A stretch of 64,000 nt of DNA, from contig NZ_JABBGA010000004.1 in assembly GCF_012927165.1 (NCBI RefSeq), positions 62,001 through 126,000 of the forward strand. The letters are read 5' to 3'. A program made the translations under genes and the position numbers. The notes below the pieces were generated by a model, which saw only the letters and a list, made by a program, of their open reading frames with translations, did not search any database and was not told the origin of the DNA. The stretch is from Zoogloea dura (GTDB lineage: Bacteria; Pseudomonadota; Gammaproteobacteria; Burkholderiales; Rhodocyclaceae). Below are positions 1-64,000 of the stretch, piece by piece. Each line of letters opens with the position of its first letter. Within the stretch, counting starts at the first letter, position 1.

Positions 1-118
1 TGGCTGTATTCACGATCAGGATGACCCGCCCCCTGAAATCCTCGAACCGGATCAGGCCACCGGAAAGGCTGCGGGCTTCAAAGCCCGAAACCCCCTCCGC
101 CGGCGGGTCAGGATTCAC
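1..118 (-). CDS. Glutathione peroxidase, N-terminal fragment (runs off left edge)
   Basis: The gene is read leftward from a GTG at 116-118 that overlaps the iscX stop codon, with a GAGGAA Shine-Dalgarno-like stretch inside the end of iscX. The 39 visible codons run MNPDPPAEGVSGFEAR, then SLSGGLIRFEDFRGRV, then ILIVNTA. The motif FRGRVILIVNTA matches the conserved strand that precedes the active-site Cys/Sec of glutathione peroxidases (family pattern DYRGKVLLIVNTASxCG). The catalytic residue itself lies just outside the window, so activity cannot be judged. These enzymes reduce hydroperoxides with glutathione or thioredoxin. The overlap with iscX suggests that it is the last or a late gene of the isc operon, which would fit an oxidative-stress role. 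The family call rests on about 12 residues plus context. Confidence 0.7.
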   Translation of the reverse strand, partial: MNPDPPAEGVSGFEARSLSGGLIRFEDFRGRVILIVNTA

Positions 119-309
119 TCCACTTCCTCGATCCAGGCCTGCTGAATCGCCTCCAGCACGCGCTCTCCGCAATGCTTGGGGTCATCATCAAACTCGGGCA
201 AGGCCATGACCCACTGCATGAGATCAACGAAGTTGATCTTCAGCGGGTCGACGTCCGGATGGGTCTCGGACAACTGGATCGCAATTTCCTGCACCTCGGT
301 CCACTTCAT
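115..309 (-). CDS. iscX: IscX (YfhJ), Fe-S assembly accessory protein
   Basis: A 64-residue acidic protein with the typical IscX length and sequence: MKWTEVQEIAIQLSE, a DVDPLKINFVDL segment and a C-terminal WIEEVE. IscX binds IscS and iron and modulates the rate of cluster formation on IscU in the cytoplasm. Its ATG overlaps the fdx stop as ATGA (306-309), so the two genes are translationally coupled. It sits at the end of the ISC operon, as in Escherichia coli. Its own stop overlaps a GTG that opens a glutathione peroxidase frame. Confidence 0.95.
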   Translation of the reverse strand: MKWTEVQEIAIQLSETHPDVDPLKINFVDLMQWVMALPEFDDDPKHCGERVLEAIQQAWIEEVE

Positions 310-650
310 CCCCGTTTACCTTCCTTGACCATGTTGATGGAGTACTTCGGAATCTCGACCGTCAGCGGCGTATCACCGACGATGGCCTGACAGGACAGAC
401 GGGAAGTCGGCTCCAGGCCCCAGGCCTTGTCGAGCAGGTCTTCCTCCAGCTCCTCGGCCGCTTCCAGGCTGTTGAAGCCATCCCGCACCACCACATGACA
501 AGTGGTACAGGCGCAGGACTTCTCGCAGGCGTGATCGATCAGGACGTCATTGTTCAGAAGCGCATCGCAGATCGATTGGCCGGGTTCGGCCTCGATGACA
601 GCCCCTTCGGGGCATAGCTCCACGTGGGGGAGCACAATCAGTGTGGTCAT
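306..650 (-). CDS. fdx: ISC-type [2Fe-2S] ferredoxin
   Basis: A 114-residue adrenodoxin-type ferredoxin. The cluster ligands are visible as the C-x5-C-x2-C motif in HACEKSCACTTCHVVV, with the fourth cysteine in RLSCQAIV. It supplies electrons for cluster assembly on IscU. Family length is normal (about 111). It lies 24 nt downstream of hscA and overlaps iscX by 4 nt. It starts at an ATG at 648-650. Identification is firm because both sequence and operon position agree. Confidence 0.97.
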   Translation of the reverse strand: MTTLIVLPHVELCPEGAVIEAEPGQSICDALLNNDVLIDHACEKSCACTTCHVVVRDGFNSLEAAEELEEDLLDKAWGLEPTSRLSCQAIVGDTPLTVEIPKYSINMVKEGKRG

Positions 651-674
651 TTTGTCTTCTTCAATCCGTCCGGA

Positions 675-2543
675 TCAGATCCGGAGGTCTTCTATTTTGT
701 GGCCCGCGAGGGCCCCGCGGATGCTCTTGTCCATGCGCCGGGAGGCGAACTCGTTGGAGGCCCGGTTGAAGCTCTCCAGCTGGATCTTGATGGTGCGCAC
801 GTCCTGGCCTGCCGCTGCGTCGCGAAGCGCCGCCATTGCCGAATCGAGGGCCGCTCTCTCGGCTGCATCGAGGAGCCCGCTGTCTGCCAGCAAGGCTCTC
901 TCGGTCGCCTCAAGCACCCTCTCCGCCTCAACCTGCTGCTCCTTGAGCGAGCGGACTTCCATATCGTCGCGGGCATGTTCGAACCCGGATTTCAGCATGT
1001 CGGCAATCTCGTGGTCGGCCAGCCCGTAGGAAGGCTTGACCTCGACCCGTGCCTCGACGCCGGTGCCCTGCTCCCGGGCCGACACGGACAACAGACCGTC
1101 CGCATCCACCTGGAAAGTTACGCGGATCCGGGCTGCACCCGCCACCATGGGTGGAATGCCGCGCAACTCGAATCGGGCCAGAGAGCGACAGGCGGAAACC
1201 AGTTCACGTTCGCCCTGCACTACATGGCAGACCATCGCCGTCTGGCCATCCTTGAAAGTGGTGAAGTCCTGGGCGCGAGCCGTCGGAATGGTCGCATTGC
1301 GCGGGATGATCTTCTCGACCAGGCCGCCCATCGTCTCAATGCCGAGCGACAGGGGAATCACGTCGAGGAGCAGCCACTCCTCTTCCGCGGCCCGGTTGCC
1401 GGCCAGCACATTGGCCTGCATGGCCGCGCCGATCGCCACCACGGTATCAGGATCAAGGTTGGTGAGCGGCGGCTGGCCAAAGAACTCGCCGACCATCTGC
1501 TGGACATGGGGCATGCGCGTGGCACCGCCCACCATGACAACCCCCTTCACGTCAGCAGGCTCAAGGCCCGCATCTCGCAGGGCCTTGCGCACCGGCTTGA
1601 GGGTCTTGCTCACCAGGTTGCGGGTGATGTCGACAAACACATCCCGGTGCACCACCAGGTCCACCTCGTCGCCGCTTTCGAGGGTCATCCGGACCGGGAC
1701 CGACTCATCAAGGGTCAGACGCTCCTTGACCTCGCGGGCCTTGATCAGCAGGCGACGGGAATCCCGGTCGGAAGGCAGCGAGATGCTGGCGTTCTCGAGC
1801 ATCCAGCAGAACAGGCGATGATCGAAGTCGTCGCCTCCCAGCGACGCATCGCCATTGGTCGCCACCACTTCGAAGACACCGCGCGAAAGACGCAGGATAG
1901 AGATGTCGAAAGTCCCGCCACCCAGGTCATACACGGCGTACACGCCTTCCGAGGCATTCTCGAGGCCGTAGGCGATGGCCGCCGCGGTCGGCTCGTTGAG
2001 CAGGCGCAGTACATTGAGCCCCGCCAGCCGGGCCGCATCCTTGGTGGCCTGACGCTGGGCGTCATCGAAATAGGCAGGCACCGTAATGACCACGCCCGTC
2101 AGTTCGCCCCCGAGGCTGCGCTCTGCCCTGATGCGCAGATCCCGCAGGATTTCAGCCGACACCTCGACGGGACTCTTGACGCCCTGCACCGTACGCAGGC
2201 GCACCATGCCTTCGGCGTCGACGAAGTCATAAGGCATCGTCTCCACATGGGAGACATCCTTGAGGCCGCGCCCCATGAAGCGCTTGACCGATGCAATGGT
2301 GTTGCGGGGATCGATCGCCAGGGCGGCCTGGGCCTTGCGGCCGACCGCAATGTGCCCATCGGGCAGATAGTGCACGACGGACGGCAGCAGGGTCTTGCCT
2401 TCATCGTCCTGCAGGCACTGGGGCACGCCATTGCGCACCGTCGCGACCAGCGAATTGGTGGTCCCCAGGTCGATGCCCACCGCCAGCCGATGCTGGTGCG
2501 GTTCGGTGGACATCCCCGGTTCGGAAATTTGCAGCAGGGCCAT
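675..2543 (-). CDS. hscA: HscA, Hsp70-type chaperone for Fe-S cluster transfer
   Basis: A 622-residue DnaK-family ATPase. The nucleotide-binding domain (about residues 20-385) shows the phosphate-binding loop [12 protein letters not shown], the [12 protein letters not shown] motif and the [11 protein letters not shown] motif. The substrate-binding domain and a short helical lid follow. HscA, with its co-chaperone HscB, recognises the LPPVK motif of IscU and drives cluster release. The ATG overlaps the hscB stop codon as ATGA (2541-2545). An internal Met (GMSTEPHQ) is an alternative start. Length agrees with E. coli HscA (616). Confidence 0.97.
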
Positions 2544-3073
2544 CAGGATTCCAGCGCCGTCAAGGCGTCGTTGATTTCGTGTTGCAGCTTCTCGAGAAAC
2601 TTCAGGCGGCGCACCGTATCCGCGGCGACCGCCAGGTCCTTGTGCTCATCCAGCGCCACCGCCAGCCGGGCGATCAGGTCACGGCTGCTGGCACGCAGGC
2701 GCTGGGCCAGTTCTTCAAGCGTGTCCTCGTCCGCCGCCTCGCGGGCCTCACCCAGGGCTTCCCGCCATTCCATCTGCTCCATCAGGAAGTCGGGCGACAT
2801 GGCGGTGTTGGTCTCGAAGGCCGGATCGACGCCCTGCATCTCGAGCAGGTACTGCCCCCGCGCCAGCGGCGTCTTGAGCGTCCGGAAGGCTTCGTTGGCA
2901 TGGGTCGCCCACTGCATCGACAGGCGCTTGTCCGTGTCGGGCATGTGGGCGAAACGGTCCGGATGGACCCGCGCCTGGATATCCAGGTAAGCCTGCTCCA
3001 GACGCGTCATGTCAATGGCGAAACTCACCGGCAAGCCAAAAAGGGCGAAATAGTCCTGCTTCAGATCCAGCAT
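2543..3073 (-). CDS. hscB: HscB, J-domain co-chaperone
   Basis: A 176-residue type III J-protein. The N-terminal J-domain contains the HPD triad in [13 protein letters not shown], which stimulates the ATPase of HscA. The C-terminal helical domain (about residues 85-175), which binds IscU, is rich in Glu/Leu/Arg as expected. Length matches E. coli HscB (171). It is located between iscA and hscA and is coupled to hscA by a start/stop overlap. Confidence 0.96.
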
Positions 3074-3127
3074 GTCAAACCTTCCGCCCGAATGGCCGGG
3101 CTAGCGGAAAACGCGGGGGGAGAAAGA

Positions 3128-3451
3128 TCAGACGGTGAAGCTCTCGCCGCAACCGCACTCACCCTTCACGTTCGGATTATTGAACTTGAACCCTTCGTTG
3201 AGCCCCTCGCGGACAAAATCCAGCTCGGTGCCGTCCATGTAGGGCAGGCTCTTGGGGTCGATCAGCACCTTCAGGCCGTGACTTTCGAAGACAACATCGT
3301 CAGCCGTGACCTCGTCGGCAAACTCCAGCTTGTAAGCCATGCCGGAGCACCCCGAGGTACGGACGCCGAGACGGATCCCGACGCCCTTGCCGCGCTTGGC
3401 GAGGAAGTTGCCGATGTGGTTTGCAGCCTTCTCGGACAGGGTCACTGCCAT
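3128..3451 (-). CDS. iscA: IscA, A-type iron-sulfur carrier
   Basis: A 107-residue A-type carrier with the three invariant cysteines: one in [13 protein letters not shown] and two in [11 protein letters not shown] at the C-terminus. It transfers or supplies iron/[4Fe-4S] clusters after assembly on IscU. Length matches E. coli IscA (107). It lies 14 nt downstream of iscU, in the standard position. Confidence 0.97.
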
Positions 3452-3465
3452 GATCGTGTTTCCTT

Positions 3466-3849
3466 TCAGCCGTTGTGCTTCTTTTTATAGTCTTCCACAG
3501 CCGCCTTGATGGCGTCCTCGGCCAGGATCGAGCAGTGGATCTTGACCGGCGGCAGGGCCAGTTCCTCGGCGATGGCGGTGTTCTTGATCTCCAGGGCCTG
3601 ATCGAGGGACTTGCCCTTGACCCACTCGGTGACCAGGGAGCTTGAGGCGATCGCGGAACCGCAGCCATAGGTCTTGAACTTGGCGTCCTCGATGATGCCG
3701 TCCTTGCCCACCTTGATCTGCAGCTTCATCACGTCGCCGCAGGCCGGTGCGCCGACCATGCCGGTCCCGACGTCCTCGTCTTCCTTGCCGAAGGCGCCGA
3801 CGTTGCGGGGGTTTTCGTAGTGGTCCAGGACCTTTTCGCTATATGCCAT
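3466..3849 (-). CDS. iscU: IscU, Fe-S cluster scaffold
   Basis: A 127-residue scaffold protein. The three ligand cysteines are visible in [25 protein letters not shown] and [13 protein letters not shown], and the conserved Asp follows the first. The HscA-recognition motif LPPVK precedes the third cysteine. It receives sulfur from IscS and assembles [2Fe-2S] clusters. It lies 13 nt downstream of iscS and is followed by iscA. Length is the same as in E. coli (128). Confidence 0.98.
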
Positions 3850-3862
3850 TTTCGTTCTCCTG

Positions 3863-5074
3863 TCAGTGCGCAGCCCACTGCACGGTGTTCAGATCGACGC
3901 CATCCTTGAACATGTCCCACAGGGGGGACAGCTCGCGGAGCTTGCCGATCTTGCGTCGCAGCAGGTCGATGGTGTAATCGACTTCCTCGACCGTCGTGAA
4001 GCGGCCGATGGTGAAACGGATCGAGCTGTGGGCCAGCTCATCGTTGCGGCCCAGGGCACGCAACACGTAGGACGGCTCCAGGCTGGCCGAGGTGCAGGCC
4101 GAGCCACTGGACACCGCGATGTCCTTGATTGCCATGATCAGCGACTCGCCTTCGACATAGGCGAAGCTGATGTTGAGGTTGTGCGGAACCCGGTGGGTCA
4201 CGTCGCCATTGACGAAGGTTTCCTCAATGGTGGTCAGGCCTTCCAGCAGGCGATCACGCAGCGCGCCGACGCGCCGGTTTTCCTCGGCCATCTCGAGGCG
4301 GGCCAGGCGGAAGGCCTCGCCCATGCCGACGATCTGGTGGGTGGCCAGCGTGCCGGAACGCAGGCCGCGCTCGTGGCCACCGCCGTGCATCTGGGCCTCC
4401 AGGCGCACACGCGGCTTGCGGCGCACATAGAGGGCACCCACGCCCTTCGGGCCGTAGGTCTTGTGGGCGCTGAAGGACATCAGGTCGACCTTCAGCTTGC
4501 TCAGGTCGATCTCCACCTTGCCCGTGGCCTGCGCGGCATCCACGTGGAAGATGATGCCCCTCTCGCGGCAGATCTCGCCAATCTCGGCGATCGGCTGGAT
4601 GACACCGACTTCGTTGTTCACGAACATCACCGAGATCACGGTGGTGTCGGGACGGATCGCCGCCTTGAGCACCTCAAGATCAAGCAGACCATCCTCACGC
4701 ACATCGAGATAGGTCGCCTCGAAGCCCTGGCGTTCCAGCTCGCGCACGGTGTCGAGCACGGCCTTGTGCTCGGTCTTGAGCGTGATGACGTGCTTGCCCT
4801 TGCCGGAGTAGAAGTGGGCCGCGCCCTTGATCGCCAGGTTGTTGGATTCGGTCGCGCCGGAGGTCCAGATGATCTCCTTGGAATCGGCACCGACCAGCGC
4901 AGCAACCTCCTCACGTGCATCCTCGACCGCCTTTTCAGCCGTCCAGCCATAGGAATGGCTGCGGGACGCCGGGTTGCCGTACAGCTCGGTGAGGTACGGA
5001 ATCATCTTCTCGGCCACGCGGGGATCCACCGGCGTGGTAGCCGAGTAATCGAGGTAGATCGGGAACTTGAGCAT
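3863..5074 (-). CDS. iscS: IscS, cysteine desulfurase
   Basis: A PLP enzyme that removes sulfur from cysteine and passes the persulfide to IscU and other acceptors. The PLP lysine is in [12 protein letters not shown] and the catalytic cysteine loop is [14 protein letters not shown] near residue 325. The frame is open to 5110, but I chose the ATG at 5074 ([17 protein letters not shown]). It has GGAG nine bases upstream and gives 403 residues, against 404 in E. coli IscS. An ATG two codons upstream (5080) is less well spaced. It sits between a second desulfurase gene and iscU. Confidence 0.96.
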
Positions 5075-5119
5075 CTTCATCTTCTCCGTACTGCAAAAAA
5101 TTGGTGTCATTCCAGGAAC

Positions 5120-6268
5120 TTAGACCGCTATGGCAGTCAGGGTTCGAAGCTTGGCGAGATTCTCGCCGAGTGCTGCCAAAAATCCATCCACGTCCTGCCG
5201 CGTATTGCCGGCCCCCAGGCTGACCCGGACCGCGGAGCGCGCCAGCTCCGGCTCCACCCCCATGGCCAACAGGGTATGGGACGGCTCGGGGTTGGCGCTG
5301 GAACAGGCCGAGCCGCTGGCCACCGCGTAACCGGCCCGGTCCAGCTTGGCCACCAGGGTTTCCCCGTCGATGCCGGCCAGCCCGAAGAAGCTGGTGTTCG
5401 GCAGGCGCGGAGCCGACGCCGAAAAGATCTGCGCGCCCAGTGCCGACAAGCCTTCCTCCAGGTGCAGGCGCAAAGCCTCAAGCCGCCCTGCCCGCTCCGC
5501 CAGCCCTACCGCAGCCTGCTCGCAGGCCACGCCGAAGCCGACGATCGCCATGACGTTCTCGGTGCCGGAACGCAGGTTGCGCTCCTGACCTCCACCCGCC
5601 ACCAGCGGCGCCAGTTCGACCCGCTTGTCCAGCACCAGTGCACCGGCCCCGATGGGCCCGCCAAGCTTGTGCGACGACAGGGTCAGCCCATGCACCGCCA
5701 GGCTCCGGAAATCCACCGCAACCTTGCCCAGCGCTTGCACCGCATCGCAGTGCATCCAGCCCCTGGCCACCCTGACTTCTGCAGCCAGGGCCGGAATATC
5801 CTGAAGCACACCGGTCTCGTTGTTGGCCAGCATCACCGACACCAGCGCCGGAGCTTCGGCGAGGATCTGCCTGAACGCGTCGATATTGATACGGCCATTT
5901 CCATCGACCGGGATCTCCTGCCGCTGCCAGCCACTCCGCTGCAGCTGCCGTGCCGGCTCCCGGACACAGGGATGCTCGATGGCGCTCACCGCCAGGCGGC
6001 CTGGCTTGAGCAGGGCCGCAGCCCCCTTGAGAAACAGGTTGTTGGCCTCGGAGCCACCACTGGTGAAGATCACCTCAGTGGGATGGGCATTCACCGCTGC
6101 CGCCACCCGGGCACGCGCCTCATCGATGGCCTGGCGTGCCGACCGCCCGTACTCGTGCCGGCTGGAAGCGTTGCCGAAACGTTCGCCGAACCAGGGCAAC
6201 ATCGCCTCACGCACGGCCTCGCTGAGCGGCGTGGTGGCGTTGTGATCGAGATAGACCGGCGCGAACAC
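5120..6268 (-). CDS. Second cysteine desulfurase (NifS/IscS-like)
   Basis: A 382-residue class V aminotransferase-fold protein, clearly homologous to but distinct from the adjacent iscS. It has the N-terminal VYLDHNATTPLSEAVRE, the PLP lysine in TLSSHKLGGPIG, and a catalytic cysteine in ASGSACSSANPEPS. All catalytic motifs are intact, so it should be an active desulfurase. The Cys loop is the short, NifS/IscS-type (group I) form. It starts 17 nt after iscR and ends before iscS, so it is the second gene of the operon. Its role beside IscS is unknown. It could serve a dedicated acceptor or be a duplicated copy. Confidence 0.9.
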   Translation of the reverse strand: MFAPVYLDHNATTPLSEAVREAMLPWFGERFGNASSRHEYGRSARQAIDEARARVAAAVNAHPTEVIFTSGGSEANNLFLKGAAALLKPGRLAVSAIEHPCVREPARQLQRSGWQRQEIPVDGNGRINIDAFRQILAEAPALVSVMLANNETGVLQDIPALAAEVRVARGWMHCDAVQALGKVAVDFRSLAVHGLTLSSHKLGGPIGAGALVLDKRVELAPLVAGGGQERNLRSGTENVMAIVGFGVACEQAAVGLAERAGRLEALRLHLEEGLSALGAQIFSASAPRLPNTSFFGLAGIDGETLVAKLDRAGYAVASGSACSSANPEPSHTLLAMGVEPELARSAVRVSLGAGNTRQDVDGFLAALGENLAKLRTLTAIAV

Positions 6269-6285
6269 CCTAGGGCTCCAGAACC

Positions 6286-6774
6286 TCAGGCAGTCAGCGA
6301 CAGCTTGCTGCCGCTGCGACAGGCCGTTCCACTGCGCTCGTCATGCAACACCGACACCGAGGCCGCCTTCTGGCGCTGCTGCTCGACCAGGCTGGCCAGG
6401 GTGACCGAATGGAGGTACTCGTACATCCGGCGATTGAGGTTGGTCCACAGCTCGTGGGTCATGCAGCGGTGCTCGTCCTGACAGTTCTCCTTGCCACCGC
6501 AAGACGTGGCGTCCAGCGGCTCATCCACCGCGGCGATGATGTCGGCCACGGTGATCGCATCCATTTCACGGGCCAGGGCATAACCGCCGCCGGGACCGCG
6601 CACGCTGCTCACCAGCTCAAAACGGCGAAGCTTGCCAAACAGCTGCTCGAGGTAAGACAGGGAGATCTTCTGACGATCCGCGATTCCAGCCAGCGTCACC
6701 GGTCCGTCGGCACAGCGCAGCGCAAGATCAATCATTGCCGTGACAGCAAAACGACCTTTGGTGGTGAGTCTCAT
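6286..6774 (-). CDS. iscR: IscR, [2Fe-2S]-sensing Rrf2-family repressor
   Basis: A 162-residue Rrf2-family winged-helix regulator, [20 protein letters not shown]. Three cluster-ligand cysteines appear in [14 protein letters not shown] (spacing C-x5-C-x5-C), with the His ligand expected just after. [2Fe-2S]-IscR represses the isc operon when clusters are plentiful, and the apo form regulates other sites. It is the first gene of the operon, and a good IscR-type operator lies 26 nt upstream of its ATG, so autoregulation is expected. Confidence 0.97.
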
Positions 6775-6799
6775 GGCGGCTCCCGGGGCTGGTAAGGGA

Positions 6800-6824
6800 A
6801 TAGTTGAATATTTCAGTCAACAAT
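6800..6824 (-). promoter_or_regulatory. IscR type 1 operator upstream of iscR
   Basis: A 25-nt imperfect palindrome centred on GACTGAAATATTC (minus strand). It agrees at 23 of 25 positions with the type 1 IscR consensus ATASYYGACTR-WWW-YAGTCRRSTAT as I recall it. It overlaps the -10 hexamer of the predicted iscR promoter, which is the expected position for repression by [2Fe-2S]-IscR. Confidence 0.8.
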
Positions 6825-6848
6825 ACCAAACCCGACAAAATCAATCAA
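6820..6848 (-). promoter_or_regulatory. Predicted sigma-70 promoter of the isc operon
   Basis: On the minus strand, TTGATT (6843-6848) is separated by 17 nt from TATTGT (6820-6825). Transcription would start near 6813, within the IscR palindrome, about 40 nt before the iscR ATG. This is the only good -35/-10 pair in the cysE-iscR interval. Confidence 0.6.
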
Positions 6849-6872
6849 CTATTTTGCCGCCCGCCCTGGCGC

Positions 6873-7637
6873 TCAATCCACCATGCGGCCGAGGCTCTGC
6901 GGGTCGAAGGCATCCTCAGCCTTCGACGCCCCCTCCACCGCGATTCCGGCCGCCTCGAGACGCTCGAGCAGCACATGGATGCGGCGGTCGGTATCCACGG
7001 CATGATCGAGCAGGCCATGCAGGGCCTTGGACACGGGATCGTCCATGTCACGCGTCACCCCATAGGCGGTGAAGCCCATCTGCTCGGCCTTTGCCTCCCG
7101 CGCACGACTCGCTTCGTCACGCCCCGCCTCGATGACCCGCGCCGGATTGCCGACCGCCGTGGCGCCTGCAGGCACGGGCTTGACCACGACCGCATTGGAG
7201 CCGACCTTGGCGCCATCTCCCACCTCAAAGCCGCCAAGCACCTTGGCACCGGCCCCGATCACCACCCCCTTGCCCAGCGTCGGATGGCGCTTGGTCCCGC
7301 GATACAGGGACGTTCCGCCCAGCGTGACGCCCTGGTAGATGGTGCAATCATCCCCCACCACGGCGGTCTCGCCGATCACCACCCCCATGCCGTGGTCGAT
7401 GAACACCCGACGCCCTATCGTGGCGCCGGGGTGAATCTCGATGCCCGTCAGCATGCGCCCCACGTGGCTGGTGAAGCGCCCCAGCCAGCGAAAGCCGCGC
7501 ACCCAGGCCGCATGGGCAAGGCGGTGCCACCACAGGGCGTGCATGCCCGGATAACAGGTGAGGACTTCCCACCGGGAGCGTGCCGCCGGGTCCCGTTCAA
7601 GAACGTTGGCCAGGTCTTCACGCAGACGACTGAACAT
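6873..7637 (-). CDS. cysE: Serine O-acetyltransferase CysE
   Basis: A left-handed beta-helix acetyltransferase that makes O-acetylserine from serine and acetyl-CoA, the committed step to cysteine. The start chosen is the ATG at 7637 ([17 protein letters not shown]), with GGAG seven bases upstream, giving 254 residues. Upstream in-frame sequence is not conserved-looking. Hexapeptide repeats and the active-site segments [22 protein letters not shown] and [19 protein letters not shown] occupy residues about 115-200. It lies just upstream of the isc operon, a sensible neighbour because cysteine is the sulfur donor. Confidence 0.93.
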
Positions 7638-7737
7638 GAAATAACTCCAGGAAAGAGGCTTTTCGTTACAACGGGAGAAAAACGCCCCGGACCACAGCCT
7701 CAACACTTTGGGAAGAAAAATTCCCGACTATTTTAGT

Positions 7738-8460
7738 CTACTTCTTTTCAAAGGCCGTCAACATGCCGCGCAGTATGTTGATTTCGTCCTTCTCCAGACG
7801 GATCCGCCCATACAGACGGCGCAGACGCGGCCACAGGCGCTTGGAGTTGCTTGGATGAAAGAAGCCGCTGGCGGTGATGGCCCGATCCAGATGGGTATAG
7901 AAGCCCTCCACCTCCTCGAACGTCGCAGGCTCGAACTCGACCCCTGGCGTCTTGCCGGGGTCGAGGGCCGCCATCCTCAATTCGTAGGCCATCACCTGCA
8001 CAGCGGCTCCGAGATTGAGCGACGAGTAGGCCTCGCTGACAGGAATCTTGACCGGCATATGGCACAGGGTGACCTCCTCATTGGAGAGGCCGACCGTCTC
8101 GTTGCCGAACACCAGCGCCACATCGCCGCGCCCGGCAACCGACACCAGCTCGCCAGCGGCCTCCCGCGCCCACTTCATGGGCACGGCCAGCTCACGCTTG
8201 CGGGCAGTCATGGCAGCCGCAAAGACAGTCCCTTCAAGCGCCTCGGCGAGGGTCTCAACAACCCGCGCATTCTCGAGGATGTCATCGGCGCCCGCCGCCC
8301 TCGCGCTGGCCACGGGATCGGGGAAGGACTGCGGGGAAACGAGTACCAGATGCTTCAGGCCCATGGTTTTCATGGCCCTGGCCGCTGCGCCGATGTTACC
8401 GGGGTGACTGGTACGGGAAAGAACGACACGCACGCGCTCAAGCGCGCCATCGATGTTCAT
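7738..8460 (-). CDS. trmJ: tRNA (cytidine/uridine-2'-O)-methyltransferase TrmJ
   Basis: A SPOUT-fold methyltransferase that modifies position 32 of certain tRNAs. Conserved segments include VVLSRTSHPGNIGAAARAMKTMGL at the N-terminus, the SAM-binding knot residues ALVFGNETVGLSNEEV, and IPVSEAYSSLNLGAAVQVMAYEL. The start chosen is the ATG at 8460 (MNIDGALERVRVV), which gives 240 residues, the usual TrmJ length. The longer open frame to 8724 overlaps suhB on the other strand. It is divergent from suhB and precedes cysE. Confidence 0.93.
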   Translation of the reverse strand: MNIDGALERVRVVLSRTSHPGNIGAAARAMKTMGLKHLVLVSPQSFPDPVASARAAGADDILENARVVETLAEALEGTVFAAAMTARKRELAVPMKWAREAAGELVSVAGRGDVALVFGNETVGLSNEEVTLCHMPVKIPVSEAYSSLNLGAAVQVMAYELRMAALDPGKTPGVEFEPATFEEVEGFYTHLDRAITASGFFHPSNSKRLWPRLRRLYGRIRLEKDEINILRGMLTAFEKK

Positions 8461-8498
8461 ATTAAAATATCGGGTTTTCCGAATTAGAGTCGACCGGT

Positions 8499-8512
8499 GG
8501 GCAATTGTGCCC
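8499..8512. repeat. Perfect inverted repeat in the trmJ-suhB divergent region
   Basis: GGGCA-ATTG-TGCCC lies in the 78-nt gap between the trmJ and suhB start codons. It is 27 nt upstream of the suhB ATG. It could be an operator or a leader hairpin; nothing else supports a function. Confidence 0.4.
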
Positions 8513-8538
8513 GGGCCGGCAGACCTTGCCAGACACCC

Positions 8539-9345
8539 ATGCATCCCACTCTGAACATTGCTGTCAAGGCCGCGCGCCGCGCCGCCACCGTCATCAACCG
8601 GGCCTCCCTCGACCTGGATCAAATCCGCGTCGAGGTCAAAAGCCCCAATGATTTTGTCTCGGATGTCGATCGGGCCGCTGAAGATGCGATCATCCAGGTG
8701 CTCCGTGAAGCCTATCCGAGCCACAGCATTTTAGCAGAAGAGTCCGGCGAGACCGGCCCGGAGGCCGAGACCGAGTACCAGTGGATCATCGACCCCCTGG
8801 ACGGAACCACCAACTTCCTGCACGGCTTTCCCCAGTACGCCATCTCCATCGCCCTGGCCCGCCGCGGCGTGGTTGAGCAGGCGGTGGTCTACGATCCGAA
8901 CCGCAACGAGATGTTCACCGCCTCCAAGGGCGGCGGCGCCTTCCTCAACGACAGGCGCATCCGCGTCTCCAAGCGCCTCAAGCTGCAGGATGCGCTGGTT
9001 GGCACAGGCTTCCCCTATCGCCAGTTCAAGAACGTGGACACCTACCTGGCCATCTTCAAGGAGCTCACCCAGAAGACCGCTGGCCTGCGCCGCCCGGGCG
9101 CCGCCTCCCTCGACCTGGCCTATGTGGCCGCCGGCCGCTTGGACGCCTTCTGGGAATTCGGCCTGTCCCCGTGGGACATGGCTGCCGGCAGCCTGCTCAT
9201 CAGCGAAGCGGGCGGTCTGGTCAGCGACCTGGCGGGCGAATCCACCTACCTGACCTCGGGCAACGTGGTTGCCGGCACCCCCAAGGTCTTCCCCCAGCTG
9301 CTGCAACTCATCCAGGGCCACTGCGGCGACAAGCTGCCGGCCTGA
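8539..9345 (+). CDS. suhB: Inositol-1-monophosphatase SuhB
   Basis: A 268-residue Mg2+-dependent phosphatase of the IMPase family. Metal and substrate motifs are intact: AEESGE (Glu ligand, about residue 70), [17 protein letters not shown] (about residue 85) and [17 protein letters not shown] (about residue 215). In E. coli, SuhB also binds the NusA/rRNA antitermination complex, and nusA is in this window. The start chosen is the ATG at 8539 ([13 protein letters not shown]). The 14 upstream codons do not resemble the family. Confidence 0.95.
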
Positions 9346-9349
9346 CGAC

Positions 9350-9961
9350 GTGCGCCATCTGCTGATCCGGATCATGGCCGCCTGCCTGGCCCTGGCCAGC
9401 GCATCAGCCTGGGCGGGCACCGTACTGGTCTGGGGAGACAGCCTGTCCGCCGGCTACGGGCTACGCCCGGAGCAGGCCTGGCCCTCCCTCCTCGCCAAGC
9501 GCCTGGAAGGCGGCAAGCCCTCGTACAAGGTGGTCAATGCCAGCATCAGCGGCGAGACCACCGCAGGCGGGCTGAGCCGGCTGCCCGCAGCCCTGCGGAC
9601 CCACAAACCGTCGGTCGTGGTGATCGAACTGGGAGCCAATGACGGCCTGCGCGGCCTGCCGCCAAAGGCCATGGCCGCCAATCTGCAGTCCATGATCGAC
9701 ACCATCGGCAAGAGTGGAGCACGGGTATTGCTGGTAGGCATGCGCATGCCTCCCAACTACGGCCCGGCCTACACAGCTTCATTCGAGGCCGCCTACCGGG
9801 ATCTCGCAAAGTCCAACAAGATCCGCCTGGTGCCCTTCATGATGGAAGGCTTTGCCGACCAGCGCGGAATGTTCCAACAGGACGGCATCCACCCTGTGGC
9901 TGACGCCCAGCCCCTCATCCTAGACACCATCTGGCGGGAACTCGCCCCCCTGCTGCGCTGA
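9350..9961 (+). CDS. TesA-like SGNH arylesterase/lysophospholipase, secreted
   Basis: A 203-residue SGNH hydrolase. The chosen GTG at 9350 follows the suhB stop by 4 nt and gives a clear signal peptide, MRHLLIRIMAACLALASASAWA, cleaved before GTVLV. Catalytic blocks are present: GDSLSAGYG (Ser, block I), GANDGLRG (block III) and DGIHP (Asp/His, block V). It probably acts in the periplasm on short acyl esters or lysophospholipids, as E. coli TesA does. An ATG at 9374 is an alternative start with a shorter signal. Confidence 0.88.
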   Translation: MRHLLIRIMAACLALASASAWAGTVLVWGDSLSAGYGLRPEQAWPSLLAKRLEGGKPSYKVVNASISGETTAGGLSRLPAALRTHKPSVVVIELGANDGLRGLPPKAMAANLQSMIDTIGKSGARVLLVGMRMPPNYGPAYTASFEAAYRDLAKSNKIRLVPFMMEGFADQRGMFQQDGIHPVADAQPLILDTIWRELAPLLR

Positions 9962-9963
9962 CA

Positions 9964-9977
9964 CCTGCTTCCGCAGG
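9964..9977. terminator. Small hairpin between convergent genes
   Basis: CCTGC-TTCC-GCAGG lies in the 18-nt gap between the esterase and methyltransferase stop codons. The stem is only 5 bp and there is no T-run, so termination is doubtful. Confidence 0.25.
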
Positions 9978-9979
9978 GA

Positions 9980-10528
9980 TCACGGCAGCCGCAGTGAGGG
10001 GGTGTGGCCCTTCACTGCGCAGATGCGCTGCACCACGGCCGGGCGCGGCTCGGCCACCTCGCCCTGCTCATAGGCCAGTACGGTGCAGGCATCGGCCACC
10101 CTCTCGAACAGCTCGTGCGAACGCAACAGGAAGTCCGGATTGCTGGGCTTGCCCAGGCGCTCGTTGCCTTCCATGAAGGTTTCGTAGATCAGCACACCGC
10201 CGTGATTCAAGGCCGTCAACAGCAGCGGAAGACGCGGTCGGAACAGGTAGTTGGTCACCACGATACCGTCAAAATGCCGCCCTCCGTAAGGCCAGGCGCC
10301 CTCCTCCAGGTCTGCCTCGGTAACCTGCAGATGCGGCACACCCGCCAGCAACTCCAGCGCCACGGCATCCCGATCCACCGCCTCGACCCGGAATCCGCGG
10401 GCGGCCAGCCACCGCGCGTGGCGGCCGCTGCCGCAGGCAAAGTCGAGCACTTCGCCGCCTGCCGGGATCAGGCCGGCAAAACGGGTAACCCAGGGTGACG
10501 GCACCAGCGAGGCCGTGTGTCGCATCAT
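9980..10528 (-). CDS. SAM-dependent class I methyltransferase
   Basis: A 182-residue Rossmann-fold methyltransferase resembling the TehB/Tam-like group. Motif I is EVLDFACGSGRHARWLAARG, motif II ends in VEAVDRDAVAL, and a motif IV-like segment is FDGIVVTNYLFRP. The substrate cannot be told from sequence. It stands alone on the minus strand, convergent with the esterase gene and 173 nt downstream of the pnp stop codon. A terminator separates it from pnp. Confidence 0.82.
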   Translation of the reverse strand: MMRHTASLVPSPWVTRFAGLIPAGGEVLDFACGSGRHARWLAARGFRVEAVDRDAVALELLAGVPHLQVTEADLEEGAWPYGGRHFDGIVVTNYLFRPRLPLLLTALNHGGVLIYETFMEGNERLGKPSNPDFLLRSHELFERVADACTVLAYEQGEVAEPRPAVVQRICAVKGHTPSLRLP

Positions 10529-10651
10529 CGATCAAACCCTCCAGCAGGCAGACAAGTGATTGGCCGGCACTCCCCACGAGCGCGGCACCGCATTTCTGAT
10601 TACGTCGCCCCATGGCAGTTCCCTGCCAGTCGAGCCACGATCCGGACGCCG

Positions 10652-10678
10652 AAAAAAAACGGGCGCCGCAGCGCCCGT
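10652..10678 (-). terminator. Rho-independent terminator after pnp
   Basis: On the minus strand, an 8-bp stem ACGGGCGC/GCGCCCGT with a 4-nt loop is followed by eight T (10652-10659). It begins 23 nt after the pnp stop and would end the rimP-pnp operon. Confidence 0.9.
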
Positions 10679-10701
10679 TCTTCTAAACAGACAACCCGCT
10701 C

Positions 10702-12801
10702 TTACTGGGCAGCCTGTTCGTTCAGCAGCGCCTTCATGGACAGACGGACACGACCCTTTTCGTCGGTCTCGAGCACCTTGACGCGAACGACCTGACCCTC
10801 CTTGAGGTAGTCGGACACGGCATTGACGCGCTCGTTGGCGATCTGAGACACGTGCAGCAGGCCATCACGGCCCGGCAGGATGTTGATGATCGCACCGAAA
10901 TCGAGGATACGGACCACCGGACCTTCGTAAACCCTGCCCACTTCGACTTCGGCGGTGATTTCCTCGATGCGCTTCTTTGCAACCTGGGCGCCTTCGGAGC
11001 TCACGGAGGAGATGGTCACATTGCCGTCGTCGGTGATCTCGATGATGGTGCCGGTCTCTTCCTGCAGACCACGAATCACCGCGCCGCCCTTGCCGATCAC
11101 GTCACGGATCTTTTCCGGATTGATCTTCAGGGTGATCATGCGCGGAGCGAAATCGGAGACCTCGCCACGGGCTTCGCCCAGGGCCGACTTCATCAGGCCG
11201 AGGATGTGCATGCGGCCTTCCTTGGCCTGGGCCAGGGCAACCTGCATGATCTCCTTGGTGATGCCGAGGATCTTGATGTCCATCTGCAGCGCCGTCACGC
11301 CATTCTCGGTACCCGCCACCTTGAAGTCCATGTCGCCGAGGTGATCTTCGTCACCCAGGATGTCGGTCAGCACGGCGAAGCGGCCGCCGTCCTTGATCAA
11401 ACCCATGGCAATGCCTGCCACCGGGGCAGACAGGGGCACACCGGCGTCCATCATGGCCAGGGAACCACCACAGACCGAAGCCATGGAGCTGGAACCGTTG
11501 GATTCAGTGATCTCGGACACCACGCGAACGGTGTAGGAGAACTCTTCCTTGCTCGGCAGCACGCCGGCCAGCGCACGCTTGGCAAGACGGCCGTGGCCGA
11601 TCTCGCGACGCTTCGGAGAGCCGAAACGACCGCACTCACCGGTGGAGAACGGCGGGAAGTTGTAATGCAGCATGAAGCGCTCGCGGTACTCGCCCGCCAC
11701 CGCATCGATGATCTGCTCGTCGCGGCCGGTGCCCAGGGTGGTCACCACGATGGCCTGGGTCTCACCACGGGTGAACAGCGCCGAGCCGTGGGCACGGGGC
11801 AGCACGCCGACACGGATATCGATCGGGCGCACGGTGCGGGTATCGCGACCGTCGATACGCAGCTCGCCACTCAGGATGCGGCCGCGCACCACCTTGGACT
11901 CCAGGTCGAAGATGATGTTGTTGACGGTGTTGGAATCGTATTCACGGCCTTCGGCGGCAAGGGCGGCATGCACCTCGTCACCAATGGCGGACAGGCGCTG
12001 GGAGCGCTCCTGCTTGGCGGTGATGCTGAAAGCCTCTTCAATCTTGGCCGCGGCGATCTCGGTCACGCGGGCGATCAGCGCCTCGTCCTTGGCCGGCGGC
12101 TGCCAGTTCCACTCCGGCTTGCCGGCCACTTCAACCAGTTCGTTGATGGCGTTGATGGCAGCCTGCATCTGGGTGTGGCCGAACACCACGCCACCGAGCA
12201 TCACGTCTTCGGGCAGCTCGAGGGCTTCGGACTCGACCATCAGCACGGCGGTCTCGGTACCCGCGACCACCAGATTCATCTTGCTGGTCTGCAGCTGGGT
12301 GGCCGTCGGGTTGAGGATGTATTCGCCATTCTCGAAACCGACGCGGCACGCGCCGATCGGGCCCGCAAAGGGGATGCCGGCGATGGCCAGGGCAGCGGAA
12401 GCACCGATCATGGCAGGGATGTCGGCATCGACTTCCGGGTTCAGGGACATGACCTGAACAATGACCTGGACTTCATTGTAGAAACCGTCCGGAAAAAGCG
12501 GGCGGATCGGACGGTCGATCAGGCGGGAAGTCAGGGTTTCCTTCTCGGTCGGGCGCCCTTCGCGCTTGAAGAAGCCACCCGGAATGCGACCGGCAGCGTA
12601 GAACTTTTCTACGTAATCAACGGTGAGCGGGAAGAAATCCTGGCCGGGCTTGGCGTTCTTGGCGGCCACCACGGTCGCCAGCACCACGGTATCGTCCATG
12701 TTGACGATCACGGCGCCATGAGCCTGGCGGGCAACCTCGCCGGTCTCCAGGGTCACGGTGTGGGAGCCGTAGGTAAAGGTTTTCTTGATAGCGGTAGGCA
12801 A
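10702..12801 (-). CDS. pnp: Polynucleotide phosphorylase
   Basis: A roughly 699-residue 3'-5' exoribonuclease and degradosome component. It has two RNase PH domains (about residues 10-230 and 320-540, with [22 protein letters not shown] in the first), a KH domain containing [20 protein letters not shown], and a C-terminal S1 domain ([16 protein letters not shown]). The frame is open from an ATG at 12816. The better start is the TTG at 12801 ([12 protein letters not shown]), because AAAGGA lies five bases upstream of it and family alignments begin there. It is the last gene of the operon, after rpsO. Confidence 0.95.
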
Positions 12802-12881
12802 AGGATGTCCTTTCATTCAATCGGCTGGCGGCAAACCACAACCGCACCGTAAAGCCGAGGTAAAGCGCCTGTTTTCCTGGC

Positions 12882-12932
12882 GCACAGATGTGACAAAGCC
12901 GGCGTAGTCACGCGGACTTACACCGGCTGTGC
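12882..12932 (-). other. Overlapping hairpins in the rpsO-pnp spacer
   Basis: Three mutually exclusive or nested pairings are visible in the leader of pnp: GCACAG/CTGTGC (12882-12887 with 12927-12932), AGCCGG/CCGGCT (12897-12902 with 12923-12928) and GTGAC/GTCAC (12890-12894 with 12907-12911). In E. coli the same spacer folds into an RNase III-cleaved hairpin through which PNPase autoregulates. Here the similarity is positional only. Confidence 0.45.
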
Positions 12933-12951
12933 CCATGATCAGACCCGTGCC

Positions 12952-12974
12952 AAAAACGACAGGGCTGTCACGTT
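12952..12974 (-). terminator. Probable partial terminator after rpsO
   Basis: On the minus strand, a short stem (AAC...GTT outside, GACA/TGTC inside, loop GCCC) is followed by TTTTT at 12952-12956. It starts 24 nt after the rpsO stop. The stem is weak, so readthrough into pnp is likely. Confidence 0.45.
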
Positions 12975-12997
12975 CGGTAACGTAGCGATCTATCCGC

Positions 12998-13267
12998 TTA
13001 CTTGCGCAGGCCGAGGCGACCGATCAGCTCACGGTAGCTGTCGACGTTCTTGCGCTTCAGGTAGTCGAGGAGCTTGCGACGCTGGCTGACCATCATCAGC
13101 AGACCGCGACGGGAGTGGTGGTCCTTGACGTTAACCTTGAAGTGGCCGGTCAGATCGTTGATGCGGGCGGTGAGCAGAGCGACTTGCACTTCCGGGGAAC
13201 CGGTATCGCCCTTGGCGCGCTGGTAGTCGCCAACGATTTGCGCTTTTTGTTCAGTGGAGATTGCCAT
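12998..13267 (-). CDS. rpsO: 30S ribosomal protein S15
   Basis: An 89-residue S15 of exact family length: [21 protein letters not shown], then the RNA-binding helices with [21 protein letters not shown]. It binds the three-way junction of 16S rRNA early in 30S assembly. It has its own predicted promoter overlapping the end of truB and is followed by pnp, the conserved order truB-rpsO-pnp. Confidence 0.98.
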
Positions 13268-13305
13268 TTATAAACTCGGTTAGATTTAGCCTTGCGAAGC
13301 GCGCG

Positions 13306-13335
13306 ATTATATCCAATCGGTACGCAAACACTCAA
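13306..13335 (-). promoter_or_regulatory. Predicted rpsO promoter
   Basis: On the minus strand, TTGAGT (13330-13335) lies 18 nt from a perfect TATAAT (13306-13311). The -35 overlaps the truB stop codon. Transcription would begin about 30 nt upstream of the rpsO ATG. Confidence 0.7.
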
Positions 13336-14255
13336 GACATTTCATTAAGGCCCGTCGCAACGAGCCGGTGGGGAGAGAGGGTTCCGGAGGCGTCGATATT
13401 GCCGACCCCCAGGAATCGTCCCTCGTGATAAACGCGGTGCAGGCCGACTTCACCCGTGCAAGCGCGCACGGCCTGGCCATGGGTCAGGACCCGCGCCTGC
13501 TCCGCGTCAAGGGGCAGCACCGGCAGATGCACCAGGAGAGCGTCCACCGGGGCCAGCAGCCCTTCCCTGGCATCCTCGGCCAACGCCTCGAAATCGGCCA
13601 GGGTGATGCTGCCATTCAGCTCGAACGGGCCGATGCGGGTGCGCCGCAGGGCAGTCAGATGCGCACCGCAGCCAAGCATGGCCCCCAGATCTGAAGCCAG
13701 GGTCCGGACATAGGTACCCTTGCTGCAGGCAACCCGCACCTTCAGACTGTCGCCTTCGCGGCCCAGCAACTCAAAACTGTGGATCGTCACCCGTCGCGGC
13801 TCACGCGGAATGTCGATACCCGCACGGGCATATTCATACAAGGCCTTGCCATGGTGCTTGAGCGCCGAATACATGGGCGGGACTTGCTCGATCTCGCCCC
13901 TCAAACGGCACAGCGTGGCTTCGATGTCCGCATCGCTTGCCGCAACCGGATGAGTCTCCAACACCTCGCCTTCCGCATCGGCCGTGGTCGTCGCAACCCC
14001 GAGAAGGATCGTCGCCTCATAGGTCTTGTCGGCATCGAGCAGGGTCTGGGAAAACTTGGTCGCCTCACCGAAGGTAAGCGGCAGCAGGCCACTGGCCAGC
14101 GGATCAAGCGTACCGGTATGCCCCCCCTTGGCTGCCTTCAGCAGCCAGCGCGCCTTCTGCAAGGCGTTGTTGGAGCTGAGGCCGGTGGGCTTGTCGAGAA
14201 ACAGCACGCCGTCGACAACGCGTCGCGGCGTTCGGCGCTGAGGAGTTCGGGACAA
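13332..14255 (-). CDS. truB: tRNA pseudouridine-55 synthase TruB
   Basis: Converts U55 to pseudouridine in the T-loop of tRNAs. Family motifs are RRVVDGVLFLDKPTGLSSN at the N-terminus, the catalytic Asp in GGHTGTLDPLASGLLPL, and SKGTYVRTLASDLG. A C-terminal PUA-like region follows. The frame is open to an ATG at 14348, but that start would overlap rbfA. I prefer the TTG at 14255, which gives MSRTPQRRTPRRVVDGV and 307 residues, close to family length. No strong Shine-Dalgarno is seen, so the start is uncertain. The gene identity is secure. Confidence 0.93.
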   Translation of the reverse strand: MSRTPQRRTPRRVVDGVLFLDKPTGLSSNNALQKARWLLKAAKGGHTGTLDPLASGLLPLTFGEATKFSQTLLDADKTYEATILLGVATTTADAEGEVLETHPVAASDADIEATLCRLRGEIEQVPPMYSALKHHGKALYEYARAGIDIPREPRRVTIHSFELLGREGDSLKVRVACSKGTYVRTLASDLGAMLGCGAHLTALRRTRIGPFELNGSITLADFEALAEDAREGLLAPVDALLVHLPVLPLDAEQARVLTHGQAVRACTGEVGLHRVYHEGRFLGVGNIDASGTLSPHRLVATGLNEMS

Positions 14256-14313
14256 CGGGATGCTTTCGAAAATATACCGAACCGCCGACGGCGCATACGC
14301 GCCGCCTGGCGGA

Positions 14314-14736
14314 TCAGCGATCGGCCGGAGGCGTCCCGCTCTCGTCACCGTCAGGGCGGTCTCCAGCCTCGTCAGCGATAAGCCGGTCGGACTCGAGGGC
14401 CTTGTCGATCAGGGCGGAAATGCGGTTGCCGGTTTCGACCGAGGGATCGTAATGAAAATGCAGCTCGGGCAGCGTATGAATGCGCACCCGGCGCCCCAGT
14501 TCGCGGCGCAGGAAGCTGCTGGCCCGGCGCAGGCCCTTGAGGATCTCGTCAAGACCCTCGGAGCCCGTCATGGAAGTGAAATAGACCTTGGCGTGGGCAT
14601 AATCCGGCGTGATCTCCACGTCGGTCAGGGTGATGAAGCCGACGCGGGGATCCTTCACTTCCAGGCGGATGAGCTCGGCCAGCTCGCGACGGATCTGCTC
14701 CGCCACGCGCTGACCTCGTGAAAACTCCTTGGGCAT
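14314..14736 (-). CDS. rbfA: Ribosome-binding factor A
   Basis: A 140-residue KH-fold factor needed for 30S maturation and cold adaptation. Conserved segments: FSRGQRVAEQIRRELAELI, VKDPRVGFITLTDVEITPDYAHAKVYF and the LPELHFHYDPSVE strand. The C-terminal tail is charged and slightly extended. It sits 3 nt after the infB stop and is followed by truB, the standard order. Confidence 0.97.
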   Translation of the reverse strand: MPKEFSRGQRVAEQIRRELAELIRLEVKDPRVGFITLTDVEITPDYAHAKVYFTSMTGSEGLDEILKGLRRASSFLRRELGRRVRIHTLPELHFHYDPSVETGNRISALIDKALESDRLIADEAGDRPDGDESGTPPADR

Positions 14737-14739
14737 GGC

Positions 14740-17574
14740 TTACAGGGTCCGTGCCACTTCCTGGATTTCATAGACCTCGAGCTGATCGCTCTCTTGCAGG
14801 TCATTGAAATGCCGGACTTGCAGGCCGCACTCGTAGCCGAACTTGACTTCCTTGACATCGTCCTTGAAGCGCTTGAGGGACTCCAGCTCGCCGGTGTGGA
14901 TGACCACATGGTTGCGCAGCACACGGACCAGCGCATTGCGCTTGACCAGGCCTTCGAGCACGTAGCAACCCGCAATGGTGCCGACCTTGGAGATGGTGAA
15001 GACCTGACGGACTTCGACCAGACCCAGGACCTGCTCCCGCTTCTCGGGGGCCAGCATGCCGGACAGCGCGCTCTTCACCTCATCCACGGCGTCGTAGATG
15101 ATGTTGTAGTAGCGCAGATCCACGCCGAAGTTCTCGGCCAGCTTGCGGGCATTGGCATCGGCACGGATGTTGAAGCCGATCACCACCGCGCCTGAGGCCT
15201 GGGCCAGATTGACGTCGGACTCGCTGATCGCGCCAACACCGCCGTGAATGACCTGCACCCGGACTTCGTCGGTGGACAGCTTGACCAGTGCATGGGCCAG
15301 CGCTTCCTGGGAGCCCTGTACGTCGGCCTTGATGATCAACGGCAGGGTCTTGACCTCGCCCTCGCCCATCTGCTCGAACATGCTTTCCAGCTTGGCGGCC
15401 TGCTGCTTGGCCAGCTTGACGTCACGGAACTTGCCTTGACGGAACAGGGCGATCTCACGCGCCTTGCGCTCGTCGGCCAGGGCCACGACTTCATCACCCG
15501 CACCCGGGACTTCCGACAGGCCGAGGATTTCGACCGGAATGGACGGACCCGCCTCTTCGATCGGCTTGCCGTTCTCGTCGAGCATGGCACGGACGCGGCC
15601 GAAGGTCGCACCGGCCAGGATCACGTCACCGCGACGCAAGGTGCCGGATTGCACCAGCAGGGTTGCCACCGGGCCACGCCCCTTGTCGAGGCGCGCTTCG
15701 ATGATCAGGCCCTTGGCCATGGACTCACGCGGAGCGGTGAGCTCCAGCACTTCGGCCTGCAGCAGGATGCCTTCGAGCAGGTCATCGATGCCCGCACCGG
15801 TCTTGGCCGACACTTCCACGAACATTGCGTCGCCACCGTAGGCCTCGGGCACAACGCCCTCAGCAATCAGCTCCTGGCGAACGCGCTCGGGGTTGGCACC
15901 CGGCTTGTCGATCTTGTTGACCGCCACCACCAGGGGCACTTCAGCAGCCTTGGCGTGGTGGATGGCTTCCTTGGTCTGGGGCATCACGCCGTCGTCGGCA
16001 GCCACCACCAGGACCACCAGGTCGGTTGCCTTGGCGCCACGGGCACGCATGGCCGTGAAGGCCTCGTGACCCGGAGTATCCAGGAAGGTCACCATGCCAC
16101 GCTCGGTTTCCACGTGGTAGGCACCGATGTGCTGGGTGATCCCGCCCGCTTCGCCCGCTGCCACCTTGGCGCGACGGATGTAGTCGAGCAGCGAGGTCTT
16201 GCCGTGGTCGACGTGACCCATCACGGTCACCACCGGAGCACGGGGCTCCAGCGCGAAATCCTTGTGCTCCGCGTTGTCTTCGAGGAAGGCATCCGGATCA
16301 TCCAGCTTGGCAGCGACCGCCTTATGGCCCATTTCCTCGACGAGGATCATCGCCGTGTCCTGGTCCAGGACCTGGTTGATGGTGACCATGGAACCCATCT
16401 TCATCAGCGCCTTGATCACTTCGGTGGCCTTGACGGCCATCTTGTGGGCCAGGTCGGCCACGGAGATGGTTTCCGGCACGTGCACTTCACGCACGATCGG
16501 CTCGGTCGGCGCCACGAAGGACGTAGCGTCCTGGTGACGACCGCCGCGACCGCCGCTGCGGCCACCGCCGCGCCAGCCGGCTGCTCCGCCGGTCGTGTCG
16601 CCCCGGGTCTTGATGCCACCACGACGCTTGGCGTCGCCCGGCGCATCCTTGACGACAGCCTTCTTGACTTCCTTGCGGACGTTCTTGTCCTCGGTCTTGG
16701 CCGGCTTGTGCAGCGTGCCGCTCTTGGGAGCCGCTTCGCTTTCGGTCTTGGCCTTCTCGACAGCAGCCAGACGCGCCTTCTCGTCTTCGGCACGCTGCAG
16801 CATCGCGGCACGGGCGCGGGCCTCACGCTCCTGCTTTTCCTTGAGATCGGCAATCTGGCGCGCCTGCAGCTCGGCAGCACGCTGGGCTTCCCGCTCGCGG
16901 GAGGCCTTTTCCTCGGCAGACAGGATGGACCCTGCCACCACGCGACGTACCGGCGCGGCAGGACGCTGCTCGGCCTTCGGTGCGGCTGCGGCCTCCACTA
17001 CCGGCGCCGGCGCAGGAGCGGGTTCGGGCTCCACGACGGGTGCCGGGGCTGCCTCGACGACCGGCTCGGGAACAGGCTCCGGTTCGGGCTCGGGTTCGGG
17101 CTCCGGAACGGGCTCCGGCTCCGGTGCCACTTCAAGCACTGGCGCAGCCTCGACCACAGCCGGCACCTCGACGATCTCGGGGGTCTCGACCAGTTCGACG
17201 TCGAATTCCGCATCGGAACCGGCAACCACGCCAGCCGCATCGGCGGCAGATGCCACGGATTCGGGCACCAACGCGTCGTCGCGCTTCACAAAGACGCGCT
17301 TCTTGCGGACCTCCACCTGGACAGTGCGTGCACGTCCGGTGGAATCGGTTGCCTTGATCTCGCTGGTCTGCTTGCGCGTCAGGGTGATCTTGGACTTGGC
17401 TGCGGTGTCGCCATGCGCACGCCGCAGGAAATCCAGCAGGCGGGTCTTGTCCTGCTCGGAGAGCAGATCGGTTTCCCGTGCCTTGTCCACGCCAGCCTTT
17501 TGCAACTGCTCGAGCAACACGGAGGCCGGCATTTTAAGTTCGCCGGCAAATTGTGTAACGGTTGTCTGTCCCAT
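14740..17574 (-). CDS. infB: Translation initiation factor IF-2
   Basis: A 944-residue GTPase that places initiator tRNA on the 30S subunit. It has an N-terminal IF2_N subdomain (residues 1-55), a long Pro/Glu/Ala-rich linker (about 110-330, including an almost pure PE repeat at 151-171) and a Gly/Arg-rich stretch ([10 protein letters not shown]). The G domain follows with [26 protein letters not shown] and NKIDKPGA, then domains II-IV ending in the fMet-tRNA-binding C2 domain. The linker is longer than the structural core requires, as is common in betaproteobacteria. It lies 17 nt downstream of nusA. Confidence 0.98.
17002..17124 (-). repeat. Pro-Glu/Pro-Ala codon repeat inside infB
   Basis: A low-complexity tract encoding alternating [10 protein letters not shown] and APAP units (IF-2 residues 151-191). 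At DNA level it is a run of near-identical 6-nt GGCTCG/GGTTCG-type units (plus strand), so it could vary in length by slippage. Confidence 0.8.
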
Positions 17575-17591
17575 ATTGAACCTCCGGGGTA

Positions 17592-19064
17592 TTACTCGAA
17601 CCAGTGCGCGCGCGCCTTGGTAATCAGATTCTTGGCCCGCTCTTCGTCCAGCCCCGACATTTCCATCAGTTCATCAACTGCGAGATCAGCCAGTTCGTCA
17701 CGGGAATGCACACCACCCTGGGCCAGCTTGGCGGCCAGGGGCTTGTCCATGCCCTCGAGGCCCAGCAGGTCCTCGGCGACGGTTTCCAGTTGCTCTTCAG
17801 TCACGATGGCTTCGGTAAGGAGCACGTTGCGGGCGCGGTTGCGCAGCTCGTTCACCGTATCTTCGTCGAAGGATTCGATTTCCAGCATTTCGGCCAGGGG
17901 TACGTAGGCGATTTCCTCGAGGGACGAGAAGCCCTCGTCGATCAGGATGTCCGCCACTTCCTCGTCCACATCCAGCTTCTCGATGAAGAGCTGGCGGACG
18001 CTGCTGTGCTCGGCCTCGGACTTCCGCTCCGACTCGGCCTCGGTCATCAGGTTGATGGACCAGCCGGTCAGTTCGGAAGCCAGTTTCACGTTCTGCCCGT
18101 TGCGGCCGATGGCAATGGCGAGGTTGTTCTCGTCCACCACCACATCCATGGCATGGGCCTCTTCGTCAACGACGATGGAGGACACCTCGGCCGGCTGAAG
18201 GGCACCGATCACGAACTGGGCAGGCTCAGGCGACCACAACACGATGTCGATATTCTCGCCACCAATCTCGTTGCGTACCGCAGTCACGCGGGAGCCGCGC
18301 AGGCCCACGCAGGTGCCGATCGGATCGATGCGGGGATCATTGGACTTCACGCCGATCTTGGCGCGCAGGCCGGGATCCCGGGCGCAGGCCTTGATTTCCA
18401 GCAGGCCGTCGTCGATCTCGGGCACTTCCAGCTCGAACAGGCGCATCACGAACTCGGGCGCCGTACGGGACAGGATGAGCTGCGGACCGCGGGCACCGCG
18501 ATCGATGCGCAGCAGATAGGCCTTGACCCGGTCGCCGACCCGCAGGTTTTCCTTGGGGATCATCTGGTCGCGGGGCAGCACGGCCTCCAGGCGGCCGACT
18601 TCGATGATGGCATTACCCCGCTCCATGCGCTTGATGCTGCCGGAGATGATGAATTCCTTGCGATCCAGGAAGTCATTGAGGATCTGCTCACGCTCGGCGT
18701 CGCGCACCTTCTGCAGGATCACCTGCTTGGCCGCCTGGGCACCGATACGACCAAAGTCGATCGGCTCGAGCCCTTCTTCGACGTAATCGCCAACCTGGAT
18801 CTCGGGGTACTCTTCACGAGCATCAATCAGGCCCATCTGGGCTTCGTCGTTCTCGACATCCTCGTCGGGCAGCACCTGCCAGCGACGGAAAGACTCGTAA
18901 TCGCCGGTTTCCCGGTCGATGGATACACGCACATCCGACTCGTCGTGGATGCGCTTCTTGGTGGCCTGGGCCAGGGCGGACTCCAGCGCCGAGAAAACGA
19001 TATCCTTCGAAACGTTCTTCTCGCGGGCCAGGGCGTCAACCAACAGCAAAATTTCGCGGCTCAT
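17592..19064 (-). CDS. nusA: Transcription termination/antitermination factor NusA
   Basis: A 490-residue RNA polymerase-binding protein. It has an N-terminal domain (1-130), S1 (about 135-200), two KH domains ([43 protein letters not shown]), and two acidic C-terminal repeats (about 350-415 and 425-490, with [22 protein letters not shown]). This is the long, E. coli-type form. It follows rimP by 21 nt, with GGAGG before the ATG, and precedes infB. Confidence 0.98.
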
Positions 19065-19085
19065 ACCTGCAAACCTCCAAATCCC

Positions 19086-19514
19086 TTAAAACCTGGGAAC
19101 CAGGCGGGCCTTCTCAATTTCTTCAAACGGGATCTCCATCGATCCCTTTTCCGTCTCCAGAGTCACCATGCCTTCCTTCAGACCTTGCAGGACCCCGGAA
19201 AAATTGCGTTGATTGGCGATCGGCATGCGAAGGCGGACCTGGACATCCTGACCAGCGAAACGCTCGAAATCGGCAGGCTTGCTAAGCGGCCGATCGAGAC
19301 CTGGTGAGGACACCTCGAGGCGGTCGTAATCGACATTCTCAACCTCGAAGATCCGCGTCAGCTGGTTACTGACCGTTGCGCAGTCGTCTACCGTGATGCC
19401 ATTAGGCGAATCGATAAAGACCCGCATCAGACGCCCACGGGGCGAAGTTTCGAAATCCACGAGTTCATACCCGAGGCCTTCCGCAGTCTGCTCGATCAGT
19501 TTCAGCAAATCCAT
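19086..19514 (-). CDS. rimP: Ribosome maturation factor RimP
   Basis: A 142-residue protein for 30S maturation: [39 protein letters not shown] and the SSPGLDRPL motif, followed by a C-terminal Sm-like barrel. It is the first gene of the rimP-nusA-infB operon. Its 5' leader of about 130 nt contains a terminator-like hairpin (see separate entry). Confidence 0.97.
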
Positions 19515-19546
19515 TGACTACCCTGCAAATTCCTTGCCCACAAATG

Positions 19547-19567
19547 AAAAATGGGCGAAACGCCCAT
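19547..19567 (-). terminator. Terminator-like hairpin in the rimP leader
   Basis: On the minus strand, a perfect 7-bp stem ATGGGCG/CGCCCAT with loop TTT is followed directly by TTTT and then CATTTG. It lies only 36 nt upstream of the rimP ATG and downstream of the predicted promoter, so it would attenuate the operon. It could instead be an rluB terminator. Confidence 0.65.
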
Positions 19568-19652
19568 CCCTGTTTAATTCGACCGGATGTCGGCTCTTGC
19601 GAACCACCCGGTTTTTGAACCGCGCGCCTCTTCGAACCGATAAAACGTGCTG

Positions 19653-19681
19653 ATTATAGCAGCCCGCCGAAGCGGGCGCAA
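19653..19681 (-). promoter_or_regulatory. Predicted promoter of the rimP-nusA-infB operon
   Basis: On the minus strand, TTGCGC (19676-19681) and a perfect TATAAT (19653-19658) are separated by exactly 17 nt. The spacer itself contains the stable hairpin GCCCGC-TTCG-GCGGGC (19661-19676). The start point would be about 19646, giving a leader of about 130 nt. Confidence 0.65.
19661..19676 (-). terminator. UUCG-type hairpin after rluB
   Basis: GCCCGC-TTCG-GCGGGC begins 27 nt after the rluB stop codon. It has no T-run (TGCTATAATC follows), so alone it is a weak terminator. It may protect the rluB mRNA end. Confidence 0.4.
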
Positions 19682-19702
19682 TTTGCCTATAACACAAATC
19701 CC

Positions 19703-20857
19703 TTAGAATCCGGGCTGACGACGCGGCTGACGCGCCGGCCGCTTGGGCTTGCCGCCCTGCACATCCGGCTTGGGAAGCCCTGCCAGGGCACAGACCTGCT
19801 CCACCGGCATGTCTTCCCACATCCCGCGCTTGAGGCGGGACGGCAGCGCCACGGGGCCGTAGCGGACGCGCATCAGGCGGCTGACAGTGAGCCCCAGCGC
19901 CTCGAACATGCGCCGCACTTCACGGTTCCGCCCCTCCGAGAGGGTCACGCGATACCAGTGATTGGCGCCCTCGCCACCCGCATCCAGCAGGGTGTTGAAG
20001 CGCGCCGTGCCGTCCTCAAGCTCAATCCCCTTGAGCAAGACCTCGCGCTGAGCCTCGTCCAGCTGCCCCAGGATGCGCACCGCGTATTCCCGGTCGAGTT
20101 CGTAGCGCGGATGCATCAGCTTGTTGGCCAGGTCACCATCGTTAACAAACAGCAGCAGCCCGGACGTATTGAAGTCCAGCCGGCCGACGGCAATCCAGCG
20201 CCCCTTGCGAAGATTCGGCAGACGATCGAATACCGTGGGACGGCCATCCGGATCATCCCGCGAGACGATCTCGCCTTCGGGCTTGTGATAGAGGATCACA
20301 CGCGGGATGCGCGGCGCAAAGCGGATCGGCATGAGCTTGCCATTCACGCGCACCCGATCACCAGGCCCCACTTTCTGCCCCACATCCGCGGGCTCGCCGT
20401 TCACGGAGATCCGCCCTGCGACGATCCATTCCTCGATTTCACGGCGGGAACCGATCCCTGCGGCAGCCAGCACCTTGTGCAGGCGCTGCGGCTCCGTATA
20501 GGCCGCATCCGCGGGCTTGCGGTGACGCTCACCCTCCGCCGGAGGGAGGAGCTCACTGCTGGCGAGTGGGTAGCTCCCCTCCGGCCCCACGACCCCCTGG
20601 GGCTTGCGGGCCCGCCAGTTGCCCCGCCCCCCGCGGAGGTCAGCAAGGCCGATGGCCGACGCATTGCTGCGCGGCTGACGCCCTTCCTCGCCCCCACGCG
20701 CGGGACGCTCGGGACGATTGCCCTCGCTCTCCTGCGGCCTGCCCCTGCCCTGGCGGCCGCCGCGGGGGGCCGGAGCGCCCGGACGCCCCGATTCGGGGGC
20801 CGGTCGGCCCGGCTTGGCCTTGAACGGCCGGTTCTTAGGTTTTTGGGAGGTCGACAA
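19703..20857 (-). CDS. rluB: rRNA large-subunit pseudouridine synthase B (RluB family)
   Basis: A 384-residue RsuA/RluB-family enzyme predicted to modify U2605 of 23S rRNA. The first roughly 125 residues are a disordered Pro/Arg/Gly-rich extension. Then come an S4 RNA-binding domain ([20 protein letters not shown]) and the catalytic domain with the Asp motif [17 protein letters not shown] and a [17 protein letters not shown] segment. The start codon is a TTG at 20857, preceded by AAGGA nine bases upstream. The short Lys/Arg-rich tail ends in RRQPGF. It lies upstream of rimP in the same direction but is separated by a hairpin and a promoter. Confidence 0.92.
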
Positions 20858-20893
20858 GATCCATGATCCTTCAAAAGTAGGCTTAAAACGTCA

Positions 20894-20911
20894 TTGATCG
20901 AGTCTGATCAA
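20894..20911. repeat. Inverted repeat upstream of rluB
   Basis: TTGATC-GAGTCT-GATCAA lies 37 nt upstream of the rluB TTG, flanked by a run of A (plus strand). It may be a leader hairpin or operator. It could also act as a weak terminator for plus-strand transcripts, but no gene feeds it from that side. Confidence 0.35.
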
Positions 20912-21046
20912 AAAAAATGACGGATCAACCGCAACCCTTATGTATCACGGTAAATCAATGCCTTACGTGTAACAAAAACGTCCTGTGCTCACTGGTTGAG
21001 CTTCCCGGAACTTGATGGACCCAGCCCGTCAAGCAGGAAAGCAACC

Positions 21047-21388
21047 ATGGCTACAGAAACCCCGGAACAGCCTTCGGGGCACAGCCCAAACCCATCGCGC
21101 ATCAAGCTGCACACGCTGGACATCGACCAAGCGATAGAGGCCGCACGGCAACTACAAGTGACTGTGGATCAGGGGAAAGACCCCGGCCAGGGAAGACGAC
21201 AGCAGACCGCTGAAGCAATCGCACGGCTCAGGCGCGCGCACCCTCTACAAGCGTCCGCCCTCGAAGCGTGCGCGCATTATATCCGTGCACGCGGCCATCA
21301 TTGGGGAGAAGCGCACATCTCCTGCGACGGGGACGCCGCCAACCACGGCATTCCGCTCCCGGCGCTCAACCCAGGCGGTGCTCGATGA
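21047..21388 (+). CDS. Hypothetical protein, 113 residues
   Basis: I do not recognise this protein. The ATG at 21047 has AGGAAA six bases upstream. The product is polar and contains HTLDIDQAIEAARQLQVT and a helical Arg/Ala segment (AEAIARLRRAHPLQASALEAC), with a His-rich stretch (RGHHWGEAH). No signal peptide or membrane segment is visible. The frame overlaps the 3' end of the convergent response-regulator gene by 23 nt. It could be a real small gene or chance coding opposite a regulator; the ribosome-binding site favours a gene. Confidence 0.45.
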   Translation: MATETPEQPSGHSPNPSRIKLHTLDIDQAIEAARQLQVTVDQGKDPGQGRRQQTAEAIARLRRAHPLQASALEACAHYIRARGHHWGEAHISCDGDAANHGIPLPALNPGGAR

Positions 21389-21995
21389 CATAACGGGTCA
21401 ATTCCGCGTTCGACTGCACGTCGAGCTTCTCGAGGATGCGTGCCCGATAGGTACTCACCGTTTTCACACTGACATGGAGACTCTCGCCGATCTTCGTCAA
21501 CGAAGTCCCCTTGCTAAGCATCAGCAGGACTTCGGCCTCCCGCCGGGACAGGGATTCATGGCGCAAGCGGCGACCTGTCGGCGCAACCCCGGCCAGGAGT
21601 TTCTCGGCCAGGGTCGGGCTGACATAACGGGCACCGCCGATCACCGTGCGGATCGCGGTAAGAATATGGCTGGGCCGGCTGTCCTTGTTGAGATAACCGG
21701 ACGCGCCTGCTTCGAGGGACGGAATGGCGAACTCGTCCTCGGAAAACATGCTGAAGATCAGAACCGGCATGTTCGGGCGCAGGCGCTTGATCTGCTTGAG
21801 CACTTCCAGGCCGCTCAAGTCCGGCAGACCGATATCCAGCAAGACCAGGCTCCAATCGGACTCCTGAACCAGAGCCACGGCCTCGGCTCCGGTCGCCGCC
21901 TCCGCAGTAATTTCGAGGTCGTCGGTATCGGCCAGGAATTGCCGCAAGCCCCCTCGAACCACCGCATGATCATCGACTATCAATATCGTCGCCAT
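21366..21995 (-). CDS. NarL/FixJ-type response regulator
   Basis: A 209-residue two-component regulator. The receiver domain (1-120) shows the acidic pair in LIVDDHAVVRGG, the phosphoacceptor Asp in SLVLLDIGLPDLSG and the Lys in GYLNKDSRPS. The C-terminal LuxR-type HTH (145-209) contains LSRREAEVLLMLSKGTSLTKIGESL and HVSVKTVSTYRARILEKL. Its start overlaps the 3' end of the histidine kinase gene by 26 nt, so the two form a pair. It is of the UvrY/GacA/NarL class; the target genes are unknown. Confidence 0.93.
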   Translation of the reverse strand: MATILIVDDHAVVRGGLRQFLADTDDLEITAEAATGAEAVALVQESDWSLVLLDIGLPDLSGLEVLKQIKRLRPNMPVLIFSMFSEDEFAIPSLEAGASGYLNKDSRPSHILTAIRTVIGGARYVSPTLAEKLLAGVAPTGRRLRHESLSRREAEVLLMLSKGTSLTKIGESLHVSVKTVSTYRARILEKLDVQSNAELTRYVIEHRLG

Positions 21996-24900
21996 CGTCT
22001 GCCTTCCTCTTGTCGGACCGCTCTTCCAATGGAATGTGCAGGGTCACAAGCGTCCCTTCGCCTGGAGTCCCCTGGATGGACAGCCAGCCACCCAGGTGCC
22101 GTGCTCGTTCGTGCATCCCGATCAAACCGAAGGAATCACTCTTGCGCCAGTCGCTCTCCGCAATGCCGACACCATCATCACGAACGTCCACGATCAGGTA
22201 ACCCATGTGTTTGCGCATGGCAATCGATACCTTGGTGGCCTGTGCGTGCCTGGCAACGTTGGTCAATGTCTCCTGAACAATGCGGAAGACCGCAATATCG
22301 CGAACGGGCGAAAGCCTGAGGTAGCTCGGCATGTGCAGCCCTATTTCAAGGCCGGTCATGCGTGAAAACTCTGCCGTATACCAGTTTACCGTGGCGATCA
22401 ACCCGAGGGTGTCGAGCGTCGCCGGCCGCAAACCTGCGGAGATGCGCTTCACCGTCTTCAGCGCGGCATCGACCTGGGCAAGCAACTGATCACAGCGGGT
22501 CTGCACGGGAGCAGCCAGGTTCAAACTATCGACTGTCGTGGCCAGACCGAGCTTGAGCATGGTCAGCGTACCGCCGAGTTCGTCGTGCACTTCGCGCGCA
22601 ATCGTCGCATTCTGTTCCTCGCGCACGGTCTCCAGGTGGGCCGCCAGTCCCTTGAGGCGCCTGGCGTTCTTGGCCTGCTTTTGTATCAGCAGCTTGCGTT
22701 CGGTTATGTCTTTGTGCAGAACGACCATGCGCACGGGCCCGGCCCACTGAAAACAGCTCAGACTCAGCACAAACCAGCGGCGCTGGCTTGGGGAGTCACA
22801 TTCGTACTCAATCGAGAAATCCTTTCGCCGCCCTGCAATGGCCGCACGAATTGCGGCAGCCACCCTGGCTGCAACCGGGTACTGTGCGCGCGCAGCCGCG
22901 TCACAGATCGTCAGGTAATTGGCCCCCTCGCTCATTTTCTCTGGCTGACCGCCGTTGGCCAGGGAGAACTCGCGCCAGGCCCGGTTCACGGCAATGATGG
23001 AGCCCTCGGCATCGATGACGCACAGGGACGACTTGAGCGCATCGATGGTGGCACGCGTCAGGCGCTCTGATTCGAGCAGGGCCCGCGCCCGTTCCTCCGC
23101 CTCGAAAGTACGCTCGACCACCCTCTCCTCGAGCGTATCGTTCAGACGCAAGAGTGCGGCTTCCGCGTTCTTCCGCGCGCTGATGTCGGTCAGACTGCCG
23201 ACCACGCGTACCACCCGCCCTGCGCCATCTCGGATGATGCGGGCACTATCGGAAACATGCACCCAGTGCCCATCGCTGTGCCGCATGCGATATTCCACCT
23301 GGACGCGGTCGCGGCGCGACTTTATGCAACGGACGATCTCGGTCCGGATCTGGCGCAGATCGTCCGGATCGACCCTCGCCAGCCACCACTGCCTGCCAAA
23401 TTTCGATTTGGCGGCATTCCTTCCGAAAACACGGCTGAGGCCGACGGAGCAATAGGCTGAATCGGACTGGCGATCCCAGTCATAGACCAGGCCGGATACC
23501 GCCTCCATGGCCAGCCGGAAGCGTGACTCGCTGACTTCAAGGGCCACATCGGCGCGCTTGTGCTCGGTAATGTCCTGGGTGCTGCCGACACCTGCGAGCA
23601 GTTGGCCATCGGCACCGAGCTGAAGCTCGACCCGCTCCCGTACCCATCTGACCTCGCCATCTACAATGATCCTGTGTTCGACACAGTAAGGCTTGCCATG
23701 CAAGGCGGCCCGCCAGGACTCATCCACGAAGACCCTGTCTTCGGGATGGATCGTCGACAGAAAGATCTCATAGGTCAGCGGCCCGCCCTTTGGGATACCG
23801 AAGATCCGATGGTTTTCATTGGACCAGCGCAGCTCGTTGCGCTGGATATCCAGCCGCCAACTTCCAGTTTGGGCGACAGCCTGGGCGAGTTGCAGGTCCT
23901 TCTCGCTATCACGCAGCGCCTGCTCCACCCGCTTGAGGCGACTGATGTCGAGGTTGATGCCTGCCCAGTGCGTAATCTCGCCGCGCTCGTTGCGTACCGG
24001 GACGCCTCGTGCCAGCACCGCGTGCCAAAGGCCATCGACGCCACGGACGCGATATTCGGCATCCCAGTTTGCGCCGATGCGAACACTCTCCATCCACGCA
24101 CCGAAGGCGCGGACCGTATCGTCGGGGTGCAAGACGGACACCCAGCCAAAGTCCGCGCACTGCTCCTGGCTCAGCCCGACCAGTTTGAGAAAGGACTCGC
24201 TGACATAGCGGATTCGGCCATCAGGATCTGCCACCCAGACACCATAGTCGATCGACTCACCGATGGCGCGATAGAGCCGCTCGCTGTCGCGCAAGGCCGT
24301 CTCCATCCGCTTGCGTTCAGTGATGTCCCAGAGGAAGCCGTGCCAGAGAACGCTGCCATCCTGCTCACCCTGCGGCATGGAGTGGCCTTCGATCCACAGC
24401 TCGCCTTTGCGCGGATGGTGGACACGGTACTCGGCCCGCCAGGCTGTCAGGGTCCTGGCCGACGCCGCGATGGTCTCGTTGACGTAGCCGATATCGCCAG
24501 GGTGAATCCGGCTCAGGATGCGACTCGCGTCCTCGCGAACCTCCTCGGGCCTGAGCCCGTATATGGATTCCAGCGCAGCACTGGCATACGGCATGCTGAC
24601 CGAACCATCCGGCCGCAACCTGAACGAGCAGATCACCCCCGGCACGGTCGCAGCGGTCTTCATCAGACGCCCCTGCAACTCCAGCTTCTCGCCCATCACA
24701 GCCTCGGCCTCTTTGCGGGCCGTAATGTCCTGGATCACGGCCAGCACGCGCAGCACCCGGCCTTGATCGTCACGAAGCGGCGTCATCTGGACATTCGTCC
24801 AGACGATCTCGCCGGTCTTGCGGACACAGCGCTTGTCAAAGTCGAGCTCACCCACCTTGCCTGCAATCACATCGCGGTAGGCCTGCCAGCTAGCCCTGCG

Positions 24901-25587
24901 ATCTTCCGGATGCGTGATCTCAATGAAGGACCTGGCCAGCAGCTCGTTCGCATCGTAGCCGGTGATTTCACACAGCTTCCGGTTCACCCGCAGCAGGCGC
25001 CCCGTCTGCGGATCGGCTTGCGCGCTGCCCACCATCGACAGATCAAACATGCTGCGGAATTCTGCTTCATTGCGATGCAGAGCCGCCTCCGTAGCCTTGC
25101 GCTCGCTGATGTCGCTGAGCGCGATGCGGAGCTCTGGCGCACCGTTGGCGTCCAATGCGGCGCTGGCCTCCATGTGAGCCCAGAACTCGGCACCATCGTG
25201 CCTGGCCATACGCAACTCGAACTCCTGGATTTCCCTGTTTTCCGTGGGCCAAGTGTGGCGCTGGAAAAAAAGATCCCGATCCTGCTCTACGATGAACCGG
25301 GAAATCGGCAGCCCAGCCAATCCTCCCCCGACGACACCCAGCAGCCTGGCGGCACGGATGTTGGCCTGCACTATCCGCCCCTGCTCGTTGAGCGTCAGAA
25401 AGCCCACTGGCGCCAGTTCGTACAATTCGGAATAGCGCGCCCGCGCAGCCTCCAGTTCGAGATGCGTTCGACGCAATTCTTCGTTCTGCAGCTCCAGCTC
25501 AATCTGATGCACCTGCAGTTCATGAACAAGGCGCAATGAGTCTGTGGGACCAGAAGGCTGCTTGCTGTGTCTATCCTTGTCGGTCAT
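21970..25587 (-). CDS. Multi-PAS sensor histidine kinase, NarX-type
   Basis: A very large soluble-looking kinase (about 1205 residues from the ATG at 25587, MTDKDRHSKQ; the frame is open to 25641). After an N-terminal coiled segment I count seven PAS units, opening with YSELYELAPVGFLTL, EFRSMFDLSMVG, GRLMKTAATVPGV, RLYRAIGESIDYG, DLQLAQAVAQTGSW, SRFRLAMEAVSGLVYDWD and LTRATIDALKSSLCVID. A HisKA_3 dimerisation domain follows (phospho-His in AREVHDELGGTLTMLK, about residue 1001), then a HATPase_c domain (DVRDDGVGIAE; SFGLIGMHERA). No transmembrane segment was seen. It probably senses redox state or small ligands and phosphorylates the adjacent NarL-type regulator. Confidence 0.9.
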   Translation of the reverse strand: MTDKDRHSKQPSGPTDSLRLVHELQVHQIELELQNEELRRTHLELEAARARYSELYELAPVGFLTLNEQGRIVQANIRAARLLGVVGGGLAGLPISRFIVEQDRDLFFQRHTWPTENREIQEFELRMARHDGAEFWAHMEASAALDANGAPELRIALSDISERKATEAALHRNEAEFRSMFDLSMVGSAQADPQTGRLLRVNRKLCEITGYDANELLARSFIEITHPEDRRASWQAYRDVIAGKVGELDFDKRCVRKTGEIVWTNVQMTPLRDDQGRVLRVLAVIQDITARKEAEAVMGEKLELQGRLMKTAATVPGVICSFRLRPDGSVSMPYASAALESIYGLRPEEVREDASRILSRIHPGDIGYVNETIAASARTLTAWRAEYRVHHPRKGELWIEGHSMPQGEQDGSVLWHGFLWDITERKRMETALRDSERLYRAIGESIDYGVWVADPDGRIRYVSESFLKLVGLSQEQCADFGWVSVLHPDDTVRAFGAWMESVRIGANWDAEYRVRGVDGLWHAVLARGVPVRNERGEITHWAGINLDISRLKRVEQALRDSEKDLQLAQAVAQTGSWRLDIQRNELRWSNENHRIFGIPKGGPLTYEIFLSTIHPEDRVFVDESWRAALHGKPYCVEHRIIVDGEVRWVRERVELQLGADGQLLAGVGSTQDITEHKRADVALEVSESRFRLAMEAVSGLVYDWDRQSDSAYCSVGLSRVFGRNAAKSKFGRQWWLARVDPDDLRQIRTEIVRCIKSRRDRVQVEYRMRHSDGHWVHVSDSARIIRDGAGRVVRVVGSLTDISARKNAEAALLRLNDTLEERVVERTFEAEERARALLESERLTRATIDALKSSLCVIDAEGSIIAVNRAWREFSLANGGQPEKMSEGANYLTICDAAARAQYPVAARVAAAIRAAIAGRRKDFSIEYECDSPSQRRWFVLSLSCFQWAGPVRMVVLHKDITERKLLIQKQAKNARRLKGLAAHLETVREEQNATIAREVHDELGGTLTMLKLGLATTVDSLNLAAPVQTRCDQLLAQVDAALKTVKRISAGLRPATLDTLGLIATVNWYTAEFSRMTGLEIGLHMPSYLRLSPVRDIAVFRIVQETLTNVARHAQATKVSIAMRKHMGYLIVDVRDDGVGIAESDWRKSDSFGLIGMHERARHLGGWLSIQGTPGEGTLVTLHIPLEERSDKRKADDGDDIDSR

Positions 25588-25674
25588 TCGGCGCATCCAT
25601 CGTTCACACCCGTGGTGTTTGCGGCCCCCTTCCCCTGTCACCTTCCAGCCTGAAGTGACACGTGCTGCAGGCCA

Positions 25675-27072
25675 TCAGGCCAGACGCGCGCCCTGGTGCA
25701 CCACCACCTGGTTGCGCCCATGGCGCTTGGCGGAATAGCACGCAGCGTCGGCAGCCTTGAGTAGATCCATCTTGCTGGTTGCGGTTTCATCAATGAGTGT
25801 CACCCCGATGCTGACACTCACCTTGAAGCACTCATCCTCCCAGTAAAACGACAGGGCGGCGATCGCCTCGCACAAGCTCATCGTGATGCATTTTGCGTCG
25901 TCGCGGGTGCAACCTCGCAGGATGAGGGCAAATTCGTCCCCACCAATACGGCAAATCAGATCCTGGGTACGCAGCCGGTGCTGGATCAACATGGCGATCT
26001 CACACAGCAAGGCGTCCCCGGCGGCATGGCCTCCTGCATCGTTGACGAGCTTGAAGTGATCGAGATCCATGAAACACAGGGCACTCTGGTCCGAGGCCCG
26101 CCGCGAGGCGGACATGGCTTCGTCCAGCGCTTCTTCAAATGCCCGCCGGTTTGACAGGCCGGTCAGAGGATCATGGCGCACCTGATAGGCCAGGATGCCG
26201 GTCGTCTCCTCGATCCTTCTGTGCATTGTCCCCTGCAAATTGGCAATGGCCCTGCCCAGGGCATTGACACCGTCCTGCAGGGACTGCAATTCAGGGCTTA
26301 CGGCGTCAACGGGAACACTCGCATCGACATCCCCGTCAAGCATGCGCCGCACGGCACGGGCCAGGTGAGCAAGCGGCTCATCCACCTTGTGGGCCAGGTG
26401 CAGCGCAGAGCAAGCACTGAAGAGCAGCGTCACCAGTGCAAGAAGCAGGAAGAACAATATGGCGCTATTTTCGCGCTGGGCACTGGCGTGGGTGTCGAGT
26501 TCCACATAAACCCATCCCATGGTGTCCTGCGCCAGCGGGGCGTCGGCCGACAAGCCCGCCGCTTCGACGTCATCGAAGGCAACAGGCGCGCTCGTCACGG
26601 GCGCGGCGAAGGAAATGCGGCCATTCCGGGCTTCAATCAAGCGTGCCCGGGTGGTCGTGACGATCAGGCTCGGCGTGGCAACTTCTGCACGCCCTCCTTC
26701 GGCGATCACCTCACCCGCGTGGCTGTATATGGTCACGGCCACCACGTCTTGCTGATCGAGCACCGTCTGCAACAGGTGATCGAGATGTGCCGGACTCCGG
26801 ACGGCGATGCCGAACTCGGCGGCAGGAGCCAGCAACTGGACGATGGCCAAGCCGCGCTCCCTGGCCGCATCCTCGATGCTGCGGCTATGGGCATCGCCCG
26901 TCAGACGGAAGAATAATGGAATTGCGACCGACGCCAGAAGAAAGGGCATCAGCACGGTCAGCAGAAGGTGCTGCTTCAAGGACAGGCCGCGGAACCATTT
27001 CGCAAGAGGGTCCCGCAAGGGAACAAGCCATTTTCCGGCGCGAACAAACTTGAGCGGTTCCATCGCCGGCAT
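25675..27072 (-). CDS. Membrane-bound diguanylate cyclase (GGDEF)
   Basis: About 465 residues from the ATG at 27072 (MPAMEPLKFVRAGKW, with AGGA four bases upstream). The first transmembrane helix is LLLTVLMPFLLASVAIPLFF. A periplasmic sensor region of about 140 residues follows. The second helix is ILFFLLLALVTLLFSACSAL, then a HAMP segment, then a GGDEF domain with the intact active site CRIGGDEFALILRG and DPLTGLSNRRAFEEAL. It makes c-di-GMP from two GTP. No EAL domain is attached. No RxxD-type inhibitory site was verified. It follows the PAS kinase on the same strand with a small gap. Confidence 0.92.
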   Translation of the reverse strand: MPAMEPLKFVRAGKWLVPLRDPLAKWFRGLSLKQHLLLTVLMPFLLASVAIPLFFRLTGDAHSRSIEDAARERGLAIVQLLAPAAEFGIAVRSPAHLDHLLQTVLDQQDVVAVTIYSHAGEVIAEGGRAEVATPSLIVTTTRARLIEARNGRISFAAPVTSAPVAFDDVEAAGLSADAPLAQDTMGWVYVELDTHASAQRENSAILFFLLLALVTLLFSACSALHLAHKVDEPLAHLARAVRRMLDGDVDASVPVDAVSPELQSLQDGVNALGRAIANLQGTMHRRIEETTGILAYQVRHDPLTGLSNRRAFEEALDEAMSASRRASDQSALCFMDLDHFKLVNDAGGHAAGDALLCEIAMLIQHRLRTQDLICRIGGDEFALILRGCTRDDAKCITMSLCEAIAALSFYWEDECFKVSVSIGVTLIDETATSKMDLLKAADAACYSAKRHGRNQVVVHQGARLA

Positions 27073-27260
27073 CGATTCCTGTCGCACCTCCAAGGCACCC
27101 CTGCCAAACGTCCGGTGCGCCCCCGAACTGAACTCAAGGGGGTTTCCTGCTCCGGCTCGTTCAATGAGGGACGGCAACTTCCGACCGTAGGATTACAGCC
27201 TCCGCCGCATCATCAACTCCGGAGCAAAGCCCCGATGACGCGACGGCCCCGGGCAGGCGG

Positions 27261-27791
27261 CTATGCCGTCTTTCTGCCGGCCTTGCTGGTGGTATTGGCT
27301 GCAGCCTGCCCAAGATGCGTCGCAACCGTCAGGCTGGATTCGGTAATCTGGCGCGATGTATCGACGATCTTCCCGCAGGCCGTGCCGGCGGTGCTCAATG
27401 CCGACATCAGCCACTCCGAGAACCTGGAGCTATCCACCGGACTCCGCTGAAGCATGGCCTCAAACTCGGTGATGAATTTCTTTGCAAGCTCTTCCGCACT
27501 CAGCGTCCCCACCTTGAACACCTCGGCCTGGGTAGTGCTGCAGATGGCGCCGATCTCGCTGAAATACTCGCTCGAGCGCTCCAAGTACTGCGCATAGGTG
27601 CCGGCAAGGTCACCAAGATCCAGGCCATCCTTGCGATGCGCAGCGGCTTCGGAAAACTCACGAACGAATTCGCAATTTCGAGAAAAGATCTTCTCGGCCG
27701 CACTCAGCGAAATTTCGTAAATCGACTTGAAGACAGCTCCGTTCGCGGTCGCAGACTCGGCAATATCTTGCAGATGGGCAATAGAACTCAT
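27261..27791 (-). CDS. phaP: Phasin family protein
   Basis: A 176-residue amphipathic helical protein of the PHA granule-associated type. It has the typical FKSIYEISLSAAEKIFSRN and FSEIGAICSTTQAEVFKVG segments and a Lys/Arg-containing tail (TSKAGRKTA). The ATG at 27791 has a perfect GGAGGT five bases upstream. The frame's extension to 28184 is not coding. Phasins coat polyhydroxyalkanoate granules and control their size and number. No other pha gene is in the window. The family call is good; the symbol is tentative. Confidence 0.8.
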   Translation of the reverse strand: MSSIAHLQDIAESATANGAVFKSIYEISLSAAEKIFSRNCEFVREFSEAAAHRKDGLDLGDLAGTYAQYLERSSEYFSEIGAICSTTQAEVFKVGTLSAEELAKKFITEFEAMLQRSPVDSSRFSEWLMSALSTAGTACGKIVDTSRQITESSLTVATHLGQAAANTTSKAGRKTA

Positions 27792-27873
27792 GTAGAACCT
27801 CCGTTGGCACAACAAGGAAACGTATTTCTCAAGACCACTCTCATCAATAGCCCCTGGGCTTGATGGCGTGTCT

Positions 27874-28143
27874 TTACGGGATCGAATTCGCTTCCAGCAA
27901 CCCCAGGGCGCATGCGCTGGTGCGGAGAAAGTTCGCCGCATAGGGATTGGCGTAGGGACCAAACGCAAGCATCGCGTGGGGCAGCGAGACTCCGCCTTTC
28001 TGCTTCCTTTTCCGCCTCGGTAAAAAGAAACAATTCCCGTCGGATGCGCGGCCTTCGTTGCCAGAAGACGATTTGTCGACGGATGGGAAGATGACGATAT
28101 TCCCGGTCGGTCTGCCGATAGCCTGGCCTGATCTTGTATGCAA
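27874..28143 (-). CDS. Possible small protein upstream of the phasin gene
   Basis: I do not recognise it. The frame is best opened by the TTG at 28143 (89 residues, MHTRSGQAIGRPTGNIVIFP), because GGAGGA lies seven bases upstream. A GTG five codons earlier overlaps that ribosome-binding site. The product has a basic patch (LPRRKRKQKGG) and a C-terminal Ala/Leu-rich helix (AANFLRTSACALGLLEAN). It lies 82 nt upstream of the phasin on the same strand, so it may be co-transcribed. Chance is possible. Confidence 0.35.
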   Translation of the reverse strand: MHTRSGQAIGRPTGNIVIFPSVDKSSSGNEGRASDGNCFFLPRRKRKQKGGVSLPHAMLAFGPYANPYAANFLRTSACALGLLEANSIP

Positions 28144-28164
28144 GCTTGTCTCCTCCACTCATTG

Positions 28165-28429
28165 CACGCTGTGGCCGTAAGCACGGCCTCGATAAAGGAG
28201 CTTCACCCCCGGGCTCTCTACGAAGCCATTTATGGAGTGCTGCGATTTATCAACGGTTTGCATGGTGCCATTCGCCCGTCTGACCGTCTGTCGGTGCCCG
28301 GCCCTTCTCATGACAGAATTTCACAAAGCTGGCGTCGGATTTATCCTACACACGACCAGCGCTTTACACGCAGATCAGGAAGCAGCGAGGTCAAGGGCAA
28401 GCAGATCTGCTGCCACGCGAACCTTGGAC
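28165..28429. other. Intergenic region between the small ORF and the scpB terminator
   Basis: No convincing coding frame, RNA gene or strong promoter is visible. Two open plus-strand frames have no ribosome-binding site and no recognisable product. The region is slightly richer in A/T than its neighbours. It should contain the promoter of the minus-strand small ORF and phasin genes, which I could not place with confidence. Confidence 0.5.
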
Positions 28430-28464
28430 AAAAAAAAAGGCGGTAGATCCGAAGACCTGCCGCC
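28430..28464 (-). terminator. Rho-independent terminator after scpB
   Basis: On the minus strand, GGCGG/CCGCC plus a 5-bp inner helix closed by a TTCG tetraloop is followed by nine T (28430-28438). It begins 29 nt after the scpB stop and ends the seven-gene operon. Confidence 0.92.
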
Positions 28465-28493
28465 CTTTGGCTGCTTGAGGTTTGGGTACCTCA

Positions 28494-29084
28494 TCACTCT
28501 GTTTTTTCTACATTTCCTGCAGGAATCCCGGGGATCTCCACGAGATCCATGATCCTCTCGATCTCGGTCAACGGAGGCAGCTCGGTCAGGCTGCGCAGCC
28601 CGAGGTCCTCCAGGAATTTTCGCGTTGTGGCATAGAGACCCGGCCGACCGGGGGTGTCCCGATGACCCACCACATCCACCCACCCCCTCGATTCGAGGGT
28701 CTTCAGAACATTGGTCGACACCATCACCCCGCGGATATCCTCGATGTCGCCCCGCGTCACCGGCTGCCGGTAAGCAATGATGGCGAGCGTCTCGAGGACT
28801 GCCCGGGAGTACTTGGGCGGCCGCTCTTCCTTCAGGCGGTCCAGGTAGGTCTGGTATTCCGGACGGGTCTGGAAACGCCAGCCGCCCGCGGTCTGTATCA
28901 GCTCGACCCCTCTGCCCTGCCAATCGTCCACCAGTTCGATCAGGAGGCGGCGCACCAGATCAGGCGCCGGCTCCTCCACGAAGAGGCGGCGCAATTCGCT
29001 CACCGGGACGGGGCCGGCAGCGGCCAGCAGGGCTGTTTCCAGCACCCGCTTATAAAACTCAGGCGTCTCCAGATCCATCCGCAC
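28494..29084 (-). CDS. scpB: Segregation and condensation protein B
   Basis: A 196-residue winged-helix subunit of the SMC-ScpAB condensin. Typical segments are [73 protein letters not shown] and [18 protein letters not shown]. It binds ScpA and helps compact and segregate the chromosome. Its start overlaps the end of scpA by 26 nt. A second Met two codons in is an alternative start. Confidence 0.95.
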
Positions 29085-29895
29085 GTTTCACATAAATGGG
29101 CGCAAAGGCCTCGTTCTGAGTCACCACGACAAGCCGCTCCTTGACCAGCTCGAGGGTGGCCAGGAAGCTCACCACCAGGCTGGGCACGCCCAGCTCCGGA
29201 TCGAACAGCGACTCGAACACGACATAGGCATCATCCCGCAGCTTGCGCAGGATCAGGGTCATGTGCTCGCGCACCGACAACTCCTCGCGCTGGATGGTGT
29301 GATGGCGCTTGAGGCGGGCCTGGCGGGCGATCTTCAGCCACGCCAGCTGCAGGTCATGCAGGCTAACCTCGGGCAGACGCTGCACCACCTTTTCGGCGAC
29401 AAACACACCGACCCACTCGAAATCCCGACCCACGCGCGGCAATTCATCCAGGCGCATGGCCGCCAGCTTGACCTGCTCATACTCGAGCAGACGCCGCACC
29501 AGCTCGGCCCGGGGATCCAGCTCTTCGGCCTCATCCTCCCGCGGCGGTCTTGGCAGCAGCAGGCGGGACTTGATCTCCAGCAGCGTTGCCGCCATCAGGA
29601 GGTAATCGGCCGCGAGTTCCAGGTTGTGCGTGCGCATGGCCTCCACGTACTCGAGATACTGGGCCGTGAGGGGCACCATTGGAATGTCGAGGACGTTGAC
29701 GTTGGCCTTGCGGATCAGGTACAGCAGCAGATCGAGCGGCCCTTCGAAAGCCTCGAGGATGACCTCCAGCGCGTCCGGCGGAATGTACAGGTCCTTGGGC
29801 AGATCAAAGATCGGCTGGCCGTACATCCGGCCCACCACCACCTCGAGCGGTTCGGCGGACGGAGCCAGGTCGAGGGCGGCAGTCACCATCACCAA
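29059..29895 (-). CDS. scpA: Segregation and condensation protein A (kleisin)
   Basis: A 278-residue kleisin bridging SMC heads and ScpB. The family hallmark [21 protein letters not shown] and the segment [23 protein letters not shown] are clear. The C-terminal winged helix ends at about residue 255. The N-terminus carries about 45 extra residues before the kleisin motif, as in other betaproteobacteria. It lies downstream of trpS in the same operon. Confidence 0.95.
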
Positions 29896-29946
29896 TTCAC
29901 CGGCGAGGTGGGCACGCCGCCACGCCCCGGCTTCGAGCGCTCCACA

Positions 29947-31149
29947 TCAGCTGTAGCTCAAGCCCATGGCGTCACGGACTTCGCGCATGGTTTCCTGGGC
30001 CAGCTTGCGCGCCTTGTCGCACCCGTCGGCCACGATGCTGCGCACCAGCGACGGATCATCCAGGTAGGGCTGGGCCCGCTCGCGCATGGCCTCCTGCTCC
30101 TTGAGCACCGCCTCGATCACCGGCTGTTTGCACTCGAGACAGCCGATGCCGGCGCTCTTGCAACCCTGGGTGACCCAGTTGCGCGTGGTTTCATCGGAAT
30201 AGAGCACATGGAACTGCCACACCGGACAGCGCTCCGGATCACCTGCATCCGTGCGACGCACCCGCGCCGGATCGGTCTGCATGGTGCGGATCTTCTTGGC
30301 GAGGGGCTCGGCCTCCTCGCGCAGGAAGATGGTGTTGCCGTAGGACTTGGACATCTTCTGACCATCGAGGCCCGGCATCCGGGACGCCTCGGTGAGCAGC
30401 GCCCCCGGCTCCACCAGGATCATCTTGCCGCCGCCCTCAAGGTAGCCGTACAGACGCTCACGGTCCCCGTGGGACAGGCTCTGGGCCTCTTCCAGGAGGG
30501 CCTTGCCGAGGGCCAGGCCTTCGTCGTCACCATTCTGCTGAAAGCGGGTGCGGAACTCTTCGTAAAGCCGGGCGCGCTTGGAGCCGAGCTTCTTGATGGC
30601 TTCCTTCGCCTTCTCCTCGAAACCGGGCTCGCGCCCGTACATGTGGTTGAAGCGTCGCGCCAGCTCACGGGTGAACTCCACGTGGGGCAGTTGGTCCTCG
30701 CCCACCGGCACCTTGTCGGCCCGATAGATCAGGATGTCAGCGCTCATCAGCAGCGGGTAGCCCAGGAAGCCGTAGGTGGACAGATCCTTGCTGGCCAGCT
30801 TTTCCTGCTGATCCTTGTAGGTCGGCACCCGCTCGAGCCAGCCGAGGGGGGTCATCATGGACATCAGCAGATGCAGCTCCGCATGCTCGGGCACCCGCGA
30901 CTGGATGAAGATGGTGGCCTGCGACGGGTCGACGCCCGCGGCCAGCCAATCCACCACCATGTCCCAGACACTGTTCTCGATCCCCTTGGGATTGTCGTAA
31001 TCGGTGGTCAGGGCATGCCAGTCGGCCACGAAGAAAAGGCAGGGGTATTCAGCCTGCAGCTTGACCCAGTTCTTGAGGACACCGTGGTAATGACCGAGGT
31101 GGAGACGCCCGGTGGGGCGCATGCCGGAGAGGACACGTTCAGCGAACAT
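29947..31149 (-). CDS. trpS: Tryptophanyl-tRNA synthetase
   Basis: A 400-residue class I synthetase. The HIGH-like motif is RLHLGHYHG (residues 15-23) and the KMSKS motif is intact (265-269). Residues about 172-245 are an insertion rich in charged residues that short (about 335-residue) TrpRS lack. Four cysteines at 308, 330, 337 and 340 form C-x21-C-x6-C-x2-C, close to the [4Fe-4S]-binding pattern described for Thermotoga maritima TrpRS. A metal or cluster site is therefore possible. It lies 6 nt downstream of the M50 peptidase gene. Confidence 0.96.
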   Translation of the reverse strand: MFAERVLSGMRPTGRLHLGHYHGVLKNWVKLQAEYPCLFFVADWHALTTDYDNPKGIENSVWDMVVDWLAAGVDPSQATIFIQSRVPEHAELHLLMSMMTPLGWLERVPTYKDQQEKLASKDLSTYGFLGYPLLMSADILIYRADKVPVGEDQLPHVEFTRELARRFNHMYGREPGFEEKAKEAIKKLGSKRARLYEEFRTRFQQNGDDEGLALGKALLEEAQSLSHGDRERLYGYLEGGGKMILVEPGALLTEASRMPGLDGQKMSKSYGNTIFLREEAEPLAKKIRTMQTDPARVRRTDAGDPERCPVWQFHVLYSDETTRNWVTQGCKSAGIGCLECKQPVIEAVLKEQEAMRERAQPYLDDPSLVRSIVADGCDKARKLAQETMREVRDAMGLSYS

Positions 31150-31155
31150 GGGTAA

Positions 31156-31815
31156 TCAAAGTCCAATGAAGGTTGCGAGAGCGAAACGGAAAAAGGCCAC
31201 CAAGGGGCCAAGAATGTCGCCAAGGATACCGGTGAACAGCAAAACCAGCAGGATCGGAAAGCCGTAGGGCTCGATCTGCGCGAACTTGTAGGCCGGGCCG
31301 GCAGGCAGAAGACTCACCGCGATGCGGCCACCATCAAGGGGCGGCAGAGGAAACAGGTTGAGGAACAGCAGCACCGCGTTGATCTGCATGCCGGCATCGG
31401 CCATCTTGGCCATCGGCAGGGCATAAACGTTCTCGGGGGACATCAGGGCAAAGCGAAACAGCACGGCCCAGGCAAAGGCCATCACCAGATTGGCAAACGG
31501 TCCGGCCGCAGCCACCCACAGCATGTCGGCCTTGGGCTTGCGCAGGCGCCCGAAATTCACCGGCACCGGTTTGGCCCAGCCGAACAGCATCGGCGAACCA
31601 CCCGCCAGGGTGCTCACGGCAACGATCAGACCCGGCACCAGGATCGTCCCCATCGGGTCGATGTGACGCAGCGGGTTGAGGCTGATCCGCCCCGCAAGCT
31701 CGGCGGTGGGGTCCCCGAAATGGCGCGCCGCGTAGCCGTGTGCCGCCTCATGCAGCGTTATGGCAAACAGCACGGGCAAGGCCCAGATGGTCAGGGTGAC
31801 GATGAGTTCCTGCAT
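31156..31815 (-). CDS. M50-family membrane metallopeptidase (site-2 protease-like)
   Basis: A 219-residue polytopic membrane protein from the ATG at 31815 (a TTG at 31830 is possible). The zinc motif HExxH is in AITLHEAAHGYAARHFGDP, and the third ligand is in the NLFPLPPLDGGRI segment. About five or six hydrophobic helices are visible. It belongs to the compact rhomboid-independent YwhC/YdiL-like subgroup without a PDZ domain. Its substrates are unknown. It is conserved between a YciO-like gene and trpS. Confidence 0.9.
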   Translation of the reverse strand: MQELIVTLTIWALPVLFAITLHEAAHGYAARHFGDPTAELAGRISLNPLRHIDPMGTILVPGLIVAVSTLAGGSPMLFGWAKPVPVNFGRLRKPKADMLWVAAAGPFANLVMAFAWAVLFRFALMSPENVYALPMAKMADAGMQINAVLLFLNLFPLPPLDGGRIAVSLLPAGPAYKFAQIEPYGFPILLVLLFTGILGDILGPLVAFFRFALATFIGL

Positions 31816-31900
31816 GGTCTCGATCAGCAAAGGGGCGCGATTCTAACAGACCCGGCACGGAGCCCCCCGCCACCCGTGACGGACAGCCCGCCCAGGCCGC

Positions 31901-32524
31901 TCACAGGCCGAAGGGCGCCAGGCTGCCCATGCCCTCGCGAATCAGCTCGGGGGTGCCGCTGGTCAGGTCGATCACGGTGGTCGCCTCGCCACGACAGGGC
32001 CCCGCCTCGATCACCAGATCCACCTCTTTTTCGAGGCGGTCGCGGATCTCCTCGGCGTCGGTCAGCGGATGCTCCTCGCCCGGCAACAGCAGGGTCGAGC
32101 TGAGCAGCGGCTCACCCAGCTCGGCCAGCAGCGCCGACACCAGGGGATGATCGGGAACGCGCAGACCGATGGTCTTGCGCTTTGGGTGCAACAGGCGTCG
32201 CGGCAATTCCTTGGTGCCTTCGAGGATGAAGGTGTAGGGGCCGGGCGTCGTGGCCTTGAGCAGGCGGAACTGGCTGTTGTCGACCCGCGCATAGGTGGCG
32301 ATGTCGGACAGGTCACGGCACAGCAGGGTGAAGTGATGACGGTCGTCTACGCCCCGGATGCGGCGGATGCGCGCCAGCAACTGATTGTCACCTGTATGCC
32401 CGCCCAGCGCGTAGGCGGAATCGGTGGGAAAAGCCACCAGACCGCCATCACGCATGATCTGCGCGGCCTGCTTGATGAGACGGAGCTGGGGTTGCTCCGG
32501 ATGAAGGGAAAAGTACTGGGCCAT
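31901..32524 (-). CDS. YciO-type YrdC/Sua5-domain protein
   Basis: A 207-residue YrdC-fold protein: IMRDGGLVAFPTDSAYALGGHT, HHFTLLCRDLSDIATYARVDN, TPGPYTFILEGTKELPRR and KRKTIGLRVPDHP. True TsaC/Sua5 makes threonylcarbamoyl-AMP for t6A tRNA modification. The KRKTIGLR version resembles YciO, a paralogue with weak or different activity. The neighbour PHP gene (yciV-like) is adjacent to yciO in E. coli too, which supports this call. Confidence 0.88.
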   Translation of the reverse strand: MAQYFSLHPEQPQLRLIKQAAQIMRDGGLVAFPTDSAYALGGHTGDNQLLARIRRIRGVDDRHHFTLLCRDLSDIATYARVDNSQFRLLKATTPGPYTFILEGTKELPRRLLHPKRKTIGLRVPDHPLVSALLAELGEPLLSSTLLLPGEEHPLTDAEEIRDRLEKEVDLVIEAGPCRGEATTVIDLTSGTPELIREGMGSLAPFGL

Positions 32525-32546
32525 GTAATCGGGAAAACGAAAAGTC

Positions 32547-33386
32547 TTAGTTCAGGCGCGTCCAGACGGGGGTGAGGTCCGGCGGCAAGGGATCGGCGCG
32601 GCCGAGGTCGATGGGGCTGTCCTCGGGGCCATGGAAATCGGAGGCCCGCGAGGCCATCAGGCCGAACTTTCGGGCCAGACGTGCAAAGGCGAGCAATTGT
32701 CCGCCATCGTGGGCACCGCAGGCTACCTCGACGGCGTCACCACCGAGTTCGCGGAAACGGTCGAAGAGAATGTCCATCTCGGCATGGCTGAGGCGGTAGC
32801 GCCCCGGATGGGCGATCACGGCCAGGCCGCCGGCACCCTTGATCCAGCCCACGGCATCTTCGAGCGTGGCCCAGACGTGCTCGACATAGCCGGGTTTGCC
32901 CCGCGCCAGGTAGTGCAGGAAGACATCATGGACATTGCGTGAGGCGCCGATTTCAACAAGAAAGCGGGCAAAGTGGGCACGGCTGACCAGAGCCGGGTTA
33001 CCGGCATAGCGCAGGGCGCCTTCCATGGCACCGCGGATGCCGATGCGCTCCAGCTCGGCGGCAATCCGGGCGGCACGCCCATCGCGCCCACCGCGAACCT
33101 TGGCCAGGCCCTCGATCAGGGCCGCATTGGACGGATCGATCCCGAGACCGATGATGTGCAGGGTCTGATCGAGCCAGGACACGGAAATCTCGACACCCGG
33201 CACAAAGCGCAGCCCGAGCTCCGCCGCCGTAGCTGCCGCTTCCGGCAGACCCAGGAGCTCGTCATGGTCCGTCAGCGCGAGCAGATCAACCCCGTTGGCA
33301 GCTGCACGACGCACCACCTCGGCGGGCGTCAGCGTGCCGTCGGAGGCCGTGGAGTGACAATGAAGATCGGCGTTCAGAGCGTTCAT
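32547..33386 (-). CDS. PHP-domain phosphoesterase (YciV/RNase AM-like)
   Basis: A 279-residue PHP hydrolase. Metal-ligand motifs are NADLHCHSTASDGTLTP (DxHxH), LLALTDHDELLG, RFVPGVEISVSW (Glu), LAVIAHPGRY and the C-terminal ASDFHGPEDSP. E. coli YciV acts on 3',5'-bisphosphonucleotides and trims the 5' ends of 5S/23S rRNA. The same activity is likely here. Its ATG overlaps the hydrolase stop (ATGA, 33383-33386), and the YciO-like gene follows after 22 nt. Confidence 0.92.
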   Translation of the reverse strand: MNALNADLHCHSTASDGTLTPAEVVRRAAANGVDLLALTDHDELLGLPEAAATAAELGLRFVPGVEISVSWLDQTLHIIGLGIDPSNAALIEGLAKVRGGRDGRAARIAAELERIGIRGAMEGALRYAGNPALVSRAHFARFLVEIGASRNVHDVFLHYLARGKPGYVEHVWATLEDAVGWIKGAGGLAVIAHPGRYRLSHAEMDILFDRFRELGGDAVEVACGAHDGGQLLAFARLARKFGLMASRASDFHGPEDSPIDLGRADPLPPDLTPVWTRLN

Positions 33387-34258
33387 GATTCCTTGGACAG
33401 CAGGAAAGTCTCAATAATCCGGGCCACTTCCCCCGGCTGGTCGTGATGCAGGTTGTGACCGCAATCCGGGAGCAAGATTTCCCGAAAGTCACGGAAGCAC
33501 GCCTTGGCTGCCTCGTGTGCCTCATCCGGGATTCCCATCCGCTTGCGCAGATCGGACGCCACCGGTGAAACCCACAGGACCGGAGCGGCAACCCGCTGCC
33601 ACGCCGCCATCAACTCGGCACGCCGGTAAAGCACGGGATTGACACGGCGATGGGCCGGATCTCCCGCCATACGGATCCCACCCTGCCCATCCGGCTCGCC
33701 GAGGTGCTCCGCCAGGAAGGCGGCACGCTCAGGCGTCAGGCGCAGATTATCCCCCTGCAGCCGGGCTGCCAGCGCTGCACGGTCGGGATAGCCCCGAAAA
33801 CCTACATCCGAGGACAGGTCACGCAACCATTTCTCAAGTCGTAGCGGGGACTGCTCCGGCTCCGAATCAGCCAGCCCGAAGGCATCCAGCGCAACCAGCG
33901 CCGCCACCCTTGCAGGCCGGACCCCCGCATACTGGCAGGCCACATTGCCGCCCAGGCTGTGCCCCACCAGACGAACCGGCGCATCCCCGGCGCAAGCGTT
34001 CAGGATGAAATCCAGATCGGCCAGATAGTCGGGGAACCAGTAGGCATCCCCCCGCCATTCGGTCTGGCCGAAGCCCCGCCAGTCCGGGGCGATCACGTGC
34101 CAACCGCACTGCAGGTGGTCGACGACAAACTGGAACGAAGCCGACACATCCATCCAGCCATGCAGCATGAAGACCACCGGCGCACCCGGCTCCCCCCATT
34201 CGCGGAGGTGGTAACGCAGGCCGCGTACAGACAGGAAGCGACTTCTCGACGGGGTCAT
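33383..34258 (-). CDS. Alpha/beta-hydrolase
   Basis: A 291-residue alpha/beta-fold hydrolase. The oxyanion-side motif is VVFMLHGWMDVSASF. The nucleophile elbow is LVGHSLGGN (Ser about 101). The acid is probably in the region after VLWVSPVASDLR, and the catalytic His is in LPDCGHNLHHDQPGE. The substrate is unknown; esterase or related. It is the first gene of a seven-gene string and is divergent from the glycine riboswitch/gcv operon. Confidence 0.85.
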   Translation of the reverse strand: MTPSRSRFLSVRGLRYHLREWGEPGAPVVFMLHGWMDVSASFQFVVDHLQCGWHVIAPDWRGFGQTEWRGDAYWFPDYLADLDFILNACAGDAPVRLVGHSLGGNVACQYAGVRPARVAALVALDAFGLADSEPEQSPLRLEKWLRDLSSDVGFRGYPDRAALAARLQGDNLRLTPERAAFLAEHLGEPDGQGGIRMAGDPAHRRVNPVLYRRAELMAAWQRVAAPVLWVSPVASDLRKRMGIPDEAHEAAKACFRDFREILLPDCGHNLHHDQPGEVARIIETFLLSKES

Positions 34259-34279
34259 CCGCGCAAGTGTAACAGACCC

Positions 34280-34308
34280 TTGCCCCGCCCCGCCTCCGAT
34301 GGTAAGGT
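34280..34308 (+). promoter_or_regulatory. Predicted promoter of the gcv operon
   Basis: TTGCCC (34280-34285), a 17-nt spacer and TAAGGT (34303-34308) lie directly upstream of the glycine riboswitch. The predicted start near 34315 is at the beginning of the first aptamer. Confidence 0.5.
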
Positions 34309-34313
34309 GCGCG

Positions 34314-34517
34314 CCGTCGTGTGGGAGAGTGTTCGCGTGGATGCATCCGCGAACCGCCGAAGGCGCAACCCCCGGAACCGCTCAGGCAAAAGGACCGCCG
34401 ACGAAACAACAATCTGGAGAGTGATGCCGCCCGCCCAATGTGCGATGGCCGCATCCACCGAAGGGGCACGCAGCCTTCCGCGAGGAGCCTGCAATCTCTC
34501 AGGTACAAAGGACAGAT
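34314..34517 (+). ncRNA. Tandem glycine riboswitch
   Basis: Two consecutive glycine aptamers. The first (about 34314-34400) contains GGGAGAGTG, CCGCCGAAGGCGCAA and CTCAGGCAAAAGGACC. The second (about 34412-34517) is closed by ATCTG/CAGAT and contains GGAGAGTG, CACCGAAGGGGCA and CTCTCAGGTACAAAGGACAG. These are the conserved cores of the family. The two are joined by a short A-rich linker (GACGAAACAACA). Glycine binding should switch on expression of the downstream glycine cleavage genes. Confidence 0.95.
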
Positions 34518-34560
34518 GGGGCCGAGGCGATTTGATGTCGCCTCGGCCCCATTGCTTTTC
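34518..34560 (+). terminator. Expression platform terminator of the glycine riboswitch
   Basis: A perfect 13-bp stem (34518-34530 with 34538-34550) with loop TTTGATG is followed by ATTGCTTTTC. The stem begins at the base immediately after P1 of aptamer 2, so ligand-stabilised P1 and the terminator can compete. This is consistent with transcriptional control in an ON switch. Confidence 0.85.
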
Positions 34561-34590
34561 TACACTTGAACGATTGCTGCGGAGAGCCCC

Positions 34591-35673
34591 ATGGCCCAAC
34601 AGACCCCCCTTTACGCTACCCACGTCGCCGCCGGCGCCCGCATGGTGGATTTCGCCGGCTGGGACATGCCGGTCAATTACGGCTCCCAGATCGAGGAGCA
34701 CCATGCCGTGCGCCGTGACGCCGGCATGTTCGACGTCTCCCACATGCTTGCCCTGGACCTGGAAGGCGCTGGCGCCAAGGCCTTCCTGCGCGGCCTGGTG
34801 GCCAACGACGTGGCCAAGCTGGGCGAGCCGGGCAAGGCCCTGTACTCCTGCATGCTCAACGAACAGGGCGGCGTCATCGACGACCTGATCATCTACTACC
34901 TTTCCGACACGTCCTACCGCATCGTCGTCAATGCCGGCACCGCCGACAAGGACGTGGCCTGGATGCAGGCCCGCCTCACCGCCAGCGGCCTGGTCGCCAC
35001 CCTGGCCGTACGCCGTGACCTGGCCATGATCGCCGTGCAGGGCCCCAACGCCCGCAGCAAGACCTGGGCCGCCCTGCCCGGCTCGGAAGCCGCCTCGGCC
35101 GGCCTCAAGGTGTTCCAGGCGGCGGCCTGGGGCGACTTCTTCATCGCCCGCACCGGCTACACCGGCGAGGACGGCTTCGAACTCACCCTGCCCGTCGGCC
35201 AGGCCGCCAGCACCTGGGCCGCCCTGGCTGCCGCCGGCGTCAAGCCCTGTGGCCTGGGCGCCCGCGACACCCTGCGCCTGGAAGCCGGCATGGCCCTCTA
35301 CGGCAACGACATGGACGACGGCGTGTCGCCCCTCGACGCAGGCCTGGCATGGACGGTGGACTTCAAGGACGAAAGCCGCGACTTTGTCGGCAAGGCGGCC
35401 CTCGTCGCCAACGGCGCCAGCAAGCAGGTGCTCGGCCTGGTCCTGGAAGACAAGGGCATCCTGCGCTCCCACCAGCAGGTCTTCACCGCGACCGGCGAAG
35501 GCGAAACCACCAGCGGCAGCTTCTCGCCGACCCTGGAAAAGTCCATCGCCCTCGCCCGCCTGCCCCTCGGTGTCGCCGTTGGCGACGCCGTCGAGGTGGA
35601 CATCCGCGGCAGGCGCCTGAAGGCCCGGGTCGTCAAACCGCCTTTTGCGCGTAACGGCAAGGCCATGATCTGA
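34591..35673 (+). CDS. gcvT: Glycine cleavage T protein (aminomethyltransferase)
   Basis: A 360-residue tetrahydrofolate-dependent enzyme that releases ammonia and makes 5,10-methylene-THF from the aminomethyl group on lipoyl-GcvH. Family segments: [33 protein letters not shown] (with the conserved Asp/Ser region), [24 protein letters not shown] and [20 protein letters not shown]. The ATG at 34591 has GGAG seven bases upstream. It is the first gene after the glycine riboswitch. Confidence 0.98.
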
Positions 35674-35714
35674 AACCAGAATCCCCTCTTCAACGACTTG
35701 AACAAGGAAGCACA

Positions 35715-36092
35715 ATGAGCAACCCCACCGATCTGCGCTACACCGCCTCCCACGAATGGATCCGTGTCGAAGCTGACGGCACCCTCACCATCGGCATCAC
35801 CGACCATGCCCAGGAAGCCCTTGGCGACGTGGTCTTCCTCGAGCTGCCGGAAGCCGGCCGCGTGGTGGCCAAGGAAGAAGCCATCGCCGTGATCGAATCC
35901 GTCAAGGCGGCCTCCGACATCTACGCTCCGGTGGCCGGCGAGATCCTCGCCGCCAACGACGCTGCGGTGGATGCTCCCGAGTCCGTGAATGCCGACGCCT
36001 ACGCCGCCTGGCTGTTCAAGATCAAGCCCGCCAATGCCGCCGATGTCGACACCCTGCTCGACGCCGCCGGTTACGAAGCCACCCTGGGCTGA
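35715..36092 (+). CDS. gcvH: Glycine cleavage H protein
   Basis: A 125-residue lipoyl carrier. The lipoylated lysine is in [19 protein letters not shown]. The N-terminal [21 protein letters not shown] and C-terminal WLFKIKP are typical. It shuttles the aminomethyl and dihydrolipoyl arms between GcvP, GcvT and Lpd. It lies 41 nt after gcvT, with AAGGA before the ATG. Confidence 0.98.
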
Positions 36093-36186
36093 GCACCACG
36101 CTCTACCGCGGGCGCACCGGCCACGGTGCGCCCTGTACTCGCTGCCCCCTGCTTGCCCCTGCAGTAAACCAACCCGAGTTTTTCCC

Positions 36187-39078
<2,892 letters not shown>

Positions 39079-39087
39079 CGTGAATAC

Positions 39088-39110
39088 GGCGCGGCCCCCG
39101 GGGTCGCGCC
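39088..39110. terminator. Strong hairpin between convergent gcvP and protease genes
   Basis: A near-perfect stem of GGCGCGGCCCC pairing with GGGGTCGCGCC lies in the 35-nt gap between the two stop codons. There is no T-run on either side, so intrinsic termination is uncertain, but it could block readthrough from both directions. Confidence 0.5.
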
Positions 39111-39113
39111 GGC

Positions 39114-39893
39114 TCAGCGGGCCAGCAGGGCCTTCAGGTGATTGATGGGAATGGCGTAGGAGATGCCTGACGGATTGGTCATGGCATTCTCCCGCATGCC
39201 CTTCACCAGGACGATGTTCAACACACCGAGGACATGACCGCTTTGCGTGTCATAAATCGGACTGCCACTGTTTCCCGGGTAAGACACGATATCCAGCTGG
39301 AGCACATCGAAGCGCGAACCGGCCGACAAACGTCGGATTGTCGCCGCATCAAGCTGCCCTGCAGACGCCAGGGGCTGTCCGGCTGGGGGGATCGCTGCGA
39401 TGATGCCCCGGTGGGTCACAGGAATGATCCCCAACGACGCCCCCAGGGGAAAGCCGGTCATCGCAATATCCTGTCCATCCCGCGCCGTATCCGAATCGGC
39501 CAGCACGAGCGCAGGTAGTGGCGCCCCTGCAATCCACAGCACCGCGAGGTCATGATCCCTGTCGCGCTCATCCCGTTCGACAGCCCTTACGTTGACCCTC
39601 CCGACACCGGGCAAGACCACGACAATGCGCTCATTGGGATCCCTCCGTTCAGGAACGGCTTCGAGCACGTGGGCATTGGTGGCCACCTGGCGCCCGTCGC
39701 CAACAGCAAAGCCGGTACCGAGAAAACGAAATTGAGGGCTCCGCGTCGGCAGGTAGGTCCCCACCGCAACGATGGAGCGCTTGACGGAGGCAACGGTATC
39801 GACAAGATCAGCCAAGGCCTGCACCGGGCTCAGCAGCCCCAGTCCCAGGGCCGCAATCAGGGCACGCCTCGGACCGCTGACCAGCCCTCTCAC
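39114..39893 (-). CDS. Secreted trypsin-like serine protease (S1, HtrA-like, no PDZ)
   Basis: A 259-residue protein with a signal peptide (ALIAALGLGLLSPVQALA). The catalytic triad is His in VATNAHVLEAV, Asp in RDHDLAVLWI and Ser in YPGNSGSPIYD. The architecture is a single protease domain. No PDZ domain is present, unlike DegP. It is probably periplasmic. Its ATG overlaps the stop of the upstream lytic transglycosylase (39890-39893), which suggests joint expression and a cell-envelope role. Substrates are unknown. Confidence 0.88.
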   Translation of the reverse strand: MRGLVSGPRRALIAALGLGLLSPVQALADLVDTVASVKRSIVAVGTYLPTRSPQFRFLGTGFAVGDGRQVATNAHVLEAVPERRDPNERIVVVLPGVGRVNVRAVERDERDRDHDLAVLWIAGAPLPALVLADSDTARDGQDIAMTGFPLGASLGIIPVTHRGIIAAIPPAGQPLASAGQLDAATIRRLSAGSRFDVLQLDIVSYPGNSGSPIYDTQSGHVLGVLNIVLVKGMRENAMTNPSGISYAIPINHLKALLAR

Positions 39894-40795
39894 CGGCCCG
39901 CCGTCCGGATCGCCTGAATCATCGGCGATGCAGAGACCACGTGCGGATCAAAGGGGTGCTCGCCGCGCTGAAAGAAATCGAGAATCCGGCGCACGTAGTT
40001 CTGCGTCTCCTTGTAGGGAGGAACCCCACGATAACGATCCACGGCCCCTTCTCCGGCGTTGTATCCCGCCACGGCCAGCGCCACGTTGCCCTGGTAATAG
40101 GCCAGCAGCCAACGCAGATAGGCCAGCCCGCCCTTGATGTTCTGCACTGGGTCGTAGCTGTCCCGGACGTTGAAGCGCAGGGCGGTTTCGGGAATCAATT
40201 GCATCACCCCCATGGCGTTCTTCGGGGAAGTGGCGTTCGGATCGAAATTGGACTCTGTCGTTGCAATGGCCAGGGCCAGCCGCGGCTCAATGGAGAAGCG
40301 CGGCGCCAGCGTCGTGATCAACTGCACGAGCTTTCTTTTCTGCTCGGGAAGGGAGGCCAGATACTTCTGGGTGTCCCAGGTGTCCCGCGCCGAAAACGCC
40401 CAGTCGGCCGTACGGGCCTGCAGGCAATCGGGCGCAGCACCGGTATACACGCCAACAAACCTGCGGGCCTTCTCAGCCTCGTCATGGCCCTTGAACAGAG
40501 CCATCTCGAAGAGGGTCGCCGCATAGCCATCATCACGGGGTACGCCGCGACCGTTGGCATACATCCAGCCGAGGTTGTACATCGCCTCGGCACTTCCGCC
40601 CCGGGCCGCATCGCAATACAGATCGGCCGCGAGTTCCGGATCACGGGGAACACCCTCGCCATGCTCGTAGGCCAGCGCCTGATCGACGAGCTGACGAAGC
40701 TCCAGGACGCGCGACTCCTCCTGGCTGGCCAGCCCGGGCCCGGCCACCAGGCCAAGCCCTGCGGCCAGGATGCCAAGAAGTGCGCGAAGACCCAT
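39890..40795 (-). CDS. Lytic transglycosylase with Sel1/TPR-like repeats
   Basis: A 301-residue exported protein: signal MGLRALLGILAAGLGLVAGPGLA, then Sel1-like repeats (AADLYCDAARGGSAEAMYNLGWMYANGRGVP, abbreviated here by its positions about 60-90). An SLT domain follows (about 150-280), with the catalytic Glu in AIATTESNFDPNA and the motifs NAMGVMQLIPETA and VAGYNAGEGAV. It cleaves peptidoglycan. The neighbours are an overlapping protease gene downstream and the UDP-sugar dehydrogenase upstream. Confidence 0.9.
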   Translation of the reverse strand: MGLRALLGILAAGLGLVAGPGLASQEESRVLELRQLVDQALAYEHGEGVPRDPELAADLYCDAARGGSAEAMYNLGWMYANGRGVPRDDGYAATLFEMALFKGHDEAEKARRFVGVYTGAAPDCLQARTADWAFSARDTWDTQKYLASLPEQKRKLVQLITTLAPRFSIEPRLALAIATTESNFDPNATSPKNAMGVMQLIPETALRFNVRDSYDPVQNIKGGLAYLRWLLAYYQGNVALAVAGYNAGEGAVDRYRGVPPYKETQNYVRRILDFFQRGEHPFDPHVVSASPMIQAIRTAGR

Positions 40796-40818
40796 GACCC
40801 GCCCCCCTGCCGCCCTGC

Positions 40819-42099
<1,281 letters not shown>

Positions 42100-42136
42100 G
42101 AACTGTTCCTGAAGAAATTAACTTGAATCGATTGAT

Positions 42137-44926
42137 TTAGAGAGAGCTGAGGAGTTGCTCCATCTCCTTGCGGCCGGAGGTGTTCTCCGGCACAACCTTC
42201 AAACCGGCCTCCAGCATCTTGCGAGCGCCATCCTTGTCGCCGGTCTTGATCAGCGCCTTGGCAAGGTTCAAGCGTAGCTGAGGCTGATTCGGGCCCAGGC
42301 TCACAGCCTTCTTGAGCGACTCCACGCCCTTTGCCGTATCACCGCCCTCCATCTGCAGAACACCCAGCGTATCGAGGACTACAGGGCTGTTCGGCGCCAG
42401 TGCCGCCGCCTGCTGAGCGACCGAGAGAGCACTCTTGTCATTGAGCTTGCCCAGCACCCAGGCCAGGTTGTTGAGCAACATGGCGTTCTTGGGAGCGATC
42501 TCGAGCATCTGGCGATACTGCTGAGCAGCCGAATCGTATTTCTTCTCGACAAGCGATCGCTCGGCCAGGTAGGTCCGCACCGTGAGGTCCTTGGGGTTGG
42601 CCCGCAGCCACTCAGAAATCTGCTTGGACGCTTCCTGCGTCTGCCCCGCAGCAAGACGCGCGTTGTGCAGACGAACAAGAGGTTGCACGCTCTTGTCACG
42701 TTTGTAGGCTTCCTCGAACGCGGCGACCGCCTCGAGGGGCTTCTTCAAGGACGTCTGCACTTCGCCTTCCAGCATGTAGCCGATGGGCGAATCCTTGCGC
42801 TGACGCTGAACTTCCCGGACCTGGGCCACAGCTGCGTCGCCACGATTGGTCGTGACCAGCACGGCAATCAGGCGTTGTTGCGCGTCGAGGGCATCAGGCT
42901 TGATCGCCAGCGCCTTGCGCAGGTTCTGTTCGGCGGAGGAAAGATCCTTGCCGGCGGTGTAGATATCCGCCAGTGCGATCAGCGGAACGATCGAATTGGG
43001 GACCCGCGTCGCAAGCTTGCCGTAGGTGCTCTGGGCCTGCTGCATTTCCCCCGCTGCGACCTGGGCGCGCCCCAGCAGGTCGAGTACGGAAGGATCTTCC
43101 GGAGCAGATGCCGCAGCCTCCTGGGACAGCACCAGAGCGCGCTTCGTATCGCCGGCCTGCGCCAGCATGCGGACCAGGGCCATACGTACCGGCAGTGAGG
43201 TCGGATTGGCTGTCAGGCCTTTCTCGAGCACGGCCTGCACATCCTTGACCTGAGTGCCCGTCATGGCCAGGAACTCGGCGTACTGCAGATACCCCTGCGG
43301 GTTGTTGGGGTTCTTGTCGACGAAGGTCTCGAAGCGCTTGCGGGCGCTGTCGAGCTGCTTGGCCTGGATATCCAGGCGCGCCAGGTTGTTGACCGCCGGC
43401 AGGAAGTCGGGCTTCAATTCCAAGGCTTTCTCGAAGGCCTGGCGGGCACCGGCAATGTCCTTTGTGGCCAGCAGCACCCCCCCCTTCATGTTGAAGGTGA
43501 TCGGATCCTTCGGCTTCTTCTTTTCCAGGACCTGCACCGCAGCCATGGCCTTCGCCGTCTCGTTGCGCCGGAGATGCGCCATGATCAGGGTGATGTCTGC
43601 CTGGATATTGTCCGCATCGAGCGCCGATGCAGCTTCGAGATCCTGGAAAGCCTGGTCGGACTCACCGCTGGCAAGTCGGGTCAGGCCAAGGCGGGTGCGA
43701 TAACCCGCGTTGCCCGGATCACTCTTCGCCGCCCGACTGAAAAACTCCTCGGAACGCTTGAAGTCCCCGTTCATGGCATAGACCTGCCCGGCCAAGCTCA
43801 AGACGGCGACGTCGTCAGACTGGTCCTTGAGCAGGGGTTGCAGGCCGTCCAGCGCCCGCCCCGTGTCACGCAGGCCCAGATAGGACGACACCAGCAAGCG
43901 GCGGGCGTAGACATGGTTCGGCACCTTGGCCAGCACCTTGTTGAGGTTCTCCTGGGCCTGCACGAAATCATTGCGCTGAAGCTGAAGCGCCGAAACCATC
44001 ATCAGGGACGGTACGTGATCGGGCGCCACGCGCAGGACCTGAAGGATGGTGTCGTAGGCTTCCTTGGTCTTGCCCCGCTTGAAGTCGACGAAGGCCTGCA
44101 GATACAGGGCCAGCGGATGGTTGCCAACCGCCTTGCGCAAAGCACCGATCTTGGCTTGGGCATCGTCAAGCTTGTTCAGGCGGATCTGCAACGAAACCAC
44201 ACTCTGGTAGGCGGCGATGTCGGTGGGGCGCGCAGCGATCACCGCCTCGAAATCGGTGATCGCCTCCTGCGGCCGCCCCTTGATCAGCATCAGGTCGCCC
44301 CGCAGGGCATGGGCCTCGGGCAGCTTTGGATCGGCCTTGAGAACATCATCGATATCGGCCAGCGCACCATCGAAATCCTTGTCGACAGCTTTCAGGCGGG
44401 CCAGGCCGACACGCGCGGGGGCGTAGCCCGCCAAGGCCTTCAGCGCTGCCTGGAACTCTTCCTGGGCCGCCGGACGCTTGCCTTGCACCAGCTGGGCAAA
44501 ACCCCTGGAGGTAAACAGGCTGGCTTTGGCTTCGGAGGTGATCAGCTTTTCAGTCGACAGCTCGACAACGACACGCTGCCCCTGGCCGGAGTTCAACAGC
44601 GCTTGCGCCAGCGCGGGAACGACCAGATCCGGCTTGAAGCCGGCATCGTTGGCCCTCACGAACTCCTTCTCGGCACTCGCGTAGTCTCCCTGGTCCATGT
44701 AGACCTTGCCCAGCAGATAGCGGGCCTCGGCGAGGTTGGGATCTTTCTGCAGGGCATTCTTCAACTGAATGGAGGCCGCGCTCCGATCCTCCTTGGCCAT
44801 GTAGTCCTTGGCCGAGGCGATCATGGACTCAGGACTGTCGCTACAGGCGGCCAGCAGAAGGGCACATAGGGCACTGACGGCAGTATTTCGCAGCCTGTTA
44901 CGTTTGGTCTGGGAACGCATCTGCAT
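42137..44926 (-). CDS. prsT: PEP-CTERM/XrtA-system TPR lipoprotein PrsT
   Basis: About 929 residues from the ATG at 44926 (MQMRSQTKRNRLRN, with AAGGA upstream). A lipoprotein signal ends in ALCALLLAACSDSPESM (lipobox LAAC). Nearly the whole remainder is TPR repeats; for example, QLKNALQKDPNLAEARYLLG is the first. This matches PrsT, found next to PrsR and PrsK in exosortase-containing Betaproteobacteria. It is presumably anchored in the outer membrane and part of exopolysaccharide export. It lies 11 nt after prsR. An open frame upstream to 45166 overlaps prsR and is not coding. Confidence 0.85.
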   Translation of the reverse strand: MQMRSQTKRNRLRNTAVSALCALLLAACSDSPESMIASAKDYMAKEDRSAASIQLKNALQKDPNLAEARYLLGKVYMDQGDYASAEKEFVRANDAGFKPDLVVPALAQALLNSGQGQRVVVELSTEKLITSEAKASLFTSRGFAQLVQGKRPAAQEEFQAALKALAGYAPARVGLARLKAVDKDFDGALADIDDVLKADPKLPEAHALRGDLMLIKGRPQEAITDFEAVIAARPTDIAAYQSVVSLQIRLNKLDDAQAKIGALRKAVGNHPLALYLQAFVDFKRGKTKEAYDTILQVLRVAPDHVPSLMMVSALQLQRNDFVQAQENLNKVLAKVPNHVYARRLLVSSYLGLRDTGRALDGLQPLLKDQSDDVAVLSLAGQVYAMNGDFKRSEEFFSRAAKSDPGNAGYRTRLGLTRLASGESDQAFQDLEAASALDADNIQADITLIMAHLRRNETAKAMAAVQVLEKKKPKDPITFNMKGGVLLATKDIAGARQAFEKALELKPDFLPAVNNLARLDIQAKQLDSARKRFETFVDKNPNNPQGYLQYAEFLAMTGTQVKDVQAVLEKGLTANPTSLPVRMALVRMLAQAGDTKRALVLSQEAAASAPEDPSVLDLLGRAQVAAGEMQQAQSTYGKLATRVPNSIVPLIALADIYTAGKDLSSAEQNLRKALAIKPDALDAQQRLIAVLVTTNRGDAAVAQVREVQRQRKDSPIGYMLEGEVQTSLKKPLEAVAAFEEAYKRDKSVQPLVRLHNARLAAGQTQEASKQISEWLRANPKDLTVRTYLAERSLVEKKYDSAAQQYRQMLEIAPKNAMLLNNLAWVLGKLNDKSALSVAQQAAALAPNSPVVLDTLGVLQMEGGDTAKGVESLKKAVSLGPNQPQLRLNLAKALIKTGDKDGARKMLEAGLKVVPENTSGRKEMEQLLSSL

Positions 44927-44937
44927 GGATCCTTGAA

Positions 44938-46308
44938 TCACGTTGAAATTTCTTTCTTCAGTCCGAAGCGGTTCATCAAATCGTAGAGGGTCGGCCGGCT
45001 GATGCCGAGCACTTCGGCAGCCCTCGCAACATTGCCATTGACCCGGGCCATGACGCGCACCACGGCGCGCCGCTCGGCCTCTTCCCGCACCACGCGCAGG
45101 TTCAGCGCCTCGAGGGCTTCGGTCTCGCCCTCCAGGCCAACCCCCACATCCTCGGCGGTGATGCAATTGCCGTCAGCCATGATCACCGAGCGCTTGATGG
45201 CATTCTCGAGTTCGCGGATGTTCCCTGGCCAGCGGTGGGTCTCGATCGCCTGCACTGCATCATCCGTGAGAGACAGCGAACCCCTCCCGTGATGTGCCGC
45301 GAAACGCTGGACGAAGGCATGGGCGAGCAGTACCGCGTCGCCGTCCCGATCACGCAGCGCAGGAATATCCACCACGATCTCGGCAAGGCGATAGTAGAGA
45401 TCCTCGCGGAAGCGGCCGGCCTGGATCAGGCCCTTCACGTCCTGGTGGGTGGCGCAGACGATCCGCACATCGACCGGGATCTCCTCGCGACCGCCAATCC
45501 GCTCGATGACCCGCTCCTGCAGGAAGCGCAGCAGCTTGGCCTGCAGCGGCATCGGCAGGTCGCCGATTTCATCGAGGAACAGGGTGCCCTTGTTGGCGAC
45601 CTCGATCTTGCCGAGGGTCTGCTTCACGGCGCCCGTAAAGGCACCCTTCTCGTAACCGAAGAGTTCGCTTTCGAGAAGATTCTCCGGGATCGCAGCGCAG
45701 TTGATCGCCACAAAACGCTCGTTGCGGCGGGGAGACAGTTCGTGCAGGCCGCGGGCCAGGACTTCCTTGCCGGTACCGCTCTCGCCGAGCAGCATCACGG
45801 TGACGTTGGCCGAGGCCACCCGTTCAATCAGGCGACAGACCTTGAGCATCCCGGCATCCCGCGTGATGACGCCAGACAGGGCACTGCCCTGCTGGATCTT
45901 CAGGCGACGGTTATCCTGCTGCAGGTCGTACATCCGCAACGCCCGGTCCAGGGTCAGGGTCAGGAGCTCCGGCTCGAAGGGCTTCGCAAAGAAGTCATAG
46001 GCCCCCATGCCCACGGCACGCACCGCGTTCTCGCGGTCATGCTGGCCGGTAAGCACGACCACCTTGGTGTCCGGAGCGAGGGCAAGGATCTCGCCCAGCA
46101 GCCGGAAGCCCTCGGTCACATCATCGGGTGCCGGCGGCAAGCCAAGATCCATGGTTACCAGAGCCGGTTCATGGCGACGCAACTGGGCGATAGCCTCCTC
46201 CCGGTTGTTCGCCACTACGGTCTCGAACTGATCGAAGGCCCAGCGCATCTGCTTCTGCAGTGCGGGGTCGTCCTCCACGATCAGCAATGTCCTGCGTTTT
46301 TCAGTCAT
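44938..46308 (-). CDS. prsR: PEP-CTERM-box response regulator PrsR (sigma-54 activator)
   Basis: A 456-residue NtrC-type regulator. The receiver domain (1-120) has [25 protein letters not shown] (phospho-Asp) and FFAKPFEP. The AAA+ domain (about 135-375) has Walker [16 protein letters not shown], the sigma-54 loop [12 protein letters not shown] and Walker [14 protein letters not shown] Fis-type HTH ends the protein ([21 protein letters not shown]). I chose the ATG at 46308 ([13 protein letters not shown]). It lies 4 nt after prsK and is its likely partner. It should activate sigma-54 promoters of PEP-CTERM/EPS genes. Confidence 0.9.
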
Positions 46309-46312
46309 ATTT

Positions 46313-48409
46313 CTAGTTTGCCACCGCTTCGTTACCGCTGTTCCTGACGGTCTCGGCAAGAGGCAGGCGAATGTCAAAGCGGGATCCTGATCCGACCTCG
46401 CTGTGCACCACCAGATGGCCCCCCAGCTCTCGCACGTACTGCTGCGATTCGTAGGCTCCTATCCCCATGCCACTTGCCTTGGTTGTCTGGAAAGGCTTGA
46501 ACAACTGATCCCGTATGAATGCTGCAGACATGCCCGACCCCGTATCGCGCACCGTGATGCAGGCCTGCTTACTCTCCTGGGATAGTTCGACTGACACACT
46601 ACCATGCTCGGAAGTTGCGTCGAGGGCATTTTGCACGATATGGCCGAGGATACGCTCAAGTCGTTCCGCATGGGCAAGCACGGCAAGCTCGGGTGCCCCG
46701 TCACTGAAACTCAGCCGCGGATAGAACATCCGCTTCGACTGGACGATATGCTCGAGCAGACTCTTGAGCGCAACCGGTTTGCGCTGATTGATCGGCGTCT
46801 TCTCCATCAACTGGGCCATCAGTCCGCGCATGCGCTCCTCCACGTGGCGCACGGTATCCAGCATGTCGGCCTGAAACTCCGGATTATCCTTGTGACGCTC
46901 CGCGTTGCGCAGCATCAGGGACATCTGCGCAACCAGGTTCTTCAGATCATGCACCACGAAAGCGGACATCCGGTTGAAGGCATCGAACTTGCGAGCCTCG
47001 ATCAGGGCTTCGGTGGCCTGCATCCGCGCAAAGTAACTGGCGGCCTGGCGCCCTGCCGTCTTGAGCAGATCGAGAACCTCCCAATTGACATCCACGGGGG
47101 TGCGCGGCGTCAGGAGCATCACGAAACCGACCAGGACACCCGACGAAATCAGCGGAACAATCAACCACATGTCGGCAATTTCAGAGGCCCACTCCGGCAC
47201 GCCGGCTTCGCTCTCCCGGGACATCCCGCTGCGCATCTGCTCAAGATTGACGACCCATTCACGCTCCCTGAGGAAGCGGCAGAAATCAGAATCCTCATGC
47301 TCGACAACACCACTATGGGGCATATTGAGACGCGCCTGCTGGCTGAAGTTACCATCCGCCCCTCTCAACCAGACGCCTCCGCCAGGACTCTCCACCAGAT
47401 CAGACAGCGCCTTGACCACCGACTCCCCCAGACTGGAGCCATCTCCGGCGACAGAAAGCGCCTGGGTCACACCCAACCACTCCGTACGGTAGTCATACCG
47501 GTAAGCGAAGAAATGCTTGGCCAGAAGAACACGCAAACGTGCCCTGAACGCCCCCGAAAATGCGAGCACCACCAGCGACAAGGCTCCCCCGAAGAGCAGC
47601 ACGAGCTGCATGGCTTCGCCCCATTCGCCACCGAAGTAGCGCATGTAGTAGCCCGCACCTGCAATCAGCAGCAGATAGAGCCCCGACGCCGCAAGGGCTG
47701 TCGAATGGAAGACCACATGACGGGAAACCGCGATCCGGAAAGTCCATTCTGGATTGCGCGATGCGGAAATCGCCACCAATGGAATGGTGAGGGAGTGAGC
47801 CAAGCCGCGGACACTCCAGACAACCGGATCCAGACGACTGAACATCAAGGCGTCCGCAAACATATACACATCGAACGCGAACAAGCTCCCCAGGGCCAGG
47901 GCAACCGGCTTGCCTCCCCAGCGGGAACGTTCCGGGATGGAGCGGTAGAAGAACTCAAGCAGGACCAGGCCATAAACAGCCGTGAACAGTGAAGTGCCGG
48001 CCCAGGTCCGCAGCGGCGTGCCGTACACCGGAAACCTGAGAGAAAGGCACAGCACACCGAAGGCGGCAAGCGACACCACGGCCATCGTCACCAGACGCGG
48101 CCACTGGGGCACCACGACCTCTCCCTCCAGCGCGGAGGGCTGGCGCAGCAATGCCACCAGGAAAGCGAACCACCCCCCCATGCGGAGGACATCCAGCAGA
48201 TTGGCCAGCTGGAAGAGCCAGGCCCAGCCCAGCACAGCAAAAAGCCAGTTCAGGGCGGCCCAGGCTACGCTGATCCCTACGGCGACAATCAGGAAACCGC
48301 CGCGGGACCCCTGTTTCCAGGCGAGCCCCAGATAGATGCCGAACAAGGCATGAGCGACTGCGGCGGCGGCATAGCTCCACACCGGCACTTGCGAGAAAGT
48401 GGATTCCAT
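46313..48409 (-). CDS. prsK: PEP-CTERM/XrtA-system sensor histidine kinase PrsK
   Basis: A 698-residue membrane kinase. The N-terminal part (about 1-290) has eight or more hydrophobic helices (for example AAAAVAHALFGIYLGLAW). A GAF-like region follows (about 310-470). The dimerisation domain has the phospho-His in SAFVVHDLKNLVAQMSLML, and the ATPase domain has GIGAYESQQYVRELGGHL. This fits PrsK, the partner of PrsR. It ends 4 nt before the prsR ATG. The terminator of the upstream gene precedes it by about 20 nt, so prsK has its own promoter or depends on readthrough. Confidence 0.88.
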   Translation of the reverse strand: MESTFSQVPVWSYAAAAVAHALFGIYLGLAWKQGSRGGFLIVAVGISVAWAALNWLFAVLGWAWLFQLANLLDVLRMGGWFAFLVALLRQPSALEGEVVVPQWPRLVTMAVVSLAAFGVLCLSLRFPVYGTPLRTWAGTSLFTAVYGLVLLEFFYRSIPERSRWGGKPVALALGSLFAFDVYMFADALMFSRLDPVVWSVRGLAHSLTIPLVAISASRNPEWTFRIAVSRHVVFHSTALAASGLYLLLIAGAGYYMRYFGGEWGEAMQLVLLFGGALSLVVLAFSGAFRARLRVLLAKHFFAYRYDYRTEWLGVTQALSVAGDGSSLGESVVKALSDLVESPGGGVWLRGADGNFSQQARLNMPHSGVVEHEDSDFCRFLREREWVVNLEQMRSGMSRESEAGVPEWASEIADMWLIVPLISSGVLVGFVMLLTPRTPVDVNWEVLDLLKTAGRQAASYFARMQATEALIEARKFDAFNRMSAFVVHDLKNLVAQMSLMLRNAERHKDNPEFQADMLDTVRHVEERMRGLMAQLMEKTPINQRKPVALKSLLEHIVQSKRMFYPRLSFSDGAPELAVLAHAERLERILGHIVQNALDATSEHGSVSVELSQESKQACITVRDTGSGMSAAFIRDQLFKPFQTTKASGMGIGAYESQQYVRELGGHLVVHSEVGSGSRFDIRLPLAETVRNSGNEAVAN

Positions 48410-48425
48410 CAGGCCTCGGTCAACG

Positions 48426-48458
48426 AAAAAAGACGCCCCCGACCAGGTCGGGAGCGTC
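48426..48458 (-). terminator. Rho-independent terminator after the EpsB-like gene
   Basis: On the minus strand, a 12-bp stem (48432-48443 with 48447-48458, one G-T pair) with loop CTG is followed by six T (48426-48431). It lies 33 nt after the stop codon and upstream of prsK. Confidence 0.92.
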
Positions 48459-48491
48459 CGGCTTTACTCCGGGTGCCGGAGCCTTGCCGGG

Positions 48492-49877
48492 TCAGTGCGC
48501 CCCATCGCCGGTCAGCACGACCCGTACTGTCTCGAAGAGGACCACGGTATCGAGAAACAGCGTGTGGTTCTTGACGTAATAAAGATCGTACTGCAGCTTG
48601 TTGATTGCATCATCCACCGAGGAGCCGTACTGGTAGCGGACCTGGGCCCAGCCCGTCACACCCGGCTTGACGCAGTGGCGGACGGCATAGAAAGGAATGT
48701 CACGGGTCAGCTGATCGACAAAGAAGGGGCGTTCGGGCCGCGGGCCGACCAGGCTCATGTCGCCCTTCAGCACATTGAACAGCTGCGGCAGCTCATCGAT
48801 GCGGACCTTGCGGATGAACCGGCCGACACGGGTCACACGGTCATCATTGGCCGCCGCCCAACGGGGCTTGCCATCGCGTTCGGCGTCACGACGCATGCTG
48901 CGGAACTTGGTCACCTTGAAGAGGCGCCCCCCCAGACCGACGCGCTCCTGACGGTAGAAGACCGGCGCGCCATCCTCGATCACGATCATGAGCGCAGCCA
49001 GGATCATCACGGGGGTGGCCAGCACGAGCAGGATCAGGGACACCACGATGTCGAAGACGCGCTTGACGAGAGTGCGTCCCCAGCCCTGCCGGAAACCTTC
49101 ACCGTAGATCAACCAGCTCGCCCGCAGCGAATCGATGCGCACCTGACCCCGTACACGCTCAAAGAAGCTGGACAGGTCGAGCACCTTGATGCCCGCCATC
49201 TTGCAGTCAAGCAACTCACGCAGGGGGATCACTCCGCCACGCCGCTCCTTCAGGGCCACGATGATCTCGTCGACACGCAGATGGTTGGCAGCCGCCAGCA
49301 GGTTGCCGTCGAAATGGACGACACGCTTCGGATCGACACGGACATCCTCTCCCGGACCTGCGGGATAGAAGCCCACCACCTGCAGGCTGCTGTTTGCCGG
49401 ATGCGTCAGAGCATGCTCCACCGCCACGGCGTCCGCGCCGGTGCCAATCACCATGATACGTTTCACCAACACTCCTGCTCCCACACGCCTGACGGCAAAT
49501 CCACGAACGGCAACGACGAACCCGAGCAGCACCACCACATTGATTTCCATCGCATCGTGGGCAAATTCGCCCCACGGAAGAACCCGGAAGATACCGTAGG
49601 CAACGGGAATGCTCAGCGCGATGGACATGACCACCCGCATCAAGGTGTCGCGGAAGTTACCACCAAATCCCGTCCGATAGAGCCCGAGCGCACCATTGAG
49701 GATCATCATGGTGACGGCAAATGCCAGCGCCGACGGCACCACTTCCGCCACCAGACCCGCATCCAGCCTGCTCTGAAGGCCAAACACCACCATCACGGCA
49801 ACAAACAGCAGGAGTGCATCGAAGAGCACCTGCAACACCGTGTTCGACGGAACGTAATGATTGAACAGTTTCAGCAT
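48492..49877 (-). CDS. epsB: Undecaprenyl-phosphate sugar phosphotransferase (EpsB/WcaJ-like)
   Basis: A 461-residue polyprenyl-phosphate glycosyl-1-phosphate transferase that starts exopolysaccharide synthesis. The N-terminal half has four or five transmembrane helices and a CoA-binding-like Rossmann segment ([17 protein letters not shown]). The C-terminal catalytic domain (about 255-455) has [66 protein letters not shown] and [17 protein letters not shown]. This is the type present in XrtA/PEP-CTERM EPS clusters. It is followed by a strong terminator and then prsK. The symbol is by analogy. Confidence 0.88.
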
Positions 49878-50157
49878 CTCGAGCTCCAGTCGCCCCGCGG
49901 GGACGACGATCCATGCAAATCAGATGACCAGGAGAGCCGCAGATTTTGCAACCCTGTGAAAAAGCGGTTAATTGTTCATGAAGATCGAATTCCGACCCTG
50001 CATCAAAGACCCGCCCGACTTGCCAAATGCGTGAGAAATCGTATGGCTGCACGATAGCGCGAAGCGGCCGGGACGCCCGTGATCCCCGTCACGCAAAAAA
50101 AATATTTCACGGTCGGCACGCCCCCCGGAACAACCCATATCGGGCGCCTGGCGCTCC
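49878..50157. other. Intergenic region between kup and the EpsB-like gene
   Basis: About 280 nt with no credible reading frame. It should hold the promoter of the EpsB-like gene, but no clear sigma-70 pair or correctly spaced sigma-54 pair was found. A small inverted repeat CGTGA-TCCCCG-TCACG (around 50080-50095) lies next to an A-run. On the minus strand the T-run would precede the stem, so it does not act as a kup terminator. Confidence 0.5.
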
Positions 50158-52053
50158 TCACAATTCAACCTGCGTCCCGAACTCCACGACCCGGTTGGCC
50201 GGAATGCAGAAGAAATCCGCCGCACTGTGGGCATTCCGGAACATGAGGATGAACAGACGCTTGCGCCACAGACCGAGGAAAGAGCTGGCCTTGGGGATAA
50301 GATTTTCACGCCCCAGGAAGAAGGACGACTCCATCAGCTCAAACGGCAGCCCCTGGCTCTCGCACAAGCCCAGCGCCGAAGGGATGTCCGGGTCGTCCTT
50401 GAAGCCATAGCGGACGAAGACCCGGAAGAAACCGAAGTCGAGCTCCTCCACCCTCACCCGCTCACTCGCCGGCACATAGGGCACATCGTCAGTGATCACA
50501 TTGACCAGCACCACCCTGGCATGCAGCACCTTGTTGTGCAGCAGGTTGTGCAGCAAGGCTCGTGGCACGCCGTCGGGCGCGGTGGTCATGAACACGCCGG
50601 TTCCCGGCACCCTGATCGGAGGATCGTGGAACATCGACTGAATGAACAGATCCAGGGGCATCGTATCGATGCGCATGCGCTCGGCCAGCGCCGCCCGGCC
50701 CTGCTTCCAGGTCATCAACAGGGTGTGGATGGCAAGCCCCAGGGCCAGCGGGAACCATCCCCCGTCGAAGATCTTGACCGTGTTGGCCGAGAAGAACGCG
50801 AAATCGACCGAGAAGAAGAGCAGCAAGAAGGCGAGCGATGCCCCCAGCCCCCAGTTCCACAGGGTCCTCACCACGAAGAAGGCCAGCACCGTATCAATCA
50901 TCATCGTCAGCGTGACGGCGATGCCGTAGGCCGAAGCAAGGGCACTGGAGGAACGGAAGCCCAGCACCAAGGCTACCACCGAGGCCAGCAGCATCCAGTT
51001 CACGTTGGGAACGTAAATCTGCCCGACTTCCTTTTCGGAAGTGTGAACCACGTGGATACGCGGCGAGTACCCCAGCTGGACCGCCTGCTTGGTCAGTGAG
51101 AAGGCCCCCGAAATGACCGCCTGCGAGGCGATGATCGTCGCCAGCGTGGACAAGGCCACCATCGGATAGAGCAACGGCTCGGGCACCAGCAGGTAGAACG
51201 GGTTCTTCACCGCCTCCGGGTTATCGAGGATCAGTGCGCCCTGCCCCAGGTAATTCAGATACAGCGCCGGAAAGACGAAGCCGAACCAGGCCATCTTGAT
51301 GGGGCGTCGCCCAAAATGGCCCATATCCGCATACAAGGCCTCACCGCCGGTGATGGCCAGCACCACTGCCCCCAGGGCAAGGAAACCCAGACCGCGGTTG
51401 GCCTCGAAAAAAGCCAGCGCATACGCAGGGTTGATGGCCCGCAGCACGTCCGGATGCCGGAGTACGTTGATGGCTCCCAGCACGCCGAGGGTGGCGAACC
51501 AGAACAGCATCACAGGGCCGAACACCGCTCCGACCCGCGCCGTTCCCTTGCTCTGGATCAGGAACAGACCGGTCAGCACCACCAGCGAGATGGGCAGCAC
51601 GTACGGCCTGAACGCCGGGGTGGCCACCTCCAGCCCCTCGACTGCGGAGAGGACCGAGATGGCCGGCGTGATGACCCCGTCACCATAGAACAGTGCCGCC
51701 CCGAACAGCCCCACAGCGGCCATCGCAGAAGCCAGGCGGGGCGAACGGGTTGTCCGCAAGGCCAGGGAGGTGAGGGCCATGATCCCCCCCTCTCCCCGAT
51801 TGTCGGCCCGCATGATGAAGACCACGTACTTCAGCGACACTACAATGGTGAGCGCCCAGAACACCAGGGACAGCACGCCCAGTACATTGTCCGGCGTCAC
51901 CGCCAGCCCGTGATGTGCGTTGAAGACTTCCTTCATCGTGTAAAGAGGGCTGGTTCCGATATCACCGAACACCACCCCCATCGCGGCCAGGGCGACAGGC
52001 ATAACCTGGGTTCGCGAGCACTTATCGTGACCTGCGACACTGTTCGCAGACAT
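50158..52053 (-). CDS. kup: Potassium uptake protein Kup
   Basis: A 631-residue KUP/HAK/KT transporter (E. coli Kup is 622). Conserved segments: GVVFGDIGTSPLYTMKEVF near the N-terminus, FYGDGVITPAISVLSAVEGLEV and GGEALYADMGHFGRRPIK. About twelve membrane helices are followed by a cytosolic C-terminal domain (about 440-631). It imports K+ with protons. A GGAGAG ribosome-binding site precedes the ATG. It is alone on the minus strand, divergent from the GGDEF-EAL gene. Confidence 0.97.
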   Translation of the reverse strand: MSANSVAGHDKCSRTQVMPVALAAMGVVFGDIGTSPLYTMKEVFNAHHGLAVTPDNVLGVLSLVFWALTIVVSLKYVVFIMRADNRGEGGIMALTSLALRTTRSPRLASAMAAVGLFGAALFYGDGVITPAISVLSAVEGLEVATPAFRPYVLPISLVVLTGLFLIQSKGTARVGAVFGPVMLFWFATLGVLGAINVLRHPDVLRAINPAYALAFFEANRGLGFLALGAVVLAITGGEALYADMGHFGRRPIKMAWFGFVFPALYLNYLGQGALILDNPEAVKNPFYLLVPEPLLYPMVALSTLATIIASQAVISGAFSLTKQAVQLGYSPRIHVVHTSEKEVGQIYVPNVNWMLLASVVALVLGFRSSSALASAYGIAVTLTMMIDTVLAFFVVRTLWNWGLGASLAFLLLFFSVDFAFFSANTVKIFDGGWFPLALGLAIHTLLMTWKQGRAALAERMRIDTMPLDLFIQSMFHDPPIRVPGTGVFMTTAPDGVPRALLHNLLHNKVLHARVVLVNVITDDVPYVPASERVRVEELDFGFFRVFVRYGFKDDPDIPSALGLCESQGLPFELMESSFFLGRENLIPKASSFLGLWRKRLFILMFRNAHSAADFFCIPANRVVEFGTQVEL

Positions 52054-52370
52054 TCAACTCTCCCGTAGCGATCGGAGCACTATGACAATACGCCACGACG
52101 GGCGGCAACCGGGACGAAGACCCGATGTGCCATCCCTCCTGGTGGCAGGCAATCCGGGCGACGGCCCCGGATGGGTGCGAGATACTACCGCATTGCAGCA
52201 AAAGCAGAACGGGAAGCGTGATTCTTCACCACCTGTATTGCCGTCCGATTGCTTACGATTACGCCCGGCACGACACTGGGGAGATTAGGACAGACCCAAC
52301 ACCGGAAATCGCGCCAGATCCTGCTCCAGCGGAACACCCAATACTCCAGAAACGACGACAACCCACGCGG
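52054..52370. other. Divergent intergenic region kup / GGDEF-EAL gene
   Basis: 317 nt that should contain two divergent promoters. A weak kup candidate is TTGCCG with TCATAG 17 nt away (minus strand), but the -10 match is poor. Frames open here lack ribosome-binding sites and resemble no protein. No riboswitch core was recognised. Confidence 0.45.
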
Positions 52371-55300
52371 ATGCCCCTTTCCACCTCGACCCTTCGCCAT
52401 CTTGCCGGTGTCGCCGCGGCCTATACCATCTGTGGCCTGCTTGCACTGCATATCGCCATTCCGCCTGGCTATGTCTCACCGCTCTATCCCGCTGCGGGTA
52501 TTGCCCTGGCTGCCGTGCTCAGCTTCGGCAGACAAATCTGGCCGGCAATCATGGCTGGAGCGATCCTCACCAACATCGGTGCCGTGCTACAGACCGGACT
52601 GGAAGGCTGGGCGCAGGTCACCCCCCTTATCGTCGGCATCGGCGCCGTCCTGCAGGCCTTCGCCGGCGCCGCGCTGGCCCAGCGCTGGAGCCGCTTTCCC
52701 CTCGACACGGCCGGTCCCATCCTGCGCTTCCTGTTTCTGGTCGGGCCCGTGAGCTGCCTGATCGGCGCCAGCTTCGGCACCAGCGCCTTGGTCATATCCG
52801 GCAGCCTGCCCCTCTCCGAGGCCGCCTTCACCTGGTGGAACTGGTGGGCCGGAGACGCCGTCGGGATTCTCATCGCCACCCCCCTCGCCCTGGCCTTCAT
52901 TGGCCAGCCCCGTCAGGACTGGGCTCCCCGCCGGCTCAGCATCGCCCTGCCGATGCTGGTCGCACTGCTCATTCTTGCCGCACTCGAGATCCAGGTTGCA
53001 CGCTGGGAGCAGGAGCGCCTGCAGACCCGTTTCGAGCGTGATGCCCACTACCTGTCCAGCATGCTGCGCAAGCGCTTCGAGGACTACACCGGCGTTCTCC
53101 AGGCGACCGAACGCGTCATGGTCGCGGCACCTGGCATGGATCAGCAGGGCTTCCAGGAATTTGCCGCTCCCTGGCTGGCCCGCTTCGACGGTCTCCAGGC
53201 CATCGGCTGGATTCCCCATGTATCCGCCAGCGGACGTGCAGCCTTTGAAGCCGCAGCCCGAGCCTCGGCAAGCACACCAGATTTCATGATCCGCGACCGC
53301 GATCGACAGAACATCCTGCACCCGGCCGCGGCGCGCTCCGACTACTATCCGATCCGTTTCATCGCGCCACTGGAGAGCAACCGGCGGGCCCTGGGCGTCA
53401 ACGTCCTGTCGGTCCCGAATGCCGTGGAGGCGGTCCATCGCAGCCTGGGAAGCGGCAAGGCTGCCAGCACCCGGGCCTTTGAGCTGACCCAGGAAACCGA
53501 GGGGAAGCTGGGCGTGGTGGTCTATCAGCGCACCACAGGCCCCATCACGGGCTCCACCTCCCAGACCGGCCCGTCAGGCCCACCTCAGGGCATCGCCTTC
53601 GTGGCACTGCGCATCGAGGATGCGGTGCAAAGCGTATTGCGACACTACCCCATGCCCGGCATGGTCTATTGCCTGACCGAGCGCGCCCCCGATGCCCCCC
53701 TGGGACACCGGCTGGCCGGCCACGAAAACTGCCCTGCAACAGACGAGACAGCCCCGGGCGGCATCGAACCCTGGGTGGACAGCTTTGACTTCGCCGGACG
53801 CCGCTGGAGCATCAGCTTCTCGGTCACCCCCGGCTACAGCACCTTGTACCGCGGCTGGGAGGCCTGGATCCTGCTGGCCATCGGCCTGCTCAGCACCGGC
53901 ATGCTCGGGGCCTTCCTGCTCTCCTCCACCGGGCGCGCCCGACGCATCGAGGAGATGGTTCAGCAACGCACCCAGGAGCTGGCCGATGCCACCCGCCGGC
54001 TGCGCACCCAGCAGGCCATGCTGACTCACGCCGAGCGCATCGCCCGCCTGGGAAGCTGGGAAGTGGACCCAGTCAGCGAACGGGGCCACGGCTCCGCCGA
54101 ATTGTTCACCATCCTCGGCCTGCCCTACCGCGAGAGCCTCTCCCTCACCGATCTCAAGAACGCCGCCCACCCCGACGACAGGATCACGCTTGAAGAGGCC
54201 TTCGAGCAGATGAAGCACGGCCAGGCCGCCGCCAGCCTCGACATCCGCGTGCCCCTGGGCGACGGGGCACTCCCGGAACGGATGGTTCACTTCACGATAG
54301 AAGCCGGCGACCGCAGCGACGGCGACAAGCCCCTGCGCGGCACCGCCCAGGACGTCACCGCCAGCCGGGCAGCAGAGGCTCATATCCACTACCTGGCCCA
54401 CTACGACATGCTCACCGGGCTGCCCAACCGCAGCCTGTGGGCCAGCCGGGCCGAGCAGGCCCTGGCCATCGCCCGGCGCAATCACCTGCGCATGGGCGTG
54501 CTCTTCCTTGATCTGGACAACTTCAAGAAGATCAACGACACCCTCGGCCACCCGGTCGGCGACCGCCTTCTCGCCGCCGCGGCCCAGCGCCTCGCCCTGT
54601 GCCTGCGCGAGGAAGATGTGCTGGCGCGACTTGGCGGTGACGAGTTCGTGGTGCTGCTGCCGCAGATCCATACGGGCGATGACGCGGCCATCGTCGCCCG
54701 CAAACTCATCGGTAGCCTGACCCGCCCCTTCGACATCGACGGGCAGGAGCTGAGCACCTCCACCAGCATCGGCATCGCCCTGTATCCGGCCAACGGCGCC
54801 GACGTGGATATTCTGCTCAAGCACGCCGACACCGCCATGTACGACGCCAAGAGCGCCGGGCGCAACGACTTCCGCTTCTTCACGCCGGACATGAACAACC
54901 GGGCCTACGCTCGCCTGATGCTCGAGAACGCCCTCCGCCACGCCCTCGAACGCGAGGAGCTGGAGCTCGACTACCAACCCCAGTGGGCCATGCCGGGGCA
55001 GCGCCTGATCGGCGTCGAGGCCCTGGTGCGCTGGAACCACCCGGAACGCGGGCGCATCTCGCCGGCCGAGTTCATTCCCCTGGCCGAAGAGACCGGCCTC
55101 ATCCAGAGCATCGGTGACTGGGTCCTCCACGAAGCCTGTCGCCAGCAGGCCGCCTGGCAGGCCGCCGGGCTTCCACCCCTGACCATTGCCGTGAACATCT
55201 CGGCGCTGCAGTTCCGCCGTGCGGACTTTGCCGGGCACGTCCGCCAGGTCTTTGCCGATTCCGGCGTGTCGCCCAGCCACTTCGAGCTGGAGATCACCGA

Positions 55301-55691
55301 AAGCGCGCTGATGCAGCCGAGTGTCGAGACCGAGGCTCAGTTCGCGAGCCTGCGCAAGCTGGGACTCGGGCTGGCGCTCGACGACTTCGGCACCGGCTAC
55401 TCCAGCCTGTCCTATCTCAAGCGCCTGCCCCTCACCCGGCTGAAGATCGACCGCTCCTTCGTCCGCGACCTGCCGGGCGACCCGGAAGATGCAGCGATCG
55501 CCACGGCGACCCTGTCGATCGCCCGGGACCTGGGCCTCGAAGTGGTTGCCGAGGGTGTCGAGACCGAGGCCCAGCGGGATTTCCTGCTCGAACGCCAGTG
55601 CGCGGTGATGCAGGGCTACCTGTTCTCCCGCCCCCTGCCGGCCACCGCCATCACCGAACTGCTGGCCAGCCAGGCGCACGCACCGGCCTGA
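52371..55691 (+). CDS. MASE1-CHASE-PAS-GGDEF-EAL cyclic-di-GMP protein
   Basis: A 1106-residue membrane protein from the ATG at 52371 (MPLSTSTLRHLAG). Order: MASE1 membrane sensor (about 1-210), CHASE periplasmic sensor (about 220-420), another membrane helix (WILLAIGLLSTGMLGAFLL), a coiled segment, a PAS domain (about 555-660), GGDEF (about 670-830, intact LARLGGDEFVVLLP) and EAL (about 840-1100, intact GVEALVRWNHPE). Both catalytic motifs are complete, so it could make or degrade c-di-GMP, with a ligand sensed outside the cell choosing the balance. It converges with the LuxR-type regulator gene (15-nt gap). Confidence 0.92.
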   Translation: MPLSTSTLRHLAGVAAAYTICGLLALHIAIPPGYVSPLYPAAGIALAAVLSFGRQIWPAIMAGAILTNIGAVLQTGLEGWAQVTPLIVGIGAVLQAFAGAALAQRWSRFPLDTAGPILRFLFLVGPVSCLIGASFGTSALVISGSLPLSEAAFTWWNWWAGDAVGILIATPLALAFIGQPRQDWAPRRLSIALPMLVALLILAALEIQVARWEQERLQTRFERDAHYLSSMLRKRFEDYTGVLQATERVMVAAPGMDQQGFQEFAAPWLARFDGLQAIGWIPHVSASGRAAFEAAARASASTPDFMIRDRDRQNILHPAAARSDYYPIRFIAPLESNRRALGVNVLSVPNAVEAVHRSLGSGKAASTRAFELTQETEGKLGVVVYQRTTGPITGSTSQTGPSGPPQGIAFVALRIEDAVQSVLRHYPMPGMVYCLTERAPDAPLGHRLAGHENCPATDETAPGGIEPWVDSFDFAGRRWSISFSVTPGYSTLYRGWEAWILLAIGLLSTGMLGAFLLSSTGRARRIEEMVQQRTQELADATRRLRTQQAMLTHAERIARLGSWEVDPVSERGHGSAELFTILGLPYRESLSLTDLKNAAHPDDRITLEEAFEQMKHGQAAASLDIRVPLGDGALPERMVHFTIEAGDRSDGDKPLRGTAQDVTASRAAEAHIHYLAHYDMLTGLPNRSLWASRAEQALAIARRNHLRMGVLFLDLDNFKKINDTLGHPVGDRLLAAAAQRLALCLREEDVLARLGGDEFVVLLPQIHTGDDAAIVARKLIGSLTRPFDIDGQELSTSTSIGIALYPANGADVDILLKHADTAMYDAKSAGRNDFRFFTPDMNNRAYARLMLENALRHALEREELELDYQPQWAMPGQRLIGVEALVRWNHPERGRISPAEFIPLAEETGLIQSIGDWVLHEACRQQAAWQAAGLPPLTIAVNISALQFRRADFAGHVRQVFADSGVSPSHFELEITESALMQPSVETEAQFASLRKLGLGLALDDFGTGYSSLSYLKRLPLTRLKIDRSFVRDLPGDPEDAAIATATLSIARDLGLEVVAEGVETEAQRDFLLERQCAVMQGYLFSRPLPATAITELLASQAHAPA

Positions 55692-55706
55692 GCGCCGGAC
55701 GCGGGT

Positions 55707-56651
55707 TCAGGCCGGTGCCTCGCCCCCGCCCACCCGCAGGCGCGCCAGCGCCACCGCGGCGGCGGCGGTGCGGTTCTCAACCCCCAACTTGGCGAACACA
55801 TGCTCGAGGTGCTTGTTAACAGTGCGCGGGCTGGACCCGAGGATCTCGCCGATGTCGGGGCTGGTCTTGCCCTTGATCACCCAGTAGAGCACCTCGGCCT
55901 CCCGGGCCGTCAGGCGGAAGGCCGCCATCAGCCCATCCACCATGGCGGCGTCCGACTCCTCGCGCAGCAACAGCAGCCACTCGTCGTCGCCGGTACGCTC
56001 ATGCAGGTTGAAGATGAGCCGCCGGGCGGCCTGGTTGAGATGCAGGGGCGGAAACTCCCGCCCCTCGCGGCGGGCCCGCGCCGACTCATGCGCCCACGCC
56101 ATCACCGCCGCCGGCGCGCTGTCCTCATGGCCGGGGAAGAAATCCTGCATCAGCTTGCGGGCCAGGGGCGTCTGCCACACCACCCGCCCGCTGTCGGGCC
56201 GCATCGCCAGGGTCGCCTGGCCCACCGCGTCGAGGGCCGTGCGCGCCTGCTTCATCAGGCGGGCGCTCTGCATGTGGGCGGCAATGCGGGCCAGGACCTC
56301 CTGAGGCCGGATCGGCTTGGTCACGTAGTCGGCACCGCCGGCATCGAAGGCGGCCACCACGTGCTCGGTCTCGGTCAAGCCGGTCATGAAGACGATCGGG
56401 ATGTGCCGGGTGGCGAAGTCGGCCTTCATCCGCCGCGCCACCTCGAAGCCGTCCATGCCCGGCATCATCGCGTCGAGCAGGATCACGTCCGGCAGGCTGT
56501 GGCGGGCGCGCTGCAGCGCGCTCTCGCCGTTGGTCGCCACCAGCACCGTATAGCCCGCCTCGTCCAGCGCGTCGTGGAGCACCGAGAGGTTCTCGGGAAT
56601 GTCGTCCACGATCAGCACCAGATCGGAGTTGAGCCGGTCGAATTCAGGCAT
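55707..56651 (-). CDS. Response regulator with LuxR-type HTH
   Basis: A 314-codon frame from the ATG at 56651 (MPEFDRLNSDLVLIVDD). The receiver has the phospho-Asp in VILLDAMMPGMDG and the Lys in YVTKPIRP. A middle region of about 110 residues (LDAVGQATLAMRPDSGRVVW) resembles the PAS-like module seen before some LuxR domains. The C-terminal HTH is LTAREAEVLYWVIKGKTSPDIGEIL with RTVNKHLEHVFAKLGVENR. It overlaps the end of the NCS1-kinase gene by 8 nt (ATGCCTGA), so it is the obvious output partner of that kinase. Target genes are unknown. Confidence 0.9.
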   Translation of the reverse strand: MPEFDRLNSDLVLIVDDIPENLSVLHDALDEAGYTVLVATNGESALQRARHSLPDVILLDAMMPGMDGFEVARRMKADFATRHIPIVFMTGLTETEHVVAAFDAGGADYVTKPIRPQEVLARIAAHMQSARLMKQARTALDAVGQATLAMRPDSGRVVWQTPLARKLMQDFFPGHEDSAPAAVMAWAHESARARREGREFPPLHLNQAARRLIFNLHERTGDDEWLLLLREESDAAMVDGLMAAFRLTAREAEVLYWVIKGKTSPDIGEILGSSPRTVNKHLEHVFAKLGVENRTAAAAVALARLRVGGGEAPA

Positions 56652-59600
56652 GGGCCGCTTTCTCCAGCAAAGGGGGGATCGCCTCAAGGCGGAAATTGCG
56701 GGTCAGGCCGCGCACCTCGGCCACGAAGCGTGCATGGGCCGGATCTGCCGCCTCAATCTCGTCAAGGCAGGCCAGAATGCCCTTCACGTAGCCCAGATCG
56801 ACCTGCCGGCCAAGCGCCGCAAGGTGTTCGGCCGGTGGGTAGACCAGCCCCTCCGGCAGCACCGCGGGCGGCGGCGGCTGATCGGCCTCCAGCCAGTCGA
56901 GGGCCAGGCGGCGGCCGGTCCAGTCGAGCAGTTCGGCCACCTGCACCGGCTTGAGGAAGAAGTCCCCGGCGCCGATGCCGAGCTCGTTGTCATCGGAATG
57001 GATGCCCCGCTCGTAGGCATTGGCCGAGATGATGGCCACCGGCAGGTCCGGGCGCCCTCCCACGCGGATCCGCCGCACCGTCTCCCAGCCATCCATGCCC
57101 GGCATGGCCAGATCCATGAAGACCAGATCCGGATCGAAATCCGGCAGCAGCGCCAGGCACTCGGGCCCCGAGGCCGCCTGGGCCAGCACGAAGCCGAGCG
57201 GCTCGAGCAGGGTGATCAGGAGCTCCCGGTCCACCCGCTCGTTGTCCACGATCAGGATGCGCCGCCGCTCGCCGCGGTAGCCCGCCGGATGGCGCCGCGG
57301 CAGCTCCCGCGCGGCCGCCGCCCCCTGCACCTGAGGCAGGAACAGGCGCACCCGGAAGGTGCTGCCGGCTCCCGGCTCGCTGCGCAGGGTCAACTCGCCG
57401 CCCATCACGTCGGCGAACATGCGGCTGATGGTCAGGCCGAGGCCCGCCCCGCCCGCCCCCTGGGCCGAGCTGCCGCGGGAGAAGGGCTCGAAGATGCGCT
57501 CGACTTCCTCCCTGGAAATCCCCGGCCCGCTGTCCTCGACCTCGAAGGTGGCCATCTCCATGCGGTAGGCGACCCGCAGGGCGATATGGCCGCGGGCGGT
57601 GAACTTGACCGCATTGCCCAGCAGATTGATCAGGATCTGGCGCATGCGCTTTTCGTCGGCCCGCACGAAGGCCGGCAGCTCGCCGCAGGGTTCGTAGCGG
57701 AAGGCCAGCCCCTTGTTGCGGGCCTGCAGTTCGAACATGCCGACGATCTGCTGCAGGAAATCGCGGAAATCCAGCGCCTTCACGTCGAGCGCCAGCTTGC
57801 CTCCCTCGATGCGGGCGATATCCAGGGTGCCCTCGATCACCGACAGCAGATGATCGCCGCTGCGCCGGATCACGTTGATGGCCTGGCGCCGGTGGGGCGG
57901 AATCGAGTCGTCGCCATCCAGGATCTGGGCATAGCCGAGGATGCTGTTGAGGGGCGTGCGCAGCTCGTGGCTGATCGCCGTGATGTAGCGGCTCTTGGCC
58001 TGGTTGGCCAGCTCCGCCGCCTGCTTGGCCCGCTGCAGTTGCTCGTCGGTGCGCCGGTGGGACTCGATCTCGCGCATCAGCAGATGAGTCTGGCGATTGG
58101 ACTCCTCCTGGGCCACCAGGCGGCTCTTGTGGGTCAGCACCAGCCACCACACCACCAGTCCGGCCAGCAACAGCAAGGCCGCATAGCCCTTCAGGAAGGC
58201 CAGTTGCAGGGCCTGGGCGAAAGCCTCGGCGCTGTCGCCCAGCAGGTTGAGGCCGAGGTGGTAGAGCAGCCACACCAGCAGGGCCAGCCCAGGCGCGATG
58301 AAGCCCATCAACAACAGATAGTGGCCCAGCCCGCTCTCCAGGAAGGGCGTCGCCGACGCCGGCAGGACCCGGCGCAGGGCCGCCGACCACTGGGCCGACA
58401 GGCGGGCCTGGGGCTTGCATACATCGTTGCAGCGGGCGTCCAGCGAACAGCACAGGGAGCAGATGTCTCCCTGGTAGGCCGGGCAGCGGGCCAGGTCGTC
58501 GGATTCATAGTCGCGCTCGCAGATCACGCAGCGGCGCGTTCCCGCCACCGCCGGCCCGGGCTGGCGGGCCAGGTAGTAGCGCCCGCCGGTGGCCCAGGCG
58601 ATCAGCGGTGAGGCGACGAAGGCGGTGACCAGGGCAATCAGCGCCGAGAAGGCCTGTGCCTCCGCCCCGAACAGGCCCAGCCAGGCCAGCACCGACAGCA
58701 CCGAGGCAATCCCCATCGCCCCCACCCCCACCGGATTCACATCGTAGAGGTGGGCGCGCTTGAACTCGATGCCCGGCGGCGACAGTCCCAGGGGCTTGTT
58801 GATCACCAGGTCGGCCACCACCGCCATCATCCAGGCGATGGCCACGTTGGCATACAGGCCGAGCACCTGGCCGAGGGCCTGGAACACGTCCAGCTCCATC
58901 AGGACCAGGGCGATCACGGTGTTGAAGACCACCCACACCACCCGCCCAGGGTGGCTATGGGTCAGCCGGGCAAAGAAGTTCGACCACGCCAGGGATCCGG
59001 CATAGGCGTTGGTGACGTTGATCTTGAGCTGGGACACCACCACGAACAGGGCCGTTGCCGCCACCGCCCAGTGCAGGTCGGGAAAGACGTATTCGTAGGC
59101 GGCCAGGTACATCTGGTTGGGGTCCACCGCCCGCTCGGCCGGCACCGAATTGCTGATCGCCAGATAGGCCAGCAGCGCGCCGCCAAGCATCTTGACCACC
59201 CCCAGCACCACCCAGCCCGGCCCCCCCAGGAGCACCCCGGCCCACCAGCGGCGGGCGTTGGCCGGGGTCTTCTCGGGCATGAAGCGCAGGTAGTCGGCCT
59301 GCTCCCCCATCTGGGTGATCAGGGCGATGCCCACGGTCAGCGCGGCCCCGAAGGCCGGCAGATGGAAGCCGCCGCCCCCTCCGCTCTCGCCCGGATAGCC
59401 GGTGATGCCGGTGAGCACATCGGGCCGCTCCATGTACACGAACACATAGGGCACCACCAGCATCATCAGCCAGAGAGGCTGGGTCAGGGTCTGCAGGCGG
59501 CTGATCGCGGTGACCCCGTGGGTGACCAGCGGAATCACCACCACCGCGCAGATCAGGTAGCCCCAGGCCGGCGGAATGTCGAAGGCGAGATCCAGCGCAT

Positions 59601-60051
59601 AAGCCATGATCGCCGCCTCGAGGGCAAAAAAGATGAAGGTGAAGGACGCGTAGATCAGCGAGGTCAGGGTGGAGCCGATGTAGCCGAAGCCCGCGCCGCG
59701 GGTCAGCAAGTCCATGTCCACCCCGTAGCGGGCGGCATAGATGCTCACCGGCAGGCCGGCCAGGAAGATGATCAGACCCGTGGCGAGGATTGCCCAGAAC
59801 GCGTTGGCGAAACCGTAGCCGACCAGCAGGGTCGCCCCCACCGCCTCCAGCACCAGGAAGGACGCCACCCCGAAGGCGGTGTTGGCCACCCGCAGTTCGG
59901 ACCAACGCCGGAAGCTTCGCGGGGTGAAGCGCAGGGCGTAGTCTTCGATGGTCTCGCGGGCGACCCAGGTGTTGTAGTCGCGACGGACCTTGACCACCCG
60001 CTGGACGGCATCCTGCGGGTCTTCGGCCGAAGCTGGCGCCGGGTCCGTCAC
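56644..60051 (-). CDS. NCS1-type permease fused to hybrid histidine kinase/receiver
   Basis: A 1135-residue fusion. Residues 35-500 are a nucleobase/hydantoin/cytosine-permease (NCS1) domain with about twelve helices (for example LEAVGATLLVGYGFANAFWA and GFGYIGSTLTSLIYASFTFI). Residues 508-545 hold eight cysteines (C-x2-C-x11-C-x7-C-x2-CC-x5-C-x3-C; 58417-58530). Two more helices follow (about 578-598 and 620-640), then HisKA with His695 (AISHELRTPLNSILGY), HATPase_c (790-905; INLLGNAVKFTARG, GAGLGLTISRM) and a receiver with Asp980 (LVFMDLAMPGMDG) and Lys1034. The GTG start overlaps the pilR stop (GTGA). It probably senses a nucleobase or related nitrogen compound through transport. No DNA-binding domain is attached; the overlapping LuxR gene is the likely output. 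Confidence 0.9.
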   Translation of the reverse strand: MTDPAPASAEDPQDAVQRVVKVRRDYNTWVARETIEDYALRFTPRSFRRWSELRVANTAFGVASFLVLEAVGATLLVGYGFANAFWAILATGLIIFLAGLPVSIYAARYGVDMDLLTRGAGFGYIGSTLTSLIYASFTFIFFALEAAIMAYALDLAFDIPPAWGYLICAVVVIPLVTHGVTAISRLQTLTQPLWLMMLVVPYVFVYMERPDVLTGITGYPGESGGGGGFHLPAFGAALTVGIALITQMGEQADYLRFMPEKTPANARRWWAGVLLGGPGWVVLGVVKMLGGALLAYLAISNSVPAERAVDPNQMYLAAYEYVFPDLHWAVAATALFVVVSQLKINVTNAYAGSLAWSNFFARLTHSHPGRVVWVVFNTVIALVLMELDVFQALGQVLGLYANVAIAWMMAVVADLVINKPLGLSPPGIEFKRAHLYDVNPVGVGAMGIASVLSVLAWLGLFGAEAQAFSALIALVTAFVASPLIAWATGGRYYLARQPGPAVAGTRRCVICERDYESDDLARCPAYQGDICSLCCSLDARCNDVCKPQARLSAQWSAALRRVLPASATPFLESGLGHYLLLMGFIAPGLALLVWLLYHLGLNLLGDSAEAFAQALQLAFLKGYAALLLLAGLVVWWLVLTHKSRLVAQEESNRQTHLLMREIESHRRTDEQLQRAKQAAELANQAKSRYITAISHELRTPLNSILGYAQILDGDDSIPPHRRQAINVIRRSGDHLLSVIEGTLDIARIEGGKLALDVKALDFRDFLQQIVGMFELQARNKGLAFRYEPCGELPAFVRADEKRMRQILINLLGNAVKFTARGHIALRVAYRMEMATFEVEDSGPGISREEVERIFEPFSRGSSAQGAGGAGLGLTISRMFADVMGGELTLRSEPGAGSTFRVRLFLPQVQGAAAARELPRRHPAGYRGERRRILIVDNERVDRELLITLLEPLGFVLAQAASGPECLALLPDFDPDLVFMDLAMPGMDGWETVRRIRVGGRPDLPVAIISANAYERGIHSDDNELGIGAGDFFLKPVQVAELLDWTGRRLALDWLEADQPPPPAVLPEGLVYPPAEHLAALGRQVDLGYVKGILACLDEIEAADPAHARFVAEVRGLTRNFRLEAIPPLLEKAAHA

Positions 60052-61421
60052 TCCTTCATGCCCAGGCGCTCGAGGCGGTAGCGCAGGGAGCGGAAGGTCA
60101 CCCCCAGGGACCGGGCCGCGGCGGTGCGGTTGCCGCCGGATTTTTCGAGGGCGTCCTCGATGGCATGCCGCTCCACCTTGTCCAGGTAATCCTGCAGCGC
60201 GGCCCCGCCGGGCTCTGCCGGCGCCGCCGGGTGGGCTTCACCCACGTCCGACGGATCGAGCAGGAGATCCTCCGCGTGGATCAGCTCGCCGCTGGACAAG
60301 GCCAGTGCACGCTCGAGGACGTTCTCCAGCTCGCGTACGTTGCCCGGAAAGGAATAGGCCTTGAGTGCATCCACGGCATCCTGGCTGAGCTTCGCCACCG
60401 GCTGCCCCGACGACTCGGCGAGCCGGTCGAGCAGGATCTCCGCGAGACCGGGAATATCCTCGATGCGCTCGCGCAGGGTGGGCATGCGCAGCTCGATGAC
60501 GTTGAGCCGGTAGAACAAGTCCTGCCGGAAGCGCGAGGCCTCGACCATGGCCTTCAGGTTCTGGTGGGTGGCGCTGAGGATGCGCACATCGACAGCCGTT
60601 TCCGCCGTGTCGCCGAGGCGCCGGAACTTCTTCTCCTGGATCGCGCGCAGCAGCTTGACCTGCATGGGCAGCGGCAGGTCGCCCACCTCGTCGAGGAACA
60701 GGGTGCCGCCGTGGGCGGCCTGGAAAAAACCCTCCCGGTCGCTGTCGGCTCCGGTGAACGCGCCCTTGCGGGCCCCGAAGAACTCGCTCTCCATGAGGTT
60801 CTCGGGAATCGCACCGCAGTTGACCGCCACGAAGGGCGCCGCCGCACGCGGCCCCAGCTCGTGGATCATGCGCGCCGCCCGCTCCTTGCCGCTGCCCGAC
60901 TCACCCGAGATGAACACCGGCGCCTGGCTGCGCGCCAGCTTCTCGATCAGCGAGCGCACCTGCACCATCGCCGGCGAATCGCCGATCAGGCTGGAGCTGT
61001 CCTTGCGCCCGGCGTCCTCCTCCTTGGGGCGCACCGAGAACACGGACTTCACCAGCGCGCGGAGCTGGTCGATCGACACCGGCTTGGCCAGGTAATCGAA
61101 GGCTCCGGCCTTGAGGGCCGTCACCGCGTTGTCCATGCTGCCAAAGGCAGTGATGACCGCCACCGGCAGGTCGCGGATGTTCTCGGAGATGTAGCGCACC
61201 AGCTCCAGGCCGTCCCCGTCGGGCAGGCGCATGTCGGTCAGGCACAGGCGATAGCGCCGCCCACCCAGCAACTGGCGGGCCTCGGCCAGGGTCGCCGCCC
61301 CGTCACTGGCCAGGCCGAGGCGCAGCAGGGTGAGTTCGAGCAACTCCCGGATATCGTCTTCGTCGTCGACGATCAGCACATCGGGGCCGCCGGAGCGGGC
61401 CCTTCTTTCGGTCTGGGTCAT
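60048..61421 (-). CDS. pilR: PilR, sigma-54 response regulator
   Basis: A 457-residue NtrC-type activator. The receiver has [25 protein letters not shown] and DYLAKPVS. The AAA+ domain has Walker [16 protein letters not shown], the sigma-54 loop [13 protein letters not shown] and Walker [13 protein letters not shown]. The C-terminal Fis-type HTH is [26 protein letters not shown]. The start chosen is the ATG at 61421 ([11 protein letters not shown]), overlapping the pilS stop by ATGA. Its usual target is the sigma-54 promoter of the pilin gene. No pilA is in this window. Confidence 0.92.
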
Positions 61422-62992
61422 GGCTTGGCTCGTCCGGTAATGCGAAAACGGGCGCCACCTCCATCGGCCGGGCACAGTTCGAGGCTGGCGCCATTGGCCT
61501 CCGCGAGTTCGCGGGCGATATACAGCCCGAGGCCCGTTCCCTTGGAATGGGTGGTGAAGAAAGGTTCGAATATCTGGCCCCGCAAGGCCTCGGCAATCCC
61601 CGGACCATCGTCGGCCACTTCCAGGATCACCCGGCCGTCATCCAGGGCGCTGGCCTGGATGCGCACGGCGCCCTGCCCACCGCTGCTGTGGCGGCGCGCA
61701 TTGCCGACCAGGTTCCAGAGGATCTGGCGCAGGTGGGTGCGATCCATGGCAAAGCTCAGAGTGGGTGGAACCTGGCTGACCACCACCCCCTCCACGGCCG
61801 CGCCCCCGGCCAGCTGGAACTCGTCCAGGAACTCGTCGATGAAAGCCTCCAGCGGCAGGGCCTCCGGCAGCGCCTCGTCGCGTCGCCCCAGCGCCAGTAC
61901 GTCACCGACCAGCCGGTCGATGCGCTGGGCGTTGTTGCCGATGATGCGGATCAGACGGGCCTGCATCTCGCTGCGCTTCTCATCGGCCAGCAGCTCGGCG
62001 GCCTGGGACACGGAGGCCAGCGGATTGCGGATCTCGTGAGCGATGCTGGCGGTCAGGCGCCCCAGGGCAGCCAGCTTGACCTGCTGGATCTGGCGGTGGA
62101 TGCGGTCAAAATCCTCGAGGTAGATCAGGGTGTCATCGGCCTCGCCAGCGGGCAGGAAACGGACCAGCAGCATCTTGCCGCTGCCTTCCGCACGCATGCT
62201 GTGGGCCGACACACCCAGCGCATCCTTGCGGGCCAGCTCGCGGGCCAGAGCCGGCGCGCAGTCGTGCAGCCGCTCGCCCTCCCGCAGGGGCGTGCCGAGC
62301 AGCGCGATGGCCTGCGGATTGAACTGATGCACCTCGGCGCCCTCGCCCACCACCAGCACACCGTCCTGCATGTCCTGGATGATCTGCCGGTTGAGCCGCA
62401 GCTGGTTGGCCAGGTCGGCACCCCGCCTGCGCGCCAGGTCTTCATTGGCGAGCGCCCGCTGGGCCAGCAGGCGGGCCACCTGGGCGATCGCAAAAAAGCC
62501 GATGCAGGTGATCCCGACGGTGACGAAGTCGGCCGCATCCCGCCCGGCCAGCCAGCGATAGGCGTTCTCCAGCAGCACCGCGACGGTGGCATAGGCCGCA
62601 TAGAAGAGCACCATGCGCCCTTGTCCCACCAGCCCGGCGCCGGCCAGCGCCACCAGCAGCAGGATGGGGATTCCGCTGCGATAGCCGCCGCTGGCCCACA
62701 TGATGATCGTCAGCAGGGTGATGTCCACCACCACCTGCAGGCTGACCAGGCGATCCAGGCCGAGCAGGCGCTCGGCATCGCGGAAACCGAGGATCAGGAT
62801 GGCCGCCATGTAGGCGAAGGAGGCGGCGACGAAGACCACCGGGGAATCCGCCCCCAGCTGCAGCAGGCGGCCGGCCACCAGGAACACGCCGGCCAGGATC
62901 AGCCGGAACAGGTTGAGGTAGCGCAGGGGTTCCGCACGTTGCTCACCGCCGGACAACTGCATGTCCAGGGCGGCGGCGAGCTCGGATCTCAT
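61418..62992 (-). CDS. pilS: PilS, sensor histidine kinase
   Basis: A 524-residue kinase. The N-terminal part (about 20-190) has six membrane helices (LNLFRLILAGVFLVAGRLL opens them). A PAS-like region is LNRQIIQDMQDGVLVV. The phospho-His is in LGRLTASIAHEIRNPLASV and the ATPase motifs are NLVGNARRHS and TGLGLYIAREL. This layout is typical of PilS. It overlaps both the upstream small gene (62989-62992) and pilR (61418-61421). Confidence 0.9.
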   Translation of the reverse strand: MRSELAAALDMQLSGGEQRAEPLRYLNLFRLILAGVFLVAGRLLQLGADSPVVFVAASFAYMAAILILGFRDAERLLGLDRLVSLQVVVDITLLTIIMWASGGYRSGIPILLLVALAGAGLVGQGRMVLFYAAYATVAVLLENAYRWLAGRDAADFVTVGITCIGFFAIAQVARLLAQRALANEDLARRRGADLANQLRLNRQIIQDMQDGVLVVGEGAEVHQFNPQAIALLGTPLREGERLHDCAPALARELARKDALGVSAHSMRAEGSGKMLLVRFLPAGEADDTLIYLEDFDRIHRQIQQVKLAALGRLTASIAHEIRNPLASVSQAAELLADEKRSEMQARLIRIIGNNAQRIDRLVGDVLALGRRDEALPEALPLEAFIDEFLDEFQLAGGAAVEGVVVSQVPPTLSFAMDRTHLRQILWNLVGNARRHSSGGQGAVRIQASALDDGRVILEVADDGPGIAEALRGQIFEPFFTTHSKGTGLGLYIARELAEANGASLELCPADGGGARFRITGRAKP

Positions 62993-63258
62993 GTCCGGGG
63001 CCCCAACCGGCGGTGTTCGTCGGAACAGTAAAACTGGCCCCCGCTCTTCAAGCCCTCGCTCTCGGGCACATGCAGGCCACAGTGGGCACAGGCCACCATC
63101 TGTTCGATGGCAGGCCCGGCGCGCTCCGGCGTGTCGGCCGGGGCTCCGCCCGAGGCGGGGCGGCCGCCCTGCCCCTCTCCTCCAGCCCCTCGCTGCAGCG
63201 CACGCCGCACGTAGAAGACACCGATCAGGAAAAGGACGAAGAGGAGAAGATTGCGCAC
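62989..63258 (-). CDS. Small PP0621-like membrane protein
   Basis: An 89-residue protein from a GTG at 63258 (MRNLLLFVLFLIGVFYVRRAL), with GGAG nine bases upstream. It has one N-terminal membrane helix, then a Gly/Pro/Arg-rich linker, then a metal-binding-like C-terminus: VACAHCGLHVPESEG and FYCSDEHRRLG (C-x2-C ... C-x3-H). The shape matches the uncharacterised PP0621 family found next to pilS in many betaproteobacteria. Its function is unknown. It overlaps pilS by ATGA, so it is probably co-translated with it. Confidence 0.8.
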   Translation of the reverse strand: MRNLLLFVLFLIGVFYVRRALQRGAGGEGQGGRPASGGAPADTPERAGPAIEQMVACAHCGLHVPESEGLKSGGQFYCSDEHRRLGPRT

Positions 63259-63287
63259 GGGAAAGGGCTCCGGAGGGACGGCCGAGT

Positions 63288-64000
63288 TTAGCAGAAGCGG
63301 TGGAGACGCTCGAAGGCCGCCTCCAGGGTCTCTTCCCGCTTGGCGAAGCAGAAGCGGATCACCCGCTCGTCCCGCCCCTCGCCAAAGAAGGCCGACAGGG
63401 GGATGGCCGCCACCCCGACCTCGCGGGTCAGCCAATCCACAAAGGCCGTGTCGGCCAGGTCGGCGATGGCCCCATAGCGGGCGGTCTGGAAGTAGGTGCC
63501 GGCGCAGGGCAGCAGTTCAAAGCGGGTCCCCGCCAGCCCGGCCCGGAAAAAGTCGCGCTTGGCCTGGTAGAAGGCGGCCAGCCCGAGATGACGGGAGGCA
63601 TCCTGCATGTAGTCGGCCAGGGCCAGCTGCACCGGGGTGTTCACGGTGAACACATTGAACTGGTGCACCTTGCGGAACTCGGCCATCAGCTCGCCTGGCG
63701 CCAGCACGTAGCCCACCTTCCAGCCCGTCACGTGGTAGGTCTTGCCGAAGCTGGAGACGATCACGCTGCGTGCCGCCAGCTCGGGGTGCAGGGCCACGCT
63801 CTCGTGGCGCACCCCGTCGAAGGCAATGTGTTCATACACCTCGTCCGACACCACGACGATGCCCGTGCCGCGGGTCAGCGCCGCCAGCTCGGCCATGTCG
63901 GCCGGCCCCCATACCGTGCCGGTGGGGTTGTGGGGCGTGTTGATCATGATCATGCGCGTGCGGGGGCTCACCAGGGCCCGCACCGCCGCCCAGTCGGGGC
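63288..64000 (-). CDS. PLP-dependent aminotransferase, C-terminal part (cut by right edge)
   Basis: About 237 codons of a fold-type I aminotransferase. Conserved segments: MIMINTPHNPTGTVW (the NPTG motif), VVSDEVYEHIAFDG, SSFGKTYHVTGWKVGYV (PLP lysine in the SFGKTYH motif) and the C-terminal RVIRFCFAKREETLEAAFERL. The GKTYHVTGWKVG sequence resembles the methionine/KMBA aminotransferase (YbdL) and related kynurenine-type subgroup. The N-terminus lies beyond 64000. The stop lies 29 nt upstream of the PP0621-like gene, so it may belong to the same operon. Confidence 0.9.
   Translation of the reverse strand, partial: PDWAAVRALVSPRTRMIMINTPHNPTGTVWGPADMAELAALTRGTGIVVVSDEVYEHIAFDGVRHESVALHPELAARSVIVSSFGKTYHVTGWKVGYVLAPGELMAEFRKVHQFNVFTVNTPVQLALADYMQDASRHLGLAAFYQAKRDFFRAGLAGTRFELLPCAGTYFQTARYGAIADLADTAFVDWLTREVGVAAIPLSAFFGEGRDERVIRFCFAKREETLEAAFERLHRFC

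Follow-up and report, generated by a model that had tools for sequence, protein, structure and literature searches.

The window analysed here, a stretch of 64,000 nt from Zoogloea dura, encodes a hybrid histidine kinase whose chain begins with a transporter fold of the NCS1 class, and this fusion recurs in many genomes of the Pseudomonadota, where it is often linked to genes for the uptake and hydrolysis of urea and short amides. From the fold, the gene context and a palindrome associated with the kinase upstream of urtA we infer that the protein is probably a receptor kinase for urea or short amides, which would bind its ligand in the NCS1-fold domain and act on urt, ure and fmd genes via an overlapping LuxR-type regulator.

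A transporter fold and a histidine kinase in one chain

The coordinates of the gene, its parts and the neighbouring regulator are collected in Table 1. The original prediction had described an uninterrupted frame leading from a permease through a cysteine-rich module and two further helices to intact HisKA, HATPase and receiver domains, with His695 and Asp980 as the catalytic residues. This description was borne out: the frame contains no internal stop, the eight cysteines lie at residues 508, 511, 523, 531, 534, 535, 541 and 545, hydrophobic stretches follow near residues 578–596 and 611–640, both catalytic residues were found in place, and Pfam matched all three signalling domains. The elements of a hybrid histidine kinase (HisKA with its His, HATPase_c and a receiver with its Asp) are present, no HPt domain was matched by Pfam, and the open reading frame, Pfam and Foldseek together place a transporter fold and a kinase in a single chain. 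At its GTG start the kinase gene shares 4 nt with the end of the gene upstream. The overlapping LuxR-type regulator was also found as predicted and, read from its likely ATG, overlaps the kinase stop (56644–56646) by 8 nt; the program-made list of open reading frames begins it at a TTG at 56687.

Table 1. Positions in the window of the kinase gene, its domains and the adjoining regulator
Feature	Position	Strand	Basis or remark
NCS1-like permease/eight-cysteine module/2 TM/HisKA–HATPase–receiver hybrid histidine kinase	56644..60051	(-)	1135 aa, GTG start
NCS1-fold input domain (residues about 1–495)	58567..60051	(-)	AlphaFold2 model, Foldseek, hhalign
Eight-cysteine module (residues 508–545)	58417..58530	(-)	C-x2-C-x11-C-x7-C-x2-C-C-x5-C-x3-C
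Two extra hydrophobic helices (about residues 575–641)	58129..58329	(-)	AlphaFold2 model, hydrophobic stretches
HisKA with His695 (residues 685–751)	57799..57999	(-)	Pfam
HATPase_c (residues 799–905)	57337..57657	(-)	Pfam
Receiver with Asp980, Response_reg (residues 932–1043)	56923..57258	(-)	Pfam
LuxR-type response regulator, Response_reg and GerE	55707..56651	(-)	Pfam; likely start ATG 56651

The NCS1-type permease named in the original prediction was recovered as a distant member of that group. PF02133 itself did not match the window protein at E<=10, nor any of the 56 aligned sequences (the window's included) at E<=1, nor was it matched in the own genome (0 of 1), and the only Pfam matches of those 56 sequences were a few weak ones to unrelated families. 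For the input domain and the cysteine module there was no Pfam match and none among the best 25 of 151 NCBIfam matches, and a PDB sequence search returned nothing for the input domain. When an AlphaFold2 model built from the 56-sequence alignment (pLDDT 77.1, pTM 0.76) was submitted to Foldseek, the five best PDB matches were CodB and Mhp1 chains (TM-score on the target 0.77–0.78 and 0.66–0.68), and proteins of the SSS, Nramp and APC groups, which belong to the same superfold, ranked below them. Comparison of profiles by hhalign gave a probability of 97.0 (E 8.9e-11) against six NCS1 proteins, 98.6 (E 1.3e-15, 351 columns) when CodB and Mhp1 were added to these six, and 99.9 (E 2.8e-31) when six free-standing relatives were the target; with NCS1 proteins taken singly, or with a profile of two of them, significance was not reached (0.1–12.4). 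The nearest free-standing relative, L197, is 29% identical to the window query (E 7e-34) and passes the Pfam cut-off for NCS1 (36.4 versus 23.5 bits). The NCS1 label therefore holds, at a distance, on the structural matches, the profile comparisons and the position of L197 above the Pfam cut-off, and by sequence and model the input domain is a distant NCS1 relative. An SSS origin was rejected, as a profile of 17 SSS proteins reached a probability of only 9.5 and no SSF match was found in Pfam, which agrees with the predicted difference from the SSS-type kinase CbrA.

The original prediction had also raised the objection of an assembly error joining two genes at the permease/kinase junction. 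We rejected this because the same build recurs in many genomes, well over a hundred sequences in all. A query of permease plus cysteine module matched 46 of 250 genomes of the window's order at E<=1e-3, and 43 of these were counted as kinase carriers: 42 with matches at E<=1.3e-168, and one with a partial copy in which the cysteine part alone was found in a frame of 644 aa. The remaining three are free-standing permeases of ~450 aa with 24–25% matches. In a sample of the phylum Pseudomonadota 62 of 398 genomes matched, 52 of them at E<1e-150, and 39 of these lie outside the window's order. Nearly all strong matches sit in open frames of about 1120–1420 aa, which leave room for the kinase part; one genome of the phylum sample is an exception, having two in-frame TGA within the match, and two places of that sample sit in frames of 894–899 aa. 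Two variants, L200 and L201, keep the permease and the cysteine module with a kinase of 885–894 aa that has no receiver. With the full-length query we obtained 80 genome-contig loci with long matches, a few of them ended by contig ends and the closest ones from Zoogloea; the 580 genome-contig stretches were not used as a census, because one search peptide falls in the common receiver domain. Among the plasmid matches listed, which are mostly kinase-domain matches and no census, at least 500 records contain one place that covers 80% or more of the query. The hosts of the named records include Burkholderiales, Azospirillum, Rhizobiaceae and Methylobacterium, and the proteins are often labelled just 'ATP-binding protein'.

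Substrate site, ion site and cysteine module

Residues of the input domain were mapped onto Mhp1 and CodB by two alignments at roughly 15–19% identity. We take S312 and T313 in TM8 of Mhp1 to be the Ser/Thr pair of the Na+ site, and W117, Q121, W220 and N318 to be its substrate residues. The TM8 pair (T278/T279 in CodB) corresponds to K343/I344 in the kinase; Lys343 is invariant in 56 rows of the alignment, and all six free-standing relatives have an Arg at this place. N318 corresponds to N348, which is invariant, Q121 to E145 (at least 90% conserved) and W117 to F141, while W220 falls in a gap. In the substrate pocket, which the original prediction had proposed to compare with Mhp1 and CodB, an Asn is retained and a Glu stands in place of Gln; the stacking Trp and the Na+-site hydroxyls are absent by alignment, and a canonical Na+ symporter is not supported. 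The absence of sodium-site residues had been named beforehand as evidence against the prediction and was partly found (K343/I344). However, as the free-standing relatives share a basic residue, the change at the Na+ site is, to judge from the alignment, characteristic of the subfamily and does not prove that transport was lost. CodB and Mhp1 have fold and profile homology in common with the input domain, but they carry Ser/Thr at the Na+ site instead of Lys/Ile and have no kinase, and the window domain lies below Pfam recognition. TM6 of the kinases contains a polar stretch resembling TQxGEQxD where five of the six free-standing relatives have a Trp, and the polar residues of TM3, TM6 and TM8 are strongly conserved in the permease domain. 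Such a site would suit a small polar ligand and would lack canonical sodium coupling, and a binding-only receptor appears at least as likely as the transport-coupled sensor of the original prediction.

The NCS1 domain could also be an active importer, a transceptor in which flux of urea or amides and not static binding drives the kinase, as is proposed for CbrA in the available part of PMC13022988. The complete fold in the AlphaFold2 model and in Foldseek would agree with this, as would the free-standing relatives with a basic TM8 residue, which adjoin hydantoinase genes as transporters would. We consider an importer possible but on balance unlikely, since the Na+-site hydroxyls are missing, most loci viewed encode a dedicated ABC importer next door, and Ks-Amt5 provides, according to the accessible text of PMC5764959, the precedent of a transporter fold that was turned into a receptor with loss of transport and is fused to a HisKA-type kinase. 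Ks-Amt5 differs from the window kinase in its Amt fold, its lack of a linker module and its ligand ammonium, as described in the same text. CbrA and CrbS (SLC5/STAC) likewise combine a transporter domain, a linker and a histidine kinase in the control of nutrient use (for CrbS, the available part of PMC9100948), but their input is of the SSS/SLC5 type and their linker is STAC, whereas the window kinase has an NCS1 input, eight cysteines and two extra helices. Pfam, which may hold no STAC model, gave no match to a STAC four-helix linker, and the cysteine module stands in that place. By analogy of function the kinase would stand beside CbrA and Ks-Amt5, with another transporter family and another linker.

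All 162 kinase frames of a set picked by the TM6 motif, with redundancy kept and the window counted twice, have the eight cysteines at this spacing, and the variants L200 and L201 are among them; one of the frames gave a longer match owing to an extra upstream Cys. When 150 genomes were searched with a profile of the module, 15 places matched at E<=3.3e-23, each within one of these kinases, and three further matches were weak (E 0.0045–0.0086). Because about 12 helices precede the module and two follow it, it is presumably cytosolic, and its sequence may equally indicate zinc, Fe–S or thiol chemistry. One could regard the module as the main input of a nitrogen-status, redox or metal sensor in which the permease is a scaffold; the constant spacing and, the three weak matches apart, the restriction to these kinases would agree with this, and nickel sensing would fit urease. 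We consider such a sensor rather improbable, as the polar residues of the permease are so strongly conserved and formamidase-only loci would presumably need no nickel. A combination of both inputs seems conceivable, if short of likely: an NCS1-fold receptor without a sodium site may read external urea or formamide and, via the cysteine module, the intracellular metal or redox state as well, in several proteobacterial classes. Kinases of this sort would then form another class among the receptors derived from transporters.

Gene neighbourhood of the kinase

The neighbouring genes, which the original prediction had proposed to list, were found to be mostly urea and short-amide genes. In ten annotated plasmid loci the divergent neighbours are urt genes in nine cases (annotated as amide-type ABC genes in Burkholderia vietnamiensis, and separated from the kinase by one small ORF in Rhizobium sp. 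Q54) and urease in one, a Mitsuaria plasmid on which urt genes follow some 7 kb past the regulator. Six of the ten loci have an annotated formamidase. The phylum sample contributed 39 loci from 38 genomes outside the order, comprising all places except the two variants. Here urt genes adjoin the kinase in 38 (35 recognised by the gene caller, 3 by tblastn), the contig of the last one ends at the kinase, and fmdA is present in at least 25. Among the 80 genome-contig loci, 52 have ure (47) and/or urt (17); neither was found in the fetched stretch of the other 28, several of which are on short contigs, and none of the 80 showed fmdA. The kinase stands head-to-head with urtA (39) or ureA (45) within 1.2 kb in 84 of 130 loci, aliphatic amidase genes also occur among its neighbours, and 128 of 132 loci also encode a regulator like that of the window (tblastn E<=1e-30).

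Urease alpha exceeded the cut-off in 40 of the 43 kinase carriers compared to 59 of the 207 other genomes of the order (Fisher 1e-15), although p-values in this analysis overstate the case because related genomes are not independent. Two kinase-positive genomes have no urease and no urt or ure genes beside the kinase, and in another a urease fragment alone was found. Both variants, L200 and L201, lie next to genes for formamidase and an FmdB-like protein; L200 is in addition accompanied by an AmiS/UreI channel, and its partner matches Response_reg and HATPase_c in Pfam. In three loci and in the window the kinase lies behind pilS/pilR-like genes and not beside urea genes.

The neighbouring genes suggest that the kinase responds to urea or short amides, and not to purines or hydantoin; the linkage would fit urea, formamide and acetamide equally well, and also a signal further downstream, for instance nitrogen status. 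From the list of ligands in the original prediction the urea-like end is thereby favoured by the urt, ure, formamidase and aliphatic amidase neighbours, and purine, pyrimidine and hydantoin are disfavoured. Sensing of a cyclic ureide, of hydantoin or of a nucleobase, with urea or amides as the breakdown products, would agree with the NCS1 fold and with the nearest free-standing relatives, which in several genomes adjoin hydantoinase/oxoprolinase-type genes (Pfam check on L198). For the kinases we set a purine or hydantoin ligand aside on gene context and regard this group of compounds as very unlikely: the tally of the 39 phylum loci holds no hyu genes, hydantoinase genes were seen on a single Shinella plasmid, some 2 kb past the regulator, and the polar TM6 of the kinases differs from the Trp of the relatives.

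A candidate operator and the proposed signalling route

The 31 intergenic regions between urtA and the kinase share a palindrome, ATACGtcAtaTgaCGTAT, with an LL of 324 compared to 43–49 in shuffles. These training regions were deduplicated and strictly intergenic, and stem from plasmid loci (three Burkholderiales plasmids) and from phylum loci outside the order. For the test we took stretches of about 560 bp upstream of urtA from genomes of the order sample: 100 regions without a part in training, a selection of the urtA places in 99 urtA-bearing genomes made to fill both groups, and the region of the own genome. Score cuts of 12, 14 and 16 were tried, the cut not being set in advance. At a score of at least 14 the palindrome occurs in 14 of 15 urtA places with an adjacent kinase and in 12 of 36 unlinked urtA places of kinase-positive genomes (Fisher versus kinase-negative 8e-6), compared to 0 of 50 kinase-negative places and 3 of 500 shuffled regions; the other 24 unlinked places, several of them second urt copies, lack it. 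Counted by held-out genome, the palindrome occurs in 26 of 39 kinase-positive versus 0 of 48 kinase-negative ones. At a cut of 12 the values are 28 of 51 kinase-positive and 1 of 50 kinase-negative places.

The element most strongly shared by the ureA-side regions resembles what we take to be the sigma54 -24/-12 consensus. With this element masked, TaCGCCntanGGCGtA appears at 16 bases (LL 80 versus 26). The form TACGCC-N4-GGCGTA is found within 2 mismatches in 12 of 37 ureA-side regions, but 20 of 31 urtA-type regions fit it as well, so that there is no sharp boundary between the two forms of the operator. All 26 ureA-type regulators that could be read have K at one position of the recognition helix, and all 24 such urtA-type regulators have N, D or T there (11 and 7, respectively, were unreadable), a comparison confounded by phylogeny; the regulator of the window has N. 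The operator might belong to another regulator, with the kinase merely travelling with the urea genes. It is a candidate from sequence alone, and what the ureA-side regions have most strongly in common is sigma54-like elements, ahead of any palindrome; nevertheless we hold another owner to be quite improbable, as at the cut of 14 the palindrome stands upstream of urtA in kinase-positive genomes only, unlinked places included, and as the recognition-helix residue follows the type of locus within the limit set by phylogeny.

In Zoogloea dura the kinase is present as one copy downstream of the pilS/pilR-like pair (6TM_PilS and Sigma54_activat matches), unlinked to the urt and ure genes, which form a cluster on another contig. 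There the matches to UrtA, UrtB and urease alpha exceed their cut-offs, and the minor urt and ure genes were recognised by inspection. About 90 bp upstream of the start of urtA we found ATACGTCAGATTGCGTAG with a score of 24.7, compared to best scores with a mean of 8.0 and a maximum of 21.3 (one sequence) in 50 random 20-kb sequences. It is chiefly this site which suggests that in this species the urea genes are still served by the orphan pair.

In the receptor kinase that we favour, the ligand, which would be urea or a short amide such as formamide and perhaps acetamide, would enter the substrate site of the NCS1 fold, with the Asn and Glu described above and Lys343 where Mhp1 has its sodium-site hydroxyls. 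A conformational change would pass through the cysteine module, the two extra helices and a helical linker to HisKA and HATPase and alter the phosphorylation of His695. From there the phosphate would reach the LuxR-type regulator, as the gene overlap suggests; as an HPt domain is missing from the Pfam matches, the role of the fused receiver is probably to modulate the kinase and not to pass the phosphate on. The regulator would bind the TACGTCA-N2-TGACGTA-like palindrome upstream of urtA, which the held-out sequences support, and perhaps also TACGCC-N4-GGCGTA beside ureA, and would then turn on import and hydrolysis of urea and amides. In Zoogloea dura the unlinked pair would reach the urt–ure cluster on the other contig through the urtA palindrome.

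Genes that may belong to the same family are noted in two reports: kinase and receiver genes are listed before urtA in Dechloromonas aromatica (PMC2907700), and HK and LuxR genes lie by the urtABCDE operon in Ectopseudomonas guguanensis G3 (PMC13296017). The likeness is one of size and place, and the available parts of both texts give no domain analysis or function for these kinases. In a literature search that covered subscription papers little, neither a kinase of the NCS1 type nor a sensor kinase that reports urea or amides to urt was found described.

The fmd and urt systems for short amides and urea are the likely targets of the kinase. The fmdCABDEF genes of Methylophilus are reported to be induced by formamide and urea, and the accessible text of this review names a putative positive regulator within the cluster and no transporter-like kinase (PMC10781810); a substrate sensor for such induction was not named in the literature found, as far as its text was available. 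If our reading is correct, the receptor present in 52 of the 398 Pseudomonadota genomes sampled would supply such a sensor, the conversion of transporters into receptors would extend to another transporter family, and the kinase would offer a ready urea/amide biosensor together with a candidate operator.

Neighbourhood and duplication of the kinase gene

In the window, the kinase gene lies immediately downstream of a PilS/PilR-like gene pair, which overlaps the kinase gene by 4 nt (see table). We observed a comparable pair ahead of the kinase gene in three further loci (L031-L033). Two copies of the kinase were found within one Curvibacter locus (L067), with 63% and 81% identity to the input domain of the window's kinase.

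Coordinates of neighbouring genes and of the duplicated kinase
Feature	Location	Strand	Remarks
MASE1-CHASE-GGDEF-EAL protein	window 52125-55691	+	convergent with the LuxR-type regulator gene
PilS/PilR-like pair	window 60048-62992	-	6TM_PilS kinase and sigma54 activator matches
Two kinase copies	L067 185-3625 and 7887-11447		single 20-kb Curvibacter locus

Free-standing permeases and divergent kinases

In the free-standing NCS1-like permeases related to the kinase input domain (L193, L198, L199 and L202), the Na+-site Ser is replaced by Arg. These permeases adjoin hydantoinase/oxoprolinase-type genes; the Pfam check covers L198. The permeases L193 and L202 gave no NCBIfam match at E<=1e-10.

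Two divergent kinases (L194 and L195) have frames of ~1400 aa, the additional length separating the input domain from the kinase. Urea genes were not found near them, and their ligand may differ.

Sigma54-type elements beside ureA

Many of the 37 intergenic regions between ureA and the kinase gene share Sigma54-type elements (TGGCAYG...TGCA). This recurrence suggests that the urease in these loci may also be under nitrogen control.
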